Source: Paludibacter sp.
GTDB lineage: Bacteria > Bacteroidota > Bacteroidia > Bacteroidales > Paludibacteraceae
DNA length: 64,000 nucleotides
NCBI RefSeq assembly: GCF_009712605.1
Contig: NZ_WASO01000003.1
Location: forward strand, 300,523 to 364,522
Direction of reading: 5' to 3'
The notes under the pieces are model-generated. The model was not told the origin of the DNA, searched no databases, and saw nothing but the letters and a program-made list of their open reading frames with translations. The translations under genes were made by a program, and so were the position numbers. Shown piece after piece: positions 1 through 64,000 of the stretch (position 1 is the stretch's first letter; the number at the start of each line of letters is the position of its first letter).

Positions 1-13
1 TTATGTTTACTAA
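1..13 (+). CDS. rpsH: Ribosomal protein S8, last codons (partial)
   Basis: Only the last three codons and the stop are in the window. They read Tyr-Val-Tyr-stop, a usual S8 C-terminus in this group. The position directly before rplF matches the conserved spc operon order (S14, S8, L6). The call rests on this short tail and on gene order. Confidence 0.6.
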
Positions 14-18
14 TTAAG

Positions 19-26
19 AGGAGGAT
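19..26 (+). promoter_or_regulatory. Strong Shine-Dalgarno before rplF
   Basis: An AGAGGAGG-type purine run sits six bases before the rplF ATG. Most genes in this window lack a recognisable Shine-Dalgarno, as is usual in Bacteroidetes, so this one stands out. It supports the ATG at 32 as the start. Confidence 0.6.
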
Positions 27-31
27 TACAG

Positions 32-586
32 ATGTCAAGAATTGGAAAATTACCTATAAGCCTTCCTAAAGGTGTAACTGTTACTGTTAAAGATAACGTT
101 GTTGCAGTGAAAGGACCCAAAGGAGAACTCTCTCAAGAAATTAATCCTAATATCAACGTAAGCGTCGAAGAAGCTGCTATCGTAGTAACTCGTCCTAACG
201 ATGAAAAGGAAAACCGCGCGATGCATGGTCTTTACCGTGCGTTGATCCACAACATGGTTGTTGGTGTATCTGTAGGATACCAGAAGAAACTTGAATTGGT
301 TGGTGTTGGTTACCGTGTATCTAACAATGGCAACCTGCTTGAGTTTGCTTTGGGATATACTCACAACATTCACATGATGTTGCCTCCCGAAATTAAAGTG
401 GAGACTAAGAGCGAACGTAACCAGAATCCATTAGTAATTCTGGAAAGCTGTGACAAACAACTGATCGGTCAGGTTTGTGCAAAAATACGCTCGTTCCGTA
501 AGCCTGAACCATACAAAGGAAAAGGTATTAAGTTTGTAGGCGAAGTTATTCGTCGTAAAGCTGGTAAATCGGCAGGTGCAAAATAA
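32..586 (+). CDS. rplF: 50S ribosomal protein L6
   Basis: L6 is a two-domain 23S rRNA-binding protein of the large subunit, near the factor-binding site. The 184-residue product has the normal family length. It begins MSRIGKLPI and ends with the conserved PEPYKGKGI segment followed by a basic tail. A strong Shine-Dalgarno fixes the start. It is part of the spc operon, 21 bases before rplR, and is presumably co-transcribed with it. Family and position agree; there is no realistic alternative. Confidence 0.98.
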   Translation: MSRIGKLPISLPKGVTVTVKDNVVAVKGPKGELSQEINPNINVSVEEAAIVVTRPNDEKENRAMHGLYRALIHNMVVGVSVGYQKKLELVGVGYRVSNNGNLLEFALGYTHNIHMMLPPEIKVETKSERNQNPLVILESCDKQLIGQVCAKIRSFRKPEPYKGKGIKFVGEVIRRKAGKSAGAK

Positions 587-607
587 TTTTTTGAAATAGA
601 AAGAGTT

Positions 608-952
608 ATGATTAAGAAAATTCAACGTAGAATCAAGATAAAAGCACATATCCGCAGTAAAATTGCCGGAACTGCCGAAAGACCTCGTTTGTCGGTATTC
701 AGAAGCAACAAGCAAATCTATGTGCAAATTATAGATGACAAATCAGGCAAAACCCTTGCTGCCGCTTCTTCTTTGGCAATCGCCGAAAAAATGGCTAAAA
801 AGGAACAAGCCGCAAAAGTGGGCGAATTGATCGCTAAGAATGCTCAGGCAGCCGGAGTAACTGATGTTATCTTCGACCGTAACGGCTATTTGTACCACGG
901 TAGAGTGAAAGAATTGGCAGAAGCCGCACGTAAAGGAGGACTTAAATTTTAA
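608..952 (+). CDS. rplR: 50S ribosomal protein L18
   Basis: L18 binds 5S rRNA and helps seat it in the large subunit. The product has 114 residues, a normal length. The N-terminus is very basic ([16 protein letters not shown]), followed by [21 protein letters not shown] and a C-terminal [20 protein letters not shown], all typical of the family. It lies between rplF and rpsE, five bases before the rpsE ATG, so translational coupling is likely. Confidence 0.98.
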
Positions 953-957
953 TCACT

Positions 958-1476
958 ATGGCAGGAATAAATAACAGAGTTAAATCAACCAACGATTTAG
1001 AATTAAAAGACAGATTAGTTGCCATCAACCGTGTAACTAAAGTTACTAAAGGTGGTCGCGCATTCAGCTTTGCTGCAATCGTGGTAGTCGGCAACGAAGA
1101 TGGTATTGTTGGTTGGGGCTTGGGAAAAGCCAGCGAAGTAACAGCTGCCATTGCGAAAGGTGTTGAAGCTGCTAAGAAAAACCTTATTAAAGTGCCTGTG
1201 TTGAAAGGAACTATTCCTCACCAACAAGTAGCTAAATTTGGTGGTGCAGAAGTATATATTCAACCTGCATCTCATGGTACCGGGGTGAAAGCTGGTGGTG
1301 CTATGCGTGCTGTACTTGAAAGTGTTGGTATTACTGACGTGTTAGCAAAATCTAAAGGTTCTTCTAACCCTCACAACCTTGTGAAAGCAACGATTGAAGC
1401 TCTTGGTGAACTGCGTGATGCAGCAACTGTGGCAACTAATCGTGGTGTTTCACTCGAAAAAGTATTCAAAGGCTAA
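958..1476 (+). CDS. rpsE: 30S ribosomal protein S5
   Basis: S5 sits at the mRNA entry side of the small subunit and affects decoding accuracy. The product has 172 residues. The N-terminal double-stranded-RNA-binding fold shows the glycine-rich [17 protein letters not shown] loop, and the C-terminal domain shows [20 protein letters not shown], both diagnostic. It is followed after 12 bases by rpmD, in the standard operon order. Nothing unusual is visible. Confidence 0.98.
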
Positions 1477-1488
1477 AAACGTACAACT

Positions 1489-1665
1489 ATGGCAACTATT
1501 AAAATAAAACAAGTTAAGAGTAAAATTAAATGCCCCAAGGTTCAGAAACTGACTCTGGAGGCTTTAGGTTTGAAAAAAGTGAATGCCGTTGTAGAGCATG
1601 AAGATACTCCTGCCATCCTTGGTATGGTAGAAAAGGTAAAACACTTGGTAATTGTAGAGAAATAA
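1489..1665 (+). CDS. rpmD: 50S ribosomal protein L30
   Basis: This is a short gene of 58 codons plus stop. The protein starts MATIKIKQVKSKIKCPKVQK and continues with LEALGLKKVNAVVEHED, matching the bacterial L30 pattern of a basic N-terminal strand and a helix containing LGL(K/R)K. L30 is a small 23S rRNA-binding protein. Length, sequence and position between rpsE and rplO all agree. The next gene, rplO, begins 31 bases downstream. Confidence 0.96.
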   Translation: MATIKIKQVKSKIKCPKVQKLTLEALGLKKVNAVVEHEDTPAILGMVEKVKHLVIVEK

Positions 1666-1696
1666 TTGTTTAAAACGCTTAAAATAACATATATAC

Positions 1697-2143
1697 ATGG
1701 ATTTAAGTAATTTAACGCCTGCAAAAGGATCCGTTAAGGAACGAAAAAGAATAGGTCGCGGTACAGGTTCTGGTTTAGGTGGTACAGCTACCCGTGGTCT
1801 TAACGGTGCTAAATCCCGTTCAGGTTATAAGAAAAAAATCGGTTTTGAAGGAGGCCAGATGCCTTTACAACGCCGTTTGCCCAAATTCGGGTTCAAAAAT
1901 ATAAGTCGTGTTGAATACAAACCGATTAACCTTGCCACTTTGCAAACTTTAGCTGAAGCTGGAAGCTTTACCAAAATTGGTATTGCTGAATTACTTCAGG
2001 TCGGAGTTATTGCAAAGAATGACCTTGTTAAGATCTTGGGCAATGGTACTTTGAGTGCAAAACTTCAGGTAGAAGCTAATGCTTTCTCAAAATCGGCAGA
2101 AGAAGCTATCGTAGCAGCAGGTGGAACAGTGGTAAAATTGTAA
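1697..2143 (+). CDS. rplO: 50S ribosomal protein L15
   Basis: L15 is a late-assembling large-subunit protein. The 148-residue product has the long, flexible, Gly/Arg-rich N-terminal extension (RGTGSGLGGTATRGLNGAKS) and the conserved GFEGGQMPLQRRLPKFGF segment, followed by the compact C-terminal domain. It is four bases upstream of secY, so the two are almost certainly translated from one message. Confidence 0.98.
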   Translation: MDLSNLTPAKGSVKERKRIGRGTGSGLGGTATRGLNGAKSRSGYKKKIGFEGGQMPLQRRLPKFGFKNISRVEYKPINLATLQTLAEAGSFTKIGIAELLQVGVIAKNDLVKILGNGTLSAKLQVEANAFSKSAEEAIVAAGGTVVKL

Positions 2144-2147
2144 TCCG

Positions 2148-3491
2148 ATGAAACGTTTTATTGAAACACTCCAAAATATTTGGAAAATAGAAGACCTTAG
2201 AAATCGCCTGATAACCACAATATTATTTGTATTAGTCTATCGTTTTGGGTCATACATAGTATTACCGGGAATCAACCCCGCAAATCTTGAAGCTCTGCAA
2301 AATCAAACATCGGGTGGTTTGTTAGGCTTGTTGGATATGTTTTCGGGGGGAGCTTTTTCTCATGCTTCTATTTTTGCTTTGGGAATTATGCCTTACATCT
2401 CTGCATCAATTGTTGTGCAATTGTTGGGTATAGCAGTTCCTTATTTCCAGAAAATGCAACGCGAAGGCGAGAGTGGCAGAAAGAAAATGAACCAGATAAC
2501 ACGTTATCTGACCGTTCTGATCTTGTTATTCCAATCTCCGGCTTATTTGGTTAACCTTAGCGTGCAATTGGGACATGTCGGAGCTTCTCTTCCCCAAAGC
2601 TTTTGGTTTCAAATAACATCAGTCATCATCTTAACTGCAGGTAGTATGTTCATCATGTGGTTGGGAGAAAGAATTACCGATAAAGGTGTCGGTAATGGTA
2701 TTTCTTTCATCATCATGATTGGTATTATTGCCCGTTTCCCGACAGCAATCGTACAAGAGTTCGCCTCTCGTTTGGGTGACGCTGCCGGTGGTTTGGTGAT
2801 GTTTATCGGAGAAATAGTTTGTCTATTGTTCGTAATCGGACTGTGTATTTTACTGGTTCAGGGAACACGTAAAGTACCTGTTCAATATGCTAAACGTGTT
2901 GTCGGTAATAAACAGTATGGTGGTGTTCGCCAGTACATTCCCCTTAAGGTGAATGCAGCTAACGTAATGCCAATTATCTTTGCTCAGGCAATTATGTTTA
3001 TTCCAATTACATTAGTAGGTTTTTCTCATTCGGAAGCTGCAAGTGGCATTGTAAGTGCATTTACAGATAATTCAGGATTTTGGTACAATTTCGTATTTGC
3101 TGTTCTGATTATTGCGTTTACATACTTCTATACCGCTATTACTATTAATCCGACGCAGATGGCAGAGGAGATGAAACGTAATAATGGCTTTATTCCGGGT
3201 GTTAAACCTGGTAAGAAAACAGCAGAATACCTTGATGAAATCATGTCTCGGATCACTTTACCCGGTTCATTCTTCCTGGCGCTGGTGGCTATTCTGCCAG
3301 CATTTGCAAGAATCTCGGGAGTGAGTACCAGTTTTGCCCAGTTCTATGGGGGCACATCATTATTGATCTTGGTAGGTGTTGTTTTGGATACACTACAACA
3401 AATTGAAAGCCGCTTGTTGATGCGTCATTATGACGGTTTGATGAAATCAGGCAGAATTAAAGGACGTACCGGCAATATTTCGGCTTATTAA
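2148..3491 (+). CDS. secY: Protein translocase subunit SecY
   Basis: SecY is the channel subunit of the SecYEG translocon, which exports unfolded proteins and inserts membrane proteins. The 447-residue product has about ten hydrophobic segments. It shows the family motifs FALGIMPYISASI (after the plug region), GERITDKGVGNGIS, and a C-terminal MKRNNGFIPGVKPGKKT loop that contacts SecA or the ribosome. It lies between rplO and map, as in other Bacteroidetes spc operons. Confidence 0.98.
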   Translation: MKRFIETLQNIWKIEDLRNRLITTILFVLVYRFGSYIVLPGINPANLEALQNQTSGGLLGLLDMFSGGAFSHASIFALGIMPYISASIVVQLLGIAVPYFQKMQREGESGRKKMNQITRYLTVLILLFQSPAYLVNLSVQLGHVGASLPQSFWFQITSVIILTAGSMFIMWLGERITDKGVGNGISFIIMIGIIARFPTAIVQEFASRLGDAAGGLVMFIGEIVCLLFVIGLCILLVQGTRKVPVQYAKRVVGNKQYGGVRQYIPLKVNAANVMPIIFAQAIMFIPITLVGFSHSEAASGIVSAFTDNSGFWYNFVFAVLIIAFTYFYTAITINPTQMAEEMKRNNGFIPGVKPGKKTAEYLDEIMSRITLPGSFFLALVAILPAFARISGVSTSFAQFYGGTSLLILVGVVLDTLQQIESRLLMRHYDGLMKSGRIKGRTGNISAY

Positions 3492-3504
3492 TTAATAAGC
3501 AGAG

Positions 3505-4284
3505 ATGATATATCTCAAAACAGAGGAAGAAATTGAGCTACTTCGTCAAAGCAATTTGATTGTATCAAAGGCTTTGGCTGAAGTAGCTAAGTTAATTACT
3601 CCGGGTGTCTCGACACTGGAGCTTGATAAAGTAGCGGAAACCTGTATCAGAGATCATGGTGCTATACCAACTTTTTTAGGTTATGCTGGTTTTCCGAATA
3701 CTTTATGCACATCAGTTAATGATCAGGTTGTTCATGGAATTCCTTCCAAGAATGCGATCTTAAAAGAAGGTGATATTATTTCAGTTGACTGTGGTGCAAC
3801 AAAAAATGGATTCGTTGGTGATTCAGCTTATACATTTTGCGTTGGTAAGGTTGCTGAAGATATTAAACAGTTACTGAGAGTGACGAAAGAGTCGCTTTAT
3901 CTTGGAATTGAACAGGCCGTTGACGGTAATCGTTTGGGAGACGTTGGTTATGCAATCCAATCACATTGTGAAAAACATGGTTACGGAGTGATTCGTGAAA
4001 TGGTTGGACATGGTGTGGGAAAGGAAATGCATGAAGATCCTCAGGTTCCTAACACAGGCAGAAGAGGAAATGGCGTTCGGTTGAAAAACGGAATGACCAT
4101 AGCGATTGAACCGATGGTTGCGATGGGATCCTACCGCTTATTCTTTGAAAAAGATGGCTGGACTACCCGGACGATTGATGGAAAATGTGCTGCTCACTTT
4201 GAACACTCTGTGGCTATCCGAGAAGGAAAGGCCGACATCCTGTCTACCTTTGATTATTTAGAAGAAGTTGTAGGTAAACTGTAA
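3505..4284 (+). CDS. map: Methionine aminopeptidase, type I
   Basis: The enzyme removes the initiator methionine from new proteins in the cytoplasm. The 259-residue length fits type I MetAP. The five metal ligands of the pita-bread fold are visible: the two Asp of [17 protein letters not shown], the His of [16 protein letters not shown], the Glu of AIEPM and the Glu of HFEHSVAI. It lies 13 bases after secY and is followed by infA, the common arrangement in this phylum. Confidence 0.97.
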
Positions 4285-4310
4285 CAAATAAAAGATTAAA
4301 TAGACGTTTT

Positions 4311-4529
4311 ATGCCTAAACAATCTGCTATTGAGCAAGATGGAACAATAACCGAAGCATTGTCTAATGCAATGTTTCGAGTAGAACTTGAAAACGGACAC
4401 GTAATCACGGCTCATATTTCCGGCAAGATGCGTATGCACTACATTAAGATTTTGCCAGGCGATAAGGTTCGTGTAGAGATGTCTCCGTATGATTTATCAA
4501 AAGGAAGAATTTCATTCAGGTATAAATAA
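4311..4529 (+). CDS. infA: Translation initiation factor IF-1
   Basis: IF-1 binds the ribosomal A site during initiation. The 72-residue product is the standard length for this single S1/OB-fold protein. It carries [20 protein letters not shown] and [18 protein letters not shown], the two conserved blocks of the family. It is 26 bases after map and 44 bases before rpmJ in the same transcriptional direction. Confidence 0.98.
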
Positions 4530-4573
4530 CCTGATTTCCACCCAACTGCAAACATTGCAAATAATTATACAAC

Positions 4574-4690
4574 ATGAAAGTAAAAGCATCCATTAAAAAA
4601 CGTACGCCCGAATGTAAAATCGTGAGACGTAAAGGGCGTCTTTATGTAATCAACAAAAAAAATCCTAAGTTCAAACAACGTCAGGGATAA
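4574..4690 (+). CDS. rpmJ: 50S ribosomal protein L36, zinc-free type
   Basis: This is a short gene encoding 38 residues, the exact usual length of L36. It begins [20 protein letters not shown] and ends in NPKFKQRQG, matching the family. The zinc-ribbon form of L36 has three Cys and one His. Here only one Cys remains, and the His position before the C-terminal KQRQG is Phe, so this is the C-minus form that cannot bind zinc. It is 18 bases before rpsM. Confidence 0.96.
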
Positions 4691-4708
4691 TATTTTAATT
4701 TTAAGTAT

Positions 4709-5089
4709 ATGGCTATAAGAATCGTTGGAGTAGATTTGCCTCAGAACAAAAGAGGCGAAGTTGGACTGACTTATATCTACGGAATAGGTCGCAGTAGCGC
4801 AAAACAAATTTTGGAAGAAGCCGGTGTTGATTTGGACACTAAGGTGAAGGATTGGACTGACGACCAAGCAGCTAAAATCCGCGAAATAATCGGAGCTAAG
4901 TTCAAAGTAGAAGGTGACCTTCGTTCAGAAGTTCAACTGAACATCAAACGCTTAATGGATATCGGATGCTACCGTGGCGTACGTCATCGTCTGGGCTTGC
5001 CTTTGAGAGGTCAGAGCACTAAAAATAATGCTCGTACCCGTAAAGGAAAGAAGAAAACTGTTGCCAACAAAAAGAAAGCAACAAAGTAA
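4709..5089 (+). CDS. rpsM: 30S ribosomal protein S13
   Basis: S13 lies in the head of the small subunit and contacts the P-site tRNA and the large subunit. The 126-residue product has the N-terminal [23 protein letters not shown] helix-two-turn-helix segment. It also has the conserved [30 protein letters not shown] region and a lysine-rich tail. It is co-directional with rpsK, 30 bases upstream. Confidence 0.98.
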
Positions 5090-5119
5090 GGTAATTAACT
5101 TAGCAAATATTTTTAGGAT

Positions 5120-5509
5120 ATGGCAAAGAAAACAGTTGCAACCAAAAAAAGAGTGGTTAAAGTTGACGGCGTAGGCCAGTTACACGTTCACTCTTCATTC
5201 AATAATATTATTGTAACCCTTACTAATGGTGATGGTCAGGTTATTTCTTGGTCTTCAGCCGGTAAAATGGGTTTTAGAGGTTCTAAAAAGAACACTCCAT
5301 ATGCTGCTCAGATGGCAGCTCAAGATTGTGCCAAAGTTGCTTTTGACCTCGGTCTGAGAAAAGTAAAGGCGTATGTTAAAGGTCCGGGTAATGGCCGCGA
5401 ATCAGCTATCAGAACTATTCACGGTGCCGGTATTGAAGTAACAGAAATTGTTGATGTTACTCCATTGCCACACAACGGATGTCGCCCAGCTAAACGCAGA
5501 AGAGTATAA
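5120..5509 (+). CDS. rpsK: 30S ribosomal protein S11
   Basis: S11 is part of the small-subunit platform and helps shape the E-site mRNA path. It is 129 residues, a normal length. The conserved [37 protein letters not shown] and C-terminal [15 protein letters not shown] segments are all present. After its stop there is an unusual 128-base spacer with a folded leader before rpsD. Confidence 0.98.
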
Positions 5510-5511
5510 TA

Positions 5512-5604
5512 ATCACCCACTTGTTCATTACCCGGCTAAAAGTGGATAAAGATTACAATTCTAACCTCTCTGTAATCGCGGCTGCACGGTAAGTCGAGTG
5601 TGAT
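5512..5604 (+). promoter_or_regulatory. Structured leader before rpsD, candidate S4 autoregulatory RNA
   Basis: The spacer between rpsK and rpsD can fold into a closed multi-stem structure. ATCAC (5512-5516) pairs with GTGAT (5600-5604), and TTACC (5528-5532) with GGTAA (5588-5592). An internal hairpin pairs GATTACA (5551-5557) with TGTAATC (5571-5577). S4 represses its own operon through a leader RNA in other bacteria, and I recall an S4 leader motif described for Bacteroidia. The pairing is seen; the function is inferred. Confidence 0.55.
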
Positions 5605-5637
5605 ATAAGCAATAATAATCACAAAAATTTTGAAATA

Positions 5638-6243
5638 ATGGCAAGATATACAGGCCCAAAAACAAGAATTTCACGTAAGTTTGGTGAGCCCATTTTTGGC
5701 CCCGATAAAACGTTATCGAAGAAAAATTACCCTCCCGGACAACACGGAAATAACCGTCACAAGAAAACGTCTGAGTACGGTATTCAGCTTCGTGAAAAAC
5801 AAAAGGCTAAATATACCTATGGTGTTTTAGAACGTCAATTCCGTTTGTTATTCGAAAAAGCTCAACGTGCCAAGGGTATTACCGGTGAAATCCTTCTCCA
5901 GTTGCTCGAAACACGTTTGGATAACGTAGTTTACCGTTTGGGAATGGCTCCTACTCGTGCTGCTGCTCGTCAATTGGTAAGTCACCGTCACATCACAGTT
6001 GATGGTTCTGTTGTAAATATTCCTTCTTATCAGGTTAAGGCTGGTCAGGTTATTGGTGTACGTGAAAAAGATAAATCAATGGCAGTTATTGCAGATGCTT
6101 TGAACGGATACAACCACAGCAAATACCCCTGGATGGAATGGGACAAGAACAGTTTGTCTGGGAAGTTCCTTCATCAACCGGAACGTGCTGATATTCCTGA
6201 AAACATTAAGGAACAATTAATCGTCGAATTGTATTCTAAATAA
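5638..6243 (+). CDS. rpsD: 30S ribosomal protein S4
   Basis: S4 is a primary 16S rRNA binder that nucleates small-subunit assembly, and in many bacteria it represses its own operon. The 201-residue product has the N-terminal [21 protein letters not shown] segment and the S4 RNA-binding domain [20 protein letters not shown] followed by [13 protein letters not shown]. The N-terminal zinc cysteines known from some species are absent. It is preceded by a folded leader and followed after 11 bases by rpoA. Confidence 0.98.
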
Positions 6244-6254
6244 TCCATTTATCC

Positions 6255-7247
6255 ATGTCTATTTTAGCATTCCAAAAACCCGATAAGGTTATCATGCTCG
6301 AATCTGATGCTCAAAAGGGAACATTTGAATTTCGTCCGCTTGAGCCCGGTTTCGGTATTACCATCGGAAATGCGTTGCGTCGTATCCTTCTTTCGTCACT
6401 GGAAGGTTTCGCCATCACCTCTATCAAGATCGATGGAGTTGAGCACGAATTTGCTACCGTTCCGGGAGTAATGGAAGATGTGACAAACATTATCCTTAAC
6501 CTGAAAAAGGTTCGTTTTAAACGTTGTGTGGATGATGTTGAGAACGAAAAAGTAAGCATTGTTGTTTCCGGTAAAAGTACGTTTACAGCTGGAGATATAG
6601 GACGCTATTTGACTGGTTTCGTAGTGCTCAACCCTGATTTATTGATCTGTAGAATTGATCCAAGTTATACAATGCAGATTGATCTCACTATCAATAAAGG
6701 TAGAGGGTATGTTCCGGCGGAAGAAAATAAAGTAGCAGGTTCTGAGGTAGATGTAATTCCTATTGATGCAATTTTTACTCCGATAGTAAATGTAAAATAT
6801 GCTATCGAAAACTACCGTGTAGAGCAAAAAACCGACTATGAAAAACTTATTCTTGAAGTTTCAACAGACGGTTCAATTAATCCTAAAGATGCCCTTCGTG
6901 AATCTGCAAAAATTTTGATTCAACACTTTATGCTGTTTTCTGATGAGAAAATTTCTCTCGAATCAACAGAAGAAAGCGTGGATGAAGAATTTGATGAAGA
7001 AGCATTACGTATGCGTCAATTGTTGAAAACAAAAATGATTGATTTAGACCTTTCAGTTCGTGCTTTGAACTGCTTGAAGGCCGCTGATGTTGAAACATTG
7101 GGTCAATTGTGTTCTTTCAACCGTAATGATTTGCTGAAATTCCGCAATTTTGGTAAGAAGTCCTTGAATGAATTAGATGAAAAGCTTGAATCTTTACATC
7201 TTTCATTCGGTATGGATTTAACTAAGTATAAATTAGATAAAGAATAA
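6255..7247 (+). CDS. rpoA: RNA polymerase alpha subunit
   Basis: Alpha dimerises to start RNA polymerase assembly, and its C-terminal domain contacts promoter DNA and activators. The 330 residues match the family. The N-terminal domain shows [20 protein letters not shown] and [14 protein letters not shown]. After an acidic linker near residues 235-250, the C-terminal domain shows [20 protein letters not shown] and [15 protein letters not shown]. It is five bases before rplQ, the classic alpha operon end. Confidence 0.98.
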
Positions 7248-7252
7248 CAGAA

Positions 7253-7738
7253 ATGAGACACAATAAGAAATTCAATCATTTAGGCCGTACGTCGTCGCAC
7301 AGAAAAGCTATGTTGGCTAATATGGCTTGTTCACTGATTAAGCACAAACGTATTGCTACTACTACAGCAAAAGCAAAAGCACTCAGAGTTTATGTTGAAC
7401 CTTTGTTGACTAAAGCAAAAGATGATAGCACACACTCTCGCAGAGTAGTTTTTAACTATCTGCAAAATAAAGAAGCAGTGACTGAATTGTTCCGTGAAGT
7501 TGCTCAAAAAATAGCAGACCGTCCAGGTGGTTATACACGTATCCTGAAAACAGGATTCCGTTTGGGTGATGCTGCAGAAATGTGCATTATCGAATTGGTT
7601 GATTACAATGAAAACATGTTGACAACCAAAGCTGCTAAGAAAACAACACGTACTCGTCGTGCAGGTAAAAAGGCAGCTGCTCCCGCAGTAGAAGCAGCTC
7701 CTGCAGCAGAAGTAAAAGAAGAGCCAGCGGCAGAATAA
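7253..7738 (+). CDS. rplQ: 50S ribosomal protein L17
   Basis: L17 lies near the peptide exit tunnel. The core (residues 1 to about 120) starts [20 protein letters not shown] and contains [26 protein letters not shown], diagnostic of L17. The product is 161 residues, longer than the E. coli form, because of a C-terminal tail of Lys/Arg then Ala/Glu/Pro repeats, common in Bacteroidetes. It is the last gene of the operon and is followed by a strong terminator. Confidence 0.97.
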
Positions 7739-7760
7739 TACGCTGATAAGCTACTAAAAA

Positions 7761-7800
7761 CAATAGCCGTCTCGATTATTCGGGACGGCTATTGTTTTTT
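7761..7800. terminator. Bidirectional terminator between rplQ and lpxA
   Basis: A near-perfect 14-bp stem (CAATAGCCGTCTCG with CGGGACGGCTATTG, one G-T pair) closes a 6-base loop and is followed by a T-run on the plus strand and an A-run on the other side. It lies between the convergent rplQ and lpxA genes and can serve both. Confidence 0.9.
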
Positions 7801-7817
7801 CTTGAAGATAGAGTTGG

Positions 7818-8597
7818 TTATTCAAAATAACCTTTCATAATCCCTCTTGGAGAGTTGCGAACGAATAGCAAGATTTCATCTCTTTCTTTTGTAGCTGGCA
7901 TTTCTGCTTCGATATGTTCTATTGCCATGCTGGTATTCATCCGAGACAGATAGATGTAGCGATAGATCTCCTGAATATCTCTGATTTGCTCATTTGTGAA
8001 GCCTCTGCGGCGTAGACCAACAGAGTTAATACCACAATAAGAAATTGGCTCACGAGCTGCTTTTACAAAAGGAGGAATATCTTTGTTTACTTTGCTGCCA
8101 CCCTGAATCATTACATGTGGTCCGACATGGGTAAACTGATGGATCATAGTTCCACCTCCGATTACTGCCCAGTCTCCCACTACAACTTCGCCTGCGAGCT
8201 GAGTTACATTTGACATGATAACGTTATTGCCAACCACACAATCGTGGGCTACGTGGCAGTAAGCCATAACAAGGCAATTGTCTCCAATGGAAGTGCTTCC
8301 TTTTGATGCTGTGCCTCTGTTGACAGTGACGCATTCCCGCAGGGTGGTGTTATCACCTATGATGGCTAACGTGTCTTCTCCTTTGAATTTGAGATCCTGA
8401 GGAACTGCACTGATTACAGCTCCGGGGAAAATTTTGCAATTTTTGCCAATACGAGCTCCTTCCATGATTGTAACATTTGAGCCAATGTGAGTACCTTCGC
8501 CAATCACAACATTTTTATCGATGGTTACAAACGGTTCAATTACTACATTGGAAGCAATTTTTGCTTCTGGATGGATGTATGCCAATGGTTGTTTCAT
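7818..8597 (-). CDS. lpxA: UDP-N-acetylglucosamine O-acyltransferase
   Basis: LpxA performs the first step of lipid A synthesis, acylating UDP-GlcNAc with a 3-hydroxyacyl-ACP. The 259-residue protein has the hexapeptide repeats of a left-handed beta-helix. The segment AYCHVAHDCVVGNNVIMSN contains the catalytic histidine, and the C-terminal helical domain carries GLRRRGFTNEQI. It is the last gene of a lpxD, lpxC/fabZ, lpxA set, 28 bases after the fusion gene. Confidence 0.96.
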   Translation of the reverse strand: MKQPLAYIHPEAKIASNVVIEPFVTIDKNVVIGEGTHIGSNVTIMEGARIGKNCKIFPGAVISAVPQDLKFKGEDTLAIIGDNTTLRECVTVNRGTASKGSTSIGDNCLVMAYCHVAHDCVVGNNVIMSNVTQLAGEVVVGDWAVIGGGTMIHQFTHVGPHVMIQGGSKVNKDIPPFVKAAREPISYCGINSVGLRRRGFTNEQIRDIQEIYRYIYLSRMNTSMAIEHIEAEMPATKERDEILLFVRNSPRGIMKGYFE

Positions 8598-8625
8598 AAT
8601 TGCAGTAGTTTTGATGTATATAATC

Positions 8626-10005
8626 TTATTTATTCTTTGCTATTTGTGCCATAAACTCAGCCTCTGCTACGATTTTATCGCCAACAAAGGCATAGCCTTT
8701 CATGGTAGCGCAACCGCGTCTGATAGGACTAATTAATTCGAGTCTGAATATTACGGTATCGCCAGGTACTACTTTTTGTCTGAATTTGACATTGTCAATC
8801 TTCATAAAGTATGTAGAATATAACTCGGGCTTCTCAACCTGATGTAAGATAAGCAGGCCTCCTGTTTGTGCCATCGCTTCAACCAATAAAACGCCGGGCA
8901 TTACAGGCTCATTGGGGAAATGCCCCATGAAAAAGGTCTCGTTGCTGGTCACATTCTTCAGTCCGATAACCACAGAATCTGTAATTTCCATCACTTTATC
9001 GACCATCAAAAACGGCCAGCGGTGAGGTAACATTTTCTTTATTTGGTTGATGTTAAGCACGGGCTCTTTGTTCGGGTCATACACAGGAGTTGGAACTTCC
9101 TGACGTTTGATTTCTTTGCGAATGACTTTTGCCAGTGCGGTGTTAATTTTATGACCCGGACGGGTTGCAATGACTTTGCCCTTGATAGGTTTTCCGATTA
9201 AAGCAAGATCGCCCATTACATCCAGTAATTTATGTCTGGCAGGCTCATTTTCAAACTGAAGAGGAGTGAGGTAGCCTAACTCATCCACTTTTTTATATGG
9301 ATGGTTGAGTAAGTCGGCAATACGGTTTAATTCTGTTTGCTCAATAGGCTCGTCGTAAATTACCAAGGCATTTTCGAGATCACCGCCCTTTATCAGATTC
9401 ATTTTGAGCAGTTGTTCCAGTTCGCGTACAAACACGAATGTTCTACAGGCTGCAATGTCTGTGGCGAAATCTTCCAGTTGATTAAGAACAGCATATTGAT
9501 TGCTTAGGATAGGAGATTTGAAGCCAATCATTGTCTGAACGCTGAAATGATCATCGGGCAGAATTACGATTGAGGAGTTGGTAGCCGGGTCAGTATATTC
9601 AATTTTCTTTTTTACAACAAAAAAGTCTTTATCAGCATCTTGTTCAACGATACCAACCGAATTAATTTTTTCGACGAAAAGTTTGGCGCTGCCATCCAAA
9701 ATCGGGAATTCAGGTGCGTTTACTTCCATCAGACAGTTGTCAATTCCAAAAGAAAAGAGAGCTGCCATGGCGTGTTCTATGGTGCTTACCTGAGCATCAC
9801 CATTTGAAAGAACAGTGCCGCGTGTGGTTTGTGTTACATATTCAGCCAAAGCCGGAATTATAGGCTGACCTTCTAAATCTATCCGTTTTATTTTACACCC
9901 ATGGTTTTCAGGGGCAGGAAAGAATGTGAGCTGAATGTCAACTCCTGTGTGAAGACCTTTCCCCTGAAGTGAAAAGGATCCTTTGAGCGATCTTTGTTTT
10001 GGCAT
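8626..10005 (-). CDS. lpxC/fabZ: Fused LpxC deacetylase / FabZ dehydratase
   Basis: This is a two-enzyme fusion of 459 residues. Residues 1 to about 305 are LpxC, the zinc deacetylase that commits the pathway to lipid A. It shows STIEHAMAAL and RHKLLDVMGDLAL with zinc-binding His/His/Asp positions. Residues about 320-459 are FabZ, the 3-hydroxyacyl-ACP dehydratase, with the active-site GHFPNEPVMPGVLLVEAMAQ. The fusion is a known Bacteroidetes trait that joins fatty-acid and lipid A supply in one chain. It is 14 bases after lpxD. Confidence 0.97.
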   Translation of the reverse strand: MPKQRSLKGSFSLQGKGLHTGVDIQLTFFPAPENHGCKIKRIDLEGQPIIPALAEYVTQTTRGTVLSNGDAQVSTIEHAMAALFSFGIDNCLMEVNAPEFPILDGSAKLFVEKINSVGIVEQDADKDFFVVKKKIEYTDPATNSSIVILPDDHFSVQTMIGFKSPILSNQYAVLNQLEDFATDIAACRTFVFVRELEQLLKMNLIKGGDLENALVIYDEPIEQTELNRIADLLNHPYKKVDELGYLTPLQFENEPARHKLLDVMGDLALIGKPIKGKVIATRPGHKINTALAKVIRKEIKRQEVPTPVYDPNKEPVLNINQIKKMLPHRWPFLMVDKVMEITDSVVIGLKNVTSNETFFMGHFPNEPVMPGVLLVEAMAQTGGLLILHQVEKPELYSTYFMKIDNVKFRQKVVPGDTVIFRLELISPIRRGCATMKGYAFVGDKIVAEAEFMAQIAKNK

Positions 10006-10019
10006 TTTTGGTTTGTTAG

Positions 10020-11066
10020 TTAGTCTGCTTTGATTTGATTGCGTAATTGTTCTATTTCCTTTTGCAAATTATTGATCGTGTTTGCAAGTTCCGGTAGTTT
10101 TTTGAAATAGACATACGATTTACTGAATTGCATGTGAGGCATTGCCGGAGAACCCAATAGTACTGAATTTTCTTTGACATTGCCAGTAATACCTGCTTGT
10201 GCTGAAATTTTTACTCCCTTCTCGATATGAAGGTGCCCCGGAATTCCTACCTGACCGCCAAACATACAATTAGGACCAATTTTTGTTGAGCCTGCAATGC
10301 CGGTTTGGGCGGCAATGACAGTATTTGATCCAACTTCAACATTATGCGCAATCTGAATGAGATTATCGAGTTTTACTCCTTTATGAATAATTGTAGATCC
10401 CATGGTTGCTCTGTCAACGGTTGTGTTGGCACCTATTTCGACATCACTTTCCAACACAACATTTCCAATTTGCGGAATCTTGTTGTAACTGCCATCTTCT
10501 GTAGGTGCAAAGCCAAAACCATCGGCGCCAATAACGGCTCCAGAGTGGATTACACAACGATCACTAATTACGCAATCGGCATAAATTTTGGCGCCGGCAT
10601 AAATGGTTACATCGTCTCCAATTTTTACGTTGTCACCAATGTAACTTTGCGGGTATATCTTCACACTTTTGCCCATTTTTACATTGTCACCAATGTAACT
10701 GAACGCTCCGATGTATGGATCAGCGCCAATCTCAGCAGATGCCGATACATATGATAACGGTTCAATCCCGCTTTTATTTTTCTTGAAGCTATCAACCAAC
10801 TGAAGTAATGATGCTAACGATTGGTATGCATTTTCAACTTTAATGAGAGTGGCGGAAATAGGCTTTTCCGGTACAAAATCAGTGTTTACAAGAATGATAG
10901 AAGCTTTGCAGTCGTAGATGAAATGACTGTATTTAGGGTTAGATAAAAATGATAGTGTTCCGGGAATACTATCATCTATTTTTGAAAGATTATTTACTTT
11001 GACATCGCGATCTCCAATAATTTCTCCGTGTAAGAAATCGGCAATTTGTTGTGCAGAAAATTCCAT
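10020..11066 (-). CDS. lpxD: UDP-3-O-acylglucosamine N-acyltransferase
   Basis: LpxD adds the second 3-hydroxyacyl chain, to the amino group made by LpxC. The 348-residue product has an N-terminal uridine-binding domain (to about residue 100), then a long left-handed beta-helix. [20 protein letters not shown] carries the catalytic His, and a C-terminal helix starts near residue 315. It is first in the lipid A gene set and is preceded by a promoter-like element at 11281-11288. Confidence 0.96.
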
Positions 11067-11280
11067 TCGTCTATATTTTTGAGAGTGTTAGGACAAAATT
11101 CTAACGTTTTTTGTCCTTGTCTTAAGCTACAGCACATCTTTAATTAGATGCTGAACTTATACAATTCGTTGCATCACTAACTGAATTTTGTTCACTTTTT
11201 TGAGTAATACTTTCAACAGAGTAATGATGGCTCGCCCCATTTTAGAGGGGATTTTAACAATTAAGTTAAAATAAAGCGTG

Positions 11281-11288
11281 CAAAGATA
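11281..11288 (-). promoter_or_regulatory. Candidate -7 element for the lpxD operon
   Basis: Read on the minus strand this is TATCTTTG, a perfect match to the Bacteroidetes TAnnTTTG -7 element. It would give a leader of about 205 bases before lpxD. No clear -33 element is visible. Confidence 0.45.
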
Positions 11289-11537
11289 TGAACATTAATT
11301 GGAATGAGCTATATTTTTTCTATAAAATATATCAATAAGATATTGAAAATTAGTTGTATATGTCAATTGATTTAGTCCTGTGTAGGTTATGCCGTCTCTC
11401 CGTAATTGGCACGCAAACAGGACTTTGATATTTAATATAACTGAATTTTATTGTTGCGAAGGATTGCTGAAATAGTGATTGAGTCGTCAAAGAAGAAGAA
11501 ATGGAGATACAGGTAGAGTTCTTAACGGAAAAATAGC

Positions 11538-11545
11538 TACTTTTG
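11538..11545 (+). promoter_or_regulatory. Candidate -7 element for the PASTA-protein operon
   Basis: TACTTTTG matches TAnnTTTG exactly and lies 30 bases before the ATG at 11575. The -33 region is weak. Confidence 0.55.
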
Positions 11546-11574
11546 TAGGATAAAATATACACTTCCCTAACGCT

Positions 11575-12480
11575 ATGGATAAGAAGCACTTTTCTCAATT
11601 TCTTGGTTTTATAAAAGGCAGTTTGATTCTGAAAAACGTGTTTTACGCAGCAACGATACTCGTTGCCTTATTGATGTTCGTCCTTTTTATGCTTCAATTC
11701 TACACTCACCATGGAGAGGCAGAGACCGTACCGAATTTGTGTGGTTTGAAACTGGAAGATGCAGCAAAGTTGCTGGATAATAGGGGAATGCAGTATCAGG
11801 TGATAGACTCGGTATATAAGCCGGACAAAGCTCCGGGTATGGTTATGGAGCAATCTCCTATTGGTGGATCTAAGATAAAATCGTATCGAAGTATTTACAT
11901 AACGATTAATGCCAAAATGCCTCCGGGTGTTGCATTGCCCGATGTGCGCGATCTGTCTTTACGCCATGCACAATCGTTGTTGGAAAGCATGGGAATTAAA
12001 GTGATGGGAGTTGAATATGTGCCATCGGAATACAGCGATTTGGTGCGAGATATAAAATATAACGGTCAGACTTTGACTCCGGGGCAGAAGATACCGGCGG
12101 GCAGTGGTGTGATACTTGTGGTTGGACGAACATCTACGGATGAAGACGGAAATCAGTTGATGCCTGATGTGCAGTCACTGACATTGGAACAAGCTACCCG
12201 GTTGATAAATAGCCACATGCTTTCTATCGGGGCAACAAATTTTGATGTGGAACCAACAAATGAACAGGATAAGGCGAATTATATTGTATATAAGCAATCG
12301 CCGGCAGCTAATGACTCTGTTCCTTCCGGTAAAGCTATTACTCTTTGGTTGACAAAGGAAAAAGGTAAAGTTGCTACAGAGGATGTTTCGACACCTGCTC
12401 CTGCAAAAACAACTCCGGCAGTAGCTCCCAAAAAGGAAGAAAAAAAGAAAAAGAAGGAAGATATTGAAAAATTCTTCTGA
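11575..12480 (+). CDS. Membrane-anchored PASTA-domain protein
   Basis: The 301-residue protein has one membrane segment (about residues 20-40) after a short cytoplasmic N-terminus. Three PASTA repeats follow, starting near residues 50, 120 and 195 (for example ETVPNLCGLKLEDAAKLL and MPDVQSLTLEQATRLI). The tail is Ala/Pro then Lys/Glu-rich. PASTA domains bind cell-wall peptides or act as spacers in wall-synthesis proteins. There is no kinase domain. It is 9 bases upstream of the RluD-type gene, an arrangement common in Bacteroidetes; the exact role is unknown. Confidence 0.85.
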   Translation: MDKKHFSQFLGFIKGSLILKNVFYAATILVALLMFVLFMLQFYTHHGEAETVPNLCGLKLEDAAKLLDNRGMQYQVIDSVYKPDKAPGMVMEQSPIGGSKIKSYRSIYITINAKMPPGVALPDVRDLSLRHAQSLLESMGIKVMGVEYVPSEYSDLVRDIKYNGQTLTPGQKIPAGSGVILVVGRTSTDEDGNQLMPDVQSLTLEQATRLINSHMLSIGATNFDVEPTNEQDKANYIVYKQSPAANDSVPSGKAITLWLTKEKGKVATEDVSTPAPAKTTPAVAPKKEEKKKKKEDIEKFF

Positions 12481-12489
12481 CAAATCTGA

Positions 12490-13578
12490 ATGTCAATATC
12501 CCGGATTATGACCAATGATTTTGAAGTTGATCAAGACGAATTGGATGAACTGGACGAAACTCCGGGGCAAGAACTTTTTGAGCATTTTCGTTTTGTTGCA
12601 GATAAAGGTCAAACCTTAGTACGTATAGACAAATTTCTGGTTGACAGAATCCAGAATGTTTCCCGGAATCGCATTCAGGATGCAGCATCAGCCGGAGCAA
12701 TTCTGGTCAATGGCACTGCGGTAAAATCGAACTACCGTGTCAAGCCCAATGACATTATTTCCATCATGATGACACACCCGCCACGTGATGTAGAAATAAC
12801 TCCCGAAAATATTCCTCTAAATATTGTTTACGAAGATGATAGCCTGTTGGTTGTAAATAAACCTGCGGGCTTGGTTGTGCATCCGGGACACGGGAACTTT
12901 GATGGTACGTTGCTCAACGCCTTGGCCTATTACATGAAGGATAATCCTCGCTTCAATCCTAATGATCCACGGTTGGGACTGGTTCACCGGATCGATAAAG
13001 ATACCTCCGGACTATTGGTGATTGCGAAGACCGAGGAGGCAAAAACGTTGCTGGGAGCACAGTTTTTTCATAAAACAACCAAACGACTTTATTGGGCTTT
13101 AGTGTGGGGAACTGTTGAGAATGACAACGGAACTATTGTCGGCCATGTTGGCAGGAGTATCAGGGATCGGCAAAAAATGGATGTATTCCCCGACGGTGAA
13201 TATGGTAAGCACGCGGTTACTCATTATCGGGTGTTGGAACGCCTGGGTTATGTGACACTAGTGGAATGCAGGCTCGAAACGGGAAGGACACATCAGATTC
13301 GTGCCCATATGAAGTATATCGGACATCCTCTTTTTAACGATGAGCGATATGGAGGACATGAAATTTTGAAAGGGACCCAATTTGCAAAGTATAAACAATT
13401 TGTGAAGAACTGTTTTGAAGTATGCCCTCGACAGGCGCTTCATGCTAAAACGTTGGGCTTTGTACATCCGGTCACCAAGGAAGAGATGTATTTTGATAGT
13501 GACATACCCGAAGACATGCAACAAGTGTTGGAGAGATGGAGGGTATACATTGCAGGAAGAGATTCGCAGATTAATTAA
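12490..13578 (+). CDS. RluA/RluD-family 23S rRNA pseudouridine synthase
   Basis: This enzyme converts uridines in large-subunit rRNA to pseudouridine. The 362-residue protein has an acidic N-terminus, an S4-like RNA-binding domain (about residues 40-105, IDKFLVDRIQNVSRNRIQDA), then the catalytic domain with HRIDKDTSGLLVIAKT, where the Asp is the catalytic residue, and RTHQIRAHMKYIGHPLFND. The first methionines are close together; the ATG at 12514 is an alternative start. RluD itself is the most likely orthologue, but RluA-type paralogues cannot be excluded. Confidence 0.93.
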   Translation: MSISRIMTNDFEVDQDELDELDETPGQELFEHFRFVADKGQTLVRIDKFLVDRIQNVSRNRIQDAASAGAILVNGTAVKSNYRVKPNDIISIMMTHPPRDVEITPENIPLNIVYEDDSLLVVNKPAGLVVHPGHGNFDGTLLNALAYYMKDNPRFNPNDPRLGLVHRIDKDTSGLLVIAKTEEAKTLLGAQFFHKTTKRLYWALVWGTVENDNGTIVGHVGRSIRDRQKMDVFPDGEYGKHAVTHYRVLERLGYVTLVECRLETGRTHQIRAHMKYIGHPLFNDERYGGHEILKGTQFAKYKQFVKNCFEVCPRQALHAKTLGFVHPVTKEEMYFDSDIPEDMQQVLERWRVYIAGRDSQIN

Positions 13579-13587
13579 TTCAATCTT

Positions 13588-14835
13588 TTGATGCATTATT
13601 TTGGCACTATGAGAAACAAGCGAAAAATAATAAATGATCCTGTTTTCGGTTTTATTAATATACCGACCGAACTTCTGTATGATCTGATTCAGCACCCTTA
13701 TTTACAACGATTATCCCGTATAAAACAGTTGGGAATGTCGTCGTTTGTTTATCCCGGGACGCAACATACCCGGTTTCAACATTCTTTAGGTGCAATGTAC
13801 CTGATGGGCGAAGCAATAACTCAGTTGCGCCAGTTAGGTTATGAAATAAACAAGGAAGACTGTGAAGGTGCATTGGCTGCCATTTTGTTGCACGATATTG
13901 GGCATGCTCCTTTTTCGCATGTACTTGAAAATAGTTTAGTATCAGATATTTCGCATGAAGAAATCTCTTTGTTGATGATGCAGCAGATCAATAAAGAGGA
14001 AAACGGAAAACTTGATAATGCGTTGAAGATATTTCATGGCACGCATCCTCATGTGTTTTTGCATCAATTGGTTTCTGGTCAGTTAGATGTTGACAGGTTG
14101 GATTACCTGCGTCGCGACAGTTTTTATTCTGGTGTAACGGAAGGAACCATCGGCTCCGATCGGATCATCAAAATGATGGACTTGTACAAAGGGCGTTTGG
14201 TAGTACAGGAAAAAGGAATATATTCTATTGAAAAGTTCCTGATGGCCAGACGTTTGATGTATTGGCAGGTGTATCTGCACAAAACGTCTATTGCAGCCGA
14301 AAAACTGATGATTTATGCCCTGACAAGAGCAAAAGAACTTGCAATGGAAGGTCAGGAACTGTTTGCTTCTCCTTCGCTTCATTTCTTTTTGTATAACTCG
14401 ATATCTAAGAAAGATTTCTTTCAACGTCCGGAAGTGCTAGAAAACTATGCTTTGTTGGATGATAGCGATATTCTGTCGGCCATGAAAGTTTGGATGAATC
14501 ATTCGGATGTGGTTCTTTCTAATTTAAGTAGCGGTTTTATCAACAGGCGCTTGTTTAAGGTAAAAGTACTTGAGCAGCCGCTTTCCAGGCAAGAGTGTAA
14601 TGAATTAAATGCTCAATATCAGGAGCATTTTGGCATTTCGGAACACGATGCGAATTATTTTTGGGCAGTAGAAGAGGTTGCTAATGAGGCCTACAGTCCG
14701 AATGAAGCAGGAATTCAGATAAAATATAATAATGGGGATGTGAAGGACATTACCGAAGCATCCGATATGTTTAACCTGCAGGTACTAAGCAAAGAGGTGA
14801 AAAAGTACTATCTCTGCTACTGGCCTGTTTATTAA
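13588..14835 (+). CDS. HD-domain phosphohydrolase (dNTPase-like)
   Basis: The 415-residue protein has the HD-superfamily metal site: HTRFQHSLGAMYL, LLHDIGHAPFSHVLE and, further on, HQLVSGQLDVDRLDYLRRD. This pattern is that of the YdhJ/SAMHD1-like deoxynucleotide or nucleotide phosphohydrolases. The true start may be the ATG at 13609 (MRNKRK), which gives a more typical N-terminus. Substrate is not known. It sits in a plus-strand run with rluD-type and dehydrogenase genes. Confidence 0.88.
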   Translation: MMHYFGTMRNKRKIINDPVFGFINIPTELLYDLIQHPYLQRLSRIKQLGMSSFVYPGTQHTRFQHSLGAMYLMGEAITQLRQLGYEINKEDCEGALAAILLHDIGHAPFSHVLENSLVSDISHEEISLLMMQQINKEENGKLDNALKIFHGTHPHVFLHQLVSGQLDVDRLDYLRRDSFYSGVTEGTIGSDRIIKMMDLYKGRLVVQEKGIYSIEKFLMARRLMYWQVYLHKTSIAAEKLMIYALTRAKELAMEGQELFASPSLHFFLYNSISKKDFFQRPEVLENYALLDDSDILSAMKVWMNHSDVVLSNLSSGFINRRLFKVKVLEQPLSRQECNELNAQYQEHFGISEHDANYFWAVEEVANEAYSPNEAGIQIKYNNGDVKDITEASDMFNLQVLSKEVKKYYLCYWPVY

Positions 14836-14844
14836 TTAGGAAAA

Positions 14845-15603
14845 ATGAACGCATTTATAACCGGAACAACAGCGGGTTTTGGGAAAGCAATTGCATTGCG
14901 ATTGGCTAAGTTGGGCTACAACGTGATAATTACCGGTCGGAGAAAAGAACGCCTCGACTCACTGGCCGAAACCCTGCGAAATGAATTTTCGGTGAATGTT
15001 TTGCCCCTTTGTTTCGACATTCGGGACAAGGAAGCCTGCCGCCAGGCGGTGGAAAGCCTGCCTGCTGAATGGCAAAAGATTGACATTCTTGTAAACAATG
15101 CCGGTTTGGCCTCGGGTTCGGCTCCTTTTAACGAATTCGACATCGAAGATTGGGACAAAATGGTAGATACCAACGTGAAGGGATTGCTTTACATCAGTCG
15201 TTATATTACCCCTTTGATGGTGGCTGCAAAATCAGGACATATCATCAACCTGTCGTCGATTGCCGGACGCGAAGTGTATCCTTCTGGCAACGTGTACTGC
15301 GCCACAAAACATGCCGTGAACGCAATTACTCAGGGTATGCGCATCGATATGCTGAAGCACAATATTAAGGTGAGTTCCATCTCTCCGGGTGCTGCCGAAA
15401 CCGAATTTTCGCTGGTGCGTTTTCACGGCGATCAGGCGAAGGCCGATGCCGTTTATCAGGGTCTTACTCCGCTCAATGCCGAGGATATTGCCGATGCGGT
15501 GGAATACATCGTCACACGCCCGGCTCATGTCAATATCAACGATATTTTTATAACTCCTGCCCGTCAGGCAAATACCTACGTGTACAACCGGACTGACGAG
15601 TAA
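14845..15603 (+). CDS. Short-chain dehydrogenase (YdfG-like)
   Basis: This is a classical SDR of 252 residues. The Rossmann glycine motif TGTTAGFGKAIALRLAK is at the N-terminus, NNAGL near residue 86, the catalytic Ser in INLSSIAGREVYPSG and the Tyr-x-x-x-Lys as YCATKHA. The sequence is closest in style to the YdfG group, NADP-dependent dehydrogenases of 3-hydroxy acids such as serine or 3-hydroxypropionate; that assignment is inferred from family knowledge. It is 9 bases after the HD gene and 16 before relA. Confidence 0.9.
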   Translation: MNAFITGTTAGFGKAIALRLAKLGYNVIITGRRKERLDSLAETLRNEFSVNVLPLCFDIRDKEACRQAVESLPAEWQKIDILVNNAGLASGSAPFNEFDIEDWDKMVDTNVKGLLYISRYITPLMVAAKSGHIINLSSIAGREVYPSGNVYCATKHAVNAITQGMRIDMLKHNIKVSSISPGAAETEFSLVRFHGDQAKADAVYQGLTPLNAEDIADAVEYIVTRPAHVNINDIFITPARQANTYVYNRTDE

Positions 15604-15619
15604 AAAACCGAGTCTCATT

Positions 15620-17833
15620 ATGGTACAGCCATTAGTAATTCCGGAAAAAGAGAGGCGAGAAGTTGCGCGGCATTATCGTGAAATGCTGCGTGCAGTCGAT
15701 AATATCCTAACACAAGAGGATATTAAATTGTCGCGTCAATGGATGTATCAGTCGATTGCAAAAATGCTGGAAAAGGGCGAAGTGATGCCCACGCGCCGTG
15801 TGATCAAGCACCTGAGGATGGCTCAGGTTTTGGTCAATGAATTCGGACTGGGACGTTCTGCTATTTTGGCTACGATATTGTATGATAGTTTGCTGGCAGG
15901 TTCCGAAACTCTCGAATCGATAGAAAAGCAGTTTGGCCCTTCGGTCTCTATTATCGTTCACGGCTTGTGTCGTGCTCAAGATTTGTATGAGCGTAACAGC
16001 GCCATCGAAACCGAAAATTTCCGCCAGTTGTTGCTCACCTTTGCCGAAGACATGCGGGTGATCCTTATCATGATTGCCGATCGTCTGGATACAATGCGGA
16101 CGCTCCGCGATCATGCCGATGACGAAGTGAGGTTGAAGGTGGCACACGAAGCATCTAATCTCTATGCGCCGCTGGCTCACCGTATGGGGTTATATGCCAT
16201 CAAAACCGAACTGGAAGACCTTTCGCTCAAATATTCGAATCCTCAGATATACAAGGAAATTGCCCATAAGCTCAACGAAACCAAGCGGTCGCGCGATCAA
16301 TACATTGCGTCGTTTATCGAGCCGGTGAAGAAAAAGCTCGAAGATGCCGGTTTTAAGTTCGACATCAAAGGGAGAACCAAGTCGATTCACTCGATTTGGA
16401 ACAAGATGAAAAAGCAGAACACTCCTTTCGAGAATATCTACGATTTGTTTGCGATTCGCATTATTCTTGATACTCCTGTTGAGAAAGAAAAGTCGGAGTG
16501 CTGGCAGGTCTATTCCATCGTGACGGACATGTATATGCCCAATCCCAAGCGTTTGCGCGATTGGCTTTCCATTCCCAAATCTAACGGCTATGAATCGTTG
16601 CATATCACGGTGATGGGCAATGAGGGCAAATGGGTGGAGGTGCAGATTCGTACCCGCCGCATGGACGAAATTGCCGAAAAAGGGGTGGCAGCTCATTGGA
16701 AATACAAAGGCATTAAAAGTGAATCGAGTGGTATGGACGAATGGTTGAAGAACCTGCGTACCATCCTCGAAAATCCCGAGATGAACTCCAAAGAGGTGAT
16801 GGATAACTTCAAGCTCAACCTCTACGACGACGATGTGTTTGTGTTTACGCCCAACGGCGATCTTCATAAATTGAAAAAAGGAGCTACCGTGCTCGACTTT
16901 GCCTTCGCTATTCACTCGGGACTGGGGTGCCGCTGCGTGGGTGCCAAGGTAGGTGGACGGAATGTCCCGTTGAAATATGTTCTACTCAACGGTGATCAGG
17001 TGGAGATTCTTACTTCGGCCAATCAATCGCCCAAAAGAGACTGGTTGAATATTGCGGTCACTTCTAAAGCTCGTACCAAGATTAAGCAGTCGCTCAAGGA
17101 AGAAGAGAACAAAGCCGCCGATTTGGGTCGTGAGGCTTTGCAACGCCGCATGAAGAACCGCAAGATGGAATTTGACGAAGCACAGATCATGAAGCTGGCG
17201 CGTAAGCACGGATTTAAGTTCGTGTCCGAATTCTATCAGGCCATCTCTTATGAAAGGTTGGATGTAATTGATCTTTGTGAAGAACTTGTCGAACTTGACA
17301 AGCACGAAGAGACACCTGAACTGGCCGCATTGCGTAGTGTGGATAACTTTTCGAAGCAGACCGACCTCGAAAAAATCACTTCTGAGAACGATGTGCTGGT
17401 GATCGGCGACAATGTGAAGAATGTGCAGTATTCGCTTGCTAAATGCTGTAACCCTATTTATGGCGACAATGTATTCGGCTTTGTTTCGGTAACGGGAGGA
17501 ATTAAAATTCACCGCGACGACTGCCCCAATGCTTCGCAGTTGAAGGAGAAGTTTGATTACCGCATTATCGATGTGAAATGGGCCGGCAAATCGGGTAAAT
17601 TCGACCTTGCTACCCTGCGTATTGTTGGCAAAGACGATATCGGCATTGTAAGCAACATCACTTCGGTTATCTCCAAGGAAAACAGGGTGCAGATGCGCTC
17701 TATATCCGTCAATTCGCACGACGGTATGTTTGAGGGGACCATTACCGTGATGGTAAGCGACGTAGCTCAACTCTCCCAGTTGATAAAGAAACTGCAAGGT
17801 GTCAAAGGCGTGATCCGTGCAGAACGTCTTTAA
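15620..17833 (+). CDS. relA: RelA/SpoT-family ppGpp synthetase with degraded hydrolase site
   Basis: This is a long RelA/SpoT homologue of 737 residues. The N-terminal HD-type domain (to about residue 190) keeps ADRLDTMRTL, but the HDxxED motif is Y88-D89-S-L-L-A93-G94, so hydrolysis is probably lost. The synthetase domain looks intact: GRTKSIHSIWNKM, YDLFAIRII, SNGYESLHITV and the catalytic Glu of WVEVQIRTRRMDEIAEKG. A TGS domain (VFTPNGDLHKL) and a C-terminal ACT domain follow. It is the last gene of its plus-strand run, before a terminator. Confidence 0.95.
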   Translation: MVQPLVIPEKERREVARHYREMLRAVDNILTQEDIKLSRQWMYQSIAKMLEKGEVMPTRRVIKHLRMAQVLVNEFGLGRSAILATILYDSLLAGSETLESIEKQFGPSVSIIVHGLCRAQDLYERNSAIETENFRQLLLTFAEDMRVILIMIADRLDTMRTLRDHADDEVRLKVAHEASNLYAPLAHRMGLYAIKTELEDLSLKYSNPQIYKEIAHKLNETKRSRDQYIASFIEPVKKKLEDAGFKFDIKGRTKSIHSIWNKMKKQNTPFENIYDLFAIRIILDTPVEKEKSECWQVYSIVTDMYMPNPKRLRDWLSIPKSNGYESLHITVMGNEGKWVEVQIRTRRMDEIAEKGVAAHWKYKGIKSESSGMDEWLKNLRTILENPEMNSKEVMDNFKLNLYDDDVFVFTPNGDLHKLKKGATVLDFAFAIHSGLGCRCVGAKVGGRNVPLKYVLLNGDQVEILTSANQSPKRDWLNIAVTSKARTKIKQSLKEEENKAADLGREALQRRMKNRKMEFDEAQIMKLARKHGFKFVSEFYQAISYERLDVIDLCEELVELDKHEETPELAALRSVDNFSKQTDLEKITSENDVLVIGDNVKNVQYSLAKCCNPIYGDNVFGFVSVTGGIKIHRDDCPNASQLKEKFDYRIIDVKWAGKSGKFDLATLRIVGKDDIGIVSNITSVISKENRVQMRSISVNSHDGMFEGTITVMVSDVAQLSQLIKKLQGVKGVIRAERL

Positions 17834-17860
17834 TTAAGGATATACAATACAATACTAAAA

Positions 17861-17890
17861 AAGAGCAGACTTTCGGGTCTGCTCTTTTCT
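17861..17890 (+). terminator. Terminator after relA
   Basis: AAGAGCAGAC pairs with GTCTGCTCTT across the loop TTTCGG, followed by TTCT. It lies 27 bases after the relA stop. Confidence 0.88.
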
Positions 17891-17905
17891 GTTAATTATA
17901 CCCCG

Positions 17906-18034
17906 GCTGCCGCACGAGTCCCCTCGTGTGGCCATACCCTGTCTTCCTCATTTTGCTGACCAGCTATTACTGTTTCGTCTTTGCTCCACCGTATGGTTTG
18001 ACCACACGATACGCTGCGCTAATCGTGCGGCAGC
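17906..18034. repeat. Nested palindromic element of about 129 bp
   Basis: The outer 12-bp arms are perfect: GCTGCCGCACGA (17906-17917) and its reverse complement (18023-18034). Each arm contains a second block: TCGTGTGG (17924-17931) is inverted at 18002-18009 and CCATAC (17932-17937) at 17991-17996. CACGA and TCGTG also let each arm fold on itself. The unit lies between two terminators and has no open reading frame. It looks like a small non-autonomous mobile palindrome or a structured RNA; which one is not decidable here. Confidence 0.7.
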
Positions 18035-18063
18035 GGGAGCATATCCTGATCTGATCCGAGATG

Positions 18064-18106
18064 AAAAAATAAGCCCTCATGCGGAAAGCATGAGGGCTTA
18101 TTTTTT
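18064..18106. terminator. Bidirectional terminator before the M23 peptidase gene end
   Basis: A long perfect stem (AATAAGCCCTCATGC paired with GCATGAGGGCTTATT, extended by A/T pairs) closes the 5-base loop GGAAA. It lies just downstream of the minus-strand M23 peptidase gene and has T-runs on both strands. Confidence 0.9.
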
Positions 18107-18120
18107 ATTGCTTTACCAAA

Positions 18121-18957
18121 TTATCTGCGATGATGTTTGGATTTGTGGCTTTTCCCTGCTTTTGCGATGTATTTCTTATAAGCAGAAGAATGAGACGATT
18201 TTGCGTATTGGTAATCGAAAGAGCTGGCCTTTCTGATTACATATATGTCGTTGATCGGCATATGATATGCAAAGTCAAATAATTTTTCAGGATTGATAGC
18301 GTTACCTAAGTAACGGGTTTCGAAGTGGAGGTGAGGTCCGGTAGAGTGACCGGTGCTACCGCCTAATCCAAGTACGTCACCAGCTTTAAGTGGTTGGTTT
18401 TCGTGAACGAGAACTTTTGATAAGTGACCGTATACAGTTTCCAGCCCATTGTCATGACGAATAACTACATAGTTTCCGTAACCGCCGGCTTCGTAACCTG
18501 TGATACGTACTTTGCCGTTGAAAGCGGCGTGGACAGGATCTCCTACATTAAGTTTGAGGTCGGTTCCGTAGTGGAAACGATACTTACGCATTCCGAAGTG
18601 CGATGTGATAAAGGTTGCAACCGGAGGAACGTATTGAGAAAGATTGATACGTACAGAATCGGGTAATTTTGCAATCGGAGTCATGTACGGGTTGATACGT
18701 CTGTTGGTCCAGGTTTCGTATACCCCGCTTGCAGGAACTTCCGTATCTTCTTCTGTAGCATACGGGTCTTCTTCCTGTTGCATTTTTTGCTGCATCAATG
18801 AATTGAGCGCGTTAATTTGACGTTGTACGTCATCGACTGCGGCTATTTCTTTATGATACACGTGCTTCGCTTTCGCTCGTTTCTTTGCAGAAACGCTTTC
18901 AGTTGCCAAACCGCACATAAATAGCCATACAAGGGTGAATAAGAATACTTTCTTCAT
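18121..18957 (-). CDS. M23-family murein peptidase (LytM-like)
   Basis: This is an exported 278-residue protein with an N-terminal signal (KKVFLFTLVWLFMCGLATES). A spacer with a possible coiled coil near residues 40-65 is followed by a C-terminal M23 domain. Zinc ligands are visible as HYGTD (His-x3-Asp) and the HLH of GHSTGPHLHFET. M23 enzymes cut peptide cross-links in peptidoglycan. The very C-terminus is basic (SHKSKHHRR). It follows ndk by 18 bases on the same strand and may be co-transcribed. Confidence 0.93.
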   Translation of the reverse strand: MKKVFLFTLVWLFMCGLATESVSAKKRAKAKHVYHKEIAAVDDVQRQINALNSLMQQKMQQEEDPYATEEDTEVPASGVYETWTNRRINPYMTPIAKLPDSVRINLSQYVPPVATFITSHFGMRKYRFHYGTDLKLNVGDPVHAAFNGKVRITGYEAGGYGNYVVIRHDNGLETVYGHLSKVLVHENQPLKAGDVLGLGGSTGHSTGPHLHFETRYLGNAINPEKLFDFAYHMPINDIYVIRKASSFDYQYAKSSHSSAYKKYIAKAGKSHKSKHHRR

Positions 18958-18975
18958 TCTTGTTTGGTTTATAGG

Positions 18976-19440
18976 TTAGAGTAATTCGTCGGAAGTATAC
19001 AACACAGGTGTTACTGCCAACTGATACGAAAAAATTTCTTCCGGGCTGAAAAAACGGTTAATTTCCGTTAGGGCTGATTCTTGTGAATCGGATGCATGAA
19101 TAATATTCTCTAATCTACTCATGCTATAGTCTCCGCGAATAGTTCCCGGAGCGGCTTCCCGCCCATTGGTAACTCCGGTCATTTGCCGGACAACACGGAT
19201 ACTGTCTTTGCCCTCTACAATGCCAATTATAACCGGAGTTCTCTTCATCGATGCTGTGATGGAAGGGAAAAATGGTTTATCAGCTAAATGGGAGTAATGT
19301 TCTACCAGAATATCATCTGAAAGTTGCATCATTTTTAATCCGGTGAAGTAAAGTCCTTTTTTTTCAAATCTGCTTATTACTTCGCCAAGAATGCCTCTTT
19401 CTAATGCGCTGGGTTTTAGAATTATAAGTGTTCTCTCCAT
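18976..19440 (-). CDS. ndk: Nucleoside diphosphate kinase
   Basis: Ndk moves the terminal phosphate from ATP to other nucleoside diphosphates through a phospho-histidine. The 154-residue protein starts MERTLIILKPSALERGILGE and contains the active-site His in NIIHASDSQESA (NIIHGSDS in most relatives), plus the nucleotide-binding RVVRQMTGVTNG region. It is upstream of the M23 gene and downstream of recG on the minus strand. Confidence 0.96.
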   Translation of the reverse strand: MERTLIILKPSALERGILGEVISRFEKKGLYFTGLKMMQLSDDILVEHYSHLADKPFFPSITASMKRTPVIIGIVEGKDSIRVVRQMTGVTNGREAAPGTIRGDYSMSRLENIIHASDSQESALTEINRFFSPEEIFSYQLAVTPVLYTSDELL

Positions 19441-19521
19441 GGCTGATTAAGTGGCTATTGCACTAATTTCAGGTCAAAGTAACAAATTAAAATCGACAAA
19501 TCCAAACTTTTAAAACTGAAT

Positions 19522-21621
19522 TTAGCTGATTTTTTTCCAGTCGACGGCTTCTTTTTGTTTTTTTTGTAATTGTTTAGTGAGTATGAGGTGTTCGGGGTGT
19601 TGAAGTAACGGATCATGGTCAAGTATGTCGTTGGCTACGTTTCTGGCGAATTGCAACATTTGCGAATCATGAGCCAAATCAGCTATTCGCAGGTTGAATG
19701 GCAGCCCGCTTTGTTGGGTTCCTTCAATATCGCCGGGACCCCGCATTTTCAGGTCTGCTTCTGCAATTTCGAAACCGTCATTGGTGCGGGTCATTATTTC
19801 CATGCGTTTTTTTGTGTCTTTGCCTAATTCAAATGGCGTGAGCAAAACACAGTATGACTGATCGGCACCGCGGCCCACGCGTCCCCGTAACTGATGCAAT
19901 TGCGACAATCCGAATCGTTGTGCACTTTCAATAATCATAACGGAAGCGTTGGGAACATTCACTCCCACTTCTATTACGGTTGTCGCAACCATGATTTGTG
20001 TGTCGCCGGAGGCAAATTTGCGCATAGCTTCATCTTTCTCTGCCGGCTTGAGTTTTCCGTGAACCATGCTAATCCGGTACTCGGGAAATGCTTCTTTTAC
20101 CTGATCGAATCCTTCTGTCAGGTTTTGGAAATCAAGTTTTTCCGACTCTTCTATAAGAGGATATACGATGTAGATTTGTCGCCCTTCTTCAATTTCTTTG
20201 CGGATAAAACGATAAACAGAATTTCGCTTGTTCTCATAATAATGATATGTCTGTATCGGTTTTCGGCCGGGAGGAAGCTCGTCAATCACGGACACATCGA
20301 GATCCCCGTAGATTGTCATTGCCAGTGTGCGGGGGATGGGGGTGGCTGTCATAACCAGAATGTGAGGAGCCTGATCGTTTTTTGCCCACAGTTTGGCTCG
20401 CTGGGCAACGCCGAAGCGATGCTGCTCGTCAATTACAACCAGTCCGAGATTATTGAATTGTACATTATCTTCCAACAACGCATGTGTCCCGATGAGAATT
20501 TGTAATTCTCCGGACTGGAGTTGCTCGTGGAGTTGTACTCTATCTTTTTTCTTGGTAGATCCGGTAAGAAGCCCGACGTTTAAGGTCATCCCTGATAAAA
20601 ATGCAGAAATGGTTTCGAAGTGCTGTGTGGCAAGTATTTCGGTTGGAGCCATTATGCAGGCCTGGAAACCATTGTCAATGGCTAAAAGCATTACCATGAG
20701 GGCAACCAGCGTTTTACCACTTCCAACATCACCCTGAAGTAAACGATTCATTTGCTTACCACTGCCAACGTCGGCGCGTATTTCGCGGATGACTTTTTTC
20801 TGGGCGTTGGTAAGTTCAAACGAGAGAAATTGCTTGTAAAATTGATTGAAATGTTCGCCGACATGAGCAAACCTGAATCCAACGGATTGTTGGTTGCGTA
20901 ATTTGACGGTGCGTAGTAACGAGAGCTGAATGTAGAACAGTTCTTCAAATTTCAGGCGCTGACGGGCTTTTGATAGTTGTGTAGCGCTTGAGGGGAAATG
21001 GATGTTTACCAACGCTTCGTGCAGCGGCAGTAGCTTAAATTGCTTAACGAGGTATCCGGGCAATGTTTCGGGTACTCTTTCCTGTAAAGAAGAAATGAGG
21101 TTGAAAATGATTTTCTGAATTGCTTTGGAATTCAGAAAATTGGATTTCATTTTCTCTGTGGTGTTGTAAAATCCCTGAAGGACAATTTTTTCTTTTCCCG
21201 CCGTATCCGCTATTTTCTCAATTTCGGGATGCGCTATATTAATATGTCCGTTGAAGAGAGAGGGCTTCCCGAAAACAATATATTCTGTGTTGACTTTATA
21301 TTGGTCTAAAACAAAACGAACACCTTTGAACCAAACCAGTTCTATGGTGCCGGTTCCGTCTGTGAATGATGCCGTCAGGCGTTGGGACGGGCCGGTTCCT
21401 ATTGTTTCAAAACGGGTAATTTTGCCTTTTAACTGAATATATGCAGAGTCGCTCTGTAGTTCGCGTATTGTGTAGAACTTGCTTCGGTCAATGTATTTGT
21501 ATGGAAAATAATAGAGCAGATCCTCAAAGGTAAGAATGCTGAGTTCTTTGTTTAGCATTTCTGCCCGTTTGGGACCAACTCCGGTTAAATACTTTAATTC
21601 ATTCGATGCAAGATTAATCAT
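19522..21621 (-). CDS. recG: ATP-dependent DNA helicase RecG
   Basis: RecG drives fork reversal and branch migration in DNA repair. The 699-residue protein has the N-terminal wedge/OB domain (TGVGPKRAEMLNKEL and about residues 60-150), Walker A GDVGSGKTLVALM, the DEAH-like box VIDEQHRFG, motif III ATPIPRTLAM and the C-terminal helicase half with RLHQLRGRVGRG-type motif (here LHQLRGRVGRGADQ). Length matches the family. It begins 26 bases after the end of ispD on the same strand. Confidence 0.97.
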   Translation of the reverse strand: MINLASNELKYLTGVGPKRAEMLNKELSILTFEDLLYYFPYKYIDRSKFYTIRELQSDSAYIQLKGKITRFETIGTGPSQRLTASFTDGTGTIELVWFKGVRFVLDQYKVNTEYIVFGKPSLFNGHINIAHPEIEKIADTAGKEKIVLQGFYNTTEKMKSNFLNSKAIQKIIFNLISSLQERVPETLPGYLVKQFKLLPLHEALVNIHFPSSATQLSKARQRLKFEELFYIQLSLLRTVKLRNQQSVGFRFAHVGEHFNQFYKQFLSFELTNAQKKVIREIRADVGSGKQMNRLLQGDVGSGKTLVALMVMLLAIDNGFQACIMAPTEILATQHFETISAFLSGMTLNVGLLTGSTKKKDRVQLHEQLQSGELQILIGTHALLEDNVQFNNLGLVVIDEQHRFGVAQRAKLWAKNDQAPHILVMTATPIPRTLAMTIYGDLDVSVIDELPPGRKPIQTYHYYENKRNSVYRFIRKEIEEGRQIYIVYPLIEESEKLDFQNLTEGFDQVKEAFPEYRISMVHGKLKPAEKDEAMRKFASGDTQIMVATTVIEVGVNVPNASVMIIESAQRFGLSQLHQLRGRVGRGADQSYCVLLTPFELGKDTKKRMEIMTRTNDGFEIAEADLKMRGPGDIEGTQQSGLPFNLRIADLAHDSQMLQFARNVANDILDHDPLLQHPEHLILTKQLQKKQKEAVDWKKIS

Positions 21622-21647
21622 TCCGTAAAATCTCTTCAGTTACGAAG

Positions 21648-22331
21648 TTAAGAAATTATCGACTCTCTTTCCGACAAAAGCACTTCGGCGATTTTTAGAT
21701 CCGGAGGCGTGGTGACTTTGATGTTATCCCGGTTTCCTTCCACCAGATTTAGCTCAATTCCTAACGACTCGACAACGGTAGCGTCGTCCGTAAACCGTTC
21801 TTCATAGGTCTGGTTGTAGGCTATCTTCAGAATAGAAGACTGAAAGACCTGTGGTGTTTGTACGGTAAAATACTGATTTCGTTCGACTGCAAAATTGGTG
21901 TTGTTCTCGGTTTTTCTCAGACTGTCGACAATGGCATATACAGGAACAGCTGTGCCATAACGTTCTGCCGTGGAGAAACAGTTTTCAAGCGTTTGGCTAT
22001 TTACCAGCGGGCGAACTCCATCATGGACTGCGATAATGCATTTTTCCTTGATGGCAACCAACCCATTTTTGACAGATGAAAAACGGGTTTCACCGCCCTG
22101 AACGATTTCGTGAGGAATAGCAAAGCTATGTTCGTTGCACAGTTCTTTCCATAGGCTAATCTGATTAGCAGGCAAAACAATAATTAGTTGGATGAGAGAA
22201 TCGTAGTCGTAAAAGGCTTTGATAGTGTGCATTAAAAGAGGAATTCCTCTGAGTTGAATAAATTGCTTCGGAAGGTCGGAGTTCATCCTTTCACCTTTGC
22301 CTCCGGCAACAATAATGGCATAACGTTTCAC
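21648..22331 (-). CDS. ispD: 2-C-methyl-D-erythritol 4-phosphate cytidylyltransferase
   Basis: IspD makes CDP-methylerythritol in the non-mevalonate isoprenoid pathway. The 227-residue product has the nucleotide-binding signature IVAGGKGERMNSDLPKQF, the conserved AVHDGVRPLV and the C-terminal DDATVVESLG followed by KVTTPPDLKIAE. Length and motifs are typical. It lies between tadA and recG on the minus strand. Confidence 0.96.
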   Translation of the reverse strand: MKRYAIIVAGGKGERMNSDLPKQFIQLRGIPLLMHTIKAFYDYDSLIQLIIVLPANQISLWKELCNEHSFAIPHEIVQGGETRFSSVKNGLVAIKEKCIIAVHDGVRPLVNSQTLENCFSTAERYGTAVPVYAIVDSLRKTENNTNFAVERNQYFTVQTPQVFQSSILKIAYNQTYEERFTDDATVVESLGIELNLVEGNRDNIKVTTPPDLKIAEVLLSERESIIS

Positions 22332-22372
22332 TTTGATTTTGGATTATTTCTGGTATAGTTTGGTTCTTCCCT

Positions 22373-22813
22373 TTATTTAGAACGTTTGTTCCGAAAAAAG
22401 CGGGTCATAAGTTCTGCACATTCAGTTTCCATCACACCACCCAGTACAGCTGTTTTTGGGTGTAGGGCATCGGCAGCATAGACATGATACCCCCGTTTCT
22501 CATCGTGGGCACCATAAACAATGCGTCCTATCTGTGCCCATGAAAGTGCTCCTGCGCACATAACGCAAGGTTCAACCGTGACATAGAGAGTACATTCCGT
22601 GAGGTATTTTCCTCCCAGCGTATTTGCGGCGGCTGTGATTGCAAGCATTTCGGCATGAGCCGTGACATCATTTAATGTTTCTGTCTGATTTCCGGCACGG
22701 GCAATGATTTGGTTTTGGCATACCACGACAGCCCCAATTGGAATTTCACCCAGAGACTGAGCTTTCTTAGCTTCTGCCAGAGCTTGCTTCATAAAGTAAT
22801 TGTCATCAAACAT
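22373..22813 (-). CDS. tadA: tRNA adenosine deaminase (TadA-like)
   Basis: TadA converts the wobble adenosine of tRNA-Arg to inosine. The 146-residue protein has the zinc site HAEMLAI (His and catalytic Glu) and PCVMCAGAL (two Cys). The family also includes guanine deaminases, but length and the ALSWAQIGRIVYGA segment favour TadA. A perfect -7 element ends only six bases before the ATG, so the message may be leaderless. The gene is followed after 41 bases by ispD. Confidence 0.9.
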   Translation of the reverse strand: MFDDNYFMKQALAEAKKAQSLGEIPIGAVVVCQNQIIARAGNQTETLNDVTAHAEMLAITAAANTLGGKYLTECTLYVTVEPCVMCAGALSWAQIGRIVYGAHDEKRGYHVYAADALHPKTAVLGGVMETECAELMTRFFRNKRSK

Positions 22814-22818
22814 AAAAA

Positions 22819-22826
22819 CAAAGGTA
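22819..22826 (-). promoter_or_regulatory. Candidate -7 element for tadA, near-leaderless
   Basis: Read on the minus strand this is TACCTTTG, an exact TAnnTTTG match. It ends just 5 bases upstream of the tadA ATG, so transcription would begin at or very near the start codon. Confidence 0.5.
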
Positions 22827-22877
22827 GTAATTTTTATGAAATTGTACTTCCGGAATCTTCTTTGCCAATAAAAAACG

Positions 22878-22885
22878 TACTTTTG
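22878..22885 (+). promoter_or_regulatory. Candidate -7 element for the aminopeptidase P gene
   Basis: TACTTTTG matches TAnnTTTG and lies 33 bases before the ATG at 22919. No clear -33 element. Confidence 0.5.
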
Positions 22886-22918
22886 TGTCTTCTATCAATC
22901 CATTATAACTAAGTAACT

Positions 22919-24700
22919 ATGCCAACAATACCATCCAGATTAGCCGCGTTGCGTCAGAAGATGGCCACCAGAGGAGTGGCTGCAACCATCATTCCGAGTA
23001 CCGATCCTCATGCCAGTGAATATGTCGCCGATTATTGGAAAGAACGTCAATGGATATCTGGCTTTACAGGTTCGGCGGGGACTGTTGTGGTGACCGAAAA
23101 AGAAGCTGGTCTGTGGACCGACTCCCGTTATTTTCTGCAAGCTGACTTGCAATTGCAGGGAACCGGTATCGCTTTGTTCAAAGACGGCTTGCCCGAAACT
23201 CCTTCGATTACAGCCTGGTTGGGGCAGGTTTTGCCAGCCGGTAGTAAAGTGGGCATTAATCCCTTGCTGTTTTCGGTGAGCGCTGTCGAAAATTTGCAGA
23301 ACGAATTGACAGCTGTCGGCCTGATGTTGGTAACTGACGTTGATTTTATTAAGTCACTTTGGAGAGACCGGCCTGCTTTGCCTGATGCTCCGGTTATGAT
23401 TTTTTCGGTTGAATATTCCGGCAAAAGTGCTAAGGATAAAATTGCCGGTATCCGAGAAATCATGACTAAAAAAGGAGTGGATACTTACTTGTTTACGGCC
23501 TTGGATGAAATAGCATGGATTTTCAATATCCGTTGTTCTGACGTAGATTATAATCCGGTAGCCATTGCTTTTGGTGCTATTGACAGGCAAAAAGCCACGC
23601 TGTTTGTTAACCCCTCAAAAATATCACACAATGTAGCGGCTATGCTTGCCGACGAAGGTGTTGACATAGCTCCCTATAATGCTGTATTTGAATATGTGGC
23701 AACGCTTCATGTTCATTCTAAGGTGATGATCGATAAGAGTAAAACAAACTTTGCACTTTATCAGGACATTCCTTCTCACTCTACAGTTATTAGTGTGCCG
23801 TCTCCGATTTTCTACACCAAGGCGATAAAAAACAGCATCGAATTGGCTGGAACCCGCAATGCTATGATTAAAGATGGGGCTGCGTTGACCCGTTTCTTTA
23901 TGTGGCTTGAAGCAAATATTACTTCGGGGAAGTTGACGGAATTGAGTATTGCCGAACAATTGTGCAAATTCAGAGCCGAGCAACCATTGTTTAAAGGTGA
24001 AAGCTTTGGAACGATAGCCGGGTATAAAGATCATGGTGCCATTGTGCACTACTCTGCTACCGAAGAAAGCAATGCCACTCTGCAACCGGAAGGCTTTTTG
24101 CTGCTCGATTCGGGAGGACAATACCTTGACGGTACGACAGACATCACTCGCACTGTTTCGCTGGGAGCTCTTACGGAAGAAGAAAGACTCGATTTTACGC
24201 TTGTGCTGAAAGGCCATATTGCTCTTGGTATGGCGAGGTTTCCGCAGGGAACACGCGGATCGCAGCTTGATATTCTGGCACGGAAGGCTTTGTGGGATCG
24301 CGGCTGGAACTACGGGCACGGAACCGGACATGGCGTAGGACATTTCCTTTGTGTTCATGAAGGACCTCAAAGTATTCGCATGGACGAAAATCCTACGCAA
24401 TTGGTTCCGGGCATGGTTATTTCAAACGAACCTGGTCTGTATCGCTCGGGTAAACATGGCATCCGTTCCGAGAATTTGGTAACAGTCGTTGAGGGGGAAA
24501 AAACGGAGTTCGGGCAATTTTATCAGTTTGAAACATTAACTCTTTTTCCTTTCGATACAAAGGCATTGGATACTTCTTTGTTGAGCGGAGAAGAAAAAGT
24601 ATGGCTTAACGAGTATCATCAAATGGTTTACGAAAGAGTCAGTCCTCTTCTGAGTGAAGACGAAAAGGCGTGGCTAAAACAAAAATGTGCTGCAATTTGA
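22919..24700 (+). CDS. Aminopeptidase P family (M24B) metallopeptidase
   Basis: This enzyme removes N-terminal residues that precede proline. The 593-residue chain has the three-domain layout of large (eukaryote-like) aminopeptidase P: two creatinase-like N-terminal domains, then the M24 pita-bread domain. Metal ligands are visible in LLDSGGQYLDGTTDITRTVS (two Asp), GHGTGHGVGHFL (His), ISNEPGLY (Glu) and SENLVTVV (Glu). Its last 14 bases overlap the next gene. Confidence 0.95.
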   Translation: MPTIPSRLAALRQKMATRGVAATIIPSTDPHASEYVADYWKERQWISGFTGSAGTVVVTEKEAGLWTDSRYFLQADLQLQGTGIALFKDGLPETPSITAWLGQVLPAGSKVGINPLLFSVSAVENLQNELTAVGLMLVTDVDFIKSLWRDRPALPDAPVMIFSVEYSGKSAKDKIAGIREIMTKKGVDTYLFTALDEIAWIFNIRCSDVDYNPVAIAFGAIDRQKATLFVNPSKISHNVAAMLADEGVDIAPYNAVFEYVATLHVHSKVMIDKSKTNFALYQDIPSHSTVISVPSPIFYTKAIKNSIELAGTRNAMIKDGAALTRFFMWLEANITSGKLTELSIAEQLCKFRAEQPLFKGESFGTIAGYKDHGAIVHYSATEESNATLQPEGFLLLDSGGQYLDGTTDITRTVSLGALTEEERLDFTLVLKGHIALGMARFPQGTRGSQLDILARKALWDRGWNYGHGTGHGVGHFLCVHEGPQSIRMDENPTQLVPGMVISNEPGLYRSGKHGIRSENLVTVVEGEKTEFGQFYQFETLTLFPFDTKALDTSLLSGEEKVWLNEYHQMVYERVSPLLSEDEKAWLKQKCAAI

Positions 24701-25295
24701 ATTGAAAGGTATGGATGGCGTTGATCTTTTTCTGTTGAGGCAGGCTATTGATGCTCAGGTGTCGTTGACCGAAGAAGAGTGGAATCAACTGCGGGCTTGT
24801 GTCAGGGTGCGCTCTTTTAGTAAAAATGAGCTGCTGTTGAAGGAGGGATCGGTATGTAATTATTTGATTTTTATTCTTTCCGGCGCTGTGGTTTACTATT
24901 CTCTCAGCGAGAAAGGGGAGGAAATTACCACCGATTTTGCACTTGAAGGCAGTTGGGTGACCGATAACAGAAGCCGTTTGAGCCAAACTCCCTCTCACCT
25001 CAACATCAAAGCCATTGAACCTACGGAAGTAGTCATTATCGCAGAATCTGATTTGAATGAATTGTATCGGCAGATTCCGAAAATGGAACATCTCGGCCGT
25101 ATCCTCATAGAGCAGGCCTATGTTCGGTTGGTGCAATTGAGTCTCGACTTGCAGATTTTATCGGCGGAAGAGCGTTATCTCAAATTATTACGGGACTATC
25201 CGGCGGCCGTCAAGCGTTTGCCTTTATATCATATTGCCAATTATCTGGGTGTTGCGCCCAAGTCACTCAGCCGCATCCGGGGAAAACTTACTTAG
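24687..25295 (+). CDS. Crp/Fnr-family transcription regulator
   Basis: The 202-residue protein has an N-terminal cyclic-nucleotide-binding-like beta-barrel (about residues 25-115, FSKNELLLKEGSVCNYLIFI) and a long dimer helix. The C-terminal helix-turn-helix reads LPLYHIANYLGVAPKSLSRI. There are no Fnr-type iron-sulfur cysteines, and the ligand is unknown. The start overlaps the preceding gene by 14 bases; the internal ATG at 24711 would avoid the overlap and is a fair alternative. Confidence 0.88.
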   Translation: MLQFELKGMDGVDLFLLRQAIDAQVSLTEEEWNQLRACVRVRSFSKNELLLKEGSVCNYLIFILSGAVVYYSLSEKGEEITTDFALEGSWVTDNRSRLSQTPSHLNIKAIEPTEVVIIAESDLNELYRQIPKMEHLGRILIEQAYVRLVQLSLDLQILSAEERYLKLLRDYPAAVKRLPLYHIANYLGVAPKSLSRIRGKLT

Positions 25296-25377
25296 CCCCT
25301 GATTTGGTAACATTTGCGGAGAAGAATCTCTTTTTTATAACGGAACTTTGCATCGTTAAAATCAAAGTTTACAAGTT

Positions 25378-25977
25378 ATGAAAAAGAGATTTTTTTTATG
25401 TGTGATGTTGATGCTCTCCTCGTTAGGTCTTTGGGCGCAAAGTGATTCGATAAAAATAGCTGCTCCGACCAGAACGTGGAATGTGAAATCGGCTATTGAG
25501 GTCGAAAGTCTTGTGCCGATGTTTATTACCGGCGGATTTCATGTCGGGATCGGATACCGCTTCGACAGGTTTCGTATACGACTCAGTGTAATTAACGGTG
25601 GTAGTTATGACGCCGAGAAAGCCGGTATTAATAACTCCTCGAACGACTTTAAACGTTTCTACAAGACGTCGCCCGGTTTTTTCTTCGGGTATAATGTTTG
25701 GCGCAACCTCGAACTCTACTCTTATCTCGAATTACATACTTTTGAGATAGAGCAGCGCAGCACGGGTATACGAAAAAATCTTTTCAGCATAGATACCGGA
25801 CTGGGGCTCAGCTATCAGTTCTTTATTGGAAACGTCTTTTATATTCAACCTGGACTTCATCTCTATCTCAGAAAAAGGAACAGCATCGATTTTGAAACAG
25901 CTCGTTATACTATTCCCGGAGCCGATTTCTCTCCGGTATTGAGATTAGGAGCTCGTTTGTGGAGCAAATCGAGATGA
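25378..25977 (+). CDS. Putative outer-membrane beta-barrel protein
   Basis: The 199-residue protein has a clear signal peptide (MKKRFFLCVMLMLSSLGLWA, cleaved near Gln21). Alternating hydrophobic strands with many aromatic residues follow, for example GGFHVGIGYRFDRFRIRLSV. This suggests a small beta-barrel of about eight strands. I do not recognise a specific family. Its stop overlaps the start of the nitroreductase-like gene in an ATGA, so the two were probably co-expressed. Confidence 0.65.
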   Translation: MKKRFFLCVMLMLSSLGLWAQSDSIKIAAPTRTWNVKSAIEVESLVPMFITGGFHVGIGYRFDRFRIRLSVINGGSYDAEKAGINNSSNDFKRFYKTSPGFFFGYNVWRNLELYSYLELHTFEIEQRSTGIRKNLFSIDTGLGLSYQFFIGNVFYIQPGLHLYLRKRNSIDFETARYTIPGADFSPVLRLGARLWSKSR

Positions 25978-26494
25978 TGAAGATGGTTCGGTTTGTACTT
26001 ATGATTACTGCAATTGTTGCTCTGGCTTCGTGCAAAACCAACATAGGAGCAAGGAGTCCGTTATCGGTTGGTGCTGACGATATGCACAAGGTAATTTATT
26101 ATGCTACGTTGGCAGGAAGCTCGCATAATACTCAACCCTGGAAAGCAGAGGTTTTGAATGATCGTGAAATAAGGGTCTTGGTCGATACTACACGTGTCTT
26201 GAACGTGATTGATCCCAAAAAGCGCGAATTGTATATTTCTCTCGGAGCGTTTATCGAAAACCTTGATTTAGCGGCCGGAGCTTTGGGGTATGCCACAGAG
26301 GTGCAGGGTTGCCGCACTCTGAGCTAACAGCATGTGTTGCTGTTGTGATTCTAAAGCGGGCTCGTCCTTCGGAATTTGATTTGCATTCGATTGTTGCAAG
26401 AAGAACGTTGCGGGTTCCGTTTCATACCGCGGATATTCGAAATGAAGAGGTGGAACGGATACTCGCTGATGATCGGCGTTGGATAAAAATTTGA
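25974..26494 (+). pseudogene. Nitroreductase-family protein, frameshifted and truncated
   Basis: The first frame (25974-26327) gives a lipoprotein-like signal ending in ALASCKT, then HKVIYYATLAGSSHNTQPWK, an FMN-binding segment of Acg-like nitroreductases, and LYISLGAFIENLDLAAGALG. Near 26309 the homology moves to another frame (AVVILKRARPSEFDLHSIVA, RRTLRVPF, EEVERILADDRRWIK) and stops at 26494. The family usually runs past 300 residues, so roughly the C-terminal half is gone. One frameshift plus the loss of the 3' part mark it as a decayed gene at the edge of an accessory region. Confidence 0.85.
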
Positions 26495-26558
26495 AACAAT
26501 CCTCGCATAGCGAGAAAATTCACAAAAATAACACATGCTGATTGTCAACTGTCATACT

Positions 26559-28760
26559 CTACCACCATACTTGTTTCCCATTTTCATATGTAAAGATTCG
26601 CTCTTCCGTCCCTTTTGTTAGATTCCGCAATAGGAAAAGCGCATGGGTAGGGACGTTCTTGTAGGTTAATTTATACGTTTTACTTGACCCCGTTTGCTGA
26701 CCCAACGACACCCATTTATTATTCCAATAAAAAAGCTCGTATAATTCCCCGTTACGAATACAGTTATCATCATTTCGGGGCAAGTAAATTATTTTTTTGA
26801 TTTGCTTTGGTGAATTAAATTCCATCCCAGCCCACACATATTCCTTATGCGACCAGGCATAATATGTAAGGACATCTCCATCAAAAACATTAACTGAACA
26901 AGAGTCCGGAAAAGCAGGATGATTTTTCTTTATATTGTTTAGCTTCTTCCTGTTCAATTCGGACTGATTAGTTTTGTTTAATGTTAAGTTTTCGTCAGTT
27001 TGTTTGAGCAATGGAAATTTTAGAATTTTGGACGCATTCAATGGTGGAGATGCTAATATTTGATAATTTATATTTTCATTCGCTGTTCTTCGTATATAGA
27101 ATGGAACTTTTGATAACTGATATTTTTCAGTATCTCCCAAGTCAAACTTTGTAAGACATCCTCCTGTGATTTTACCTGCAAGTTTTGAATCGGAATTCGA
27201 TTCATATAATTCTATTTCTGCTACATTGCAGATTGATCGTCTAGGAGCTATGTATCTGAAATATTTATAACTCTTCGGTTGCTTTAAATTTACTATTTGG
27301 TAACTCGCTTCGGGTTTTTCTTTTATGGTATATAAATCAACGAAATGGGCAAAATTTGAATCTTTTGACACCTGAAACTTACCGCCAACCATTCCTTTGC
27401 AATATTCATTCAACAGGTTTGTTTGATATTTTCGATTCAAGACGATGGTTTGCTTTTTATTCAAATCCGGAATAATTTCAGATACTTTTCCTAAACTATC
27501 AATAATGATTGGGTACGCCGAAGGTATAAAATTCATATTAAAATAATAACCGGGCACACAGAGAATGCTTCTATGCAAATCTTTAAATACTGCTTTACAA
27601 TTGGCCGTTTTTGCCCAACATACGGGAATCCAATCATGATTATTAAACACAGCAAGGTAAGCAAACCGATGATTGGCTGGTGGATTGAAATTAAATTTCA
27701 CAGGGACATTCGCAGTCTGATAGTATTCTTTGGTTACATCTTTTATACAGGGCGACAACAATGTCGGGGGTATTTCTTCCAAACCATGAATCATTGCTAA
27801 GCTGTTTTTCTGCTTGGCGAAAGTCCTACGATATACTTTTGGGGGAATCCTATCGGGTATTAATTCAATATGTTTTCCCAATTCACAAGTATCTTGAATG
27901 CCAAAATTCAATGGTTTTCCATTTTTAGTGATTAAAGAATTCCATTCGTGCCCCATACTTCGGTTAGCCCATTGGGGAGTATAGTCAAGCACAACAGGTA
28001 CTCCAATACATCGGGCAGCAAGACTTATTTTTGAACAATATTGTCGGCAAGTAGCTGCTTTTGCGGTCAACAACATATGAACGTTAAAATCAGGTACACT
28101 TTGAGGTGGAAAATATAAACACCCCTCTTTCAATACTCTTAAAGCCTTACAAATATTTTCGGACGATACAGAATTTTTTACGTCTTTTGGGGCCTGAAAA
28201 AAAACCTGAGGAATGTATTGTTTATTAAATAACTCTTGCCAATTTTCTAAAGGTTCATTCCCAGCTCTATATGGTAGAATGTATTCGCAAAATTCATTAA
28301 AAGTAAGATGATTGGCATATGGTGTTTTCCATTTCTCGAAAGCATAATCAATGTTTCGTATCAAGAACTTGGCTTTAATTGTATTCAAATCAGATAAATA
28401 GATAACATCTGACAAGTCGTATTTTTTAGAGATGCTATCAAAACCTTGTTTTAGTTTCGATTCTTCATGCTCTTTTTTAAACAGTCTATCAAGTTCCACC
28501 TGAAATTTTTCCCACTGATTACTCTGATAAGAATAATGAACATCCATGTTCTCTATCAAAAAAATAGCTGCTTTCAGCTTCAACGAATCTGCTTCACGAT
28601 GAGAATAATGTCTGATTACTTTTTTAAGTTCAGATTGATTGTTCCCTGCTTTTTGAAATGCCACATCCAATGATTTTGGATAGGATGTGAAATCTAGAAT
28701 CAGGTAAAGTAAAAATACTCCTAAAAGAATTAGAATTAAAAATATGGACTTCCTAATCAT
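26559..28760 (-). CDS. Membrane-anchored transglutaminase-like protein
   Basis: This is a 733-residue protein with an N-terminal membrane anchor or signal (residues about 4-22). A transglutaminase-like core lies at about 215-300. It shows C238 in AATCRQYCSKISLAA, then GVPVVLDYTPQWANRSMGHEW with H271, and possible third residues after GKPLNF. This Cys-His arrangement is that of Bacteroidetes transglutaminase/protease-fold proteins of unknown substrate. The C-terminal half has beta-rich, discoidin-like segments. The IS3 element ends only three bases before the ATG, so the native promoter is lost. AT-rich, unlike the backbone. Confidence 0.8.
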   Translation of the reverse strand: MIRKSIFLILILLGVFLLYLILDFTSYPKSLDVAFQKAGNNQSELKKVIRHYSHREADSLKLKAAIFLIENMDVHYSYQSNQWEKFQVELDRLFKKEHEESKLKQGFDSISKKYDLSDVIYLSDLNTIKAKFLIRNIDYAFEKWKTPYANHLTFNEFCEYILPYRAGNEPLENWQELFNKQYIPQVFFQAPKDVKNSVSSENICKALRVLKEGCLYFPPQSVPDFNVHMLLTAKAATCRQYCSKISLAARCIGVPVVLDYTPQWANRSMGHEWNSLITKNGKPLNFGIQDTCELGKHIELIPDRIPPKVYRRTFAKQKNSLAMIHGLEEIPPTLLSPCIKDVTKEYYQTANVPVKFNFNPPANHRFAYLAVFNNHDWIPVCWAKTANCKAVFKDLHRSILCVPGYYFNMNFIPSAYPIIIDSLGKVSEIIPDLNKKQTIVLNRKYQTNLLNEYCKGMVGGKFQVSKDSNFAHFVDLYTIKEKPEASYQIVNLKQPKSYKYFRYIAPRRSICNVAEIELYESNSDSKLAGKITGGCLTKFDLGDTEKYQLSKVPFYIRRTANENINYQILASPPLNASKILKFPLLKQTDENLTLNKTNQSELNRKKLNNIKKNHPAFPDSCSVNVFDGDVLTYYAWSHKEYVWAGMEFNSPKQIKKIIYLPRNDDNCIRNGELYELFYWNNKWVSLGQQTGSSKTYKLTYKNVPTHALFLLRNLTKGTEERIFTYENGKQVWW

Positions 28761-28774
28761 TATCGGATAAAAAG

Positions 28775-29399
28775 TTAAGCTACATATTTATTAGAATTGT
28801 TTTGCTCAGAATTAAATTCATCAACTGTCAGATTTCCAAGGATCCAATGTCTTCTTTTTTTATTGTACCAGCATTCTATGTACTCAAAGATTTCCACACG
28901 TAGTTGTTCTATTGCTTTCAATTTACACCCATAAATCAATTCTGATTTAAACGTCTTAAAGAAACTCTCAGCCACAGCATTATCCCAACAATTTCCTTTG
29001 CGATTCATACTTTGCTTGAACTGATAGGCATTCAAGTAATTTACCGTTTGCTTGCTACAAGATTGGACACTCCTATCGGAATGGAACAACATCTCTTTTT
29101 TTTTGTTTCCGGTCAGCTATAGCATCTTTTAACGCCGGGAGTACCGTTTGGATGGTTGTCATTCCTTTACTCAGGCACCAACCAATGATCTTCCTTTCAT
29201 ACAAGTCCAACACTGTGGTTAGATAAATAAATCCTTCAAAGTTTTGAATATAAGTGATGTATGATACACATTTCTCACCTGGAGACGCTGTTCGGAAATC
29301 ACGGTTTAAGATGCTCTGAGCAATGGGATCGGTATGCTTTGAGTCGGTGGTCACGACAAATTTCTTACCAATTTTACTTCGTATACTCTTTTCTCGCAT
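28775..29399 (-). pseudogene. IS3 transposase OrfB, frameshifted
   Basis: Two frames together give the DDE integrase core: TVLDLYERKIIGW (first or second Asp region) in 29399-29073, then FHSDRSVQ and NAVAESFFKTFKSEL (second Asp and Glu) in 29092-28775. The switch lies at a run of nine A on the coding strand near 29097, a likely slippage site. The N-terminal part of OrfB upstream of 29399 is also interrupted by stops. Transposition is not expected from this copy. Confidence 0.88.
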
Positions 29400-29954
29400 C
29401 CGCTAGGATACTGTTGTTTGTGAGATAGCATAACCGACCTTTGTTAGTTCAACGGCAATCCTGAGACTCCCATAGCGTTGATGTTAACCAAAATAGGTTT
29501 CGCGGATCTTGTCTTTTGCTTCTTCTTTGTATTGCTCCCGCTTGCCTCAACCAAAGGCTCGGAAGTAATAATACCCTGAGTTTGAAACCTCCAACACTTC
29601 ACACATCATCTCAACTGTCCACTTCTTTTGGTTATCGGTGATAAACCGATCGATCAACAGTTGTCCTTGGTGATAATGCTGACGGCTTTTATTAGTATCT
29701 CAAGCTCCATTTCCTTGCGCTTAAGCTGCTTGCGCACCTCCAAAAGTTCTTTCATTCTGGCGTTACTGATTGTTTTCCATTGCCTGGAAAACTTTCTTAG
29801 CCCTTGGCTTGAGATTTTTCTCTCCATTGGTACAGTAAGTTCGCACGCATTCCTAACTCTCTCTGGCTAAATCGGATATATTACTGCGTTCGTAACTTAA
29901 TTTCACCGTGTTCTCCTTGAACTCGCGGCTGTAATGCTTTCTGGTTGTTGTCAT
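29400..29954 (-). pseudogene. IS3 OrfA and OrfB N-terminus, degraded
   Basis: From the ATG at 29954 the frame reads MTTTRKHYSREFKENTVKLS and then ISDLARES, where a stop cuts it. The helix-turn-helix continues in another frame (NLLYQW in relatives; here disrupted). Several further stops and shifts follow up to 29400. The reading is clear enough to identify the IS3 OrfA type but not to restore it. Confidence 0.75.
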
Positions 29955-30106
29955 AATACAAAAGTAAGTTTTTACCCTTAACTTTTTATCCAGACAAAGT
30001 TACTAAGTCCACTTTGTAACGCTATTTCAGGACTAGACAATCACTAAAATAAAAAGGCAAACAACTATTTTTCATATGATCTTTTCTCTTTTGACGTAAA
30101 ATTGCA

Positions 30107-30132
30107 TAGCGTCGCGGCATGCCACGGCGCTA
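30107..30132. repeat. Short GC-rich palindrome downstream of the 153-residue gene
   Basis: The two 13-base halves around the central GCATGC differ at two positions. It resembles the short palindromes dispersed in intergenic regions of many Bacteroidetes genomes, and it could also act as a weak terminator for the minus-strand gene ending at 30184. Confidence 0.5.
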
Positions 30133-30183
30133 CATTAGCCGAATTTTATTTCGTGACATCGGTAAATAAAATTTCAATATCAA

Positions 30184-30645
30184 CTAATTGCCATTCTCAT
30201 AGGGATTATACAAAATCTTTTTGATTTTCTTGTCTTTGAAGAATTCGTAATGTGCATTTACCCAAGTATCACACGGATAAACTTTCATAATATTTGCTAA
30301 AGGTTTCATTGTAAAAGGTTCTTCAAATGCTATAGATAGAATTTTCTTCCCTGCAGGAAAGCCCGGTTTACTTTCAAAGAACAAATTAATACCCATACAA
30401 TAGCCTGCACTATTATAAAAGTCAAATCCAGTTGGTTTCATCTCAATCTCTTTAAGAAGTTCTCCAATCGTTTTTCCAATATAGACATTCTGTCTGTCTA
30501 CAAAGTTTTTTTTAAGATATGATTTCGTATCCCCTTTGAAAGATTTCAAAGCCTTATAATTAGGTATTGGTTGCTGCGAAAATAAATTGCATACAAGAAG
30601 CATGCTTGCAAAAATCAAAATTATTTTTTTCATCTTTATTGACAT
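30184..30645 (-). CDS. Small exported protein of unknown function
   Basis: The 153-residue product starts with a signal peptide (KKIILIFASMLLVCNLFSQQ). I do not recognise the mature part. It has a central NSAGYCMGINLFFE segment and a basic, aromatic C-terminus. It directly follows the JAMM-type lipoprotein gene, overlapping its stop by 10 bases if the first ATG is used; the second ATG (30633) removes the overlap. The close coupling suggests the two products work together. Confidence 0.6.
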   Translation of the reverse strand: MSIKMKKIILIFASMLLVCNLFSQQPIPNYKALKSFKGDTKSYLKKNFVDRQNVYIGKTIGELLKEIEMKPTGFDFYNSAGYCMGINLFFESKPGFPAGKKILSIAFEEPFTMKPLANIMKVYPCDTWVNAHYEFFKDKKIKKILYNPYENGN

Positions 30646-32258
30646 TTTTGAGGTTGATAATTAGAGCCACTTTGAATTGTTTGTTGTTCTTTAAAATCGG
30701 CCTGTCCTTTCTTTTTCTCCGATATTTTCAAGCCCGTGCCATTATTATCCAAAACGTAAGAAATAGCATATGAATTGGCATCATCAGCAGAATATCCCAA
30801 ATTTATCAAATTGTTATAAACAGCATTATACTGGATTGCCAATGTTGTCCCAGACGGAAACAAATGATCCGCTGTTGATGCTGGAAAATTCGAGTAACTG
30901 CAAAAGTTGTTGAATAACGACTGATTATCGATATATATCACATATTCCGAGCCATTGGATGCAAATACCACACTTGCATAAATATTAGAACATCCACTAC
31001 TATACGTTCTACAAAGCATCATAACATCCTCTGGTGATGGACTCTGAGTTGTATTATTGGGGTGAGTATGAACAACAACACTGGTATTTGCCGAAGTTGA
31101 AATTCTAACTGAATGAGCGTTATTATCAGAATAAATATAAGGACCACCACCTGCTTGATTTGATAAATAATACATACCATCATTAAAAGAAATACTTCCT
31201 CCCCATTCATAAGAACTACTACCTGCATAAGCTCGTAGTTGAGTCATGAATGAATTTACATCAGCATAAGAACCCGTTGCATAATTTGTATTTGTATAAT
31301 TCAATATTCCGTTCGTTCTAATTGAATTATCAGTTGCCGATGAGGGGCAGTTGGTACGAGTTTGAATTGTAGGGGTTGACGAACTGCCGCTACCACCGGT
31401 ATACCCTCCGCCAGTACTTTGACCACCTCCGCTACTTCCGCCATCGTCATAACATACAGTCAGATACTGATTGCCTTCATAAGACCAGCTACAAGTAGAA
31501 GGAGAGACGTTTTGTGCACCTTGAGATTCAGAATTCGTGTACGTATAATAACATAACTGAGACCAAAGCTGAAAAGTAAGTGTAGAGCAGATGGTTGCTG
31601 CAGAGACTTTATTCCTCATTCCCATGCTTATGTCAATTCCATTCTCATCCACTTGCGTTACTCGCATCGTTACTTTACCATTTTCAAATTTCCATCCATT
31701 ATTAAAGTGTCCATCCAGTGTATGGTAAAATACATAGCCGCTGTAACCCTTCTGCCATTTTCTATAATTTGAACTAAAAGCGGCAAAGTGAGTCGATTCG
31801 AGATAAGCCTTATCCGGGACAAGGGTCATTAAAAATGCATACATTCTGTCATCTTTCTTTTCGTTGATTACAACCATTTGAGTAAAAGTACTTATATATC
31901 TCGCATCACCTGTCGTCTCATAGGCTTGCTTATTGTCTGGCGTAACAAAACTAAATCTCTGTTGTGTATTTAAAGGCGTATGAACAGCTGAATAGCCTTC
32001 GTATTTAACACTGTAAGCATGTTTCCAATCGGGCTTGGCTGAAAATTTAGCATTACTTGATTTTACCCTGGCAATCCCAATCGGCAATGATGCCTGAAAA
32101 GTTTTATTATACCATTCCTGAGCTGCTGCCACGTCATTATCGGGCGACCCCGTTATGGAAGCCACTGCATTCTGAATATCCGCTTTACAAGCGTATAATA
32201 ACACTGTAAATAAAACGATAATAGTCGAATAAAAAAAACATCTCTTTTGTTTTTTCAT
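30636..32258 (-). CDS. Lipoprotein with C-terminal JAMM-type metalloprotease-like domain
   Basis: The 540-residue protein has a lipobox (VLLYAC, Cys24). A domain of unknown type spans residues about 40-250, and a Ser/Gly-rich linker about 272-296. The C-terminal domain carries E351, then VVVHTHP with H397 and H399, and S408/D411 in SPSPED. This fits the JAMM pattern E...HxH...SxxD, with one more residue than usual between the second His and Ser. JAMM enzymes cleave isopeptide or peptide bonds; here the target is unknown and the site would face outside the cytoplasm. Confidence 0.7.
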   Translation of the reverse strand: MKKQKRCFFYSTIIVLFTVLLYACKADIQNAVASITGSPDNDVAAAQEWYNKTFQASLPIGIARVKSSNAKFSAKPDWKHAYSVKYEGYSAVHTPLNTQQRFSFVTPDNKQAYETTGDARYISTFTQMVVINEKKDDRMYAFLMTLVPDKAYLESTHFAAFSSNYRKWQKGYSGYVFYHTLDGHFNNGWKFENGKVTMRVTQVDENGIDISMGMRNKVSAATICSTLTFQLWSQLCYYTYTNSESQGAQNVSPSTCSWSYEGNQYLTVCYDDGGSSGGGQSTGGGYTGGSGSSSTPTIQTRTNCPSSATDNSIRTNGILNYTNTNYATGSYADVNSFMTQLRAYAGSSSYEWGGSISFNDGMYYLSNQAGGGPYIYSDNNAHSVRISTSANTSVVVHTHPNNTTQSPSPEDVMMLCRTYSSGCSNIYASVVFASNGSEYVIYIDNQSLFNNFCSYSNFPASTADHLFPSGTTLAIQYNAVYNNLINLGYSADDANSYAISYVLDNNGTGLKISEKKKGQADFKEQQTIQSGSNYQPQKCQ

Positions 32259-32311
32259 GAATAAATGATGTTAATATGATTATAAAGAATTGGATCCTTC
32301 TCTACTTGGGC

Positions 32312-34195
32312 TCACTGGATTGCATCAATCAGTTGAGCCATTTCGGACTGAATACTGTCTGTTTCTTGGTTTCTTATTTTAGGCTTTTTCTCCATCAGTT
32401 GTCTGGCGAGGTTCCTTGCCTCGGGTAATTCACCGGTTTCATAATCCATTTTGGCGATTAAATACAGAGGAGTGAAGAGTGCCGGTATCATCCGTGAGGC
32501 GGTGTTCCATGCTCCTCTGGCACCTGCGGTGTTTCCCGTTGCCCGGTAACATTTCCCCAGTTCTGTATAATTGCTTGCCTGTGGCTGCAGGACATTTGCT
32601 TTCTGCAACACAGGTATGGCTTCGGAATATGCCCCCGACAAGGTAAGCACTTTACCATAGTTGGTCATAAACAGTCCGTTATTACTCAGTGTAGGATAAC
32701 ACGATTGAAGCAGTTTAATTCCCCTTTGATTATTAAACAATGTCAATCCTTTTTTCCAGTCGTTACAAGCAGCATCGTATTGTAAAACACTGTTCGTTAA
32801 AAACGTAATAATTACACCATAAAACAATAGCAGTCCTGCCACAATCACTATCTTCCCGATTCTGGGCTGCTTCTTTAAAAATAAAGCAAACGGCAATCTT
32901 AAAACCCACCTGTCTCCCCCACATTTCTTAAGGATAGGAACCTGAGATGAGGTCGAATTTAAGAGGGCTACGAGCATAACCTGTATCACATTCAGCTGAA
33001 ACACATCAGAAGGATAGGAAAAACACCCGAATGTAAACAACGCCACTAGGGTTGCTTTAATAGCCGTAATTTCGGGTGGATTCTCCCGATTTTTAAAAAA
33101 CAGGATGTAACCCAATGCACCCAATAGCAAAAGTCCCATTATACCTTGTTCGACAAGTAGTTTCAGCACTTCATTAAATGCAAATCCATTATTATCGGCT
33201 AAGTTGCTGAAAGAGGAAGTTGGATGTAACGAGAAGTACCGTGCCTGATATTCCATGTAGTTAGCTTGAAAACCATTGATACCATATCCAAAAACAGGCT
33301 TGTCCTTTATCATATCGAGCGAGATGCGCCATATCAACAATCGCCCATCAGCCGACTCTTTTCTAACGGCATAGAGTCCAACTACTAACGCAATAACCGA
33401 CAAGCTTATAGCTACACCCATCAGCAGCTTGCGAATTGAATTTTTCCGGACAAAACGTTGGTAAATACCTTCTGGGCGAAAAAATATAAAGTAAACACAG
33501 CCTGCCAGGCTGCCACACCAGGCTGCTCGGGAATGACTTGCCAACAACTGAATAAAGAACAGAAACAGAAGTACAAACCGCAGAATCTTCATAAAAGGAA
33601 TTCGATGTATAAATTTGCTGCTATCGGTATTCCTAATAGGTAAACACAGTGTCGCTACAAATACAACAGACATAAATCCACCCATTATGCCTGTATTATT
33701 GAATACGCCTGTCACATCAACCAATCCATATCCGGGCATAAAGTATTGTGTTTGGTTGGCTATACCATAGATTATTTGCGCTATGCCGACTAATGGAAAC
33801 AGAAGCAACAGGTATTTAACATGCTGCGGTTTAACATTCCTAAAAATAAGGAATAGAATAACAAGCGTTATAAACTCAAAGAAAGTCTCGGGGTTTATTG
33901 TCCTATGTTGTAATGCAAAACAAACTCCGGTGTAAAGCATATATGCTATCACAAGTATATCGGCAGCAGTGTGCCTTATTGTGTAATTCTTAGCAAAAAT
34001 AATCTCGCCGGCAAAAAAGAAGGACAACGAAATTGCTAACGTAAAAAAAACAGGAGCAATAATGTCAATCTGGTTCAAACCAACAAACGAATCGTATGTA
34101 CGCAGTGGAAACAAGCAGCAAACAAACACAATTATACCGACAAAGAAAAATTTCAAGTCCGAAATACTATTTGCTAATTTGCTTGCTTGTTTCAT
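32312..34195 (-). CDS. O-antigen-ligase-like membrane protein with TPR tail
   Basis: The 627-residue protein has about eleven to twelve membrane segments and a Wzy/WaaL-type region. SHSRAAWCGSLAGCVYF and FGYGINGFQANYMEYQ are typical of this superfamily, which handles lipid-linked glycans at the periplasmic face. From about residue 500 it has TPR-like helices (YSEAIPVLQKANVLQPQASN, GKCYRATGNTAGARG). No O-antigen biosynthesis genes lie nearby, so the substrate is open. It is 25 bases after the DUF1573 gene and 53 before the JAMM lipoprotein gene. Confidence 0.75.
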   Translation of the reverse strand: MKQASKLANSISDLKFFFVGIIVFVCCLFPLRTYDSFVGLNQIDIIAPVFFTLAISLSFFFAGEIIFAKNYTIRHTAADILVIAYMLYTGVCFALQHRTINPETFFEFITLVILFLIFRNVKPQHVKYLLLLFPLVGIAQIIYGIANQTQYFMPGYGLVDVTGVFNNTGIMGGFMSVVFVATLCLPIRNTDSSKFIHRIPFMKILRFVLLFLFFIQLLASHSRAAWCGSLAGCVYFIFFRPEGIYQRFVRKNSIRKLLMGVAISLSVIALVVGLYAVRKESADGRLLIWRISLDMIKDKPVFGYGINGFQANYMEYQARYFSLHPTSSFSNLADNNGFAFNEVLKLLVEQGIMGLLLLGALGYILFFKNRENPPEITAIKATLVALFTFGCFSYPSDVFQLNVIQVMLVALLNSTSSQVPILKKCGGDRWVLRLPFALFLKKQPRIGKIVIVAGLLLFYGVIITFLTNSVLQYDAACNDWKKGLTLFNNQRGIKLLQSCYPTLSNNGLFMTNYGKVLTLSGAYSEAIPVLQKANVLQPQASNYTELGKCYRATGNTAGARGAWNTASRMIPALFTPLYLIAKMDYETGELPEARNLARQLMEKKPKIRNQETDSIQSEMAQLIDAIQ

Positions 34196-34220
34196 CTATA
34201 ATAATATAATACTAACAAAT

Positions 34221-34604
34221 TTATTCTATCATTCCTTTGATATACAATTGAACAACTTGCTTATTCGCATTAGAATAGACAAAAAGAGTTTTGCGAATTA
34301 AACCTATTTTTCCTTTCAATTCCAAAATGGCATATACATGTCCTTTAGTACCTGCCTGGACCGGTTTCTTAGTCCATTCAGAAATAGTACAGCCACACGA
34401 TGTTTGCACGCTGTTTATTATTAGTGGAGCACTACCTGTATTTTTAAAAGTATAGTTAAATCTGATTTTCTTTGATTTGGAAGTGAATTTAATAACACCC
34501 AAATCATATTCCTGTTTCTCGAAACTCAGAACCGGCTTACCCTGTGCCATCATCAGATGGCTTATTGCTAAAAGCAAGATAAGTAATAGAAGATTTTTTT
34601 TCAT
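34221..34604 (-). CDS. Exported DUF1573-domain protein
   Basis: The 127-residue protein has a signal peptide (MKKNLLLLILLLAISHLMMA) and one DUF1573 domain with the hallmark NSVQTSCGCTISEW and an Ig-like beta pattern (YDLGVIKF, FKNTGSAPLIIN). Such proteins are abundant in Bacteroidetes and are mostly of unknown function. It is the first gene of the minus-strand accessory operon. Confidence 0.88.
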   Translation of the reverse strand: MKKNLLLLILLLAISHLMMAQGKPVLSFEKQEYDLGVIKFTSKSKKIRFNYTFKNTGSAPLIINSVQTSCGCTISEWTKKPVQAGTKGHVYAILELKGKIGLIRKTLFVYSNANKQVVQLYIKGMIE

Positions 34605-35099
34605 TGTGTTTATTGCTTTATTAACCCGTAGTACACTTGATAATGTATTTAGATTTTATTTGTGATTATATTACGTTATTACATAAAAGAATTGCCGCCT
34701 CTGAATTTATCATATTTAATAAAAAAAGCATATAAAATAAACATATTATCTAGTTTTATTTATTATTAAATATTTATACATATATAATTAAACATAATGA
34801 ACGATGCAAATATAAACATTTTCAATTTATATTATAAAAAATATACAACATATAAATTCATGTTTTACAACATAATTTTTTCAAAATACAAGCAGCTAAT
34901 AGCTATCACATTAACAATCAAAGGATCAGAAAAACTATTTACCATAGGAGATATTGACTTGTAATAGATAAGCACTTTCTATCTGATATCTTGTTTTATA
35001 GTTTTTATAAAGGAGTAAATTAATAGACTTTATGCTGCACAACAGAACTGAATACATAGCAGTATCAATAGCTGTTTTTGAAAAAAACAGAGCAATTTC
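34605..35099. other. AT-rich intergenic region before the accessory operon
   Basis: This is a 495-base, very AT-rich stretch. I find no gene in either direction, including short peptides. It holds a candidate minus-strand promoter at 34807-34814 and ends at the left inverted repeat of the ISAon1-type element. Confidence 0.6.
34807..34814 (-). promoter_or_regulatory. Candidate -7 element for the DUF1573 operon
   Basis: The minus strand reads TATATTTG, an exact TAnnTTTG match, about 200 bases before the DUF1573 start. In such AT-rich sequence a chance match is possible. Confidence 0.35.
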
Positions 35100-35114
35100 G
35101 GATCACCTACAAAA

Positions 35115-35146
35115 GTTGAGGGGGAATAACAGAATTTCTATCTTTG
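35115..35146 (+). promoter_or_regulatory. Transposon promoter, with -33 inside the inverted repeat
   Basis: GTTG at 35115-35118 lies inside the left inverted repeat and 20 bases before TATCTTTG (35139-35146). This fits the Bacteroidetes -33/-7 layout. Transcription would start just before the first transposon gene. Confidence 0.6.
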
Positions 35147-35162
35147 CAGTAAAAAAACAGAG

Positions 35163-35474
35163 ATGCTAAAAGATGGATATAGCCTGTTATTACCGGCAGG
35201 CTTTACAGATTATTTTGACATAGTGAATGTGGAAGAGAAACTTGTAATAAAAGAACAAGAAGAGTCTGATCAATTAGAGAGTAAGGGTTTTTATCCGGCA
35301 GTTCTGGTGCAGGATTTTCCACTACGGGGCAAACCTCTGTTGCTAAATATCCGTCGACGACGTTGGATAAATAAACAGACCGGGGAATATGTCAACCGTG
35401 AGATACATATCACAGCAGACGGTACACGATTAACGCAAGAATTTGCGTCTTTTTTAAAAGGATTACATCGATAA
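35163..35474 (+). CDS. ISAon1-type transposase N-terminal region protein
   Basis: This 103-residue protein begins MLKDGYSLLLPAGFTDYFDI and ends with VNREIHITADGTRLTQEFAS and a short basic tail. It matches my memory of the small first gene of ISAon1-type elements, which is normally separate from the main transposase. It may bind the ends or help fold the enzyme; the function is not established. The reading frame appears intact. Confidence 0.8.
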   Translation: MLKDGYSLLLPAGFTDYFDIVNVEEKLVIKEQEESDQLESKGFYPAVLVQDFPLRGKPLLLNIRRRRWINKQTGEYVNREIHITADGTRLTQEFASFLKGLHR

Positions 35475-35505
35475 TCATGCCGTCAGTTGTAATACTATAG
35501 GAGAC

Positions 35506-36440
35506 TTGTATGGTCTTGATGGCAACCTGTTCGAGCGGCAGTACAAGAATCATTTGAGCGAATTTAAGCAATGGGAACAGAGGGTTCATGCGCCGGATTG
35601 GATCTTGTATCCCAAGAATATGGGTTCTTATCTGCGCATTGATGAAGTGGCACTATCCCAAGGGGAATTATATACCGTTTTAATCAACAAGCAAGCCAAA
35701 GGCCGTCAGGGCAGCATTGTTGCTATTATAAAAGGAACTCAGGCAGAGGTAATTTGTAAAGTGCTTCTTCAAATGAACCGCAAAAGGCGGTTTCAGGCTC
35801 GGGAAATTACCATGGATGTATATAGTTGATTGCCAAGGCCTGTTTCCCGGCTGCCAAACGGGTAATTGACCGGTTTCATGTGCAAAAGCTGGCTTACGAT
35901 GCGGTTCAGGAAATGCGCATTAAAGCCCGCTGGGAGGCATTGGACAAAGAAGCCATAGCCATCCATCTTGCCAAATGCAAAGGTGAGAAATACATCGCTC
36001 CTGCCTTTGAGAACGGAGATCCGCTCAAGCAGTTGCTGGCTCGCAGTCGTTATCTCTTGTTTAAAAAGAAATCTTCATGGACGCCGTCGCAGGAGCAAAG
36101 AGCAAAAATTCTTTTCCGGGAATATCCTGATATAAAGAAGGCTTATTATCTGAGTATGCAATTAGGTCTGATTTATCATCAAACCAAGCAGGCAGATGTG
36201 GCTTTAACCCGTTTTGCCCGGTGGTACGATCAGATTGATCGTAGCGGATTCCTTTCCTTTAGTACTATCGTAAGAACTATCCAGACCCATTATCTGGAAA
36301 TTGTCAATTTCTTCCACCGCAGATCAACCAATGCAGCATCCGAATCATTCAATTCCAAAATCAAAGCCTTCCGATCTCTTTTCAGAGGTGTAACGGACAA
36401 GGCTTTTTTCTTGTTCCGCTTATCAAAATTATATGCTTAA
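35506..36440 (+). pseudogene. ISAon1-type transposase, frameshifted
   Basis: Residues from YGLDGNLFERQYKNHLSEFK to REITMD lie in one frame (35506-35829), and the rest, from IAKACFPAAKRVIDRFHVQK to the C-terminal AFRSLFRGVTDKAFFLFRLS, lies in another (35826-36440). At the join (ITMDVYS then a stop) a few codons found in relatives are missing. The core keeps candidate DDE residues (RIDEVAL, TMD, VIDRFHV), but no full-length enzyme can be made. The first codon is an inferred TTG. Confidence 0.85.
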
Positions 36441-36508
36441 ATTTCAAATCCCTCAACTTTTGTAGGTGATCCCTTCTTTCGGTCGAAGGTTGGTCTTATG
36501 CAATAAGT

Positions 36509-36549
36509 AAAAAAGTCTCTGAAAATAATTACTTTTCAGAGACTTTTTA
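36509..36549. terminator. Terminator after the tRNA-Lys pair
   Basis: AAAAAGTCTCTGAAAA pairs with TTTTCAGAGACTTTTT across the loop TAATTAC. It lies just downstream of the minus-strand tRNA genes and has T-runs on both strands. Confidence 0.85.
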
Positions 36550-36552
36550 TTG

Positions 36553-36625
36553 TGATTCAGCTGGGATTCGAACCCAGGACCCCATCCTTAAAAGGGATGT
36601 GCTCTACCGGCTGAGCTACTGAATC
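36553..36625 (-). tRNA. tRNA-Lys (anticodon UUU), copy 2
   Basis: The 73 bases fold as a tRNA: acceptor GATTCAG/CTGAATC, D-arm GCTC...GAGC, anticodon stem CATCC/GGATG with loop CTTTTAA (anticodon TTT), and T-arm CTGGG/CCCAG with TTCGAAT. CCA is not encoded. It is identical to the copy at 36661-36733 and would be second in the transcript. Confidence 0.97.
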
Positions 36626-36660
36626 AGGGCTTTTACGCCTATATGTAGTTTGAGTTTCGG

Positions 36661-36733
36661 TGATTCAGCTGGGATTCGAACCCAGGACCCCATCCTTAAA
36701 AGGGATGTGCTCTACCGGCTGAGCTACTGAATC
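36661..36733 (-). tRNA. tRNA-Lys (anticodon UUU), copy 1
   Basis: Identical in sequence and fold to the copy at 36553-36625, from which it is separated by 35 bases. It is first in the transcript, 30 bases downstream of a TATCTTTG promoter element. Confidence 0.97.
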
Positions 36734-36763
36734 AAGGCTTTAAGCTATTGCTAAAAGCGGATG

Positions 36764-36771
36764 CAAAGATA
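36764..36771 (-). promoter_or_regulatory. Candidate -7 element for the tRNA-Lys pair
   Basis: The minus strand reads TATCTTTG, an exact TAnnTTTG match, 30 bases before the 5' end of the first tRNA. Confidence 0.6.
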
Positions 36772-36858
36772 GGGTCTTTTTTTTGAAACACCAAGTGGTG
36801 ACGGCAATTTTGGATTAAAGAAATTGCTATTTTTTTTAATTAATTGATATGTAGTTTT

Positions 36859-37617
36859 TTATCCTGGTTGATTGTGGAGGTTTTTTATTGTTTTGGCAAA
36901 ATCAACCATCTTTTCGGGGGTGCTTTCCAGTATATTTCCCACCACAATAATGTCGGCTCCCGCATTTAAAGCGTTCAAAATATCTTCGTTAGTGCGTAAT
37001 CCGCCTCCAACAATTAGTGGAACAGATATCGATTTTTTGACGCCGGAGATCATTTCGGCAGGGACCGGCGGTTTTGCCCCGCTACCGGCTTCAAGGTAGA
37101 TCAGCTTGTTGCCCAGTAATTCGCCGGCAATGGCAGTTGCTGCGGCTAATTGCGGTTTATGTCGTGGTATGGGGCGTGTGTTGCTGATATATTCCACGGC
37201 TGTTGTTTGATCGCTTTCCACCAGAATGTATCCGGTTGATATTGTCTCTATGCCTGATTGTTTTACCGCAGGTGCAATAACAACGTGTTGCCCGATCAGA
37301 AAATCAGGGTTACGTCCGGATATCAGAGACAAAAACAATAAAGCATCGGCTTCGGGCGTAAACTGGATTGCATTACCCGGGAAAAGAACCATTGGTATCA
37401 GGCATTGGCTTTTCAGGTGTTTGATTAGCCGTGCGGTAGATTCGCTGGTGAGGCTGCCGCCGATAAAAATAAGGTCGGGTTTTGCGATATTGAGTAGCGA
37501 TGCAAGATGGGAGATCTGTTTTTCGTCCGAGCATTTATCCGGATCGATCAACACGACAAATAGTTTTTGATTTTGCTTTACTGCGTCCGATATTAATTGG
37601 TAAATTGCCTGCTTCAT
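36859..37617 (-). CDS. Geranylgeranylglyceryl phosphate synthase (GGGPS-like)
   Basis: This TIM-barrel prenyltransferase couples geranylgeranyl diphosphate (or a related prenyl diphosphate) to glycerol-1-phosphate. The 252-residue product has LFVVLIDPDKCS (metal-binding Asp), FIGGSLT, the active-site IYLEAGSGAKPPV and the phosphate-binding VPLIVGGGLRTNEDI and GADIIVVGN. Bacteroidetes carry bacterial members of group II; their physiological lipid product is not well settled. A TACCTTTG element lies 19 bases upstream. Confidence 0.9.
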   Translation of the reverse strand: MKQAIYQLISDAVKQNQKLFVVLIDPDKCSDEKQISHLASLLNIAKPDLIFIGGSLTSESTARLIKHLKSQCLIPMVLFPGNAIQFTPEADALLFLSLISGRNPDFLIGQHVVIAPAVKQSGIETISTGYILVESDQTTAVEYISNTRPIPRHKPQLAAATAIAGELLGNKLIYLEAGSGAKPPVPAEMISGVKKSISVPLIVGGGLRTNEDILNALNAGADIIVVGNILESTPEKMVDFAKTIKNLHNQPG

Positions 37618-37635
37618 AGTGAGTTTTTAACAAAG

Positions 37636-37643
37636 CAAAGGTA
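37636..37643 (-). promoter_or_regulatory. Candidate -7 element for the GGGPS gene
   Basis: The minus strand reads TACCTTTG (TAnnTTTG match), 18 bases before the ATG, giving a leader of only about a dozen bases. Confidence 0.5.
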
Positions 37644-37656
37644 AGAAAAGAAATGT

Positions 37657-38592
37657 CTATTTCTTATGCAGCTTGGACAGATATTCCTGTTCGGGCTGTC
37701 CCGGGGTAGGGAACAGGTTGGCTTCCCGTTCCAATAGTTTCAAATCCATGAGGGTAGAATAGCCCGAGCGACAAAAAATGTTGGGTGTCTGAAGCAGATG
37801 CGTTTTAAGTTCTCCGGAAGAAAGAACCGAAACCAAATCGATGTTACCAATGGCGGATTCCGACATGCAGTCCCCCGGTTTCCCTCTTACAATTAATGTG
37901 GGCTCTATGCTGTTTTTAAACCTTCCGATGCACATTTGCTCAAATAAAGTACGATGAGGTTCCGGTCCTGAGATAAGGCAAAGGTTTGTGTAGTTTTTTT
38001 TAACCGGAATCGCGTTCGTTGATGGGAATCGTGAGAGCCATCCGATAAGCCGCGCATTACGAGGTAACGGATATTTGTGAGAAAGCTCTCCCGAAAGATT
38101 TCCATCTCCTTCAATGTCGGGGATCCAGCATTCGTCGTAACGGTTGATGATGCAGCGATGGCAAAACCGGAGCAGGGGCTCCATCCAACGGTAAGGAGCC
38201 CGAATCAATAGCTGATGGGTTATATAGATCGATTTGACTGATTTGTTCCAGAGCCCGAAACGATTATCGGAGATCACCGTTTGGATATTTTCTTCCCGGA
38301 TCAATTTTTTTAGATGTCGATGCTCCCGGATGGTTCCGGCTATTATCTTCGGTAGTTGTCGTATTATGGCAAACAGCTGAGAGCCACTAGGAGAATATTG
38401 GATATTGAATCCGGGTAGTCGGATGGTTTTTAAATCCGGAAATTCGCTTTTCAGCCAACTCAGGGCATCACCATCGGCAGCTAAGACAACGCGTTGTCCA
38501 TTTGCAAGATAGTTGCGGATTATTGGCACACAACGGGTTGCATGTCCCAACCCCCAGTTGAGAGGCGCAATCAGAATTGTGGATGCGCACAT
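37657..38592 (-). CDS. Glycosyltransferase, MurG-like
   Basis: The 311-residue protein has the GT-B-type N-terminus APLNWGLGHATRCVPIIRNY with the Gly-rich loop, and a C-terminal half containing CRSGYSTLMDLKLLEREANL, the donor-binding region of MurG-like enzymes. This matches Bacteroidetes proteins annotated as UDP-GlcNAc-dependent LPS transferases; the actual sugar and acceptor are unknown. It is one base after the M64 peptidase gene on the same strand, so the two are surely co-translated. Confidence 0.8.
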   Translation of the reverse strand: MCASTILIAPLNWGLGHATRCVPIIRNYLANGQRVVLAADGDALSWLKSEFPDLKTIRLPGFNIQYSPSGSQLFAIIRQLPKIIAGTIREHRHLKKLIREENIQTVISDNRFGLWNKSVKSIYITHQLLIRAPYRWMEPLLRFCHRCIINRYDECWIPDIEGDGNLSGELSHKYPLPRNARLIGWLSRFPSTNAIPVKKNYTNLCLISGPEPHRTLFEQMCIGRFKNSIEPTLIVRGKPGDCMSESAIGNIDLVSVLSSGELKTHLLQTPNIFCRSGYSTLMDLKLLEREANLFPTPGQPEQEYLSKLHKK

Positions 38593-38593
38593 C

Positions 38594-39874
38594 TTATTCG
38601 GTCAGGAAGCGAATCATCCGTTCGATAGCTTTGCGACAAACCGGGCAAAATTCCGGATACGAATTGGTTCTCATCCGGCAATCGAACGAAGGACGATACA
38701 TGCCTTTGGTTAGATAGCCTCCGCCTTCAAAAATACCCACTTTACCTTTGTATTGATCTGTAGGCGGAGTTGGCACCGGCGTGCCTTTTGGAAGGTCGTT
38801 CTTCCATTTTTTATCGAAATCGACCAATGAGGTAATATTTGGTTCCCAGGGCTCGGTTTTCAGATCGTACATATCGGTGAGCACATCCTGCTTGTCGTAG
38901 AAATATTCATCTGCAAGGCCGCCGAAAGAGTGTCCGAATTCATGCACGGAGACCTGAGTAGTGTACTTGTTGTCGGCAGTAACCAGCGTATAGAAATTAT
39001 AAATTCCTCCACCTCCGTATCGGTCGGTATTTACCAGAATATAGACAGCATCGTACGGAACAAGCGCTGCAAAATCATACACTTTCTTTACATTAAGGGT
39101 GGTCAGGTAGCGCGGTTCGTAAAAAGTATAAAAGTTGGATCCGACAGCCGTATTCTTCCAGACTGAATCCTGCGGAACGGAAACTCCGGAATTTTCGGAT
39201 GGCGCAGCAATAGCGTGAAGTACAATTTTATTCTTATTGGAAGCAAAAGGCTCGTGAGTACACAGGTTTTCGTAAAGGCGTTGCGCGTCTTTGAAGAATT
39301 TATCCTGTTCGGCAGCGGTATATCCTTCGGCAATCACGGCAATGTCGATGTCTTTTTCGGGACGATCGGATTTTCCAATTGTTTTTACCGGTACTTGCCG
39401 CGGAATCCTTTTTTCAATCAGTTTGTCGTCAGGAGAAAGATTGAATCGCAACAATTCTTCCCATCGGTTGAAGTCTAGTCTCTTTTCGATGAGCAAGACA
39501 ACGGCTTTTTTGGGATAGGGAAATTGAATGGCCTGTTCAAAGCTTTTGTTAGTCTTTTGTGCTTCAGGCGTTGATTGCCATTCACGAAACAGTGCATCAA
39601 AACCGTTGATATAAATTACTTTTTGAGAGATACTGTCAAGAACTCTGAATCTGAAATCGCCAAGATTCAGATCCGAGTCAAGGTGATTGTGACGACCACC
39701 CCAAAATGGTTCCTGACGGATGTTGTCGAGATATGCAGTGGTTTGATGAGTGTTTCCACAAAAATGAAAGTCAACGCGACAAGCTTTATCTGTAAAAAAA
39801 TCGGAAAAAGAGGGTGACGCGAAAAGATTGGAATAAACTAAAATTGACAGTAAGGTAAGGGTATACTTTAGCAT
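38594..39874 (-). CDS. M64-family (IgA peptidase-like) metallopeptidase
   Basis: This is a secreted 426-residue protein with a signal peptide (KYTLTLLSILVYSNLFAS). The zinc motif HEFGHSFGGLADEYF is an HExxHxxGxxD site. An N-terminal beta-rich M64 N domain is present, with AVIAEGYTAAEQDKFFKDAQ marking the catalytic domain start. The founding member cleaves IgA, but in free-living or gut Bacteroidetes the substrates are unknown. It is upstream of the glycosyltransferase gene with a single-base gap. Confidence 0.92.
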   Translation of the reverse strand: MLKYTLTLLSILVYSNLFASPSFSDFFTDKACRVDFHFCGNTHQTTAYLDNIRQEPFWGGRHNHLDSDLNLGDFRFRVLDSISQKVIYINGFDALFREWQSTPEAQKTNKSFEQAIQFPYPKKAVVLLIEKRLDFNRWEELLRFNLSPDDKLIEKRIPRQVPVKTIGKSDRPEKDIDIAVIAEGYTAAEQDKFFKDAQRLYENLCTHEPFASNKNKIVLHAIAAPSENSGVSVPQDSVWKNTAVGSNFYTFYEPRYLTTLNVKKVYDFAALVPYDAVYILVNTDRYGGGGIYNFYTLVTADNKYTTQVSVHEFGHSFGGLADEYFYDKQDVLTDMYDLKTEPWEPNITSLVDFDKKWKNDLPKGTPVPTPPTDQYKGKVGIFEGGGYLTKGMYRPSFDCRMRTNSYPEFCPVCRKAIERMIRFLTE

Positions 39875-39996
39875 AAAGCGGGTGTTTTGAAATAAACAGG
39901 GTGCAAATTAAATCAAAAAAAACAAAACTACGTCACAAAACTACAAAATTGACTGATTTTATATAGGGGACAGCGATTTCGTACGTTTATAATGTG

Positions 39997-40004
39997 TATT
40001 TTTG
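39997..40004 (+). promoter_or_regulatory. Candidate -7 element for the DUF3078 gene
   Basis: TATTTTTG matches TAnnTTTG and lies 27 bases before the ATG at 40032. The -33 region has TTTC, one base off the consensus. Confidence 0.5.
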
Positions 40005-40031
40005 CAGCCATTATTAAGTTGATTAAAGACA

Positions 40032-41438
40032 ATGAAGAAGTTAGTTTTTAGCATTTTGTTTGGATGTGTAGCTGTTCTGTTAAATGCACAGCAACCTCTT
40101 GAACTGAAAGGCAATGTACAACAAGAAACATTGCATGTCAACATTGACTCTATCGCACTTTCCACACTGGGAAAGGCCGTTCCGGTTCCGGATAGTCTGG
40201 TGAATAAAACCAATATTGAGTATAGGTTGTTGCCTGACCGATCGTATTATGAGAGCAACCCGCTTTTCAATGATTTGATCTTTACAGGAATGCGCCTTTC
40301 CTTTAATCCTCCATTAGCTCCTGTTGTAGCCCAAATGAACAAATCGTATCAATCATACGATAAGAACGTGTCCGGATATTTTTCCCCTGATTTCTACGTG
40401 ATGAATTACATGGACAGTCTTCGAGAGCAGCAGAAAGAAAAAATAATAGCTACTGATCCACTGAAGATTAAGAATCATATGTGGAATCTTCCTGATCCGA
40501 ATGAGTTCGTTATTACTAATATTGCATCTCCGGGGCATAAGGATATGTATATCAAAAGAAAGCTGGATCAATTCAGACCTAAAAAAATGAAGGTGAATGG
40601 TCTGGAAAAAGATCCATGGTCGACTAAAGGCAATCTGGCTTTGCAGTTATCTCAAAATTACACGTCTTCCAACTGGTATCAGGGCGGGAAAAGCAATCTG
40701 GCAACCTTGGGTGTATTAGAAGCCAGTGCTAACTATGATAATCAGAAGGATATTCAGTGGGATAATTCAGTCTCGATAAAAATGGGGCTTCAGAGTGAGA
40801 GCGCGGACACTGTACGTCATTATTCGGTTACAGAAAACCAGATTCGTCTGTCAAGTAAATTTGGGTTGAAAGCGTTTGAAAACTGGTATTATAGCTTGTC
40901 AGGTGAGTTTACAACCTATTCTTTGACGGCTTACTCAGCGCTGAATTCGAAAACGAAAGTGAATGGCTTTTTGAAACCTTTTCGTTTAGATCTTGGTATT
41001 GGTATGGACTATAAATACAAGCAGCAGCTTTCTGTTTTGGTGACTCCGTTGTCGTTCAAGTATGTTTGCTTTACCGATACAATGAATTACAACAAGGCAA
41101 ACTTTGGGATTTTGCCGGGTAAAAATTCGTTACATGAGTTCGGTAGCATGATCAAGGTGGAATACAACAAGAAACTCTCCAGTACCGTGGATTTGTCGAC
41201 ACGGTTCTCTTATTATACCAACTACAAAAAGATAGAAGTAGATTGGGAAACTACCACCAACTTTATCCTAACCCGTTACCTGTCGTTCCGTCTGTCATTG
41301 CATCCGAGGTATGATACAGCTATGATTGCAGCAGGTGATAAGCATGCCAAGATTCAGATGAAAGAATTGATGAGCTTTGGGTTTGCCTATAAGTTCAATA
41401 ACATTAAAGCCAAGCCTCAAAACAGATTGTTCCATTGA
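40032..41438 (+). CDS. DUF3078-domain outer-membrane protein
   Basis: The 468-residue exported protein has a signal peptide (KKLVFSILFGCVAVLLNA). Its beta-rich second half contains the DUF3078 pattern YTSSNWYQGGKSNLATLGVL and WDNSVSIKMGLQSE, ending in alternating strands (MSFGFAYKFNN). The family is specific to Bacteroidetes and predicted to form an outer-membrane barrel. Function is unknown. Its last 22 bases overlap the end of the convergent HD-domain gene. Confidence 0.85.
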   Translation: MKKLVFSILFGCVAVLLNAQQPLELKGNVQQETLHVNIDSIALSTLGKAVPVPDSLVNKTNIEYRLLPDRSYYESNPLFNDLIFTGMRLSFNPPLAPVVAQMNKSYQSYDKNVSGYFSPDFYVMNYMDSLREQQKEKIIATDPLKIKNHMWNLPDPNEFVITNIASPGHKDMYIKRKLDQFRPKKMKVNGLEKDPWSTKGNLALQLSQNYTSSNWYQGGKSNLATLGVLEASANYDNQKDIQWDNSVSIKMGLQSESADTVRHYSVTENQIRLSSKFGLKAFENWYYSLSGEFTTYSLTAYSALNSKTKVNGFLKPFRLDLGIGMDYKYKQQLSVLVTPLSFKYVCFTDTMNYNKANFGILPGKNSLHEFGSMIKVEYNKKLSSTVDLSTRFSYYTNYKKIEVDWETTTNFILTRYLSFRLSLHPRYDTAMIAAGDKHAKIQMKELMSFGFAYKFNNIKAKPQNRLFH

Positions 41439-41950
41439 TCAAACTTAGCTAATACAGATTCGCCGTATTTGCGCAATGATTCCCGTACGGTTTCTAAGGG
41501 CAATTCAATGTTGTGTTTTGATTTGGAAAAAAATTTGTCAGCATAGCAAATGATTTGTTCTTCGATGCTGACGGGTCTCAGATCCCGAAGCGGGAGCGGT
41601 AAATTGTTTTCCCTGATGTATTCCACGCTCAGGCCGGTGCCCGTATGTCGCTCGCATACCAGCGCATGTCGGGGAAGGCCCTCGGTTCGCAGAATATCGG
41701 CTCCTAAATATCCGTGTTCAATATATTGATGCTTGCCGTAGCATTCAATTTGCGGCGCATTGGTGAGGAAAATACCGATGTCGTGCAACATGGCCGCTTC
41801 TGCAATAAATTCGGTGTCGGCATTTAATTCCGGATGTTTGAGTGAAATTTCTACTGCTTTGTGCGTTACGGACTGACTGTGCTGTAGTAAAATGGTGTAT
41901 AGACGACTGTCGGTATCATAATATTTGGAGAGAATGGACAATGGGCTCAT
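41417..41950 (-). CDS. HD-domain phosphohydrolase
   Basis: A 177-residue protein if the ATG at 41950 is used (MSPLSILSKYYDTDSRLYTI). A longer frame exists upstream (to 42193), but it would run into the mscS gene and gives a poor N-terminus. The metal site is visible: HSQSVTHKA, AAMLHDIGIFL, HQYIEHGYLG and ICYADKFFSK. Such small HD proteins act on nucleotides or phosphorylated metabolites; the substrate is unknown. Confidence 0.85.
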   Translation of the reverse strand: MSPLSILSKYYDTDSRLYTILLQHSQSVTHKAVEISLKHPELNADTEFIAEAAMLHDIGIFLTNAPQIECYGKHQYIEHGYLGADILRTEGLPRHALVCERHTGTGLSVEYIRENNLPLPLRDLRPVSIEEQIICYADKFFSKSKHNIELPLETVRESLRKYGESVLAKFDQWNNLF

Positions 41951-42044
41951 TTTTTTGTTGTATTTTTGATGTTCAAATATACACAGAAAACTCTTTTGAA
42001 AGGAAATTAACGTCAAACTCTTTAATATAAACTGCAAAAATAAT

Positions 42045-42890
42045 ATGGGACACGGCGCAATGAATCTGATGGAAGAGGCTATTTGGATTGGCGGAGCCAT
42101 CATTATTACTTTTTTTGCTGTCAAAACATCTTCATGGTTGCTGAGAAGGGCATTTAAGCGTGCAGCCGTAAAGATGAAAATGGATCCGACCAACTATTCT
42201 TTTCTGAAAAATACAATCAATTTTTTCGTAGTTGTTATAGGCGCTCTGTTTTTATTCAATAAAATTCCGGAGTTCAAGGCAATCGGGAAAACCATGCTGG
42301 CGGGAGCGGCTATTTTGACAGCAGCTATCGGGTTTGCGGCTCAACAATCAGTAGCCAACATTATTAGCGGTATTTTTATCATTCTTTTCAAACCGTTTAG
42401 AGTCGGTGATACGGTTATTCTGCCGGATACAAATCGGGGTACTGTTGAGGATATTACGTTGCGACATACTATTATACGCGATCCCGAGAACAGGAGTATC
42501 ATTGTTCCTAATACCACCATCAACTCATCTACTATTATCAATTCTACTTTTGCCGACCAACCGGTATGCGCTTTCGTGGAAGTGGGAATTGGCTATTCCG
42601 CCGACATTGACAAAGCTATTAATCTGATTCGTGAAGAGGCGATGCAACATCCTTTGTTGGTTGACAACAGGACGAAAGAACAAAAAGAAGCGGACGCGCC
42701 GATAGTGAATGTAAGAGTACTTGAACTTGGCGATTCTGCCATTAAACTGAGAGCATGGGCATGGGCTTCAAACACGGGGAATGCGTTTGTTATGAAATGT
42801 GATTTGCTGAAGTCTGTAAAGGAACGGTTTGATAAAGAGGGGGTAGATATTCCTTACCCAACGCGGAATATTTTAATTAAGAATCAATAG
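42045..42890 (+). CDS. MscS-family mechanosensitive channel
   Basis: The 281-residue protein has two or three N-terminal membrane helices. The pore-lining helix is LAGAAILTAAIGFAAQQSVA, followed by NIISGIFIILFKPFRVGDTV, the family signature. A beta domain with GTVEDITLRHTIIRDPENR and a C-terminal alpha/beta domain follow. MscS channels release solutes on osmotic downshock. The start is the first ATG; a second Met at residue 6 is possible. It is followed by a ClC gene 44 bases downstream. Confidence 0.95.
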   Translation: MGHGAMNLMEEAIWIGGAIIITFFAVKTSSWLLRRAFKRAAVKMKMDPTNYSFLKNTINFFVVVIGALFLFNKIPEFKAIGKTMLAGAAILTAAIGFAAQQSVANIISGIFIILFKPFRVGDTVILPDTNRGTVEDITLRHTIIRDPENRSIIVPNTTINSSTIINSTFADQPVCAFVEVGIGYSADIDKAINLIREEAMQHPLLVDNRTKEQKEADAPIVNVRVLELGDSAIKLRAWAWASNTGNAFVMKCDLLKSVKERFDKEGVDIPYPTRNILIKNQ

Positions 42891-42934
42891 CGGATAGCTT
42901 CTGATTTGAAAAGAAGAAAGGTTTTGAATTATAT

Positions 42935-44710
42935 ATGACATCAAAAAGCAGATATCTCGAATTGATTGCCTGGCGGGAGCAACACATAAAAGAGCGCCAA
43001 TTTGTGTTGTTCCTAAGCTTTTTGGTTGGGTTATTTACCGGATTGGCTGCTTTTGTTCTGAAAATGTCAATCCATGGAATTCAAACTTTGCTTACTCATC
43101 GTTTTGCATTGGATTCTGCAAACTATTGGTACTTGATTTTGCCGGTTGTTGGTATTTTTATAGCAGGGTGGTTTGTCCGGAATATAGTACGTGATGATAT
43201 TGGTCACGGAGTAACTAAAATTCTGTATGCCATTTCTCAGCGGAAAGCGATTATAAAATTGCATAATGTCTGGAGCTCGGTAGTCGGTAGTGCCATTACT
43301 ATTGGTTTTGGGGGGTCTGTTGGAGCTGAGGCTCCAGCCGTTTTGACCGGATCTGCCATCGGATCCAATCTTGGAAAATTTTTCAAGATGAACCAAAAAA
43401 CACTGATGTTGCTCGTGGGGTGCGGTGCTGCCGGAGCTATCAGTGGTATTTTTAAGGCTCCGATTGCCGGCGTGTTGTTCACTTTGGAAGTGCTGATGGT
43501 CGATATGACCATGGCTTCAGTCGTGCCATTGATGATCTCTTCTATCACAGCAGCCTCTCTCACCTATTTCCTGATGGGCGACCAGATTATGTTTCATTTT
43601 ACTGTTTCCTCCCCATTCTCGATTGACAGAATTCCTTATTTGATTATTCTTGGTATTGTTTGTGGATTTGTCTCTCTCTATTTCACTAGAGGAATGAATG
43701 CCCTCGAAAATGTCTTTCGGAAACTGAATACTCCTTATCGCAAACTGGCATTCGGAGGTGTTATGCTTAGCCTGCTGATATTTCTGTTTCCCCCATTGTA
43801 TGGAGAAGGTTATGAGGTTATCAGTTCTCTTTTAGCCGGAAATTCGGAGACATTATTCGAAAAGAGCCTGTTTTATAATCTGAGATTCAACGCCTGGGCA
43901 ATTATTCTTTATCTGGCGGCTGTTATTTTCTTTAAGATTTTTGCCAGTACCGCAACCAACGGAGGTGGTGGCGTCGGAGGGGTGTTTGCTCCCAGTTTGT
44001 TTGTGGGGTGTGTTACGGGTTACCTCGTCGCTTTTGTGATGAACCATTTTCTTGGATTTAAGCTTCCGGTCGAGAATTTTGCTTTTGCCGGAATGGCAGG
44101 CGTGATGTCGGCTGTAATGCACTCACCGTTAACGGCTATCTTCCTCATTGCCGAACTGACGGGTGGATATTCCTTGTTTATGACTTTGATGATCACTTCT
44201 GTCATCGCCTTTTTGACGATTATGGTGTTTGAGCCACACAGCATCTATGCAATGCGTTTGGCAAAAAAAGGCGAGCTTATTACGCACAATAAGGATAAGG
44301 CGGTGCTGACACTGCTTAAAATGGAGAATGTGATTGAGACCGACATGGACATTGTGCGGCCTGATAATACTTTGGGAGATTTGGTCAAGGTGATTTCCAA
44401 TTCTAACCGTAATATCTATCCGGTGGTTGATTATAGCGGAAAGTTATTGGGAGTAATGCCTTTAAGCGAAGTCCGGAATATCATGTTCCGGCCTGAGCTG
44501 TACAATCGTTTTAAAGTTAGTCAGTTAATGATCTCTCCCCCGGCATTACTATCGTCAAAAGATTCCATGGAAACGGTCATGAATGTTTTCGAAAGCACTC
44601 AGGCCTGGAATCTTCCGGTAGTCGACAATGGAAAATATATGGGTTTTGTTTCTAAAGCCAAAATATTCAACGCTTACCGGCGTGTGCTCGTTCATTTTTC
44701 CGATGAATAG
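42935..44710 (+). CDS. ClC-family chloride channel/transporter with CBS pair
   Basis: The 591-residue protein has about ten to twelve membrane segments. Anion-selectivity motifs are GGSVGAEAPAVLTGSAIGSN (with the gating-Glu position kept) and GGGVGGVFAPSLFVGCVTG. Two CBS domains follow, from about residue 460 (VIETDMDIVRPDNTLGDLVK and SPPALLSSKDSMETVMNVF). It may be a channel or a proton antiporter. It is co-directional with the MscS gene, which suggests a joint role in osmotic or pH homeostasis. Confidence 0.94.
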   Translation: MTSKSRYLELIAWREQHIKERQFVLFLSFLVGLFTGLAAFVLKMSIHGIQTLLTHRFALDSANYWYLILPVVGIFIAGWFVRNIVRDDIGHGVTKILYAISQRKAIIKLHNVWSSVVGSAITIGFGGSVGAEAPAVLTGSAIGSNLGKFFKMNQKTLMLLVGCGAAGAISGIFKAPIAGVLFTLEVLMVDMTMASVVPLMISSITAASLTYFLMGDQIMFHFTVSSPFSIDRIPYLIILGIVCGFVSLYFTRGMNALENVFRKLNTPYRKLAFGGVMLSLLIFLFPPLYGEGYEVISSLLAGNSETLFEKSLFYNLRFNAWAIILYLAAVIFFKIFASTATNGGGGVGGVFAPSLFVGCVTGYLVAFVMNHFLGFKLPVENFAFAGMAGVMSAVMHSPLTAIFLIAELTGGYSLFMTLMITSVIAFLTIMVFEPHSIYAMRLAKKGELITHNKDKAVLTLLKMENVIETDMDIVRPDNTLGDLVKVISNSNRNIYPVVDYSGKLLGVMPLSEVRNIMFRPELYNRFKVSQLMISPPALLSSKDSMETVMNVFESTQAWNLPVVDNGKYMGFVSKAKIFNAYRRVLVHFSDE

Positions 44711-44802
44711 AGAATGCCGGATTGCATATCTTTCTCTTTAATTATTACTTGATATTCTGCAACAGACCGCTGCAGAATTAGTTGCATCTTCAAACTCTTT
44801 TT

Positions 44803-46926
44803 ATGCTTTCATTCAGTGTTATCGTTAGCGGAGAACTTCAGCTCCGTGAACAGCAGGTAAAAAACACCATCGATTTGCTCGAAGAAGGAGCTACCATCCC
44901 GTTTATCAGCCGTTACCGTAAAGAACGTACCGGTTCTCTGGACGAAGTTCAGATTGCGGCCATTAAAGAACGTTACGAAAAATTGTGCGAACTGGAAAAA
45001 CGCAAACAGACAGTCCTGAATTCTATTGAAGAACAAGGTAAACTGACTGACGATCTACGCGATAGGATAGATAAATGTTTGTCGATGACCGAGCTGGAAG
45101 ATATTTATCTGCCTTATAAACCAAAACGTCGTACAAAAGCCGAAATTGCACGGGAAAAGGGTTTGGAGCCTTTGGCAAAAATACTGATGAGGCAGGTTGA
45201 CAATGACGTTGAAAGTAAGGCATTGTCGTTTGTAAAAGGTGATGTAAAGGATGCTGATGATGCTCTGAAGGGAGCTCGTGATATTATTGCCGAATGGGTG
45301 AATGAAAATGAAGTGGCACGAAATTCAATACGTACGATTTTTTCAAGAGAGGCAATTATCTCTTCCCGTGTGATCAAAGGGAAAGAGGTTGACGGAGATA
45401 AATATCGCGATTATTTTGAACTGGAAGAGCCTTTGCGGCGTTGTTCGTCGCATCGCTTACTGGCAATGCGTCGCGGTGAGTCGGAAGGTATTCTGAGGGT
45501 TGCCATTCAGCCGGAGGAAGAACGCTGTCTGGAGCGGTTGGATAAACTGTTTGTAAAAGCTCGTAATGCAGCTTCAGATCAGGTTTCAATGGCAATTGGC
45601 GATAGTTATAAACGCTTGTTGAAACCCAGTATAGAAACCGAATTTGCCGCAGCAAGCAAAGAAAAGGCAGATGCGGAGGCCATCCGTGTGTTTGCTGAAA
45701 ACCTGAAACAATTGTTGCTGGCTGCTCCGCTTGGTCAAAAGCGGGTGATGGGAGTAGATCCCGGTTTCCGTACAGGTTGTAAAATTGTTTGTCTCAACGA
45801 GCAGGGAGTCTTGTTGCATCACGATGTGATTTATCCGCATCCACCCCAAAGTGACGTTTCCAAAGCTTCTGACAAAATAATCCGATTGATTGCCCAGTTT
45901 CAGATCCAGGCCGTGGCTATTGGAAACGGAACCGCCAGTCGTGAAACCGAACAATTCTTTCAAAATTATATTCCGCAGCACGACTTGCAGGTGTTTGTCG
46001 TGAGTGAAAACGGAGCATCCGTATATTCGGCGTCCAAAATTGCCCGCGAAGAGTTCCCGGATGAGGATGTTACTGTGCGTGGCGCGGTATCTATTGGTCG
46101 ACGTTTGATGGATCCGCTTTCCGAATTGGTAAAGATAGATCCTAAGTCTATAGGGGTAGGACAATATCAGCACGATGTTAATCAGACCGAGCTGAAGACA
46201 GCCCTCGATCAGACAGTTGAGAATTGCGTGAACAAAGTGGGCGTGCAGGTAAATACTGCGAGCAAATATTTATTGACGTATATTTCAGGGTTAGGACCGC
46301 AGCTTGCACAAAATATTGTAGACTACCGTACAGCAAATGGAGCATTCAAATCGAGAAAGGAGTTGATGAAAGTGCCTAAGATGGGGGCAAAGACATTCGA
46401 GCAGGCTGCCGGTTTTTTGCGCGTGGAGAATGTTGGCAATCCATTGGATAATTCGGCAGTGCATCCTGAAAGTTATCCAGTGGTAGAGCAGATGGCAAAG
46501 GATTTGCAGTGTACAGTTGCTGATCTTATTGGTAGTGAAGAACTGCGTAAAAAGGTGGATGTAAAAAAGTACGTAACAGAGAAAATCGGGTTGCCTACTT
46601 TGGTTGATATTATGGAGGAATTGGCGAAACCGGGGCGCGATCCACGCCAGCAACTGGAAGCTTTCGCTTTTGATCCGACCATTAAAGATATTCAGGATCT
46701 TAAAATCGGACAGGTTTTACCGGGAGTTGTTACAAATATTACCAATTTTGGAGCTTTTGTTGATATCGGAATTCATGAAAACGGTCTGGTGCATGTTTCT
46801 CAAATAGCTGATAGATTCGTTAGTAATCCGGCTGAAGTTTTGTCACTGCATCAACATGTTACCGTCAGAGTACTTGATGTGGATTTGGTACGTAAGCGGG
46901 TGTCTCTTTCAATGAAACAAGCCTGA
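44803..46926 (+). CDS. tex: Tex-family RNA-binding protein
   Basis: Tex is a conserved nucleic-acid-binding protein linked to transcription. The 707-residue product has the N-terminal helical part (TIPFISRYRKERTGSLDEVQ), the RuvX/YqgF-like domain (MGVDPGFRTGCKIVCL), a helix-hairpin-helix region (YLTYIS..LGPQLAQNIVDYR, SRKELMKVPKMGAKTFEQAAG) and a C-terminal S1 domain (GVVTNITNFGAFVDIGIHEN). I place the start at the ATG 44803; a TTG 21 bases upstream is possible but less likely. Confidence 0.95.
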   Translation: MLSFSVIVSGELQLREQQVKNTIDLLEEGATIPFISRYRKERTGSLDEVQIAAIKERYEKLCELEKRKQTVLNSIEEQGKLTDDLRDRIDKCLSMTELEDIYLPYKPKRRTKAEIAREKGLEPLAKILMRQVDNDVESKALSFVKGDVKDADDALKGARDIIAEWVNENEVARNSIRTIFSREAIISSRVIKGKEVDGDKYRDYFELEEPLRRCSSHRLLAMRRGESEGILRVAIQPEEERCLERLDKLFVKARNAASDQVSMAIGDSYKRLLKPSIETEFAAASKEKADAEAIRVFAENLKQLLLAAPLGQKRVMGVDPGFRTGCKIVCLNEQGVLLHHDVIYPHPPQSDVSKASDKIIRLIAQFQIQAVAIGNGTASRETEQFFQNYIPQHDLQVFVVSENGASVYSASKIAREEFPDEDVTVRGAVSIGRRLMDPLSELVKIDPKSIGVGQYQHDVNQTELKTALDQTVENCVNKVGVQVNTASKYLLTYISGLGPQLAQNIVDYRTANGAFKSRKELMKVPKMGAKTFEQAAGFLRVENVGNPLDNSAVHPESYPVVEQMAKDLQCTVADLIGSEELRKKVDVKKYVTEKIGLPTLVDIMEELAKPGRDPRQQLEAFAFDPTIKDIQDLKIGQVLPGVVTNITNFGAFVDIGIHENGLVHVSQIADRFVSNPAEVLSLHQHVTVRVLDVDLVRKRVSLSMKQA

Positions 46927-47028
46927 AATTGACGGCTTACTGAAGCTTATAAACGGGTTGGTTTATCAGAAAAATAAGGATTTAAATTTCTGTTTGACGA
47001 AATAAAATGGTCATTATTTCGTTTAGTT

Positions 47029-47062
47029 TTTGCTGATACACGCGATTCGTGTAGTATCTTTG
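47029..47062 (+). promoter_or_regulatory. Promoter of the small exported protein gene
   Basis: TTTG (47029-47032) as -33 and TATCTTTG (47055-47062) as -7, separated by 22 bases, follow the Bacteroidetes layout. The start codon is 22 bases downstream. Confidence 0.65.
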
Positions 47063-47084
47063 AAAGTTATTAAATGTAATAATT

Positions 47085-47513
47085 ATGAAGAAAACAATTG
47101 TTATTTTTTTAGTTTCATTTTTTGTGGCTGCATTCGCAAATGCTCAGGATAATGCCCTTGGTGTTCGCCTGACGAGTGGTGCAGAAGTTTCTTATCAACG
47201 TTCGCTGAATGATATCAATCGCTTGGAGTTTAACCTTGGTTGGGGTTGGAATACAACATCTCTTACAGGTTTCTACCAGTGGGTTAATCCGATTACAGAG
47301 GGATTCAAGTGGTATATTGGACCCGGAGCAGGATTGGGATTGTTTAATTCCAGTACTATAATTGGTATTGGGGGAACTGTAGGTATTGAATATAATTTTG
47401 CAATTCCACTTCAATTGTCATTGGACTGGCGTCCGATGTTTAATTTTGGGAGTTCCCATGATAGTAACTACGGATCAGCAAATGTTGGTCTTGGTATCCG
47501 TTACAAATTTTAG
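47085..47513 (+). CDS. Small outer-membrane beta-barrel-like protein
   Basis: The 142-residue protein has a signal peptide (KKTIVIFLVSFFVAAFANAQ). Gly- and aromatic-rich alternating strands follow (LEFNLGWGWNTTSLTGFYQW, IGPGAGLGLFN), and the protein ends in RYKF with a C-terminal Phe, as in outer-membrane barrels. No closer family is recognised. It stands alone between a promoter and a strong terminator. Confidence 0.7.
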   Translation: MKKTIVIFLVSFFVAAFANAQDNALGVRLTSGAEVSYQRSLNDINRLEFNLGWGWNTTSLTGFYQWVNPITEGFKWYIGPGAGLGLFNSSTIIGIGGTVGIEYNFAIPLQLSLDWRPMFNFGSSHDSNYGSANVGLGIRYKF

Positions 47514-47531
47514 CAATAAAAAACAAATTAG

Positions 47532-47571
47532 CGGGAGAAATTGTTAAATAAATAATTTCTCCCGTTTTTTT
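47532..47571 (+). terminator. Terminator after the small barrel-like gene
   Basis: CGGGAGAAATT (47532-47542) pairs perfectly with AATTTCTCCCG (47554-47564), followed by a run of seven T. Confidence 0.92.
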
Positions 47572-47758
47572 ATGCGCTTTCATCCGGCAATGTTCATTCG
47601 CTTGTTTTTAGTGTTAAGAAGTTTGTATTTAGTGCTTTAATTTGAAGTTGAAATTAAAACGGCGACATCTAAAAGCTAATCAAAAATCGTTAAATGTGTG
47701 TAAATTTTGCGATTTGAAAATTTAACATAACCATGATGGTGTATTCCTGTTTTACAAG

Positions 47759-47766
47759 TAACTTTG
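47759..47766 (+). promoter_or_regulatory. Candidate -7 element before the sorting-tail protein
   Basis: TAACTTTG matches TAnnTTTG, 140 bases before the ATG at 47906. No clear -33. Confidence 0.4.
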
Positions 47767-47905
47767 TTAGACTTGTTGTAGTGTGCAAAATTGGCAGGAT
47801 ATCAACCCTGATTTGCTTGCTCAGGCAAGTTTTCTGAAGTAATTTATTTCTGCTCTTTTTATACTCAATAATTGGTTTTGAGAAAAATAACGTGATGTTT
47901 ATAGC

Positions 47906-48616
47906 ATGAAAAGGTATATGCTTGCATATAAATTCGTAGCATTGGGATTAGCGTTATCCTTATCAGGAACGACTATCTCCGGTGCTGAATATCGGGGCGA
48001 CCAGTCACGATCACCTTTTATGCGTTTTCTTCATAATCTTTTTTGGGGAGGATCAGGTACGGCCAGTACTTTTAACCACCAATCACAGGGACAAACTTAC
48101 CGCTTTTCTGCCTTGTCGCTAGGATCAAGTAAAACCGGAGCAAGCGTTGCTTCCGGATCATCTACTCAACAAGATATATGGGCTGATTATGGCAAGGATA
48201 ATTCTTCCGTTGTAACTAGCCGAAAACCGGTTTCTGGTCGTGTGGGAATTTCTGGTAGAGTTGCTGTCAATGGTGCTGTCTCTGCAACGGCTCAATCTGA
48301 TGGATATATCAGTCCTTTGGCTTCAGCGGCCGCAGTATCTTCAGCGACATCTTCCTCAGGCTCTGTGTCTTCTTCTTTTGCCGAAGCAACTTCCGTAGGA
48401 ATGCCCTCTTTATTGGCCTTTCAAACTACAAAGCAAACTTTGGCAACAACATCTGTAAGCAAAGCATCTCAAGCTACAACCAACGGTGACGGTTGGGGCG
48501 ATGATCCGGCAGAACCAATGCCCGTTGGTGACGGAACGATGACCATGATAATTCTTGCTGCTTTGTATGTATATTTTAACCGAAAGCGATTGGTTCTGCA
48601 GGTAAATCCAATTTGA
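47906..48616 (+). CDS. Exported Ser/Ala-rich protein with C-terminal sorting-like tail
   Basis: The 236-residue protein has an N-terminal signal (YKFVALGLALSLSGTTISGA) and a low-complexity middle rich in Ser, Ala, Gly and Thr (about residues 45-190). The C-terminal tail is DDPAEPMPVGDG followed by a hydrophobic stretch (TMTMIILAALYVYF) and a basic NRKR cluster. This tripartite end resembles C-terminal sorting tags of the PEP/PID-CTERM kind, although a simple membrane anchor is also possible. No exosortase gene is in the window. Confidence 0.6.
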   Translation: MKRYMLAYKFVALGLALSLSGTTISGAEYRGDQSRSPFMRFLHNLFWGGSGTASTFNHQSQGQTYRFSALSLGSSKTGASVASGSSTQQDIWADYGKDNSSVVTSRKPVSGRVGISGRVAVNGAVSATAQSDGYISPLASAAAVSSATSSSGSVSSSFAEATSVGMPSLLAFQTTKQTLATTSVSKASQATTNGDGWGDDPAEPMPVGDGTMTMIILAALYVYFNRKRLVLQVNPI

Positions 48617-48923
48617 AAGGTTGCCAGATCTCTTCATTCTTCTCCTTGTGTTTTCTCCTTTTTTGAATAATCGGTGTATTTTTATGCTCTGGTTGATTTT
48701 TCGTGTTTTTTCATTAAGAATTTTTGTGCTAAACCCCGACAAAAGCAACATTTTTAATGGAATCTAATCATAAAATAAGATGGGAATTCCGTATTTTAGC
48801 GGTATTAATCCAAGAAGGTTTTTTTTGAAATATAACGGTTTTGAAATGAGTTTCTTGGATGTTGTCTTGCAAGAATATGCATCTCAATATTATTAACCAA
48901 TTTAATTCTTTATTTACCATCTT
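48617..48923. other. Intergenic region before hppA
   Basis: 307 AT-rich bases without a gene, clear terminator or confident promoter. Confidence 0.5.
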
Positions 48924-51359
48924 ATGAAAAAACTGTTTTTGTTGGCTGCTTCATTGGCGTTTCCCATGTTGACATGGGCCAGCGAAGCTGACCTGAAGAT
49001 CCCGAACCTCTCACCGGAACAAAATCATTTGTTGGTGTGGGGTTTTATTATTTGTATTCTGGGGTTGGTATTCGGTTTGTACCAGTTCCTGAAAGTAAAG
49101 AAACTGAACGCTCACAAATCGATGCTGGACGTTTCCAGTGTAATTTTCGAAACCTGTAAAACCTATCTTTTACAACAGGGAAAATTCCTTATCTGGCTGT
49201 TTTTGATTATTGCCGCGTGTGTCACATTTTACTTTGGATTCCTGCAAGATAAAGGATTTGGCGGAGTTGCCCTGATTCTCACATGGACGGTCATTGGTAT
49301 TCTTGGTTCTTACGGTGTGGCATGGTTTGGTATTCGCATGAATACGTTGGCTAACAGCCGTATGGCCTTTGCATCACTTGAACGTAAGCCTCTGAAACTA
49401 CTCAATATCCCTCTACATGCCGGTATGAGCATCGGTGTGGTACTCGTTTGTGTTGAGCTTATCATGATGTTGATTATTCTGATGTTGATGCCACGTGCAT
49501 TGGCAGGTGCCTGCTTTATCGGTTTTGCTATCGGCGAGTCGCTGGGTGCCTCTGCATTGCGTATTGCCGGAGGTATCTTTACCAAAATTGCAGATATCGG
49601 TTCCGACCTGATGAAGGTGGTGTTCAAAATCGGAGAAGATGATCCCCGTAACCCGGGTGTGATTGCCGACTGTACAGGTGATAATGCGGGTGACAGCGTT
49701 GGTCCAACCGCCGATGGCTTTGAAACATACGGCGTAACCGGTGTTGCTTTGGTTTCGTTTATCGTACTTGCGGTAGGTTCACTTTCCGGTAATAAATTCC
49801 TTGCTAATCCTGACTGGCAGGCGACTTTCCTGACATGGATTTTTGCAATGCGTATTTTAATGATTATTACTTCAGTGGTTTCGTTCTGGATTAATGGAGC
49901 CTTAAATAAAGTATTGTACAGCCAAAAAGAAGATCTTGACTTTGAGAAGCCTTTGACGAACCTCGTTTGGATTACCTCTATTTTAAGTATCATCGTAACG
50001 TTTGCGGCAAGTTATTTCCTTGTAGGTCCTGCTTCAAATGTAGGTGCTATCAATCCTAACCTTTGGGTAGTTTTGTCGGTAATTATCAGTTGCGGTACTC
50101 TGGGTGGCGCGTTGATTCCTGAATTTACCAAACTATTTACCAGTCCGAAGTCGTCTCACGTTCAAGAAGTGGTAAAATCCAGCAACGAAGGTGGCGCGTC
50201 ATTGACAATTCTTTCCGGTTTTGTTGCCGGTAACTTCTCTGCTTTCTGGATGGGTATGGTATTTGTTCTGCTTATGCTGATTGCTTATCTGGCCAGCACT
50301 TTTGGTCTGGATCAATTTATGGTTTACTCTTCAATCTTTGCATTCGGTTTGGTGGCATTCGGTTTGCTCGGAATGGGTCCTGTTACCATTGCTGTAGATA
50401 GTTATGGCCCTGTAACGGATAATGCACAGTCTGTTTACGAACTTTCGTTGATCGAAGACGTTCCTAATGTAGCTGAAGAAATTGAAAAAGATTTTGGCTT
50501 CAAACCCGATTTTGAAAAAGCAAAACATTTCCTCGAAGCAAATGATGGTGCCGGAAATACCTTCAAAGCTACAGCTAAGCCTGTGTTGATTGGTACTGCC
50601 GTAGTTGGAGCCACTACGATGATTTTCTCGTTGATTCTGGTTATCAAGAACGTATTAGGAGTTGCTCCCGAAACTATTCTGAATATACTTAACCCCTGGA
50701 CAATCCTCGGATTCCTTTGTGGTGGTGCTGTGATTTACTGGTTTACCGGTGCATCAACTCAGGCTGTAACTACAGGAGCTTACCGTGCTGTAGAATATAT
50801 CAAACGCAACATAAACCTTGACCCGGGTGCAGAAAAGAAAGCTTCTGTCGGAAAATCGAAAGAAGTGGTAAAAATCTGTACTCAATACGCTCAACACGGG
50901 ATGTGGAATATTTTCCCCGCAGTGTTCTGCTTTGCTTTGGCGTTTGCCTTCATTTCTGGTACAGAATCGAGCGGTTCGGGTCAATTTGCAGCAGCTTCGT
51001 TCTTTGTAAGCTACCTAATTGCTATTGCCGTATTTGGCTTGTATCAGGCAGTGTTTATGGCTAATGCCGGTGGTTGCTGGGATAATGGCAAGAAAGTGGT
51101 GGAAGTGGATCTGAAAGCTAAAGGAACACCGTTGCACGATGCTACTATCGTTGGTGATACTGTGGGCGATCCGTTCAAAGATACCTCTTCGGTGGCTATG
51201 AACCCGATTATCAAATTTACCACCCTGTTTGGTTTGCTGGCTATGGAAATTGCCATTTCAGAGGCTTTCCGTCCGGTAGCGCCTTATGTTGGTGGAGTAT
51301 TTTTGGTGGTTGCTCTCTATTTTGTATGGCGTTCGTTCTACAAAATGAGAATTAAATAA
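48924..51359 (+). CDS. hppA: Membrane-bound ion-pumping pyrophosphatase
   Basis: This enzyme couples pyrophosphate hydrolysis to export of H+ and/or Na+. The 811-residue protein has about sixteen membrane segments and an apparent signal-like first helix. Catalytic loops are EDDPRNPGVIADCTGDNAGD, GPVTDNAQSVYELSLIED and DATIVGDTVGDPFKDTSSVA, with the Asp-rich pyrophosphate/Mg sites. The segment GAGNTFKATAKPVLIGTA holds residues that determine K+ dependence, but I do not decide the ion type from sequence. It ends before a strong terminator. Confidence 0.96.
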   Translation: MKKLFLLAASLAFPMLTWASEADLKIPNLSPEQNHLLVWGFIICILGLVFGLYQFLKVKKLNAHKSMLDVSSVIFETCKTYLLQQGKFLIWLFLIIAACVTFYFGFLQDKGFGGVALILTWTVIGILGSYGVAWFGIRMNTLANSRMAFASLERKPLKLLNIPLHAGMSIGVVLVCVELIMMLIILMLMPRALAGACFIGFAIGESLGASALRIAGGIFTKIADIGSDLMKVVFKIGEDDPRNPGVIADCTGDNAGDSVGPTADGFETYGVTGVALVSFIVLAVGSLSGNKFLANPDWQATFLTWIFAMRILMIITSVVSFWINGALNKVLYSQKEDLDFEKPLTNLVWITSILSIIVTFAASYFLVGPASNVGAINPNLWVVLSVIISCGTLGGALIPEFTKLFTSPKSSHVQEVVKSSNEGGASLTILSGFVAGNFSAFWMGMVFVLLMLIAYLASTFGLDQFMVYSSIFAFGLVAFGLLGMGPVTIAVDSYGPVTDNAQSVYELSLIEDVPNVAEEIEKDFGFKPDFEKAKHFLEANDGAGNTFKATAKPVLIGTAVVGATTMIFSLILVIKNVLGVAPETILNILNPWTILGFLCGGAVIYWFTGASTQAVTTGAYRAVEYIKRNINLDPGAEKKASVGKSKEVVKICTQYAQHGMWNIFPAVFCFALAFAFISGTESSGSGQFAAASFFVSYLIAIAVFGLYQAVFMANAGGCWDNGKKVVEVDLKAKGTPLHDATIVGDTVGDPFKDTSSVAMNPIIKFTTLFGLLAMEIAISEAFRPVAPYVGGVFLVVALYFVWRSFYKMRIK

Positions 51360-51382
51360 GTTCTCCGAAAAACGATTATCGA

Positions 51383-51417
51383 CGGGCTGTTTCCTACGGG
51401 GGACAGCCCGTTTTTTA
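51383..51417 (+). terminator. Terminator after hppA
   Basis: CGGGCTGT (51383-51390) pairs with ACAGCCCG (51403-51410), followed by TTTTTTATT. Confidence 0.92.
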
Positions 51418-51568
51418 TTGGCAAAAAAAGAGACCTTACGTTTTTCAATCAATCGGATCTTATTTAAATGAAGTCAACGAAATTTGAGTATTATCCCTTG
51501 TATTGTTAAACATAAGTAAATATTTGGCTTTTTAGCTTTTCAAAATGAGGCATTTAGAAGAATTGCTC

Positions 51569-51576
51569 TATCTTTG
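51569..51576 (+). promoter_or_regulatory. Isolated TATCTTTG element
   Basis: An exact TAnnTTTG match 411 bases before the next plus-strand gene. It could drive a long leader or a small RNA, or be a chance match. Confidence 0.25.
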
Positions 51577-51986
51577 GTTTGATATTTTATTGTTAGTTCA
51601 TATAAAAAATACTTTCACTAATTAAAATCAAATAGACTTTTGCCACAAAGGAAAAATGCACGGCTATACATGTGAATTTACTATAATGTTTCATCTTAAG
51701 ACAGTGTGTCTGTGTCAAATTTGATTTCTGCCGCGTTTTCGGAAGAAGACAAAAAGAAGTAATGGAGTGATTGTCCAAACTCAAAGCAAAATTTCCGTGC
51801 GGCAGCCAGAGCGGGTTTCTGACAGGCTGCAGGATGTAACGTTGAATGTAACGTTGATGCCCATCAGATTTTACGATATGTACGGCATAACTTTTATTCA
51901 AAATAAATCTTTCCTGAGAGTCTTTTGTTTTCTGTAGCACAAGATTATCAGGATGGGTTTATTATTACTTAAAATAATATTCCAAG

Positions 51987-52940
51987 ATGATAAAGCCAAC
52001 AAGAGTCCATATATGCATTGTCTGTTTACTCATTGCGGTGAGTTCTGGGCTTGCACAGAAAATGAGTATTCCATTCTATTTTTCTGCCCAAAAGATTATT
52101 TTACAATATGCAATTAAAGGGCAAAGCATAAAACTGTTTTTTGACACAGGGTGGAGTAGAGATGTTATTGATATCAATAGGGCAAACAAACTCAATTTAT
52201 TGCCGCATCAGAAATACAAACAAGTTACCCAAACAACTATCAACGGTACCGTAATTGACACATTCTTTCCGGAGGGATCATGCAACTATTTTGATAGTCT
52301 TTTTTTTAGAGGCTATTGTCTCTCCGATATGAAACAGATGAGGCAAAAACTACATCTGGATAATGATATTGATGGAATTGTGGGGTTTGATTTTAAACAC
52401 AGTAAATATGTGATGGAGCTTGATTTCAAACATAATCAGTTGTGTTTTTGGGATTCACTTCCACAAAATTTTTCAAGAGATAAGGGCGTTTTAAAAGTAG
52501 ATTTACTGCCAACCGATTATAGGAATGAAACAAAAACGTCTAAGTTTTTTGCAAGATATCCAGCCATGAAGGGTTCATTGCTGGTAACGGATACAGTTCA
52601 ATTATGTCCTCTCTTTTTCTTCGATACCGGCAATACAGCGGCATATTTACAAGTCGTGGTAGCTGATAGTCTGTTATTCAATAGAATGTTAACCTACAAG
52701 AAAAAGATAAGTCAAAAATATGGCAACACTTACCCGACCACACACTTACAATTACCTGAATTGGGCATCGATTCTTTATATGTGAACTTATCAATGCTGC
52801 CTGTCAATAACGGAAACAGTAGCCGTATGGGAGGGAAAAATAAAGTCATAGGATTTTTAGGGATGGACTTTTTCTTGCAGTATGAAAGAGTCTTGTTCGA
52901 TTGCAAAAACAAAATCGGATATTTTGTTGAAAAAGAGTAA
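51987..52940 (+). CDS. Exported aspartic protease-like protein with two DTG motifs
   Basis: The 317-residue protein has a signal peptide (ICIVCLLIAVSSGLAQ). Two similar lobes follow: KLFFDTGWSRDVIDI (D53) then IDGIVGFDFKHSKYVMELDF, and LFFFDTGNTAAYLQV (D213) then VIGFLGMDFFLQYERVLFDC. Each lobe has the retropepsin-like DTG followed by a hydrophobic-Gly segment, so the chain could form both halves of a pepsin-like active site by itself. Activity is inferred. It is the first gene of a compact locus with a leader peptide, a plug-like protein and a TlpA-type protein. Confidence 0.75.
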   Translation: MIKPTRVHICIVCLLIAVSSGLAQKMSIPFYFSAQKIILQYAIKGQSIKLFFDTGWSRDVIDINRANKLNLLPHQKYKQVTQTTINGTVIDTFFPEGSCNYFDSLFFRGYCLSDMKQMRQKLHLDNDIDGIVGFDFKHSKYVMELDFKHNQLCFWDSLPQNFSRDKGVLKVDLLPTDYRNETKTSKFFARYPAMKGSLLVTDTVQLCPLFFFDTGNTAAYLQVVVADSLLFNRMLTYKKKISQKYGNTYPTTHLQLPELGIDSLYVNLSMLPVNNGNSSRMGGKNKVIGFLGMDFFLQYERVLFDCKNKIGYFVEKE

Positions 52941-53043
52941 TTGACCCTTCTCCAACTTTATGCCGTACCCTGCGATCCTATTGTCAAAATAACAAACAGT
53001 AAAGATATTATCTCATGTAATGTAAACCATTAACCATCAGGAA

Positions 53044-53293
53044 ATGAAAACAGCAAAAACAGCCTTGATAATTTGCAAGGCACACTCAGCCGGGCCGAGA
53101 TAAAGAACATGCAGGCAGGGGAAGCGGTTACGATCAGACCATCTGTCCTCAGGATGGATCATGCACAGGAACTTGTGTTAAAAGCGTAGAGGTTTCAAAC
53201 ACGGGACAAACAACGACTAACTGGGGCATTTGCACATGTGAATCATATACGAGCAATGGCCGCATTCTGGATTTTTGTGCTTGTAAAGTATAA
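53044..53293 (+). pseudogene. Double-glycine-leader Cys-rich peptide, two frameshifts
   Basis: Read across two single-base losses, this is a peptide precursor of about 84 residues. The start frame gives MKTAKTAL. After a shift near 53068-53072 the leader continues NLQGTLSRAEIKNMQAG. After a second shift in the GGGG run near 53118-53121 it continues GSGYDQTICPQDGSCTGTC and on to DFCACKV. The leader has the LSRAE-KN-M-AGG pattern of Bacteroidetes double-glycine leaders, and the core has seven cysteines. Each shift is repaired by adding one base, so it may be recent decay or a base-calling error. Confidence 0.65.
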
Positions 53294-53303
53294 CTAAATA
53301 ATC

Positions 53304-53339
53304 ATTTATCTTGTTCAATGCAAGTTGAACAAGATAAAT
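53304..53339 (+). repeat. Perfect 15-bp hairpin after the peptide gene
   Basis: ATTTATCTTGTTCAA (53304-53318) pairs exactly with its complement at 53325-53339 across the loop TGCAAG. No T-run follows, so it may stabilise or process a transcript or act as a partial terminator between the peptide and the next gene. Confidence 0.8.
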
Positions 53340-53358
53340 CAAATACACCTAAAAGACT

Positions 53359-53712
53359 ATGAATAACAGATTGCTATTAATTATTTGCCTGCTCAGCGTT
53401 ACTCTGATTACGGGGTATGGCTTACAGCGAGACAGTAAAGTTTTGAAGCCGAAACAGCAGATGGATTCGCCTCAAAAAACACAAGAGAAACCCCAAAATC
53501 CTCATTCTTTTACAGGTGACACAACCATGGTTGTCTTGCTAAACGATACAATAATTCCATCCAGAATCTGGAGAAAACTGTATGAAGCAAAAGCCATACG
53601 AATTGTGAATATTGTATTACCTAAAGATGCCTTGCAATATTATGGCGAGATAGCACGCGGGGGACTCTATATCTGTGTAACAACTAATAACCAAAACAAT
53701 GCGCAACATTAA
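53359..53712 (+). CDS. Small membrane-anchored TonB-plug-like protein
   Basis: The 117-residue protein has an N-terminal hydrophobic anchor (LLLIICLLSVTLITGYG), a Lys/Gln/Pro-rich linker, and a C-terminal segment at residues 56-109. That segment (MVVLLNDTIIPS, AIRIVNIVLPKDALQYYGEI, ARGGLYICVTT) resembles the TonB-receptor plug pattern of I-x-V-L-K-D-A...YG...GVI-I-T. No barrel is present, so it is a free-standing plug-like domain. It overlaps the TlpA-type gene by 14 bases. Confidence 0.6.
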   Translation: MNNRLLLIICLLSVTLITGYGLQRDSKVLKPKQQMDSPQKTQEKPQNPHSFTGDTTMVVLLNDTIIPSRIWRKLYEAKAIRIVNIVLPKDALQYYGEIARGGLYICVTTNNQNNAQH

Positions 53713-54832
53713 ATTATATCAGACAGTATTGTTCTTGCTCTTATTGATTGCATCTAAAGCGTTGGCAATCGATAATCAATATCATATCAATGGTTCGGCT
53801 GGGACCTCGCTAAACGGGAAAAAGGTGATGTTGTTTAAATTTCGTGGAGAACATGTGTCTCATGTAGATACCACTATCATTCGGAATGGTTCTTTCTGCT
53901 TTCAGGGGCTTGTAGATACTGCGGTGTTTGCTGTTTTAACCTGTGGTAATTATCCGGACAGCGTAAGGTCGGCAAAATTGATGATAGAATCGGGACAAAT
54001 AAACATTCTCTTACAGAAACGATCGCATATCGGAGGAACACTTCTCAATAACCTCTTTCAATCTTACATTGACAAACAAGCTATACTTAAAGATAGTATT
54101 GATAAAATAGCCGATCCCCCGGCCTCTGACAGCCTTTCGCTCGCTTTGAAAAACAACAACATGAAACAGTTATACAACCGTTTGAAGCAACAAGAATTGG
54201 ATTTTATACTAAATAATAGTGGCAATATGTTGGGGCTAACATTGTTTCGGGAAAAATGCCTGCATGCCGATCCGAACATGTTTTTTGAGATATACAACCA
54301 TTGCGATAGTTTATCGAAAAATGATCCCTATATAAAGCGTTGCGCTTACTGGTACGAAACTGTGGCGAAAGAAGATAGTGAAAGATTGGCAAAAAGAGAA
54401 AAACTACAGGGACAACCGTATAAAAATCTCACATTGCTAGCAACGACAGGAAAGAAGGCAAACCTCTCAGAATTTATATCCAATCAGAAATATACCTTAG
54501 TTGTTTTTTGGGCTTCTTGGTGTTCTCCCTGTATGGCAGAGCAACCCACCATCAAGGATGTTTATGATCGCTACAAGGAAAAGGGATTAGAGGTTATCGG
54601 CATTTCATTAGATTCGGATGATGTAGCTTGGAAATCTGCCATAAAAAAGATAAAGTCAAACTGGACTCAATTACGAGATATTGAAACGGGAAATGCCGGA
54701 TTGAGATCTGTTTATGGCATTTATAGCATTCCTTTCAATATTCTAATCGACCGCACGGGAAAAATAGTCTCATCGGGTATGCAGGCGGTTATATTACCGC
54801 AATATATCAAGTCGTTGTTTGAAAGCAACTAA
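53699..54832 (+). CDS. TlpA-type thioredoxin-fold protein with DUF4369-like N-terminus
   Basis: The 377-residue exported protein has a signal peptide (LFLLLLIASKALA), then an N-terminal beta-rich DUF4369-like domain (about residues 25-110) and a helical middle. The C-terminal TlpA-like thioredoxin domain has the redox motif VVFWASWCSPCMAEQPT (C275, C278) and the cis-Pro segment YGIYSIPFNILID. It should act on disulfides outside the cytoplasm, which fits a neighbour peptide with seven cysteines. It starts inside the end of the plug-like gene. Confidence 0.9.
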   Translation: MRNIKLYQTVLFLLLLIASKALAIDNQYHINGSAGTSLNGKKVMLFKFRGEHVSHVDTTIIRNGSFCFQGLVDTAVFAVLTCGNYPDSVRSAKLMIESGQINILLQKRSHIGGTLLNNLFQSYIDKQAILKDSIDKIADPPASDSLSLALKNNNMKQLYNRLKQQELDFILNNSGNMLGLTLFREKCLHADPNMFFEIYNHCDSLSKNDPYIKRCAYWYETVAKEDSERLAKREKLQGQPYKNLTLLATTGKKANLSEFISNQKYTLVVFWASWCSPCMAEQPTIKDVYDRYKEKGLEVIGISLDSDDVAWKSAIKKIKSNWTQLRDIETGNAGLRSVYGIYSIPFNILIDRTGKIVSSGMQAVILPQYIKSLFESN

Positions 54833-54983
54833 TGACAGAGCTGCATTTCTTTTCAGCGTGGTGTGTAAAGCAGATTGGAGGTAGGACTATGTCTCCGACC
54901 TACGTTGAATAGGAAAGCAAAACTATGGCTTTTGTTCTAACAGACTACACCCAACTATTTGGATTGAAGAACAGAGGATAAAA

Positions 54984-55013
54984 AAAGGCAAGCCCGGTTC
55001 CGGACTTGCCTTT
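54984..55013 (-). terminator. Terminator after phoU
   Basis: AAAGGCAAG pairs with CTTGCCTTT around CCCGGTTCCGGA, followed on the minus strand by a long T-run. It lies just after the phoU stop. Confidence 0.88.
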
Positions 55014-55035
55014 GTCGTACTGAGATTCTAAAGTT

Positions 55036-55719
55036 TTATTCGGTATCTTTATCCTGTGCTGTTTTTTGATGTTTAAGCACCTTGGCGTCCAGATAAAACA
55101 CGAGTTCTTCCATAATGTTGTTGCAGTGGTCACCGATGCGTTCGATCTTGCGGAGCAGCGTTACCACATTCAGACTGTACAGAACATCTTCTGGGTGTGC
55201 GGTAATATGTTTTGCCAAAACCAGAATAGCATCTGAATAGCAGTCGTCTACTTTGTTGTCGATGGTAAAAACGACACCTGCCATTGCAGTATTCTCTTCT
55301 TCGAGAGCCAGTTTGTCTTTCTCAAGCATTTCAAGTACACAGTCGAACATGTCTTCTATTTTCAGCTCTTTGAGTAATTGCAGGTGCTGATTGTGTCCGT
55401 CGGTTTCAAGCACAAAACGGGCAATGCCGTCGGCAAAGTCACCGATGCGCTCGAGGGTTTTGTTGATTTTGAGAACGGAGAGTACAAAACGAAGGTCGAT
55501 AGCTACCGGGCTGTAAAGCGCAATGTAGTTTTCGCAATCGCTGTCGATTTTCAGCTCGAAAGCATTGACTCTTTTCTCTCGGCTCATTACCACGCGGGCT
55601 AACTCTTCGTCGCCGGTGAGCAAGGATGTTTTTGCTTTCTCCAATTGCGAATGAACCAAGCTCCACATATCGGAGATCGCTTTCTTGAGTTCCAGTAATT
55701 CTGTTTCTGTATGTTTCAT
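55036..55719 (-). CDS. phoU: Phosphate uptake regulator PhoU
   Basis: PhoU links the Pst transporter to the PhoR sensor and limits phosphate uptake. The 227-residue product is all-helical with two PhoU repeats, each carrying the E/D-x3-D metal-binding pattern (ARVVMSREKRVNAFELKID in the first, KVDDCYSDAILVLAKHI in the second) and LERIGDFADGIARF and IERIGDHCNNIMEEL. It is the last gene of the pst unit, 60 bases after pstB and before a terminator. Confidence 0.95.
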   Translation of the reverse strand: MKHTETELLELKKAISDMWSLVHSQLEKAKTSLLTGDEELARVVMSREKRVNAFELKIDSDCENYIALYSPVAIDLRFVLSVLKINKTLERIGDFADGIARFVLETDGHNQHLQLLKELKIEDMFDCVLEMLEKDKLALEEENTAMAGVVFTIDNKVDDCYSDAILVLAKHITAHPEDVLYSLNVVTLLRKIERIGDHCNNIMEELVFYLDAKVLKHQKTAQDKDTE

Positions 55720-55779
55720 GTTTGTTCGTTTAATTGTTGAATTGTTTGATTCGGGGTGATGGAATCTTGAAATTCAGGA

Positions 55780-56529
55780 TCATCCAAAACGACCGGTGAT
55801 ATAATTCTGAGTTTGCTCTTTATCGGGACTGAGGAATATCTTTTTTGTGTCGTTGAATTCGATCAGTTCGCCCAGCATAAAGAATCCTGTTTTGTCGCTT
55901 ACGCGTGCAGCCTGCTGCATGTTGTGTGTAACAATCACCACCGTGTAGTCGTGTTTCAGTTCAAAAATCAATTCTTCAATCTTAGAAGTCGAGATCGGGT
56001 CGAGTGCCGAAGCCGGTTCGTCCATCAACAATACCGAAGGTGAAATGGCTAATGCGCGGGCAATGCAAAGACGCTGTTGCTGGCCACCGGAAAGTTCGAA
56101 GGCTGATTTTTTCAACTTATCTTTTACCTCTTCCCAGAGAGCGGCCTGTTTGAGAGATTTTTCAACGGTTTCGGCAATTATCTTTTTATCTTTTACCCCA
56201 TTGACACGCAATCCGTAGGCAACATTCTCGAAAATCGATTTTGGAAATGGATTGGGCTTTTGAAACACCATACCGACAGTCTTGCGTAATTCGTCTACGG
56301 ATACGCTTTTGTCGTAGATATTTTGACCGCCCACAATACATTCGCCATCGAGATGTGTTCCGTCAATCAGGTCGTTCATACGGTTGAAAAGACGGAGAAA
56401 AGTTGATTTGCCACAGCCCGAAGGACCGATAAATGCAGTGACCGAGTTGGAGTCGATTTGCATATTGATGTCTTTCAACGCGTGAAAATCTCCGTAGAAA
56501 AAGTTTACATTCTTAGCTTCAAGTTTCAT
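55780..56529 (-). CDS. pstB: Phosphate ABC transporter ATPase PstB
   Basis: The 249-residue ATPase has Walker [15 protein letters not shown], the signature [16 protein letters not shown], Walker [13 protein letters not shown] and the switch His in [10 protein letters not shown]. The motif pattern and the conserved FNRMNDLI following Walker A identify PstB. It lies between pstA and phoU on the minus strand and drives phosphate import in the Pst complex. Confidence 0.97.
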
Positions 56530-56571
56530 TCTTTTGTATCTTGTAACGGTTGTTATTCTTTGATTTGGTTG

Positions 56572-57429
56572 TTATTTGCTGAATCTCCGTCTCAGAAGAT
56601 TTGCCAGCAAATTCATAATTAGTACGATGGCAATCAGGACTATTGCCGTACCGTAGGCCATCGGTCGGGTTGCTTCCAGATCGGTTCCGCTGGTAGCGAT
56701 CACATACAAGTGGTAAGGCAGAGCCATTACCTGATCAAACACCGAAGTCGGAAGATGCGGCAGGAAATAAGCTGCTGCAGTGAACAGGATCGGCGCAGTT
56801 TCACCCGATACGCGGCCGATAGAGAGGATCAATCCTGTCATCACATTTGGAAATGCCGCCGGAAGAATTACCCTGCGAATTGTTGTGAGTTTGGTAGCAC
56901 CGAGCGCCAGACTTCCCTGACGATAGGTGTCCGGTATAGCCTTGAGTGCCTCTTCGGTTACCCGGATGATAAGCGGTAATGCCAGTAGTCCCAGTGTAAA
57001 CGAACCGGCCAGCAACGAATCTCCGAAGTGTAGTTTGTTCACGAAAAGTGACATACCGAACAGACCGAATACGATGGAAGGAATGCCTCCCAGGTTGTTG
57101 GTCATTACGCGGATCACTCTCACGATATGTTTGTTTGTTGCGTACTCGTTCATATAAATTCCCGACATTACGCCAATGGGGAAAGCTACCAGCATACTGC
57201 CGATAACCAGATAAAAAGTACCGATGATGGCCGGGAAGATTCCGCCTTTCGTCATTCCGTCTTTTGGAGCTGAGGTGAGGAATTCCCAGTTGATTACGCC
57301 GATTCCACGGATGACAATAAATCCGATGATGCAGAATAGGATTCCCACAACCAGATAGCTCATCAAACGGAAAAGAGAAAAGAAGATCGCCTGATTGGCC
57401 CGTTTTCCTGTAAATTTATTCTTTTGCAT
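56572..57429 (-). CDS. pstA: Phosphate ABC transporter permease PstA
   Basis: An inner-membrane permease of 285 residues from the ATG at 57429 (MQKNKFTGKRANQA). A longer frame reaches 57504, but it would overlap pstC and has no usual N-terminus. It has six membrane segments and the EAA-like loop ALKAIPDTYRQGSLALGATK that contacts PstB. GRVSGETAPILFTAAAYF is characteristic. The gap to pstC is 22 bases. Confidence 0.94.
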   Translation of the reverse strand: MQKNKFTGKRANQAIFFSLFRLMSYLVVGILFCIIGFIVIRGIGVINWEFLTSAPKDGMTKGGIFPAIIGTFYLVIGSMLVAFPIGVMSGIYMNEYATNKHIVRVIRVMTNNLGGIPSIVFGLFGMSLFVNKLHFGDSLLAGSFTLGLLALPLIIRVTEEALKAIPDTYRQGSLALGATKLTTIRRVILPAAFPNVMTGLILSIGRVSGETAPILFTAAAYFLPHLPTSVFDQVMALPYHLYVIATSGTDLEATRPMAYGTAIVLIAIVLIMNLLANLLRRRFSK

Positions 57430-57451
57430 AACTCTATATTCTTTTCCGTGG

Positions 57452-58657
57452 TTACTGAACTTTGGGTTCTTTACGAATGATTTCGGCCCAGATGCTGATG
57501 CCAAGTGTCAGCACAAAGAGGATAGCACCAAGCATAAACAGCGCCTGATATTGTACGCTTCCCATGGCCGATTCGCCCAGTTCGGCGGCGATGGTGGCCG
57601 GGATGGTACGCACCGGTTCTGTCAGTGAGTGTGGAATCACGGCCGCGTTTCCGGTAACCATCAGCACTGCCATGGTTTCGCCGATAGCCCGACCGATGCC
57701 CAACACAATTGCGGCCATTATACCCGATGATGCATACGGAATTACGACCCGGTAGATGGTTTGCCAGTGGGTAGCTCCGAGAGCCAAACTAGATTCTTTC
57801 ATCGCCAATGGCGTGGTGCGCATGGCATCTTCAGCTACAGTAATGATGGTAGGCAAGGCCATGATGGCTAAAACGATTGCGCCTGCCAGTGCTGTTTCGC
57901 CTACCGGTAGGTGAAAAATGCTACGTATGAGCGGGACAATTACGATTAGTCCAAAAAAACCGTAAACCACAGATGGAATACCGGCCAAAAGTTCGATTAG
58001 CGGTTTCAGTATTTTTCTGACGCGGTTGCTGGCTATCTCTGCGAGATAAATTGCGACAGCCATTCCAAAAGGCAAGGCAATAAGTATTGCTGCAATACTC
58101 ACCCAAAGCGTTCCCAGAATAAGAGGAAGAACGCCGAACTGTGCTGCCGGTGTAGCGGTGGGAAACCACTCTTTACCTCCGAAATATTCTTTCAGGGTGA
58201 TGGTTTCGGCAGGAAGGACGCGCCCCTGAAAGTTGATATTGATAAATTGTTCGGGGAAAAATGCCAAAGCGCCCGGCTTTGCTGCAATCGCCTCACTTAA
58301 TTTCTGGGGCAAATGCTCAAAGTTAGCGCCGATTTCCTCTTCGGTATATTGAGAAGCAATATCGTCCATACGCAGCGGTTCGATAGGAATGTCGTCGCCG
58401 CCGACTTGTTTCCAGGACGTGATGTTGCCATCGAAAATTTCTTTTACTTGTTTGGGAGTAAGGTTTTGGATTTTATTGGAACGGTTTACACAAAGCACAT
58501 AACCCTTCTCAACGGTTGATGACTTGAACAACCCCCAACCCTCAGTGAAAAGAAAAATACTGATCAGTACAATGACCAGAGTGGTGGTGCCGCCACTGAG
58601 GCGCAGCGTCCATTCTATAAGGGTTTCTCCAAAACGGTTTCTTTTTTTATTGAACAC
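57452..58657 (-). CDS. pstC: Phosphate ABC transporter permease PstC with PstS-like loop
   Basis: A permease of 401 residues, about 100 longer than E. coli PstC. Residues about 51-150, between the first membrane helix and the permease core, carry a PstS-like block: VNRSNKIQNLTPKQVKEIF and ITSWKQVGGDDIPI, close to VNPSNKVTNLTREQLEGIF and ITNWKQVGGADMPI in this window's PstS. The rest shows the permease signature AMRTTPLAMKESSLALGATH. It lies between pstS and pstA. The extra domain may bind phosphate or dock PstS; this is inferred. Confidence 0.94.
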   Translation of the reverse strand: MFNKKRNRFGETLIEWTLRLSGGTTTLVIVLISIFLFTEGWGLFKSSTVEKGYVLCVNRSNKIQNLTPKQVKEIFDGNITSWKQVGGDDIPIEPLRMDDIASQYTEEEIGANFEHLPQKLSEAIAAKPGALAFFPEQFININFQGRVLPAETITLKEYFGGKEWFPTATPAAQFGVLPLILGTLWVSIAAILIALPFGMAVAIYLAEIASNRVRKILKPLIELLAGIPSVVYGFFGLIVIVPLIRSIFHLPVGETALAGAIVLAIMALPTIITVAEDAMRTTPLAMKESSLALGATHWQTIYRVVIPYASSGIMAAIVLGIGRAIGETMAVLMVTGNAAVIPHSLTEPVRTIPATIAAELGESAMGSVQYQALFMLGAILFVLTLGISIWAEIIRKEPKVQ

Positions 58658-58785
58658 AGGATAAAATTTTGAAATTTATATCGTACAAACAAATCCTATT
58701 GAGGAAAGATAAAAAAGAGTCCAACGTTGCTCCAAGGTTAAAATCCTTGATCAGAACAACATCGAACTCACACACAACGAAATTT

Positions 58786-59598
58786 TTATTTTAATTCCAG
58801 ATAACCAACTTTATCAACGATTGCCTGACCTTCTGCTGAGAGAATGTAATTGATGAAGGGTTTTACTTTCGCTTCCGATTTAGCTTCGTAGTAGAGGAAC
58901 AACGGGCGAACGATCGGATATTTGCCACTCTTGGCATTTGCTTTTGTCGGTTGAACAAATGTTTTGCCTCCGTCATACGAAACGTGGATTTCTTTTACGC
59001 TACTGTTTGCATAAGCCATTCCAACATAACCGATAGCGCCTTTTGTCTGGCTAACCGATTGAATGATAGCTCCTGTGGCAGGCATACTCAGAATTCCCGA
59101 TTTGTAGTTCTTGTTTTTCAAAACATGTTCTTTGAAGAATTCGTAAGTTCCGGAAGTCGTTTCGCGAGAGTAAGCAACGATCGGCATATCAGCACCACCA
59201 ACCTGTTTCCAGTTTGTGATTTTACCTGTGAAAATACCTTCCAACTGTTCGCGGGTAAGGTTAGTTACCTTATTTGACGGATTAACCACAATCGAGAGTG
59301 CATCTTTTGCCATTACTACCGATTTTACAGCCTTGCCTCCGTTTTGCATTTTCATCTTTTCGTCGAATTTGATGCTACGTGATGCCATTGCCAAATCGGT
59401 TGTGCCTTCGATCAGAGCGGCAAAGCCGATACCAGATCCACCACCGGTTACTGTTACTTTGGTACCCGATTTTTTCATATACGATTCAGCCTCTTTCTGT
59501 ACGAGAGGTAGACATGTATCAGAACCTTTTACTTTTTGTGCGCTTACCATTGAAGCAAACATCGCTACAAGAGCGAATGAAATAAGAATGCGTTTCAT
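58786..59598 (-). CDS. pstS: Phosphate-binding protein PstS
   Basis: The periplasmic phosphate receptor of the Pst system, 270 residues. The signal peptide (KRILISFALVAMFASMVSA) is followed by GSDTCLPLVQ and the phosphate-loop segments VTGGGSGIGFAALIEGTTD and SRETTSGTYEFF. It heads the pst gene set, and a Pho-box-like promoter lies about 300 bases upstream with a small reading frame between them. Confidence 0.96.
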   Translation of the reverse strand: MKRILISFALVAMFASMVSAQKVKGSDTCLPLVQKEAESYMKKSGTKVTVTGGGSGIGFAALIEGTTDLAMASRSIKFDEKMKMQNGGKAVKSVVMAKDALSIVVNPSNKVTNLTREQLEGIFTGKITNWKQVGGADMPIVAYSRETTSGTYEFFKEHVLKNKNYKSGILSMPATGAIIQSVSQTKGAIGYVGMAYANSSVKEIHVSYDGGKTFVQPTKANAKSGKYPIVRPLFLYYEAKSEAKVKPFINYILSAEGQAIVDKVGYLELK

Positions 59599-59634
59599 CT
59601 TAGAAATAATTTATAATTAAGCGTTTATAATGTA

Positions 59635-59826
59635 CTATTGAAATATAACTCTCCGCAGAAACCAGGATAACCGATATGTCATTTCAAAACTTAAAGAATC
59701 GATCAACCTTTCGATATTTCCCGGAATACTAACAATAAATTCACCAATGTTTTTCGGAGCAGCAAGCTTTTTTTCAGCTTCGAATCTCCATGTAACTACC
59801 TGATTTTGCTGCAATACAAGTTCCAT
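59635..59826 (-). CDS. Possible small protein in the pst leader
   Basis: A 63-residue frame (MELVLQQNQVVTWRFEAEKK to a basic, hydrophobic end YRLSWFLRRVIFQ) lies inside the predicted long leader of the pst message, downstream of the Pho-box promoter. No family is recognised and there is no signal peptide. The start has a plausible AT-rich upstream. It could be a real small protein or a chance frame; I favour neither strongly. Confidence 0.35.
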   Translation of the reverse strand: MELVLQQNQVVTWRFEAEKKLAAPKNIGEFIVSIPGNIERLIDSLSFEMTYRLSWFLRRVIFQ

Positions 59827-59904
59827 AATGTCGTAGTATCTTGTTAAACTATAAATCTTTTTTGCCTTGCGTCTTACCTTAATCAGCGATAACTTTTTCT
59901 ATTG

Positions 59905-59940
59905 CAAAAGTAGAGTTGTGATGTTACGAAAATATTACAG
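59905..59940 (-). promoter_or_regulatory. Pho-box-like promoter of the pst genes
   Basis: On the minus strand two 11-bp units, CTGTAATATTT and TCGTAACATCA, are followed by a 6-bp spacer and TACTTTTG (-7). The repeats replace a -33 element. Unit one is close to the E. coli Pho-box half-site CTGTCATA. The same layout, base for base in spacing, occurs at the porin gene. Confidence 0.75.
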
Positions 59941-60035
59941 AGGAGTAAAGATATTGTTGCCGGAAGAAAGCGCTGGAGAGTTTGTTTTCAGAGCGAAAAA
60001 CTTAATTTCTAAATCTCTCGCTCTGATATTTGGTG

Positions 60036-61379
60036 TTAGAACTTGAATTGCAGGCGAACGGTAAACAAATTGTCAAGAATGTCTTTTGAGAAATCTGTTT
60101 TAAGATCAGCTGAAGCAAGATTTATTGATTTTTCGTTTTTTACATTTTCATAATATACCTGCAAGCGGAGAGCAGGGTTAATGCGCCAGAGAGCTCCGAT
60201 TCCAAGTGTATTGTAAGCAATATCAGCGGATGTGGTTTTTACGTTATAAGAGGTCGCGGCTCCTATCTCGTTACCACTCACTTTGGTGTTCGGATCATAA
60301 CGGTCGTACTTCAATACTAATGAAAAAGGCGATTGGCCAAGGTCCTGGATAAGAATGGCATACCAACCACTTGTATTTCGAATATAGGTGTCGCCTGACG
60401 GATTGGTAAATGAGTTTGGACTGGAACTGCTGGATGATGTTCCGGGTTGAGTTCCCCACAAATATTCGGCACGTAACTGCGTCATACCTAATGATGATTC
60501 AACACTGAATTGACCATCAAAACCATAGTATACACGTTTGGCGAATTGACTCTTGTTTGATGCGGAGTTATCTAATACAAACCCATTCCCTGTTGAGGTG
60601 TAAACGTTAACCGTACCTTGATAAAGGCCACCATTATAATAAGAAGCACCAAGTCCCCATTTTGCAGTAGAACCTATTGATTTTGAGGCAATAATTTGGC
60701 CAATGAAGTCCATATTGCTTTTGGTCTGAACGTTAATTGAGTTCCCCCCGAATAAACCACCCTGAATTTTGATGAAATTAAGTGGGGAGGTAGCTGCTGG
60801 TTGTAACACAATCATAGCTCCTAAATCCTGTTCGTCAGGGAACAGATTTTGTACTATGCGTGAACGTTCGGGAGATTCGAGAAGAGATGATGAATAAGCA
60901 ACTTCATTACCAAAGGGACGGTCGAATACCCCTGCACGAAGAGCACTTGTACCGAACCATGGATCTTTAACGTTCAAAAAAGCTTTTTTTATCGAAACGG
61001 AGGAAATTCCGGTCGCCTTTGTGGTACTACCATTAGCTGATTCGCCAATATTTAGTTCGAATGTTCCGGAAGCAAGACCGCCATTATCATAAGTGAAATT
61101 GATGCGGCCACGACGAATTCCGAAACGGTTGAAGGATGACAAATTCCCGTTTTCAACAGTATTACTACCCCCAACCTTAGCTCCGGCATAAGCCTGTCCC
61201 CATTGCCATTGCGGTTGTATATAACCGGATATCTTCAGTGCATTTAATTTATCTACCGTACTACTTAAAGTTTCAACTTTTTGTTGAACCTGTTCAAGCG
61301 GAGTTGCTTCTTCTTCCTGAGCAAATGTAGTAAACGAAGCAGCAGCAAAAGCTGCAATCAAGAGAATCTGTTTCTTCAT
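60036..61379 (-). CDS. Phosphate-selective porin (OprO/OprP-like)
   Basis: The 447-residue outer-membrane protein has a signal peptide (KKQILLIAAFAAASFTTFAQ) and a short coiled-coil-like stretch (about residues 25-50). A long barrel follows, beginning KISGYIQPQWQWGQAYAG and containing RFGIRRGRINFTYDNGGLAS, as in the OprO/OprP family. It ends in QFKF with a terminal Phe. It lies upstream of pstS, has a matching Pho-box-like promoter, and presumably brings phosphate or phosphate esters across the outer membrane. Confidence 0.9.
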   Translation of the reverse strand: MKKQILLIAAFAAASFTTFAQEEEATPLEQVQQKVETLSSTVDKLNALKISGYIQPQWQWGQAYAGAKVGGSNTVENGNLSSFNRFGIRRGRINFTYDNGGLASGTFELNIGESANGSTTKATGISSVSIKKAFLNVKDPWFGTSALRAGVFDRPFGNEVAYSSSLLESPERSRIVQNLFPDEQDLGAMIVLQPAATSPLNFIKIQGGLFGGNSINVQTKSNMDFIGQIIASKSIGSTAKWGLGASYYNGGLYQGTVNVYTSTGNGFVLDNSASNKSQFAKRVYYGFDGQFSVESSLGMTQLRAEYLWGTQPGTSSSSSSPNSFTNPSGDTYIRNTSGWYAILIQDLGQSPFSLVLKYDRYDPNTKVSGNEIGAATSYNVKTTSADIAYNTLGIGALWRINPALRLQVYYENVKNEKSINLASADLKTDFSKDILDNLFTVRLQFKF

Positions 61380-61409
61380 AAGAATTTAGTATTGGTTTCT
61401 TTTCAAGCG

Positions 61410-61445
61410 CAAAGGTCGTATACGGGTGTTACAAAACTATTACAA
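61410..61445 (-). promoter_or_regulatory. Pho-box-like promoter of the porin gene
   Basis: On the minus strand TTGTAATAGTT and TTGTAACACCC (two 11-bp units) are followed by a 6-bp spacer and GACCTTTG, one base off the TAnnTTTG -7 element. Length and spacing equal those of the pst promoter. The start codon is about 30 bases downstream. Confidence 0.75.
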
Positions 61446-61535
61446 CCGTATGAAGAAAAGGATAAACAACTTGCGTGTAAAGATAGTTCGACTTAGAGCA
61501 GAGTGTCTTTGTATCTTATTAATTAACAGAATAAA

Positions 61536-61578
61536 AAAGAGCCGAAACTCTCCTGTGAAAAGAAAGATCCGGCTCTTT
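61536..61578 (-). terminator. Terminator after the VWA-domain gene
   Basis: AAAGAGCCG (61536-61544) pairs with CGGCTCTTT (61570-61578), and a T-run follows on the minus strand. The loop is rather long (25 bases). Confidence 0.75.
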
Positions 61579-61601
61579 GAAAATATCTGTAAGGTTGATT
61601 T

Positions 61602-63446
61602 CTACAGTTGCTTGGCTACTTCTGCCAGACGTATAAATTCGTGGCGGTAGCCTTGTGGATCGTTGCCCAATCCTTTGCGGGCAAGTTCTGTTACTTTGTC
61701 GTAAGTGGCGTCGCCTTTGAAGTCGGAGTCGCGGAGCAGTTGCGAAAACATGGCAACGGCTGAGGCAAAAGCAAAATCTTCACTCATTTTCTTGTCCCGA
61801 TCGCTGGCCATTACGGGAACTTCCATTTTGATACTGGTATCGCTGTCAATTGGTTTGTAGCGCAGTTTTACTGTCATCAGTTCATTACTGTTGTTGGCGG
61901 TAGCTGTCGAAGCATTTGTCTTTTGATATTTGAGATCGTCCACGCCACCGTAATTATTTTTTACGCCTACAGGAATGATTTCGTAGAAAGCGGTAACGGT
62001 GTGGCCGGCTCCCAGTTCTCCGGCATCTTTTTTGTCGTCATTAAAATCCTCTTTGTTGAGTAGGCGGCTTTCGTAACCGATCAAACGATAGGCACTCACG
62101 TATTTTGGATTAAATTCCACCTGAAGTTTTACATCTTTGGCAACAGCATACATGGTGGATCCAAATTCACTGACAAGTACTTTGTTGGCTTCCTGCAGGT
62201 TGTCGATGTAAGAGTGATTCCCATTTCCTTTTTCTGCAAGAGTTTGCAATTTAGCATCCTTGTAATTGCCCATTCCATAACCCAAAACTGTGAGATAAAC
62301 GCCGGTTTTACGTTTTTCTGTAATCAGACTTTCCAAATCATCGGTTGATGAAACGCCAACATTAAAATCGCCGTCGGTGCAGAGGATGATGCGGTTGTTG
62401 CCTCCTTTGATAAAATTCTTTTCGGCAATTTTATATGCCAGCTGAATACCGGCTCCACCGGCAGTCGAACCGCCCGCTTGGAGGTTATTCAGAGCTTCTG
62501 TAATTTTTTGTTTGTCGCTTCCCGGGGTGGAAGGCAATGCTTCACCAGCTGCTCCGGCATAGGTCACAATAGCCACGCGGTCTTTGTCGCGGAGGTTATT
62601 TACGAGCAACTTTATGGAAGCAATAACCAATGGTAAACGGTTGGCACTGCCCATCGATCCCGAAACATCGATCAGGAAAACAAAATTGGAAGCCGGAAGG
62701 TTTTCCGAAGGAATCTCTTTTGCTTTCACTCCAATGCGAACCAAAAGATGATCTTTGGCCCAGGGACAACTCTGTGTTTCAGTCAGAATATTAACAGGAT
62801 GCTTACCCGTAGGATTCGGATAGTTGTACGAAAAATAGTTGATGCACTCTTCGGTACGGATCGAATTCTTTTCGGGCTTCTGTCCGAGATTGATCATCCG
62901 GCGTATATTGCTGTAGGAGGCAGCATCCACATCCAGCGAAAAAGTTGAAAGAGGATCGGCTTTCGCATCTTTGAATCGGTTTTCAGCAAACGATTTGTAC
63001 TCTTCATTCTTTTCGGAGTTGTAGTCGTAAGCCGGGGCTGGCGAAGGATAATATCCGCTTTGTACCTGAACACCGGCTACACTGCCACACATTGACTTCA
63101 TCTTTTGAACGCCATAACCAACCACCATTACCTCACTAAGCGTCTTGGTGTCGGGTTGCAAAGCCACATCGATTCGGATTTTGGTTGCTTTAATTTCTTG
63201 CTTTATATATCCGATATAGGAAAATTCGAGTTTCTTGCCTTTTTCAACATTGATAGAATATTGACCGTTGGTATCGGTAAGTGTACCGACATTGGTTCCT
63301 TTTATTGTAACGGAGACTCCTATCAAAGGTGAATTATCGCTGGCATCGGTTACTTTGCCGGTAACGGTTAGAACTTCGGCATTGGCAAATCCGAAAGAGA
63401 TGAGGAATAAGGCGAAACAAATGGCCTTCGTGCAGGTTGTTTTCAT
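61602..63446 (-). CDS. Exported VWA-domain protein (YfbK-like) with carboxypeptidase-like N-terminus
   Basis: The 614-residue protein has a signal peptide (to about residue 23) and a carboxypeptidase-regulatory-like beta-sandwich (about 25-100, VTDASDNSPLIGVSVTIKGT) ending in EVMVVGYGVQK, the sequence normally found before TonB plugs. A YfbK N-terminal region (about 155-240) is followed by a VWA domain with an intact metal site (D260-x-S262-x-S264, T328, D358) and a C-terminal DUF3520-like region. Likely a surface-adhesion or complex-assembly protein. An ECF sigma factor gene lies divergently upstream. Confidence 0.9.
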   Translation of the reverse strand: MKTTCTKAICFALFLISFGFANAEVLTVTGKVTDASDNSPLIGVSVTIKGTNVGTLTDTNGQYSINVEKGKKLEFSYIGYIKQEIKATKIRIDVALQPDTKTLSEVMVVGYGVQKMKSMCGSVAGVQVQSGYYPSPAPAYDYNSEKNEEYKSFAENRFKDAKADPLSTFSLDVDAASYSNIRRMINLGQKPEKNSIRTEECINYFSYNYPNPTGKHPVNILTETQSCPWAKDHLLVRIGVKAKEIPSENLPASNFVFLIDVSGSMGSANRLPLVIASIKLLVNNLRDKDRVAIVTYAGAAGEALPSTPGSDKQKITEALNNLQAGGSTAGGAGIQLAYKIAEKNFIKGGNNRIILCTDGDFNVGVSSTDDLESLITEKRKTGVYLTVLGYGMGNYKDAKLQTLAEKGNGNHSYIDNLQEANKVLVSEFGSTMYAVAKDVKLQVEFNPKYVSAYRLIGYESRLLNKEDFNDDKKDAGELGAGHTVTAFYEIIPVGVKNNYGGVDDLKYQKTNASTATANNSNELMTVKLRYKPIDSDTSIKMEVPVMASDRDKKMSEDFAFASAVAMFSQLLRDSDFKGDATYDKVTELARKGLGNDPQGYRHEFIRLAEVAKQL

Positions 63447-63529
63447 AGTTGTATGTTTTAATGGGGTGAGAAAATAGTTTTCTTTTCCCTATAGATGCTC
63501 CTGCATCCGAAATTCCATAAAAGATTTTC

Positions 63530-63537
63530 TATTTTTG
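63530..63537 (+). promoter_or_regulatory. Candidate -7 element of the sigma factor gene
   Basis: TATTTTTG matches TAnnTTTG and lies 30 bases before the inferred TTG start. Confidence 0.45.
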
Positions 63538-63567
63538 TGTAACTTTTTTTGAAGCACCCGGAATCCA

Positions 63568-64000
63568 TTGAAAATTAAGCAGACATATAAAGATTGGAGT
63601 GACGAGGAGTTGCTTGGGCAATTTGGAAACACTTCGCGACAGGAATTTCTGGGTGCGCTTTATGCCCGTTATATTCCGTTGGTGTACGGATTGTGCCTGA
63701 AATACCTCCGTCAACAGGAGGATGCCGAAGATGCCGTGATGCATATTTACGAAGAACTGCAACGGAAAGTGGCTAACTTTGAAATTGATAACTTCCGAAC
63801 CTGGCTCTACAGCGTAGCAAAAAATCATTGTCTGCAAATCCTGCGACGCACGCAGGGACAATTATTTCAGGAAATCGACGAGCGCGTTATGGAATCGGAT
63901 GAATTTGAGCATCTATTAGATACGGACGAAGATATTGAAAAAGATAAAGCGTTGAATTATTGCCTGGACACCCTTTCAGTAGAACAAAAAGCCTGCGTCG
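63568..64000 (+). CDS. ECF-type RNA polymerase sigma factor (3' end outside window)
   Basis: This frame is open from 63553 to the window end. It encodes KQTYKDWSDEELLGQFGNTS, then sigma region 2 (FLGALYARYIPLVYGLCLKY, EDAEDAVMHIYEELQRKV, FRTWLYSVAKNHCLQILRR) and an acidic linker, and breaks off at the start of region 4 (LNYCLDTLSVEQKACV). No ATG is available before region 2, so the TTG at 63568 is the inferred start. It is divergent from the VWA gene, a pairing I have seen in Bacteroidetes, so one may control the other. Confidence 0.88.
   Translation, partial: MKIKQTYKDWSDEELLGQFGNTSRQEFLGALYARYIPLVYGLCLKYLRQQEDAEDAVMHIYEELQRKVANFEIDNFRTWLYSVAKNHCLQILRRTQGQLFQEIDERVMESDEFEHLLDTDEDIEKDKALNYCLDTLSVEQKACV

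Follow-up and report, generated by a model that had tools for sequence, protein, structure and literature searches.

A putative Pho-box/-7 composite at the porin and pst promoters of Paludibacter sp. and its relatives in Bacteroidota

The pst and porin promoters of a phosphate gene cluster in Paludibacter sp. share one composite of a Pho box and a -7 box, confirmed here at the positions first given by a sequence-only reading of the same DNA. Judged from sequence, both elements are very probably Pho boxes at which PhoB would act as an activator in place of the -33 element, switching on the porin gene and pstSCAB-phoU. The Pho-box reading, which the earlier reading had already put forward, is supported by the sequence itself, the spacing of the units and their fixed distance from the -7 box, conservation among relatives, a nearby gene for a PhoB with an E. 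coli-like recognition helix, and sites at other phosphorus genes, including genes outside the training set. From these we infer that PhoB is the binder, that its binding activates, and that it contacts the sigma factor.

It is also reasonably likely that Bacteroidota keep the geometry of E. coli PhoB despite a sigma factor that reads another core promoter, that a three-unit array fully replaces the -33 element, and that the regulon comprises uptake, phoB, phosphonate use and phospholipid replacement. The composite would provide a concrete, scannable candidate for the phosphate-starvation signal of Bacteroidota, from which the Pho regulon could be read in their genomes, with lipid remodelling as a predicted part. 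It would also be a clean test case of an OmpR-family activator working with a sigma factor whose promoter elements are -33/-7 and not -35/-10.

Layout of the two promoters and their gene cluster

The window, i.e., the whole stretch of 64 kb that was analysed, carries a porin gene followed on the minus strand by pstS, pstC, pstA, pstB and phoU:

60036..61379, minus strand: Porin_O_P outer-membrane porin (PF07396, 24.4 bits, cut-off 20.9)
58786..59598, minus strand: pstS, phosphate-binding protein (TIGR02136, 253.7 bits, cut-off 206.6)
57452..58657, minus strand: pstC (TIGR02138, 286.6 bits)
56572..57504, minus strand: pstA (TIGR00974, 300.3 bits)
55780..56529, minus strand: pstB (TIGR00972, 406.5 bits)
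55036..55719, minus strand: phoU (TIGR02135, 171.5 bits)

The Porin_O_P porin is the likely entry route of phosphate. The PstC protein (57452-58657, minus strand) contains a PstS-like stretch in its N-terminal part (PF12849 at residues 41-132), and a matching stretch is also present in PstC-sized frames of relatives and in the PstC of genome G074. Upstream of the porin gene, a von Willebrand-type protein with a carboxypeptidase-like N-terminal domain and a YfbK C-terminal domain is encoded at 61602-63446 on the minus strand. Elsewhere in the window, a tandem pair of tRNA-Lys (ttt) genes is located at 36552-36733, minus strand.

The two promoters are composed of the following elements:

59901..59954, minus strand: pst promoter, 54-bp Pho-box/-7 composite (32.9 bits with a matrix from other loci, top of the window)
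59944..59950, minus strand: pst degenerate upstream unit CTTTACT, in register at 11 bp (predicted from the three-unit array of relatives)
59933..59939, minus strand: pst Pho unit TGTAATA, read in the sequence
59922..59928, minus strand: pst Pho unit CGTAACA, read in the sequence
59905..59912, minus strand: pst -7 box TACTTTTG, 9 nt past the last unit, a spacing fixed across relatives
61406..61459, minus strand: porin promoter, 54-bp Pho-box/-7 composite (28.4 bits, second in the window)
61449..61455, minus strand: porin degenerate upstream unit CTTCATA, in register at 11 bp and the same in locus L114
61438..61444, minus strand: porin Pho unit TGTAATA, read in the sequence
61427..61433, minus strand: porin Pho unit TGTAACA, read in the sequence
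61410..61417, minus strand: porin -7 box GACCTTTG, which starts with GA instead of TA

Read on the minus strand, the pst promoter runs TGTAATA, TTTT, CGTAACA, TCACAACTC and then the -7 box TACTTTTG, and the porin promoter runs TGTAATA, GTTT, TGTAACA, CCCGTATAC and then the -7 box GACCTTTG; the formula common to both is TGTAATA-N4-YGTAACA-N9-(-7 box). In each promoter the two downstream units are strong, and 11 bp further upstream there is a third, weaker one. The core element of Bacteroidota promoters is known as the -7 box and has the consensus TAnnTTTG, with which the pst box agrees and from which the porin box deviates. The identical architecture of two repeats and a -7 box described by the sequence-only reading is present at both sites at exactly the positions given, but the weaker third unit had been missed and the porin box departs from the consensus at its first letters.

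The -7 box is located ~30 nt ahead of the porin start and ~300 nt ahead of the pstS start. The pst transcript would carry a leader of ~300 nt (59598-59905, minus strand), which is kept in four genomes of the genus, this one included, with the box 341-348 nt upstream. The stretch from the pst promoter to pstS was also examined as a possible leader RNA, but Rfam finds no family in it; the one match scores far below its gathering score and falls inside the porin gene.

Rarity, conservation and position of the array

Within the window, the two-unit/-7 pattern with at most one mismatch matches at the two known sites only, and two matches were obtained in none of 100 shuffles, a test that is biased because the pattern was taken from the sites themselves. 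A less biased test used an independent matrix, for which 88 sites at other loci were taken and L114 and L115 omitted. Over the 64 kb it gives 32.9 bits to the pst site and 28.4 bits to the porin site, and the third-ranking position reaches 9.8 bits; the best score in the reversed window is 15.5 bits and the maximum over 60 Markov-simulated 64-kb single strands is 16.5 bits. A further model, termed R1, was trained on 39 sites including both window sites, so that the scores it gives them (pst 30.9 bits, E 8e-7; porin 15.2 bits) are partly circular.

The scan of the genome with a simple consensus, as proposed in the sequence-only reading, did not serve its purpose. Exact matches to the two-unit pattern in the genome of this organism (3.7 Mb, 98% complete) are limited to the two known sites, a control with a unit spacing of 12 bp yields 3 exact matches, and looser matches show no excess over background: 71 for the composite with up to three mismatches against 85 for the backward pattern, and 23 for the bare box with one mismatch against 33. 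Such counts indicate that the consensus is too weak for a genome scan and that a matrix is needed. They also agree with the view that these are ordinary -7 promoters, the AT-rich upstream repeat having arisen by chance or by recent promoter duplication. That view is scarcely credible and is already disfavoured by the independent matrix score, which is far above all else in the window, and by the exact 11-bp periodicity and single fixed TTTG distance found across many genera; the flanking sequences, moreover, differ between the two window promoters.

Conservation was assessed in the best 80 named loci among the PstS relatives listed, which provided 109 regions upstream of porin or pstS genes; a recognisable relative of the window porin is present at 59 of the 80 pstS loci. 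Pairs of TGTAAYA on the same strand, with at most one mismatch, are spaced by 11 bp in 26 regions, by 22 bp in 32 and by 33 bp in 12, against 4, 5 and 4 in the reversed control and 7, 6 and 1 on the other strand; the off-register spacings of 10 and 12 bp are found in 1 and 0 regions. Of the 47 regions with a pair, 26 have TTTG at a distance of 13 nt past the last unit. Lesser peaks at 2, 24 and 35 nt (6, 4 and 14 regions, respectively) are offset from 13 by multiples of 11, which fits other units of the same array. The matrix fitted to the relatives, seeded with the window motif, reads YGTAACA-N4-YGTwwnn-N4-YGTAAYA-N9-TAnnTTTGC, in which the outer units are strong (YGTAAYA/CTTAACA) and the middle unit is weak.

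Ten-fold held-out scoring placed 86 of the 109 regions above 12 bits (51/55 porin, 35/54 pstS), compared with 1/109 for reversed sequences, 5/109 for the other strand and 14/633 for other genes of the same loci; the site counts are not independent because the 80 loci are related. The 23 regions at or below 12 bits include some where pstS follows the porin gene in one operon. In 47 of 55 loci the start of pstS is 15-118 nt past the end of the porin match, which means that the two genes often share a single promoter. A site is found at 67 of the 77 loci scored, the other three of the 80 being without an upstream region long enough to score. Genomes with a distant type of PstS (about 30-32% identity) carry a site above 10 bits in four of six cases (L108, L109, L112, L113). 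The depth of conservation within the phylum rests mainly on loci with Bacteroidales-type titles; Sphingobacteriales- and Chitinophagales-titled loci (L181, L182) have porin sites of 25.1 and 34.3 bits, both in the training set.

The elements consist of at least two 7-bp units repeated every 11 bp and are located at phosphate genes, as expected of a Pho box. The proposal of a motif for the Pho regulon of this lineage stands in so far as the sites occur at phosphorus genes, but the motif is shared well beyond the lineage and usually takes the form of a three-unit array.

The array also holds a fixed position upstream of the core promoter, where it replaces the -35/-33 element. Of 85 Pho sites, about 1% have TTG at 19-20 nt ahead of the -7 box, compared with 12% of 112 other -7 boxes in the same loci, the two sets having been split by the matrix; that is, a TTTG-like -33 element ~20 nt upstream is missing, as judged on the set of sites rather than on the two window promoters alone. 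This depletion indicates that the array occupies the -33 position and supports the same placement in the sequence-only reading. GTAA at gap 11 is present in 48% of the 85 Pho sites and 0% of the 112 other boxes, which again argues against an ordinary -7 promoter, although the contrast is partly built in because the matrix split the two sets.

The putative activator and its proposed mode of action

A PhoB-type regulator is encoded in the genome; its gene is located 4.6 kb past the window end and is followed by that of a PhoR-like kinase (NF053855, 497.3 bits, just below the cut-off of 500). The PhoB protein is of the Bacteroides type and matches NF053854 with 348.3 bits (cut-off 270) and TIGR02154 with 235.9 bits, below the cut-off of 296.2. 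Among solved structures, E. coli PhoB is the best match to its DNA-binding domain and MtrA is the best match to the whole protein. The recognition helix reads DRTVDVHItRLRK here and DRTVDVHIrRLRK in E. coli (in full letters, DRTVDVHITRLRKKIEP and DRTVDVHIRRLRKALEP, respectively), and in other genera it is more often DRTIDVNITRLRKKIG. Among what we take to be the DNA contacts of E. coli PhoB, R201 and R203 are kept, R200 is replaced by T and R219 of the wing by S. Of 23 genomes whose PstS is close (E below 1e-50), 18 have a PhoB above the cut-off, as do 41 of the 97 others.

Like the E. coli Pho box, the array is built of 7-bp units arranged head to tail every 11 bp. In E. coli pstS, phoA and phoE, the distance from the last unit to the TA of TATTTT, TATAGT and TAAAAA, which we take to be the respective -10 boxes, is likewise 9 nt, and phoE itself has TGTAATA-N4-TTTAACA; E. 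coli phoB, the fourth promoter read, does not have the 9-nt TA geometry. Unlike in E. coli, the core is GTAA rather than GTCA, the -7 box TAnnTTTG stands in place of the -10 box, and the middle unit is weak. With the matrix of the relatives, the scores of the four E. coli promoters are no higher than -5.1 to 5.2 bits, and the units here, YGTAAYA, do not agree with the E. coli unit CTGTCAT. This does not exclude them from the Pho boxes, since a Pho box is defined by units repeated every 11 bp and its consensus varies between species, according to the account in PMC4415409.

At low phosphate, PhoR would phosphorylate PhoB, which would bind head to tail on the 7-bp units, one per 11 bp. Between the gene-proximal unit and the -7 box TAnnTTTG there are exactly 9 nt. 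Bound PhoB would take the place of the -33 element and recruit RNA polymerase, and the porin gene and pstSCAB-phoU would be turned on together. The simplest reading is an activation of class-II type, in which phosphorylated PhoB on the downstream unit may contact the polymerase.

In Bacteroides fragilis, PhoB (PhoB/PhoR = BF1576/BF1575) binds a 512-bp fragment of the pst promoter in EMSA, and deletion of phoB lowers pstSCAB 103- to 542-fold (PMC3547664, Table 2). The PhoB-dependent genes reported there are pst, one porin O and a phosphate/sulphate permease; a second porin O responds oppositely, and the array induction of pstCAB in the wild type is no more than 4-fold (PMC3547664). The two systems have pst and porin in common as candidate PhoB targets; the text of the B. 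fragilis study maps no box and uses the term Pho box once, as background (PMC3547664). It is very unlikely that PhoB binds the sites but represses, or acts from another surface instead of activating from -33. Deletion of phoP in Riemerella anatipestifer does raise 34 of 50 candidate direct targets (PMC9603813), as repression would have it. The fall of pstSCAB in the B. fragilis deletion, the position of the array, equal to that in E. coli pstS and phoA, and the missing -33 element of the Pho sites all point instead to activation.

Sites at other genes and the candidate regulon

Eight of the 14 sites above 12 bits at other genes of the relatives' loci are phosphorus-linked by family search, some of the 14 genes being named by eye. 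The eight genes encode a PiT transporter (PF01384), whose site reaches 35.6 bits, a PlcP-like phosphoesterase, a further PstS that exceeds the TIGR02136 cut-off, a DedA protein and, with matches below cut-off, a partial PhoR-like kinase and three response regulators for which PhoB is the best or second-best NCBIfam match. The remaining six sites are ahead of genes for TonB-receptor-like proteins, for a protein encoded behind one of these, for a DEAD-box helicase and for BatA. The site ahead of the BatA gene (L173:2726; PF07584, 40.8 bits) scores 15.0 bits, and Bat genes are among the Riemerella PhoP targets.

The 12 R1 matches listed for the own genome comprise pst, the porin, a DedA-glycosyltransferase operon, a PlcP-like phosphoesterase, a TonB receptor and seven others; seven of the 12 are without an evident phosphorus link and the TonB receptor is one uncertain case. 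The sites ahead of the DedA-glycosyltransferase operon and the PlcP-like gene lie outside the window, at G000:C3:177191 and G000:C3:198134, respectively. Among the 23 matches listed for three further genomes, seven are at clear phosphorus genes: two porins, pstC (divergent from a porin; TIGR02138, 302 bits), two plcP, a PhoB paralogue and the phosphonate ammonia-lyase PbfA (NF049939, 670.6 bits). Two are possible cases, namely an OlsF-like aminolipid synthase (below cut-off) and a gene near pst, and 14 are without such a link. The R1 genome searches score 150 of about 1400-2600 first-look candidates, so that match counts are lower bounds; their incompleteness is evident from the phoB site of the own genome, which scores 16.6 bits by the matrix and is absent from the R1 run.

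Upstream regions outside the training set were scored for three of these genes. For plcP of relatives, 13 of 17 regions exceed 10 bits (9 of 13 outside the own genus; reversed 0). For DedA-glycosyltransferase, 8 of 10 do, mostly from one genus (reversed 0), while of the three regions from other genera a single one does; the own-genome sites of both genes and their same-genus copies are selected, because they were found by R1. For phoB of relatives, the figure is 19 of 27 (reversed 0), the 27 being those of 30 loci that were read by the helix pattern after L284, L286 and L299 had been dropped. Gene order also ties plcP and DedA-glycosyltransferase to phosphate: plcP is located directly behind pstS in G008, DedA and glycosyltransferase directly behind pstS in G074, and the same pair behind porin-pstSCAB-phoU in L115.

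The regulon appears to extend to phoB itself and to genes of lipid remodelling. Neither the PlcP-like proteins nor the glycosyltransferases reach the cut-offs of the listed NCBIfam models, and their function is assigned by analogy; on that basis, the sites ahead of both genes suggest a phosphate-controlled lipid remodelling. In this they would resemble marine bacteria, in which plcP and a glycosyltransferase are tied to phosphorus deficiency and have predicted Pho boxes, as described in PMC4796936.

The sites may be real and yet belong to another OmpR-type regulator, ArcA-like or PhoP-like and not dedicated to phosphate, which we regard as unlikely. OmpR-family regulators in general favour such direct repeats. 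The PhoB model gives 17 matches in the own genome, one site of the relatives is located upstream of a BatA gene, and four site-bearing genomes (G092, G094, G106, G109) are without a PhoB above the family cut-off. In Riemerella anatipestifer, PhoP gives 583 peaks upstream of 764 genes, 50 of them with changed expression, and the main text makes no mention of pst (PMC9603813). Against a regulator of this kind, the best PhoB match of the own genome is far ahead of the next regulator (235 vs 157 bits) and lies beside the cluster, the sites track phosphorus genes, phoB included, and the Riemerella system is itself raised in phosphate starvation according to its authors (PMC9603813).

In the DAP-seq motif of PhoP from Riemerella, a member of the Flavobacteria, the most conserved bases are TTTAACA, close to the CTTAACA variant of the relatives' array; PhoP binds phoPR itself, and dedA and a TonB receptor are among the EMSA targets (PMC9603813). 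The text of that article describes no direct repeat and likens the motif to ArcA, not to a Pho box (PMC9603813). The Riemerella motif and the Bacteroidota Pho unit very probably belong to one family of sites, which makes the half-site less novel, but not the architecture; no Pho-box/-7 architecture of Bacteroidota was found in the open-licence literature searched.

Two observations concern phoB promoters. The same-genus genomes G003, G004 and G007 have no close PstS, yet PhoB and the DedA-glycosyltransferase site are kept, and their phoB promoters score weakly (5.4-7.2 bits). In many of the phoB promoters of L275-L289, the first two units form the palindrome-like TGTAAYATWTATTACA, and the middle unit of these promoters is TTACATA or a close variant, a form also seen in E. 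coli pstS.
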